Part shown: piece by piece, positions 1-11,951 of the stretch
How the letters are laid out: each line of letters begins with the position of its first letter
Position numbering within the stretch: the stretch's first letter is position 1
Assembly (NCBI GenBank): GCA_014730235.1
Contig: WJIO01000233.1
Coordinates: 1-11,951 of the forward strand
Direction: 5' to 3'
Length of the DNA: 11,951 nt
From: Candidatus Poribacteria bacterium
GTDB taxonomy: Bacteria; Poribacteria; DTPJ01; WJIO01
Notes under the pieces: generated by a model
What the model was told of the DNA's origin: nothing
Databases searched by the model: none
Seen by the model: only the letters and a program-made list of their open reading frames with translations
Translations under genes and position numbers: made by a program

Positions 1-1
1 C

Positions 2-1468
2 GAAGAGGATGTTGGCTCTTTCTATGTCCGTCTGTGGATGCCCCCGGGAACAAGGATTTCAGAGACCAGCCGGGTATTAAAACAGGTAGAAGACATTGCC
101 CTGTCTTTGCCAAAAGACGAACTCAAGGCCGTTATTGCAAACGTAGGTATTGTACAGGAAGAAGATTCAGAAACACATAACACCCATGTAGGACAGCTTA
201 TTATTGAGTTGGTGGATGCTGACCATAGGGAAAGAAGCGTTTTTGACGTAATAAACGATCTGCGAACCCGTTCCCAATCTATCAGCGGGCCCGAACGTCT
301 GGAGTTTGCGAACTGGGCAGGCGGGCCACCCACAGGTAAGGATGTTGAGGTTAAAGTAAAAGGTAAATATTTCCAAGACCTGGAAGAGATCGCAGACGAA
401 ATAAAACTTGGGCTTACCAAGCTACCTGGTGTGTATGACATTGGTGATGACTTCTCTCCGGGTAAGGAAGAGGTACGCATCCGACTTGACGAAGATCGGG
501 CCCGGCTGCATGGTTTAAGCGTGGCTCAGATAGCCGGATTTGTAAGAACAGCATTTCATGGTAACGTGGCCACCGTCTATCGCGATGGAGATGAAGAAGT
601 TGATGTGGTTGTCAAATTTAAAGATTCCTCTGAGATGCCTTTGGAAGAAATGGAAGCCCTTAAAATATCAACCCCCATGGGAACAGCAATTCCCCTCCGG
701 GATGTGGCCAATCTTGAATTAACCAGGGGTTATGCTATTATCCACAGATTTGAAGTGGAAAGGGCCATTACTGTGTCTGCCCAGGTTGACAGATCCCTTA
801 ACAAACCTGTGGCTGTAAACCGGGCAATTGAAAATGAATTTAAAGATATTAGCCAGCGTTATCCTGGATATCGACTGGATTTCCGGGGAGAATTTATGGA
901 GTTTAACCAGGCTTTTACCAGTCTTGGAAGGCTTCTGGTATTGGGCGTATTTTTAATATATATGCTTCTTGGTGCCCAGTTTAAATCCTTTGTGCAGCCC
1001 CTTATTATACTTTTCACCATACCTTTTGCCTTCATTGGCTCAATGATCGGATTGCTGGTTATCGGGTATCCCTTCGGTATACTAACTCTTTATGGAATGG
1101 TAGCCCTTGCGGGAATTGTTGTAAACGATTCTATTGTTTTGATAGATTTTATAAATGTTCGCCGCCGGGCAGGAGTATGTAAATGGAGGGCAATTATCGA
1201 AGGCGGCAGATTAAGACTGCGTCCAATTGCATTAACAACTATTACAACCGTTTTTGGATTGCTGCCTATGGCTATAGGTCTTGGGGGACAGTCGGAAACA
1301 TGGAGACCTCTTGCCAATACTATTGTCTGGGGATTATCCATGTCAACTGTTCTGACATTATTTATTACCCCGGCTTTATACGCAATTATTGATGACCTTA
1401 CTCCAAAACGCCTGAAAGAAAAGCAGATGGAAGTTTATAAAGAGCTTGAATCTCAACCTGCTGATTAA
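2..1468 (+). CDS. RND-family efflux transporter, C-terminal half (5' end outside window)
   Basis: This is the inner-membrane pump of a tripartite efflux system, a proton-driven exporter of the AcrB/HAE type. The frame is open from base 2, and the ATG at 38 is internal (the codons before it read EEDVGSFYVRLW), so the gene starts outside the window. About 488 of a usual 1000-1050 residues are visible. They comprise the second periplasmic pore/docking region (roughly nt 2-915) and then five membrane helices, near nt 920-985, 992-1063, 1075-1150, 1210-1287 and 1312-1395, matching TM8-12 of AcrB. The LGAQFKS and VVNDSIVLIDF motifs are typical. Where AcrB has the proton-relay lysine (K940) this protein appears to have Asn (GIVVNDS), as I recall for several non-AcrB RND groups. 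The substrate cannot be told. The stop codon abuts a mini-transposon, and the terminator lies about 300 bases further on. No adaptor or outer-membrane gene is visible. Confidence 0.93.
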   Translation, partial: EEDVGSFYVRLWMPPGTRISETSRVLKQVEDIALSLPKDELKAVIANVGIVQEEDSETHNTHVGQLIIELVDADHRERSVFDVINDLRTRSQSISGPERLEFANWAGGPPTGKDVEVKVKGKYFQDLEEIADEIKLGLTKLPGVYDIGDDFSPGKEEVRIRLDEDRARLHGLSVAQIAGFVRTAFHGNVATVYRDGDEEVDVVVKFKDSSEMPLEEMEALKISTPMGTAIPLRDVANLELTRGYAIIHRFEVERAITVSAQVDRSLNKPVAVNRAIENEFKDISQRYPGYRLDFRGEFMEFNQAFTSLGRLLVLGVFLIYMLLGAQFKSFVQPLIILFTIPFAFIGSMIGLLVIGYPFGILTLYGMVALAGIVVNDSIVLIDFINVRRRAGVCKWRAIIEGGRLRLRPIALTTITTVFGLLPMAIGLGGQSETWRPLANTIVWGLSMSTVLTLFITPALYAIIDDLTPKRLKEKQMEVYKELESQPAD

Positions 1469-1475
1469 TTTTAAA

Positions 1476-1596
1476 GGCTCTTCCGGGTTCAGTGTGGTAA
1501 AGATAGGAAAGTTCTTTATGCTGTCATTCCTGCTTTCGCAGGAATGACAAGCTGAGAAAATTTTCAAATTATTACCACACTGAACCCGGAAGAGCC
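1476..1596. mobile_element. MITE-like element A, copy 1 (121 bp, exact 8-bp target duplication)
   Basis: This non-coding element has perfect 25-bp terminal inverted repeats (1476-1500 and 1572-1596, starting GGCTCTTCCGGG). It is flanked by the exact direct repeat ATTTTAAA at 1468-1475 and 1597-1604, as expected from transposition with an 8-bp duplication. Inside sits a hairpin with a 12-bp stem and a 4-nt loop (1522-1533 and 1538-1549, core TCATTCCTGC). There is no ORF, so movement must be in trans. GGCTCTTC ends together with 8-bp duplications recall ISL3-family insertion sequences. That family link is from memory and no transposase of the kind is in the window. The left duplication begins on the last base of the efflux-gene stop codon, so the gene stays intact. 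The flank is A/T-only, so part of the direct repeat could be chance. Confidence 0.85.
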
Positions 1597-1610
1597 ATTT
1601 TAAATTAAAG

Positions 1611-1745
1611 CTATACTTTCGCACTTTTTAAAAGATATAACATTTATACACTTGTAGGGACACGGTATACCGTGTCCCTACAAGCCGAGAACCCTAATGA
1701 AATCTGTATTTACCGTTTTGATATATAAAAAGTGCGAAAGTATAG
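1611..1745. mobile_element. MITE-like element B (135 bp, exact 8-bp target duplication)
   Basis: This is a second, unrelated miniature element only 14 bp after element A. Its perfect 20-bp terminal inverted repeats (1611-1630 and 1726-1745) start CTATACTTTCGCAC. The exact direct repeat AATTAAAG flanks it at 1603-1610 and 1746-1753. The centre is a perfect 34-bp palindrome without a loop (1651-1684, CTTGTAGGGACACGGTA mirrored). I recall that core as a common dispersed hairpin in other bacterial genomes. It contains no ORF. The parent insertion-sequence family was not recognised. As RNA, the whole element would fold into one long stem in the 3' UTR of the efflux gene. Confidence 0.85.
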
Positions 1746-1763
1746 AATTAAAGGGAAAGACAT

Positions 1764-1807
1764 AAAAAAAATCGGGGTAATGATTTTTCACTACCCCGAT
1801 TTTTTTA
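1764..1807. terminator. Bidirectional intrinsic terminator
   Basis: A 9-bp stem (ATCGGGGTA at 1771-1779, TACCCCGAT at 1792-1800) is preceded by a run of A and followed by a run of T, so it works in both directions. It lies 7 bases after the stop of the minus-strand LamG gene and also serves the plus-strand efflux gene, from which two mini-elements now separate it. Confidence 0.88.
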
Positions 1808-1813
1808 TTTCAA

Positions 1814-2572
1814 TTAAAATCCAGTTTTTGCTTCACCCCATGTAATAGCAAGTTTATTATCTGGTTTAACTGCTGTAGCATTGTGAGGATCTTCCATATC
1901 CATCATGATTTCTTCTTCAGACAAAGCATAATTGTATATTTTCAACTCATCAAGAGCGCCGATCATGAATCTGGAACTACCACCTCTTGCGCCAATAAAC
2001 ATGGGTTCATCATTTGTTAAAAGCGTACCAGCGCAGGCCATCTCTGCATCGACGCTACCGTCAATGTAAAGTTTTATAACCTGACCATCCCATGTACCAG
2101 TCAGAAAATGCCATGTGTTATCCTGAATATTGCTACCAACGTTTTGATCAGCACAATCGGCAGGCAGGTCTTTCATCTGAAGAATAGTACCACCATTATA
2201 AAGAGGAGCCAGGTTATATTCTCCATCTATCCATGCAGAACCTTTTTCTGCTGCGCTCTGGATGCCTTCACCACCACCATACAGGATAACCCATGTACTT
2301 ATGGTAAGACCTTCAGTTAAATTAAGGCTATCATCATGGGGGATTTCACCCCATGTAGCGCCATCAAATTCCATTGCTTTGCCAAATTGACCGCCAATCC
2401 ATTGAGGATTACCCATAAACGAGCAGTCATTGCCAAACCCCGAAGCATCAGCGGCGATTTGTCCTGCTCCTTCATCAAAAGATAAGTGCAGAACAAGGTC
2501 ATTTGCTGCATAGATGGTTGAGGATATAACCAATAGCAACAAAGCAAATATAGTAATAATTATGTTTTTCAT
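1814..2572 (-). CDS. Secreted LamG / concanavalin A-like lectin domain protein
   Basis: The predicted product is an exported 252-residue protein with a single LamG (concanavalin A-like) jelly-roll domain, probably carbohydrate- or surface-binding. Residues 1-23 are a signal peptide (MKNIIIT, hydrophobic core, cleavage near YAA). The domain spans about 25-216, with the usual landmarks LVLHLSFDEG, the TISTW strand, WHFLTGTWDG..IKLYIDG and a final IGALDELKIYNYALSEEEI. A short tail follows, with a KLAITWGEAK motif at 240-249 that I recall at the C-terminus of many LamG proteins of Poribacteria-like genomes. The start at 2572 is preferred because AAAGGAGAG lies a few bases upstream and the signal peptide begins there. 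An upstream in-frame ATG at 2626 would put 18 polar residues before it and lies at the predicted promoter -10. There are no catalytic glycosidase motifs. The ligand is unknown. Confidence 0.85.
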   Translation of the reverse strand: MKNIIITIFALLLLVISSTIYAANDLVLHLSFDEGAGQIAADASGFGNDCSFMGNPQWIGGQFGKAMEFDGATWGEIPHDDSLNLTEGLTISTWVILYGGGEGIQSAAEKGSAWIDGEYNLAPLYNGGTILQMKDLPADCADQNVGSNIQDNTWHFLTGTWDGQVIKLYIDGSVDAEMACAGTLLTNDEPMFIGARGGSSRFMIGALDELKIYNYALSEEEIMMDMEDPHNATAVKPDNKLAITWGEAKTGF

Positions 2573-2624
2573 ACATTCTCTCCTTTTATCTGTGTTTGTG
2601 TCAATAACAAATGATTCCATTAAC

Positions 2625-2653
2625 ATTCTACTTAAACATCAAAATATGATCAA
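2625..2653 (-). promoter_or_regulatory. Candidate sigma70-type promoter for the LamG gene
   Basis: Reading the minus strand, TTGATC (2648-2653) is followed after 17 bases by TAGAAT (2625-2630), matching the consensus at 4 of 6 and 5 of 6 positions. Transcription would begin near 2618, about 46 bases before the chosen start codon, and would exclude the upstream ATG at 2626. Confidence 0.5.
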
Positions 2654-2760
2654 GTGAAAAGTATAAAATTTATAAATGTTTACCACTTCTTTATCTTTAG
2701 CTTACTCAGCTTTAAACTTTGTTTGCTAAAATAACGAGAAATAACAGCACTATCATTTAC

Positions 2761-2794
2761 CAAAGCTCCTTACTCGTCCGAATAAGGAGCTTTG
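2761..2794 (-). terminator. Hairpin terminator after the first oxidoreductase gene
   Basis: A perfect 12-bp stem (CAAAGCTCCTTA at 2761-2772, its complement at 2783-2794) with a 10-base loop starts 3 bases past the minus-strand stop codon. There is no strong T-run after it in the minus direction, so termination may be inefficient or Rho-assisted. Placement and stem strength support a 3'-end role. Confidence 0.65.
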
Positions 2795-2797
2795 CCA

Positions 2798-3790
2798 TTA
2801 ATTGTTTTGTATATAAACAGGTTTTCCTGATTCAGCAGATTTCTTTACCGCTCTGCATATTGCTACGGCTTTCATACCTGCTTCACCACTGGCAACAGGT
2901 TTTTTTCCTGTTTCTGAACATTCCATAAAATGCCTGATCTCATTAGCAAAGGCATCTGCATCGGGATATTTTTCTTCATTAATTTCATCGGGTTTTGAGC
3001 GAAAGGAATAACGCAGATTTTCCACCGAATCGAATTGACCGGAAATCTCTGCAACACCGTTTTCATTGGCCATGTAAAAGTCTTCAAAGTTAAAGGCTGG
3101 CATGGATACCATACCGGCTCCAACAGTAGCTATAGCGCCACTTCTGAATTTTAAAGTATATACGGCGCAATCGATCTGAGGTTTACGATGGGGTGCAAAG
3201 AATGTTCCTCCTTCGGCTGATACTCGTTCTATATCGCCCATTAAAAAGCCCAGAATATCAGTAGCATGGACAGCGTTCTCCAATATAGGGCCTCCGCCGT
3301 CATCCTCCCGCCAGAACCAGTCTTTATCAGATAACCAGGGATGAGGATATCTATGGATCATATATTGAATCTGCCCAAATTCTCCATCTATTAATTTTTT
3401 CATCCTTACAAGAACTGGAACAAATCGCTTTTTGTGCCCTACCATCAGAGTTACGCCATTTTCTTTACATACCTGGATCATCCTCTGGCAATCTTCTACA
3501 TTGCTGGCCATAGGTTTTTCTGCCAGCACATGAATACCTCTTTCAGCCGACATTTTTGTTATGGGATAGTGAGATTTTGGTGGAGTTGCCAGTATTACAC
3601 CTTCTGGTTTTCCTTTATCCAGCATTTCCTCCGCGGATTTATAAGCCTTAACACCAAATTTTTCACCAGTTTTTATGGCAATTTCTGGAATTATATCGCA
3701 AACACTGGTAAGTTCTGTCTCTTTCATGCTGTTGACTTTTTCAACATGTATTCGACCAACACCTGCTAAACCAATAACTGCAATACGCAT
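2798..3790 (-). CDS. Gfo/Idh/MocA-family NAD(P)-dependent oxidoreductase (copy 1)
   Basis: The predicted product is a 330-residue cytoplasmic dehydrogenase of the glucose-fructose oxidoreductase / inositol dehydrogenase / MocA superfamily, which oxidises or reduces sugars, inositols or related polyols with NAD(P). The N-terminal Rossmann fold starts MRIAVIGLAGVGRIH, where the middle Gly of GxGxxG is Ala. The family EKP motif is at 91-93 (HVLAEKPMASN). The catalytic segment GGGPILENAVHATD puts the general-acid His at 175 and Asp at 178. The C-terminal alpha/beta domain is complete. The start at 3790 fits because AAGGAGA lies 5 bases upstream and the Rossmann strand begins at residue 2; nine extra residues from an in-frame ATG at 3817 are not supported. 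The substrate cannot be inferred. The gene stands alone, with its own hairpin terminator, and is about as unlike the second family member at 10250-11278 as two separate subfamilies. Confidence 0.9.
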   Translation of the reverse strand: MRIAVIGLAGVGRIHVEKVNSMKETELTSVCDIIPEIAIKTGEKFGVKAYKSAEEMLDKGKPEGVILATPPKSHYPITKMSAERGIHVLAEKPMASNVEDCQRMIQVCKENGVTLMVGHKKRFVPVLVRMKKLIDGEFGQIQYMIHRYPHPWLSDKDWFWREDDGGGPILENAVHATDILGFLMGDIERVSAEGGTFFAPHRKPQIDCAVYTLKFRSGAIATVGAGMVSMPAFNFEDFYMANENGVAEISGQFDSVENLRYSFRSKPDEINEEKYPDADAFANEIRHFMECSETGKKPVASGEAGMKAVAICRAVKKSAESGKPVYIQNN

Positions 3791-3862
3791 TTTTTTCTCC
3801 TTGAATTGTAATTGCAATTTTAGAAAACCGGATTCCTTTTTCCGCTGGAATGAAAGAATTTT

Positions 3863-3935
3863 GGCTCTTCCGAATTGAGTGTGGAAATAATTTAAAACTT
3901 TCTAAGCATGTCATTCCTGCTTTTGCAGGAATGAC
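3863..3935 (+). repeat. MITE-like element A, copy 2 (left part only)
   Basis: The sequence begins GGCTCTTCCG, continues through GAGTGTGG and an AATAATTT run, and ends in the same core hairpin as copy 1 (TGTCATTCCTGC with its complement). It follows copy 3 and the reverse complement of copy 1 over about 58 bases with scattered differences. No matching right terminal repeat or target duplication could be found, so it is a decayed or one-ended copy. Confidence 0.65.
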
Positions 3936-4124
3936 AACTAAATTATATCCATTTTTTAACGATTACTTATTGTTAATAATGACATTATATCTGCAATATA
4001 AAATAGGATCAAGGTTGATTTGTTTTCTGCTTTACAATAATATTGCAAAGCAATATAATGTCCGAAATTAACAGAAACAAAAATTTATGGATTCAATCAT
4101 AAAATTTATGTCCGTGAAAACTTT

Positions 4125-4286
4125 GGCTCTTCCGGTCTGAGTATGGTAATAATTTGAAAATTTTCTCAGCTTGTCATTCCTGCTTCAAGCTTTTTAAAAA
4201 GCTTGAAGCAGGAATGACAAATGGAGGATATTTTTTTCTTAATTGGACAATGTTTTTTACACTTCCACACCCAAACTGGATGAACC
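4125..4286 (+). mobile_element. MITE-like element A, copy 3, with 50-bp perfect palindrome core
   Basis: The left arm (from 4125) matches the reverse complement of the right half of copy 1 at 55 of 59 positions. The right arm is more decayed: its outer 22 bases match the left end at 16 positions. The flanking repeats AAAACTTT (4117-4124) and AAAACTTC (4287-4294) agree at 7 of 8 positions, again an 8-bp target duplication. The core, 4171-4220, is a perfect palindrome of 50 bp with no loop. It is the usual CATTCCTGC stem extended by a TTCAAGCTTTTT arm. There is no ORF. It lies upstream of the amidohydrolase promoter and does not disrupt it. Confidence 0.75.
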
Positions 4287-4370
4287 AAAACTTCTGACAT
4301 AGACTAAAAACTTTATTTGTTACTCCGTTCTTCGCAGTAACACAGGTATTAAAATTTATGCTTGGATTAA

Positions 4371-4399
4371 TTGACATTTTGCCTATATGGTAATATACT
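4371..4399 (+). promoter_or_regulatory. Consensus sigma70-type promoter for the M20 amidohydrolase
   Basis: TTGACA (4371-4376, perfect) is followed after 17 bases by TATACT (4394-4399, 5 of 6). Transcription would start near 4406, only about 21 bases before the ATG at 4427 and just ahead of the ribosome site AGGAGG (4409-4414). The alternative ATG at 4400 would lie before the transcript start. Confidence 0.72.
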
Positions 4400-4426
4400 A
4401 TGAATAACAGGAGGAATTATAAAACT

Positions 4427-5605
4427 ATGCTGATTAATTATGAAATTGAAAATATAAATAGTAAACTGGTGAAAATTAGATGGGACTTTCATAGAATACC
4501 GGAGTTGTCCTTTGAAGAAGAGAAAACCTCCCAAAAGATAGCAGGAATACTAAGAGAAATAGGTATAGATGAAATACAAACAGGTGTTGCCAGAACCGGA
4601 GTTGTGGGATTGATAAGGGGTCGGAATCCCGGTAAAACTATTGCCATTCGGGCAGATATTGATGCTTTGCCTATTCAGGAAGAAAATGATGTTTCATACA
4701 AATCCCAAAACGATGGAGTGATGCACGCCTGCGGTCATGATGTGCATATAACAACTGCACTGGGCACAGCCATGATAATCAACCGCAAAAAAGATGAATT
4801 GTATGGTAACGTTAAATTTATCTTTCAGCCAGCTGAGGAGGTGGCCGGTGGTGGAAAGATGATGGTAGAAGAGGGAGCTCTGGAAAATCCAGAGGTAGAT
4901 ATGATTATGGCATTGCATGTTTGGCCCGGTTTAGACGAAGGTAAAATTGGCGTAAGGTCTGGTCCCTCAATGGCATCTATGGACAAATTTGAAATAACAG
5001 TAAAAGGTCCTGGTGGGCACGGTGCTTTACCTCATCTTACCAGTGATACTATAGTTGCTAGCGCACAAATTATTAATATATTACAAACGGTGACAAGTCG
5101 ATCAATTGAACCGATACAACCAGTGGTTTTTTCTGTTTGTATGATAAATGGGGGAGACGCTTTTAATATAATACCAGAAGAGGTAAAACTTACAGGAACA
5201 GCAAGAACACTTGATGATGAAGTAAAAACAAAATCCATAAAGAGAGTTAAAGAGATACTGAATGGCATAAGTAAGGCCATGAATGTCAAATGTATTTTTA
5301 ATTATCTTGATGGTTGTCCTGTCCTTATAAATAATCCTGAAGTTGTTGAAATAATTGAAGATGCCGCTGTTCAGGTTGTAGGCAGTAAAAATGTGGTGGA
5401 AGTTAAGCCAACTATGGGCGGCGAGGATTTTACTTATTTTACCAGAAAGGTTCCTGGAGCTATGTTCTTTCTGGGTGTGAAAAACAAATCATCAGGTATG
5501 ACATCTTCAGTTCATACGGCTACTTTTGATGTTAATCCAGGAGTTCTAACTATTGGAACTTCGATTCTGACTCAGGCGATTTTCAATTGCTTAAATATGC
5601 AATAA
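4427..5605 (+). CDS. M20D-family metallo-amidohydrolase / aminoacylase
   Basis: The predicted product is a 392-residue zinc-dependent amidohydrolase of peptidase family M20 subfamily D (hippurate hydrolase, N-acyl-L-amino acid or IAA-amino acid hydrolase type). It would cleave an amide bond of an N-acylated amino acid or similar small substrate in the cytoplasm. The metal site is complete: MHACGHD at 99-105 (Cys102 and His104), the QPAEE glutamates at 137-138, His164 in MALHVWPG and His363 near the C-terminus (SVHTATFD). The dimerisation/lid domain lies at about 180-290. No signal peptide is seen. The start at 4427 rather than 4400 rests on AGGAGG at 4409-4414 (a rather long 12-base spacing) and on the promoter position. 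The gene is monocistronic, with no clear terminator after it. The exact substrate cannot be told from sequence. Confidence 0.9.
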   Translation: MLINYEIENINSKLVKIRWDFHRIPELSFEEEKTSQKIAGILREIGIDEIQTGVARTGVVGLIRGRNPGKTIAIRADIDALPIQEENDVSYKSQNDGVMHACGHDVHITTALGTAMIINRKKDELYGNVKFIFQPAEEVAGGGKMMVEEGALENPEVDMIMALHVWPGLDEGKIGVRSGPSMASMDKFEITVKGPGGHGALPHLTSDTIVASAQIINILQTVTSRSIEPIQPVVFSVCMINGGDAFNIIPEEVKLTGTARTLDDEVKTKSIKRVKEILNGISKAMNVKCIFNYLDGCPVLINNPEVVEIIEDAAVQVVGSKNVVEVKPTMGGEDFTYFTRKVPGAMFFLGVKNKSSGMTSSVHTATFDVNPGVLTIGTSILTQAIFNCLNMQ

Positions 5606-5774
5606 AATTATTAGGGATTATTAAATCAGTAATTCTGCATTTCTGGTGCATAGTATGGCAGATAATGAATAAATTTGATAAACATATTTTTTGTTATGGC
5701 TATGCAGTTGTGGGAAATATTCTTTCATACAAAGCAGGAGCATTGAATTGATAACAAACAGAGGAATTACTAAA

Positions 5775-5943
5775 ATGAGTTTAAAATTCGCAGAGCCACC
5801 CAGGATTCCCAGGGACATCATTCCGTTGGTTGCAGGCGCGCGCCTAACAGCAAGCTATAGGTGTTGATCCTGAAATCCAGGCTGTTGCATGTCGGGTCTT
5901 TATGAAATATGGTGATCCAGCACCAAAAAGAGAAAAAATTTAA
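5775..5943 (+). pseudogene. Frameshifted small ORF (about 55 codons), unknown function
   Basis: The ATG at 5775 follows a GAGGAAT ribosome site and opens MSLKFAEPPRIPRDIIPLVA, which reads on to a stop at 5865-5867. The adjacent frame continues QAIGVDPEIQAVACRVFMKY and stops at 5941-5943. Ignoring one A in CTAAC (5844-5848) joins them into one 55-residue protein whose composition looks protein-like on both sides. The break lies beside a 12-bp GC palindrome, AGGCGCGCGCCT (5834-5845), in otherwise AT-rich DNA. I do not recognise the protein. It could be a recent pseudogene, a sequencing or assembly error, or a recoding site. The flanks, 5606-5774 and 5944-6013, hold no other gene or clear signal. 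Confidence 0.45.
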
Positions 5944-6013
5944 CCCAAAGTGGAATAGCATTGGAAATTATAATGTTATTTATCATTATAGGGAACAGGA
6001 TAAAGGTGATAAA

Positions 6014-6042
6014 TTGACAGATAATAATTATATACTTATGAC
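6014..6042 (+). promoter_or_regulatory. Candidate sigma70-type promoter for serine acetyltransferase
   Basis: TTGACA (6014-6019, perfect) is followed after 17 bases by TATGAC (6037-6042, 4 of 6). Transcription would start near 6049, leaving a leader of about 51 bases with AAAAGGAG (6081-6088) ahead of the ATG. No T-box or riboswitch fits in so short a leader. Confidence 0.5.
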
Positions 6043-6099
6043 CATATTTTCACATCTGGCCATGTAATTTTGAATAATTAAAAAGGAGTTTATCTATCC

Positions 6100-7035
6100 A
6101 TGAGACAAGACAGAAGCAAATGCCTGCTGAGAAGGCAACTGCCGGATATAGTAGATGATATATACGATAGCTATCAGATGATTCCATCCATAAGAAATAT
6201 AGGTGAAAGTCGATTACCATGTAAATCCGTTGTTATTGATATTCTTGAAGGAGTAATGGATATATTATTTCCCGGTTATTATGGTGATTCTGTTCTTTGT
6301 TGGGAGAATTCCCGGTATTATGTGGGAACAAGGATAGATAATCTTTTTATAAAACTAAGTGACGAAATATCCAAAAGCATCAGGCATGAATGTGGCCAAG
6401 ATACCCATATATGTATTGAATGTCGGGACAAAGCCGAAAAATGTGCCACTGACTTCTTTAAAAAGATGCCTAAGCTTCGTTCTTTTTTGTCCGAAGACAT
6501 AAAGGCTGCATACGAAGGTGATCCGGCAGCTAAAAGTCTGGATGAAATTATATTCAGTTACCCCGGTACTTATTCTATTGCAACATATCGAATAGCCCAT
6601 GAATTACATCTAATGGGAATTCCCCTTATTCCCAGGATCATGACTGAACATGCTCATGGCAAGACTGGAATTGATATTCATCCTGGAGCAAAAATCGGCA
6701 GGAGTTTTTTCATAGATCATGGTACAGGAGTTGTTATAGGTGAGACAACAAAAATAGGTGACAGGGTTCGTCTATATCAGGGAGTTACCCTGGGAGCTTT
6801 GAGTGTGCCGAAAGATGGTACTGGTCCGAGTATGCGCGGTCGCAAACGTCATCCAACTATTGAAGATGATGTTACAATATATGCTGGTGCTACTATTCTT
6901 GGTGGTGATACGGTTATTGGTAAAGGTTCTACCATCGGTGGTAATGTTTGGTTAGTGGAGTCTGTTCCTCCAGGAACAAGAGTTGTTATTGAAAAACCTC
7001 AGCTAAGATTCAAAACCAAAGTTCCGGTTGATTAA
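6100..7035 (+). CDS. cysE: Serine O-acetyltransferase, long form
   Basis: This enzyme acetylates L-serine with acetyl-CoA to O-acetylserine, the first step of cysteine synthesis in the cytoplasm. At 311 residues it is the long form, with an extended helical N-terminal region (1-150) before the SAT core. [16 protein letters not shown] (154-169) leads into the left-handed beta-helix of hexapeptide repeats (about 190-290). Catalytic and binding segments are intact: DIHPGAKIG (Asp192, His194), [14 protein letters not shown] (His207) and the [10 protein letters not shown] segment. The N-terminal part carries four cysteines in a C-x6-C-x2-C-x6-C spacing (98, 105, 108, 115), possibly structural or metal-binding. 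The start follows AAAAGGAG. No cysK-like O-acetylserine sulfhydrylase gene is adjacent. The gene converges on the epimerase/dehydratase gene with a 32-base gap and no obvious terminator. Confidence 0.93.
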
Positions 7036-7067
7036 ATGGTTTAATTCGTTGTTAAATTTATACATCT

Positions 7068-8633
7068 TTAATCAATAAATACAAGCTGGGTTAAATTTCT
7101 AACGGCCAAAGGAATAGCCATAAGTAGATCGCCAGCTAACATTCCCGATTCATCATACCTGCCGGCAGTTAAGTCACCTGCCATACCATGTATATATACA
7201 CCCAGGATAGCTGAATTCTCTGGGCTCAATCCCTGTCCTATGTATCCAGCTATTATTCCAGTTAGAACGTCTCCGGTTCCTCCACTAGCAAGACCTGGAT
7301 TACCTGTGCTGTTGATATATACCTCACCACTACTATTCGCTATAACCGTAGGCGCACCTTTAAGCACAACAACAAGGTTATTCTCAACGGCAAAATTTCT
7401 GGCTGTATTGATGCGATCCTGTTGTATATTATCAACAGAACATCCCATTAATCGGGCCATTTCTCCTGGATGAGGTGTTAATACAGTATTTTCCCCTAAT
7501 TCCTTTAATATGCTTTTATGATCAGATATTGCATTGAGTCCGTCGGCATCAATCACCTTTGGAATATTTATCTTTGTGCATAACTCTTGTATAAGTTCCA
7601 CTGTTGATTCATTTCTGGATAACCCCGGCCCTATAGCCACAGCATCAGATTTTTCCACCATCTCCATAATCTGTTCCATGGATTCTCTGGCCAGAGTTCG
7701 GGATTCAGTTTCAGGTAGAGGCAAAGTCATTGCCTCGGTAAGTTTTATCTCCATGATGTCATTAATACTTGCAGGTATACCCAGGATAACCAAACCTGAA
7801 CCAATCCTTAAAGCTGCATTAGTGGTTAAAGCTGCCGCACCGGTAAAACCTTCTGAACCAGCCAGTATAAATATTCTGCCAAAAGTTCCTTTATGAGCAT
7901 CACCCGGGCGTTCAGGGAGTAAATTTTTTACGTCTTCATATTCCACAAGATTTGTCATTGTATTCTGAGATTCTATAACAGAAGGTGGAACACCTATATC
8001 CACGATTTCTAACTCACCTGTATAATTAACCCCCGGATAAAGCAGTAAACCCAATTTTGGCAGTGCCATAGTTGCTGTTAGTTTTGCATTTATACATGGT
8101 CCTTCTGCTCTTCCCGTGTCCGCTTCCAGACCGGAGGGTAAGTCCACAGCTATGATCGGCAGGCCTGTGGAATTAAGAAAATCAATCAGCTTTCCTGCAA
8201 AACCCCGAACCGGGCCTTTTAAACCCGTTCCAAAGATAGAATCTATCAGCAGATGGCTTTTGTTTATATCATCTTTATGGGATTCCAGATGTTTCTCTGA
8301 AGTCAACAATTCCATTGGTAAAGACATATTTTCAGCAACTTTTAGATTGATCAGGGCATCGCCGCTGAAATCTTCCGGTTCTGCCAGCAAATAGATCTTC
8401 ACATCATAGTCCAGAATATCCAGATACCTGCCAATAACAAGACCGTCGCCGCCATTGTTACCTTTACCAACGAATATGGAAATTGAAGAGACATCTTCTG
8501 TATCGCATATATAATCAATGATCCTGCTTGCTCCTTGACCAGCATTTTCCATAAGCACCACACCGGGAATTCCTATTTCATTTATAGTTTTATTATCAAT
8601 ATTTCGCATTTCTTCAGCATTAACAACTTTCAT
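7068..8633 (-). CDS. nnr: Bifunctional NAD(P)H-hydrate epimerase / ADP-dependent NAD(P)HX dehydratase
   Basis: This is a metabolite-repair enzyme. It rescues NADH and NADPH that have become hydrated, by epimerising the S and R forms and dehydrating the S form with ADP. The 521-residue product has the E. coli Nnr (YjeF) order. The N-terminal epimerase domain (about 1-225) carries NNGGDG (59-64), DSIFGTG (131-137) and DLPSG (164-168). The C-terminal carbohydrate-kinase-like dehydratase domain (about 230-515) carries HKG (247-249), GPG (335-337), DADGLN (362-367), TPHPGE (386-391) and GNPGLASGGTGDVLTG (444-459) with the catalytic Asp455. All key residues look present. Its ATG overlaps the kinase stop as ATGA (8630-8633), so translation is coupled to the kinase and there is no separate ribosome site upstream. 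The pairing with a sensor kinase is unexpected and probably only transcriptional. Confidence 0.95.
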   Translation of the reverse strand: MKVVNAEEMRNIDNKTINEIGIPGVVLMENAGQGASRIIDYICDTEDVSSISIFVGKGNNGGDGLVIGRYLDILDYDVKIYLLAEPEDFSGDALINLKVAENMSLPMELLTSEKHLESHKDDINKSHLLIDSIFGTGLKGPVRGFAGKLIDFLNSTGLPIIAVDLPSGLEADTGRAEGPCINAKLTATMALPKLGLLLYPGVNYTGELEIVDIGVPPSVIESQNTMTNLVEYEDVKNLLPERPGDAHKGTFGRIFILAGSEGFTGAAALTTNAALRIGSGLVILGIPASINDIMEIKLTEAMTLPLPETESRTLARESMEQIMEMVEKSDAVAIGPGLSRNESTVELIQELCTKINIPKVIDADGLNAISDHKSILKELGENTVLTPHPGEMARLMGCSVDNIQQDRINTARNFAVENNLVVVLKGAPTVIANSSGEVYINSTGNPGLASGGTGDVLTGIIAGYIGQGLSPENSAILGVYIHGMAGDLTAGRYDESGMLAGDLLMAIPLAVRNLTQLVFID

Positions 8634-10171
8634 AATTTATCATCTTCCGTTTCTGTTCCTGGTTTGAATCTAAGGATAACTTCTGTTCCCTTACCTTCTT
8701 CACTTTCTATTGAAATGCTTCCACCGTGTTCCTCTATTATCTGGGCGGTTATGGCCATTCCCAGACCTGTTCCCGTCTCTTTGGTTGTAAAATATGGAGT
8801 AAACATCTTCTGACGGACTTCCTCTGACATACCACACCCTGTATCAGCCACTTTAATAATTACTTCATCATTATCTTTATAAAGCCTGACAGACAATTCC
8901 CCTCCGTCATCCATAGCATCAACAGCATTTCCAATAAGGTTATGCAAAACCTGCCTTATCTGGTCTTTGTCAGCCATTATTTGTGGTAGATTATCAGAAA
9001 TATCCAGGTTAAGTTTGATATTTTCCGGCAAACCGGTATAAAGGTCTATAGAATCTTGCACTATTTCCCTTGGTGAAGCTAGATTCGTTCGGGGTTTGGG
9101 CATCCGGGCAAATTGGGAAAATTCAGTGACCATGTTTTTGAGATTTTCTACTTCATTGGTTATACTGTTATAGGCCTGATCAAATATCTCATTATATCTA
9201 TCACTTCCAAGGTTTTTTCGCAAACGGTACATAGACAACTGGATGGGTGTCAGGGGATTTTTTATCTCATGGGCAATGCGTCGAGCTATATCCCGCCATG
9301 CGGCAAGTCTTTCCACAACAACAAGCCTTTCCCTGGTTGATTTTAACTGGGATACCATTGAATTAAACGAATTCACCAGATCAGCGATTTCATCTTTACC
9401 CTTGACCTTAACTTTGTAATCAAGATTACCTTTACCAATTTCCCGGGTAGCCTCTACAAGACTGAGTATAGGCTTTGTAACACTTCGGGCCAGAAGAGCA
9501 GCTAAAATTAAACCCCCGATAGCAATAATCAAAAAAACAACCAGTATGCCTATCCATACAAAACTATCAATATCTGTTCTTAGGGTATAAACTCCCAGCA
9601 GGTTTTGCAGGGCCATAAGGTTTTTAACCAGGTCTTGTTCAAGCTGCTGTTTTACCAGTATCACACCTTTTATATCTTCCCCTGATAATACAGGAGCTGC
9701 ACCATAAACAATATCTTCTTCCTGGTAAGACATGGGTGCATTTGTTTCTATTGTTTTTGATACCAGCGTTGCATCTAATTCTGAATTATTATCTGAGGAA
9801 ATGAAAGCTACAGCAATTTCGTCTGTGCTGGCATGGTATTTATATACACTTATTAAATAATTATCACCAGCAGGGAAAATTTCAAATACAACATCTTCAA
9901 TTTCGTCATAAGAATCCATTGCAGAGATCAATTCCTTATCAGAAGCCATTCCTTCCGCTATAGATTGACATTCTATCTCTGATTCCTGGATTATGTTATA
10001 GGTAAAATCACTTACATCCATAATTACTTCTTCTACCATTTTTTCAACATCCAATACGGTATTTTTTATCGAGAGAATATACCAGGTAAATAAAGAAGCT
10101 ATAACCGCCGCTACAAAAAGTATCAGAAGGAATATAAATGTAAGTTTAAGTTGGAATTTTGATATATGCAT
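8630..10171 (-). CDS. NtrY-like membrane sensor histidine kinase
   Basis: The predicted product is a 513-residue two-component sensor kinase that autophosphorylates and passes phosphate to a response regulator. In order it has TM1 (about 11-33), an extracytoplasmic sensing region (about 34-203), TM2 (about 204-228), HAMP (229-281), the dimerisation domain with H-box WRDIARRIAHEIKNPLTPIQ (phospho-His301), and the ATPase domain with N-box NLIGNAVDA (411-419), G1 DTGCGM (443-448), F-box MFTPYFTTK and G2 GTGLGMAI (467-474). The AAWRDIARRIAHEIKNPLTPIQLS-type H-box is characteristic of NtrY, known from nitrogen control. The usual PAS domain between HAMP and the H-box is absent or very short. No NtrX-like regulator is in the window. 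There is no good ribosome site: 14 A/T-rich bases (TATATAAAGAAAAA) separate the start from a strong hairpin at 10186-10224. Confidence 0.9.
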   Translation of the reverse strand: MHISKFQLKLTFIFLLILFVAAVIASLFTWYILSIKNTVLDVEKMVEEVIMDVSDFTYNIIQESEIECQSIAEGMASDKELISAMDSYDEIEDVVFEIFPAGDNYLISVYKYHASTDEIAVAFISSDNNSELDATLVSKTIETNAPMSYQEEDIVYGAAPVLSGEDIKGVILVKQQLEQDLVKNLMALQNLLGVYTLRTDIDSFVWIGILVVFLIIAIGGLILAALLARSVTKPILSLVEATREIGKGNLDYKVKVKGKDEIADLVNSFNSMVSQLKSTRERLVVVERLAAWRDIARRIAHEIKNPLTPIQLSMYRLRKNLGSDRYNEIFDQAYNSITNEVENLKNMVTEFSQFARMPKPRTNLASPREIVQDSIDLYTGLPENIKLNLDISDNLPQIMADKDQIRQVLHNLIGNAVDAMDDGGELSVRLYKDNDEVIIKVADTGCGMSEEVRQKMFTPYFTTKETGTGLGMAITAQIIEEHGGSISIESEEGKGTEVILRFKPGTETEDDKL

Positions 10172-10185
10172 TTTTTCTTTATATA

Positions 10186-10224
10186 CATTCCGGCGAAATC
10201 CTGAATCAGGATTTCGCCGGAATG
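10186..10224. repeat. REP-like hairpin (39 bp, 19-bp arms)
   Basis: This is a perfect inverted repeat (CATTCCGGCGAAATCCTGA with its complement) around a single unpaired base. Neither side has a run of T, so it is not a classical terminator. The ends resemble the CATTCC...GGAATG hairpins at the centre of the element A copies, suggesting a dispersed palindromic family. It sits between the second oxidoreductase and the kinase, 14 bases before the kinase start, and could stabilise the upstream message or damp kinase expression. Confidence 0.8.
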
Positions 10225-10249
10225 ATCAGGTAATTATATGTAATTTATA

Positions 10250-11278
10250 TTAGCATATAAGGGGAAGGGAAACGCTCTTGCCCTCAGCCGCAGAAATTTC
10301 CGCAGCCAAACAAATTTCATGTGTTTCTATAGCGTTATCAATATTCACAAATGATTCTTTGTCATTCAGTATGCAATCGATTAAATGATCAATTTCACCC
10401 TGATATGGGTGGTGAGTGACGTCTCCACTGTCGGGCAGTATAGTGGGGATAGTTGCAAAATCGGTCTGTCCGGGCATTTTGTGGGAATAAAGCTTATTAT
10501 TCTTTATCGTTCCTTTTTCACCTACAAGGTTAATATTGAAAACATAGGGTTGTATACATTCTATAGAAGATGCTACCTTTCCAATCGCGCCTCCATCAAA
10601 TTTAATTATAACAACCATTGTGGGGTCATATTCATATTCCTTAAACTCATTTTTGTTTCCATGCACTGAATAAGCAGTTACTTCCACAGCTTCCTGACCT
10701 ATGAACCACCTTAGTCCATCTACAGCATGACAACCAGCGGAAAGGAGTGTGCTACCGCCGATGGATTTTTTGACATTCCATTCATATTGTTTATACCAGG
10801 GGCCTATGCCGTGAAAATAATCCACTTCCCCGAAAAATATATTACCAATGGCATCATCATCAATAAGGGGTTTAAGGGTTTCAAATAAAGGATTCCATCT
10901 TAACACAAACCCAACAACTGTTTTAACATCTGATTTATCTGCCACATCTTTCAACTTTTTCAATTCTTCAATATTCAGTGCTATTGGTTTTTCCAGCAGA
11001 AAGTGTTTTCCAGCTTCAGCGGTCATAATAGCCTGAGAGACATGAAGATCATTAGGTGTGCATATCGAAACTACATGAATATCATCATTTTTCAGCATTT
11101 TCTCGTAATCAGTATATACATCACATTTGATTCCGATCTCTTCCATTCTTGTCCTGGTTCTGTCTTTATCTCTTCCGCATATACCGATTACTTCGGCATT
11201 GGGATTATTCATGTAAGCTTTAATATGTTCTCCTCCAGCCCATCCTGGACCAACAACACCAACACCAAGCTTATCCAT
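10250..11278 (-). CDS. Gfo/Idh/MocA-family NAD(P)-dependent oxidoreductase (copy 2)
   Basis: The predicted product is a 342-residue cytoplasmic dehydrogenase of the same superfamily as the gene at 2798-3790 but from a different subfamily. The Rossmann motif is GVGVVGPGWAGGEH, with GxGxxG intact at 10-15. The EKP motif is at 96-98 (HFLLEKPIALN). The catalytic segment GGSTLLSAGCHAVD places His184 and Asp187. The C-terminal domain ends in a normal TH.ICLAAEISAAEGKSVSLPL tail. The start is fixed by AAGGAGG (11285-11291) six bases upstream. It heads the minus-strand set that continues, past a hairpin, into the kinase and epimerase genes. The sugar or polyol substrate cannot be read from the sequence. 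Confidence 0.92.
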   Translation of the reverse strand: MDKLGVGVVGPGWAGGEHIKAYMNNPNAEVIGICGRDKDRTRTRMEEIGIKCDVYTDYEKMLKNDDIHVVSICTPNDLHVSQAIMTAEAGKHFLLEKPIALNIEELKKLKDVADKSDVKTVVGFVLRWNPLFETLKPLIDDDAIGNIFFGEVDYFHGIGPWYKQYEWNVKKSIGGSTLLSAGCHAVDGLRWFIGQEAVEVTAYSVHGNKNEFKEYEYDPTMVVIIKFDGGAIGKVASSIECIQPYVFNINLVGEKGTIKNNKLYSHKMPGQTDFATIPTILPDSGDVTHHPYQGEIDHLIDCILNDKESFVNIDNAIETHEICLAAEISAAEGKSVSLPLIC

Positions 11279-11332
11279 TATACGCCTCCTTGATAAACTT
11301 TAACTTTAAATTTCTAAACATTATTTTGGTTT

Positions 11333-11361
11333 AAAATACCATTTCTATATATTTTAGTCAA
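11333..11361 (-). promoter_or_regulatory. Candidate sigma70-type promoter for the second oxidoreductase
   Basis: On the minus strand TTGACT (11356-11361, 5 of 6) is followed after 17 bases by TATTTT (11333-11338, 4 of 6). The predicted start near 11326 leaves a leader of about 48 bases ending in AAGGAGG. It would also serve the kinase and epimerase genes if reading continues past the hairpin. Confidence 0.5.
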
Positions 11362-11512
11362 TATAAAAAGCCGAATACCAAGCATAAATTTCTTGTCCGG
11401 ATAAAATACTGGCATATATAATGCGTGATTACCGGGGATCTGGATTCATGAAATGAGATGACAAAAAAGGCATATCCCTATACAATAAGGATCTGTAAGG
11501 AGAATATGCCCG

Positions 11513-11803
11513 ATGAAAAATAAAAAAGATATAAAGAATAATACAGAATTAGGCCAACTTTGGCAAGAGGAAATAATGAAGCTATCAGAAGTAACCCCTG
11601 AGAGTCTTGATGCTCTGGAGAATCGGATTGAAGATACACTACACCGTCTTGGTAAAGCCATAATGGAATGGAAGCTTCATGATTGGAATGATACGTTGCC
11701 CAGAGAAGAATGTCCCGATTGTGGCATCAAGTTACATCATCGCAAGCGCAGCAAACAGGTTTTGACCACTGGAATGAACCCCTTGCAACGGACACAGAAA
11801 TAA
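11513..11803 (+). pseudogene. Transposase N-terminal fragment, ISKra4 / UPF0236-like
   Basis: The ORF starts after TAAGGAGA (11496-11503). It encodes an acidic helical N-terminus (TELGQLWQEEIMKL...LENRIEDTLHRLGKAIME), then a zinc-ribbon-like CPDCG and KRSKQVLTT. That order is what I recall at the start of ISKra4-family or UPF0236 (ISLre2-type) transposases, in which the last motif normally runs on as a longer beta-strand segment. Here the homology stops near 11770 and ten unrelated codons (GMNPLQRTQK) lead to a stop, at the point where an IS3-type element begins. The catalytic domain is therefore missing from this reading frame, and the gene is a remnant. A 7-bp inverted repeat (GGCATAT at 11469-11475, ATATGCC at 11504-11510) could pair across the ribosome site and limit translation. 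Confidence 0.6.
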
Positions 11804-11951
11804 TATAAGTTAGTATATGTCCAGACAGGAGGATTCATAAATGAGTAAGCAGCGGAAAAAATACAGTAAAGAATTCAAGATACAGATACTCCGGGAAGTG
11901 GAGACAGGAACACCAGTATCCCAGCTTTCCCGACAGCATGAGATACAAGAG
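11775..11951 (+). mobile_element. IS3-family insertion sequence, left end (continues past window)
   Basis: The left boundary is inferred from the sudden loss of transposase homology around 11770 and from a TG start (TGAACCCCTTGCAACGGACA), as is usual for IS3-family ends. The right end is outside the window, so neither the inverted repeat partner nor a target duplication can be checked; the exact boundary may be off by a few bases. It carries OrfA from 11841. Confidence 0.55.
11841..11951 (+). CDS. IS3-family transposase OrfA, N-terminal part (3' end outside window)
   Basis: Thirty-seven codons are visible (MSKQRKKYSKEFKIQILREV, then ETGTPVSQLSRQHEIQE). They form the start of the helix-turn-helix DNA-binding protein of IS3-type elements, which pairs with OrfB (the DDE recombinase) through a ribosomal frameshift. 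RKKYSKEFK...LREVETG...VSQLSRQHEI is the typical first-helix pattern. AGGAGG at 11827-11832 lies eight bases before the ATG. Only the beginning is in the window, so completeness is unknown. It belongs to the element that truncates the preceding transposase. Confidence 0.8.
   Translation, partial: MSKQRKKYSKEFKIQILREVETGTPVSQLSRQHEIQE

Follow-up and report, generated by a model that had tools for sequence, protein, structure and literature searches.

The window examined here, a stretch of 11,951 nucleotides from a Poribacteria bacterium, lies on contig 162 of a 5.53-Mb draft assembly comprising 451 contigs. It begins within an RND efflux gene that converges on a neighbor across a terminator-like hairpin, and the A/T-rich gap 3' of the efflux gene contains two short elements, designated A and B, that are separated by 14 bases. 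The relevant features are as follows.

2..1468, plus strand: 3' part of an RND (AcrB/AcrD/AcrF-type) efflux gene (open reading frame; Pfam ACR_tran, E = 1e-87)
1466-1468, plus strand: stop codon TAA of the efflux gene (open reading frame)
1468..1475: left 8-bp target duplication of A, ATTTTAAA (sequence, and the family-wide peak at 8 bp)
1476..1596: element A, a 121-bp ISL3-type MITE with 25-bp perfect terminal repeats GGCTCTTCCGGGTTCAGTGTGGTAA and central palindrome TGTCATTCCTGC..GCAGGAATGACA (sequence, family, fold)
1597..1604: right 8-bp target duplication of A, ATTTTAAA (sequence)
1603..1610: left 8-bp target duplication of B, AATTAAAG, which has AA in common with the repeat of A (sequence)
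1611..1745: element B, a 135-bp MITE with 20-bp perfect terminal repeats CTATACTTTCGCACTTTTTA and central palindrome TTGTAGGGACACGGTATACCGTGTCCCTACAA (sequence, family, fold)
1746..1753: right 8-bp target duplication of B, AATTAAAG (sequence)
1765..1806: terminator-like hairpin, flanked on both sides by A and T runs, between the two convergent genes (fold)
1814..2626, minus strand: convergent neighbor gene with a Laminin_G_3 (concanavalin A-like) domain (Pfam, E = 4e-23)
about 3863..3971: hybrid repeat, an A-family left half joined via a shared palindrome to a C-family right end (..CATTTTTTAACGATTAC; end coordinate set by eye)

The sequence-only reading of this DNA had described two unrelated mini-transposons in an A/T-rich spacer, each with its own terminal repeats and an exact 8-bp duplication, the two duplications overlapping by 2 bp (AA at 1603-1604). 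Direct reading bears out this description, and all of the coordinates are correct. The left duplication of A starts on the final base of the efflux stop codon, such that the stop of the efflux gene is retained. Also as predicted, excising both elements and leaving one repeat copy of each yields a plain spacer, ...GATTAATTTTAAATTAAAGGGAAAGACAT..., that runs into the hairpin at 1765-1806; the same junction, with the outer flanks joined through one repeat copy of each, reads ...GATTAATTTTAAATTAAAGGGAAAG..., and the predicted uninterrupted spacer is TAATTTTAAATTAAAGGGAAAG, with a single-copy junction of ATTTTAAATTAAAG. Since the targets overlap by just 2 bp and each duplication has remained perfect, the order of the two insertions cannot be told.

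Both elements fold strongly as RNA, A with 25 outer pairs (-82.9 kcal/mol, z = -16) and B with 20 complementary terminal bases (-55.5 kcal/mol, z = -11), which results from their inverted-repeat structure. Folds of this stability, situated between a stop codon and a terminator, might be retained by the host for a role at transcript ends (as terminators or 3' stabilizers), but such a role is very improbable: the folding is a consequence of the inverted repeats, there is already a good terminator apart from them, copies show no bias to 3' ends, and the elements carry fresh target duplications. The two ends of A display no matched variation at base 3 that would signal selection on a paired RNA and, if anything, differ (Fisher P = 0.07). 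A role of the A and B hairpins at transcript ends is possible, though unsupported by placement. An Rfam search of the window matched no family.

Element A belongs to a very large family. Across the whole genome, the 20-bp core of its end has 417 forward and 432 reverse matches with up to 3 mismatches, versus 1 for the reversed control, and a 22-bp version has 419 and 416. The same search recovered only 0 to 14 A-type ends in each of 83 other genomes of the phylum, indicating that the amplification of A is specific to this lineage. In a sample of 100 random contigs (0.954 Mb), 168 A ends resolved into 53 paired units and 62 single ends. Perfect 8-bp repeats flank 22 of the 53 paired copies, versus 0 to 2 at each other length tested, and the mean identity of the flanking repeats is 0.74 at 8 bp versus 0.35 to 0.51 at other lengths, so the tabulation of flanks that the sequence-only reading had called for shows a peak at 8 bp only. 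This sharp peak is the behavior of the ISL3 family. Some copies (L022, L027, and L030) differ from most others in that the central palindrome carries its 4-nt loop (TTTC or GAAA) in flipped orientation with respect to the arms.

The search for an orthologous empty site yielded no congener: a scan of genome contigs revealed no near relative, and the nearest genome compared is from the same order only, with efflux homologues at most 55% identical. Empty sites are available inside other repeats of the host genome itself: when the flanks of A copies are joined, minus one repeat, they match uninterrupted repeats elsewhere at 100% (L016), 98.6% (L014), and 96% (L003). These near-identical empty sites indicate that A inserts with an exact 8-bp duplication. 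The window also contains, at 4270-4370, an unoccupied copy of another repeat (GGATGARCCAAAACTTCTG..ATTTTATGCTTGG) that is filled by A in L014 and L016, the empty-site version having been recognized by eye.

Several lines of evidence connect A to the ISL3 family. The 22-bp pattern of its end, GGNTCTTCCGGGTTNAGTGTGG, has exact matches in several other phyla, and in three Nitrospirota contigs (L265, L272, and L274) it is situated at the end of an element whose encoded protein has DDE_Tnp_ISL3 (PF01610), HTH_Tnp_ISL3, and ISL3 zinc-ribbon domains. These insertion sequences, which come from MAGs, have the exact 22-bp end in common with A but differ in being autonomous and about 1.4 kb in length, with a PF01610 transposase and an unrelated interior. 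Element A thus combines terminal repeats that match an ISL3 element, an 8-bp target duplication, and a length of 121 bp without a transposase in several hundred units, as expected of an ISL3-derived MITE. A full ISL3 element bearing the end of A was not found in the host genome, where a multicopy insertion sequence may be missing from the draft assembly. The ISL3 transposase is represented there by three fragments, all at contig edges, and the sole visible end differs from that of A. Two ISL3 transposase fragments (L091 and L092, on G000:C342 and C236) are located on short contigs next to primase-like and regulator genes; these contigs could be foreign or contaminating.

A closely comparable element is the 187-nt ISL3-type MITE of Microcystis aeruginosa PCC 7806, which lacks a transposase, forms a stem-loop, is mostly intergenic, and occurs in about 31 to 33 copies (PMC11448079). 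It has GGCTCTTCG ends and 8-nt direct repeats, and its proposed mobilizer is an ISL3-family transposase that shares these ends (PMC11448079). Like the Microcystis MITE, A has a terminal repeat that starts with GGCTCTTC(C/G)G, 8-nt repeats, no transposase, a stem-loop, and a mostly intergenic distribution (PMC11448079). Unlike it, A is 121 bp long, its 25-bp ends are near-perfect, it has hundreds of copies (versus about 31 to 33), and the ISL3 element with the ends of A is seen in other phyla and not in the same genome. Element A is therefore a new ISL3-type MITE of an already known sort, of which the copy number and degree of nesting stand out.

Family B is much smaller. Its end, CTATACTTTYGCAC, has 54 matches in the genome (25 + 29, with up to 1 mismatch) versus 5 in the control, and there are about 17 complete copies. 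Element B is short, has inverted ends and a target duplication, and occurs in several copies, as MITEs do. Among 18 pairs of ends, perfect duplications are 6 bp in 6, 7 bp in one, and 8 bp in the window copy; in a further copy, located inside the right terminal repeat of an A element (L042), TATCCG (6 bp) is duplicated, and excision restores an A-type end. Hence, the characterization of B as a family with 8-bp duplications does not hold, 6 bp being usual: the 8-bp repeat of the window copy is real but atypical, and its agreement in length with that of A is coincidental. The duplicated 6-mers of B do not conform to a single motif.

The autonomous partner of B was sought among unpaired B ends in the host genome, B ends in related genomes, and PF01609 and IS1634 transposases, but no locus with B ends emerged. 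None of the five genomes searched had a B-ended transposase gene, viral contigs carrying the B end were not recovered, and a literature search on the end sequence returned nothing relevant. Members of the IS1634 family produce A/T-rich duplications of 5 to 6 bp, variable in some members, and have the weak end consensus C-----YT (PMC2266710). The end of B, CTATACTT, fits this consensus, and its duplications are mostly 6 bp, though 7 and 8 bp are also present; unlike B, the single complete IS1634 element seen in the phylum has ends CTATTGGATTTGAGG (L332). An IS1634 origin of B is not supported, as 0 of 19 loci from the five genomes have B-type ends around a transposase gene, a result that leaves room for distant or lost copies. 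In a genome of the same order (G001), B-type ends occur at contig edges (L298 and L300) and are followed about 100 bp inward by AAGGAG..ATG AATGCTTTCTTTCC, possibly the start of the transposase gene of B. A 122-bp end from a relative recovers only a decayed relic in the host genome (G000:C330:2753-2866).

A third MITE family, C, has ends GTAATCGTTAAAAAATG and duplications of 5 bp in 12 of 27 cases and 6 bp in 5 of 27. On the minus strand of L239 (G000:C228, about 1100-2420), a gene for a 412-amino-acid DDE-type transposase lies between C-family ends GTAATCGTTAAAAAATG; the protein is weakly similar to IS1182 and IS5 transposase models, and the locus is likely the autonomous parent of family C. 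The central palindrome GTCATTCCTGC..GCAGGAATGAC is common to A and C, and A/C hybrids exist. The hybrid at 3863-3971 in the window, which is joined at GTCATTCCTGC, suggests that MITE families have recombined through the core that they share. Nested insertions include B in A, C in B, and A in C, and in one case a C element lies within B with GATAT duplicated (L117/L044). The C-B junction lies at an identical GATAT site in three copies of B (L117/L044, L035, and L121), reflecting either recurrent targeting or one insertion that was spread by copying.

The distribution of A relative to genes bears on the suggestion that the two insertions mark a true hotspot after the efflux gene or, alternatively, that both families generally prefer the A/T-rich 3' ends of genes. 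Both insertions do fall between the stop codon and the terminator, and the targets of A are A/T rich, with a G+C content of 13% in the duplicated 8-mers versus 33% in the flanks. Of 115 A units, 108 are intergenic, whereas random 120-mers are intergenic in 12%. Within intergenic DNA, however, 64% of A copies are in tandem gaps, 21% in divergent gaps, and 14% in convergent gaps, against 61%, 27%, and 11% of intergenic bases, and within tandem gaps, 35 copies are nearer to the stop codon and 22 nearer to the start codon (two-sided binomial test, P of about 0.1). There is thus no excess of A at 3' ends or in convergent gaps, and A copies do not cluster among themselves. The preference for A/T-rich targets therefore stands for A, but that for 3' ends does not, the difference being nonsignificant; a hotspot after the gene is not borne out, since A follows gap lengths without convergent or 3' bias, and it is not needed. 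Either form of this explanation is improbable.

Unforeseen by the sequence-only reading, B co-clusters genome-wide with other MITEs. Among 30 B copies, 9 have an A end no more than 50 bp away (2.0 expected) and 8 have a C end at such a distance (1.4 expected); 16 of 30 have one or the other within 50 bp, compared with 3.2 expected (P of about 1e-8), roughly fivefold over intergenic chance; the size of the effect is rough, as the null is crude, relying on a simple ORF caller and 30 B copies, with some pairs representing C inserted into B. An A/T-matched null gave the same picture for B near A. As a baseline, chance alone would place about 4 to 5% of intergenic positions no farther than 20 bp from an A unit. 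A shows no clustering with itself and only a weak excess near C (11 versus 5.3 expected).

This clustering raises the prospect that the transposase of B actively prefers MITE borders (palindromes, cruciforms, or A/T-rich edges), in which case B landed beside A because A was there. Consistent with such a preference are the excess itself, the B copy inside an A end (L042), a second 14-bp gap between B and an A end (L039), and the lack of such clustering of A with itself. Against this, the sample is small, some of the pairs are C inserted into B (L044 and L035), pairs could become enriched in the absence of targeting if certain gaps are tolerant of insertion, and the duplicated 6-mers of B lack a single motif. 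A border preference of this kind is conceivable but unlikely as the reason for the arrangement in the window, and somewhat less likely still is the broader claim that the B transposase is drawn to existing MITEs, with different families building nested clusters by mutual targeting and not by shared tolerance. The excess of B near MITEs may reflect shared tolerance of certain gaps, older MITEs that serve as neutral ground, or a preference of the transposase of B.

The spacing of the two elements could also be read as that of a single composite unit that moved as one, as they are just 14 bp apart and the A-14 bp-B spacing recurs in L039. This is hardly credible, being contradicted by the perfect 8-bp duplication that each element has of its own. 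Moreover, the B copy in L039 is in the opposite orientation with a different intervening sequence, and other copies of either family are not generally paired.

Elements A and B are very probably two independent non-autonomous MITE insertions into one A/T-rich intergenic spacer, A having been moved by an ISL3 transposase and B by another DDE transposase. Under independent insertion, an ISL3-family transposase would act on the GGYTCTTCCGGGTTYAGTGTGG ends of A, its staggered cuts duplicating 8 A/T-rich bases, and the movement of B would depend on another DDE transposase whose duplications are usually 6, and sometimes 7 to 8, bases long. Two separate cut-and-insert events would have occurred, with each staggered cut repaired into its own direct repeat. 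Their closeness does not call for a dedicated site: the genome contains several hundred A units along with the other MITEs, selection confines these almost wholly to intergenic DNA, which constitutes about 9 to 12% of the genome, and older MITEs would offer newer ones a neutral A/T-rich landing ground.

The accumulation of mobile elements in tolerant spots is already known, with elements of several families piling up in IS hotspots (PMC9208149); those are full insertion sequences, whereas the elements here are MITEs at a spacing of 10 to 50 bp. The pairing of A and B is therefore ordinary mobile-DNA biology in a densely nested MITE landscape: a bacterial genome with several hundred ISL3-type MITE units and at least two other MITE families, mutually nested. 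Such MITEs break draft assemblies, supply hairpins at transcript ends, and preserve a record of insertion order and target choice, and the mutual clustering of families amounts to a testable statement on target choice by bacterial mini-transposons.
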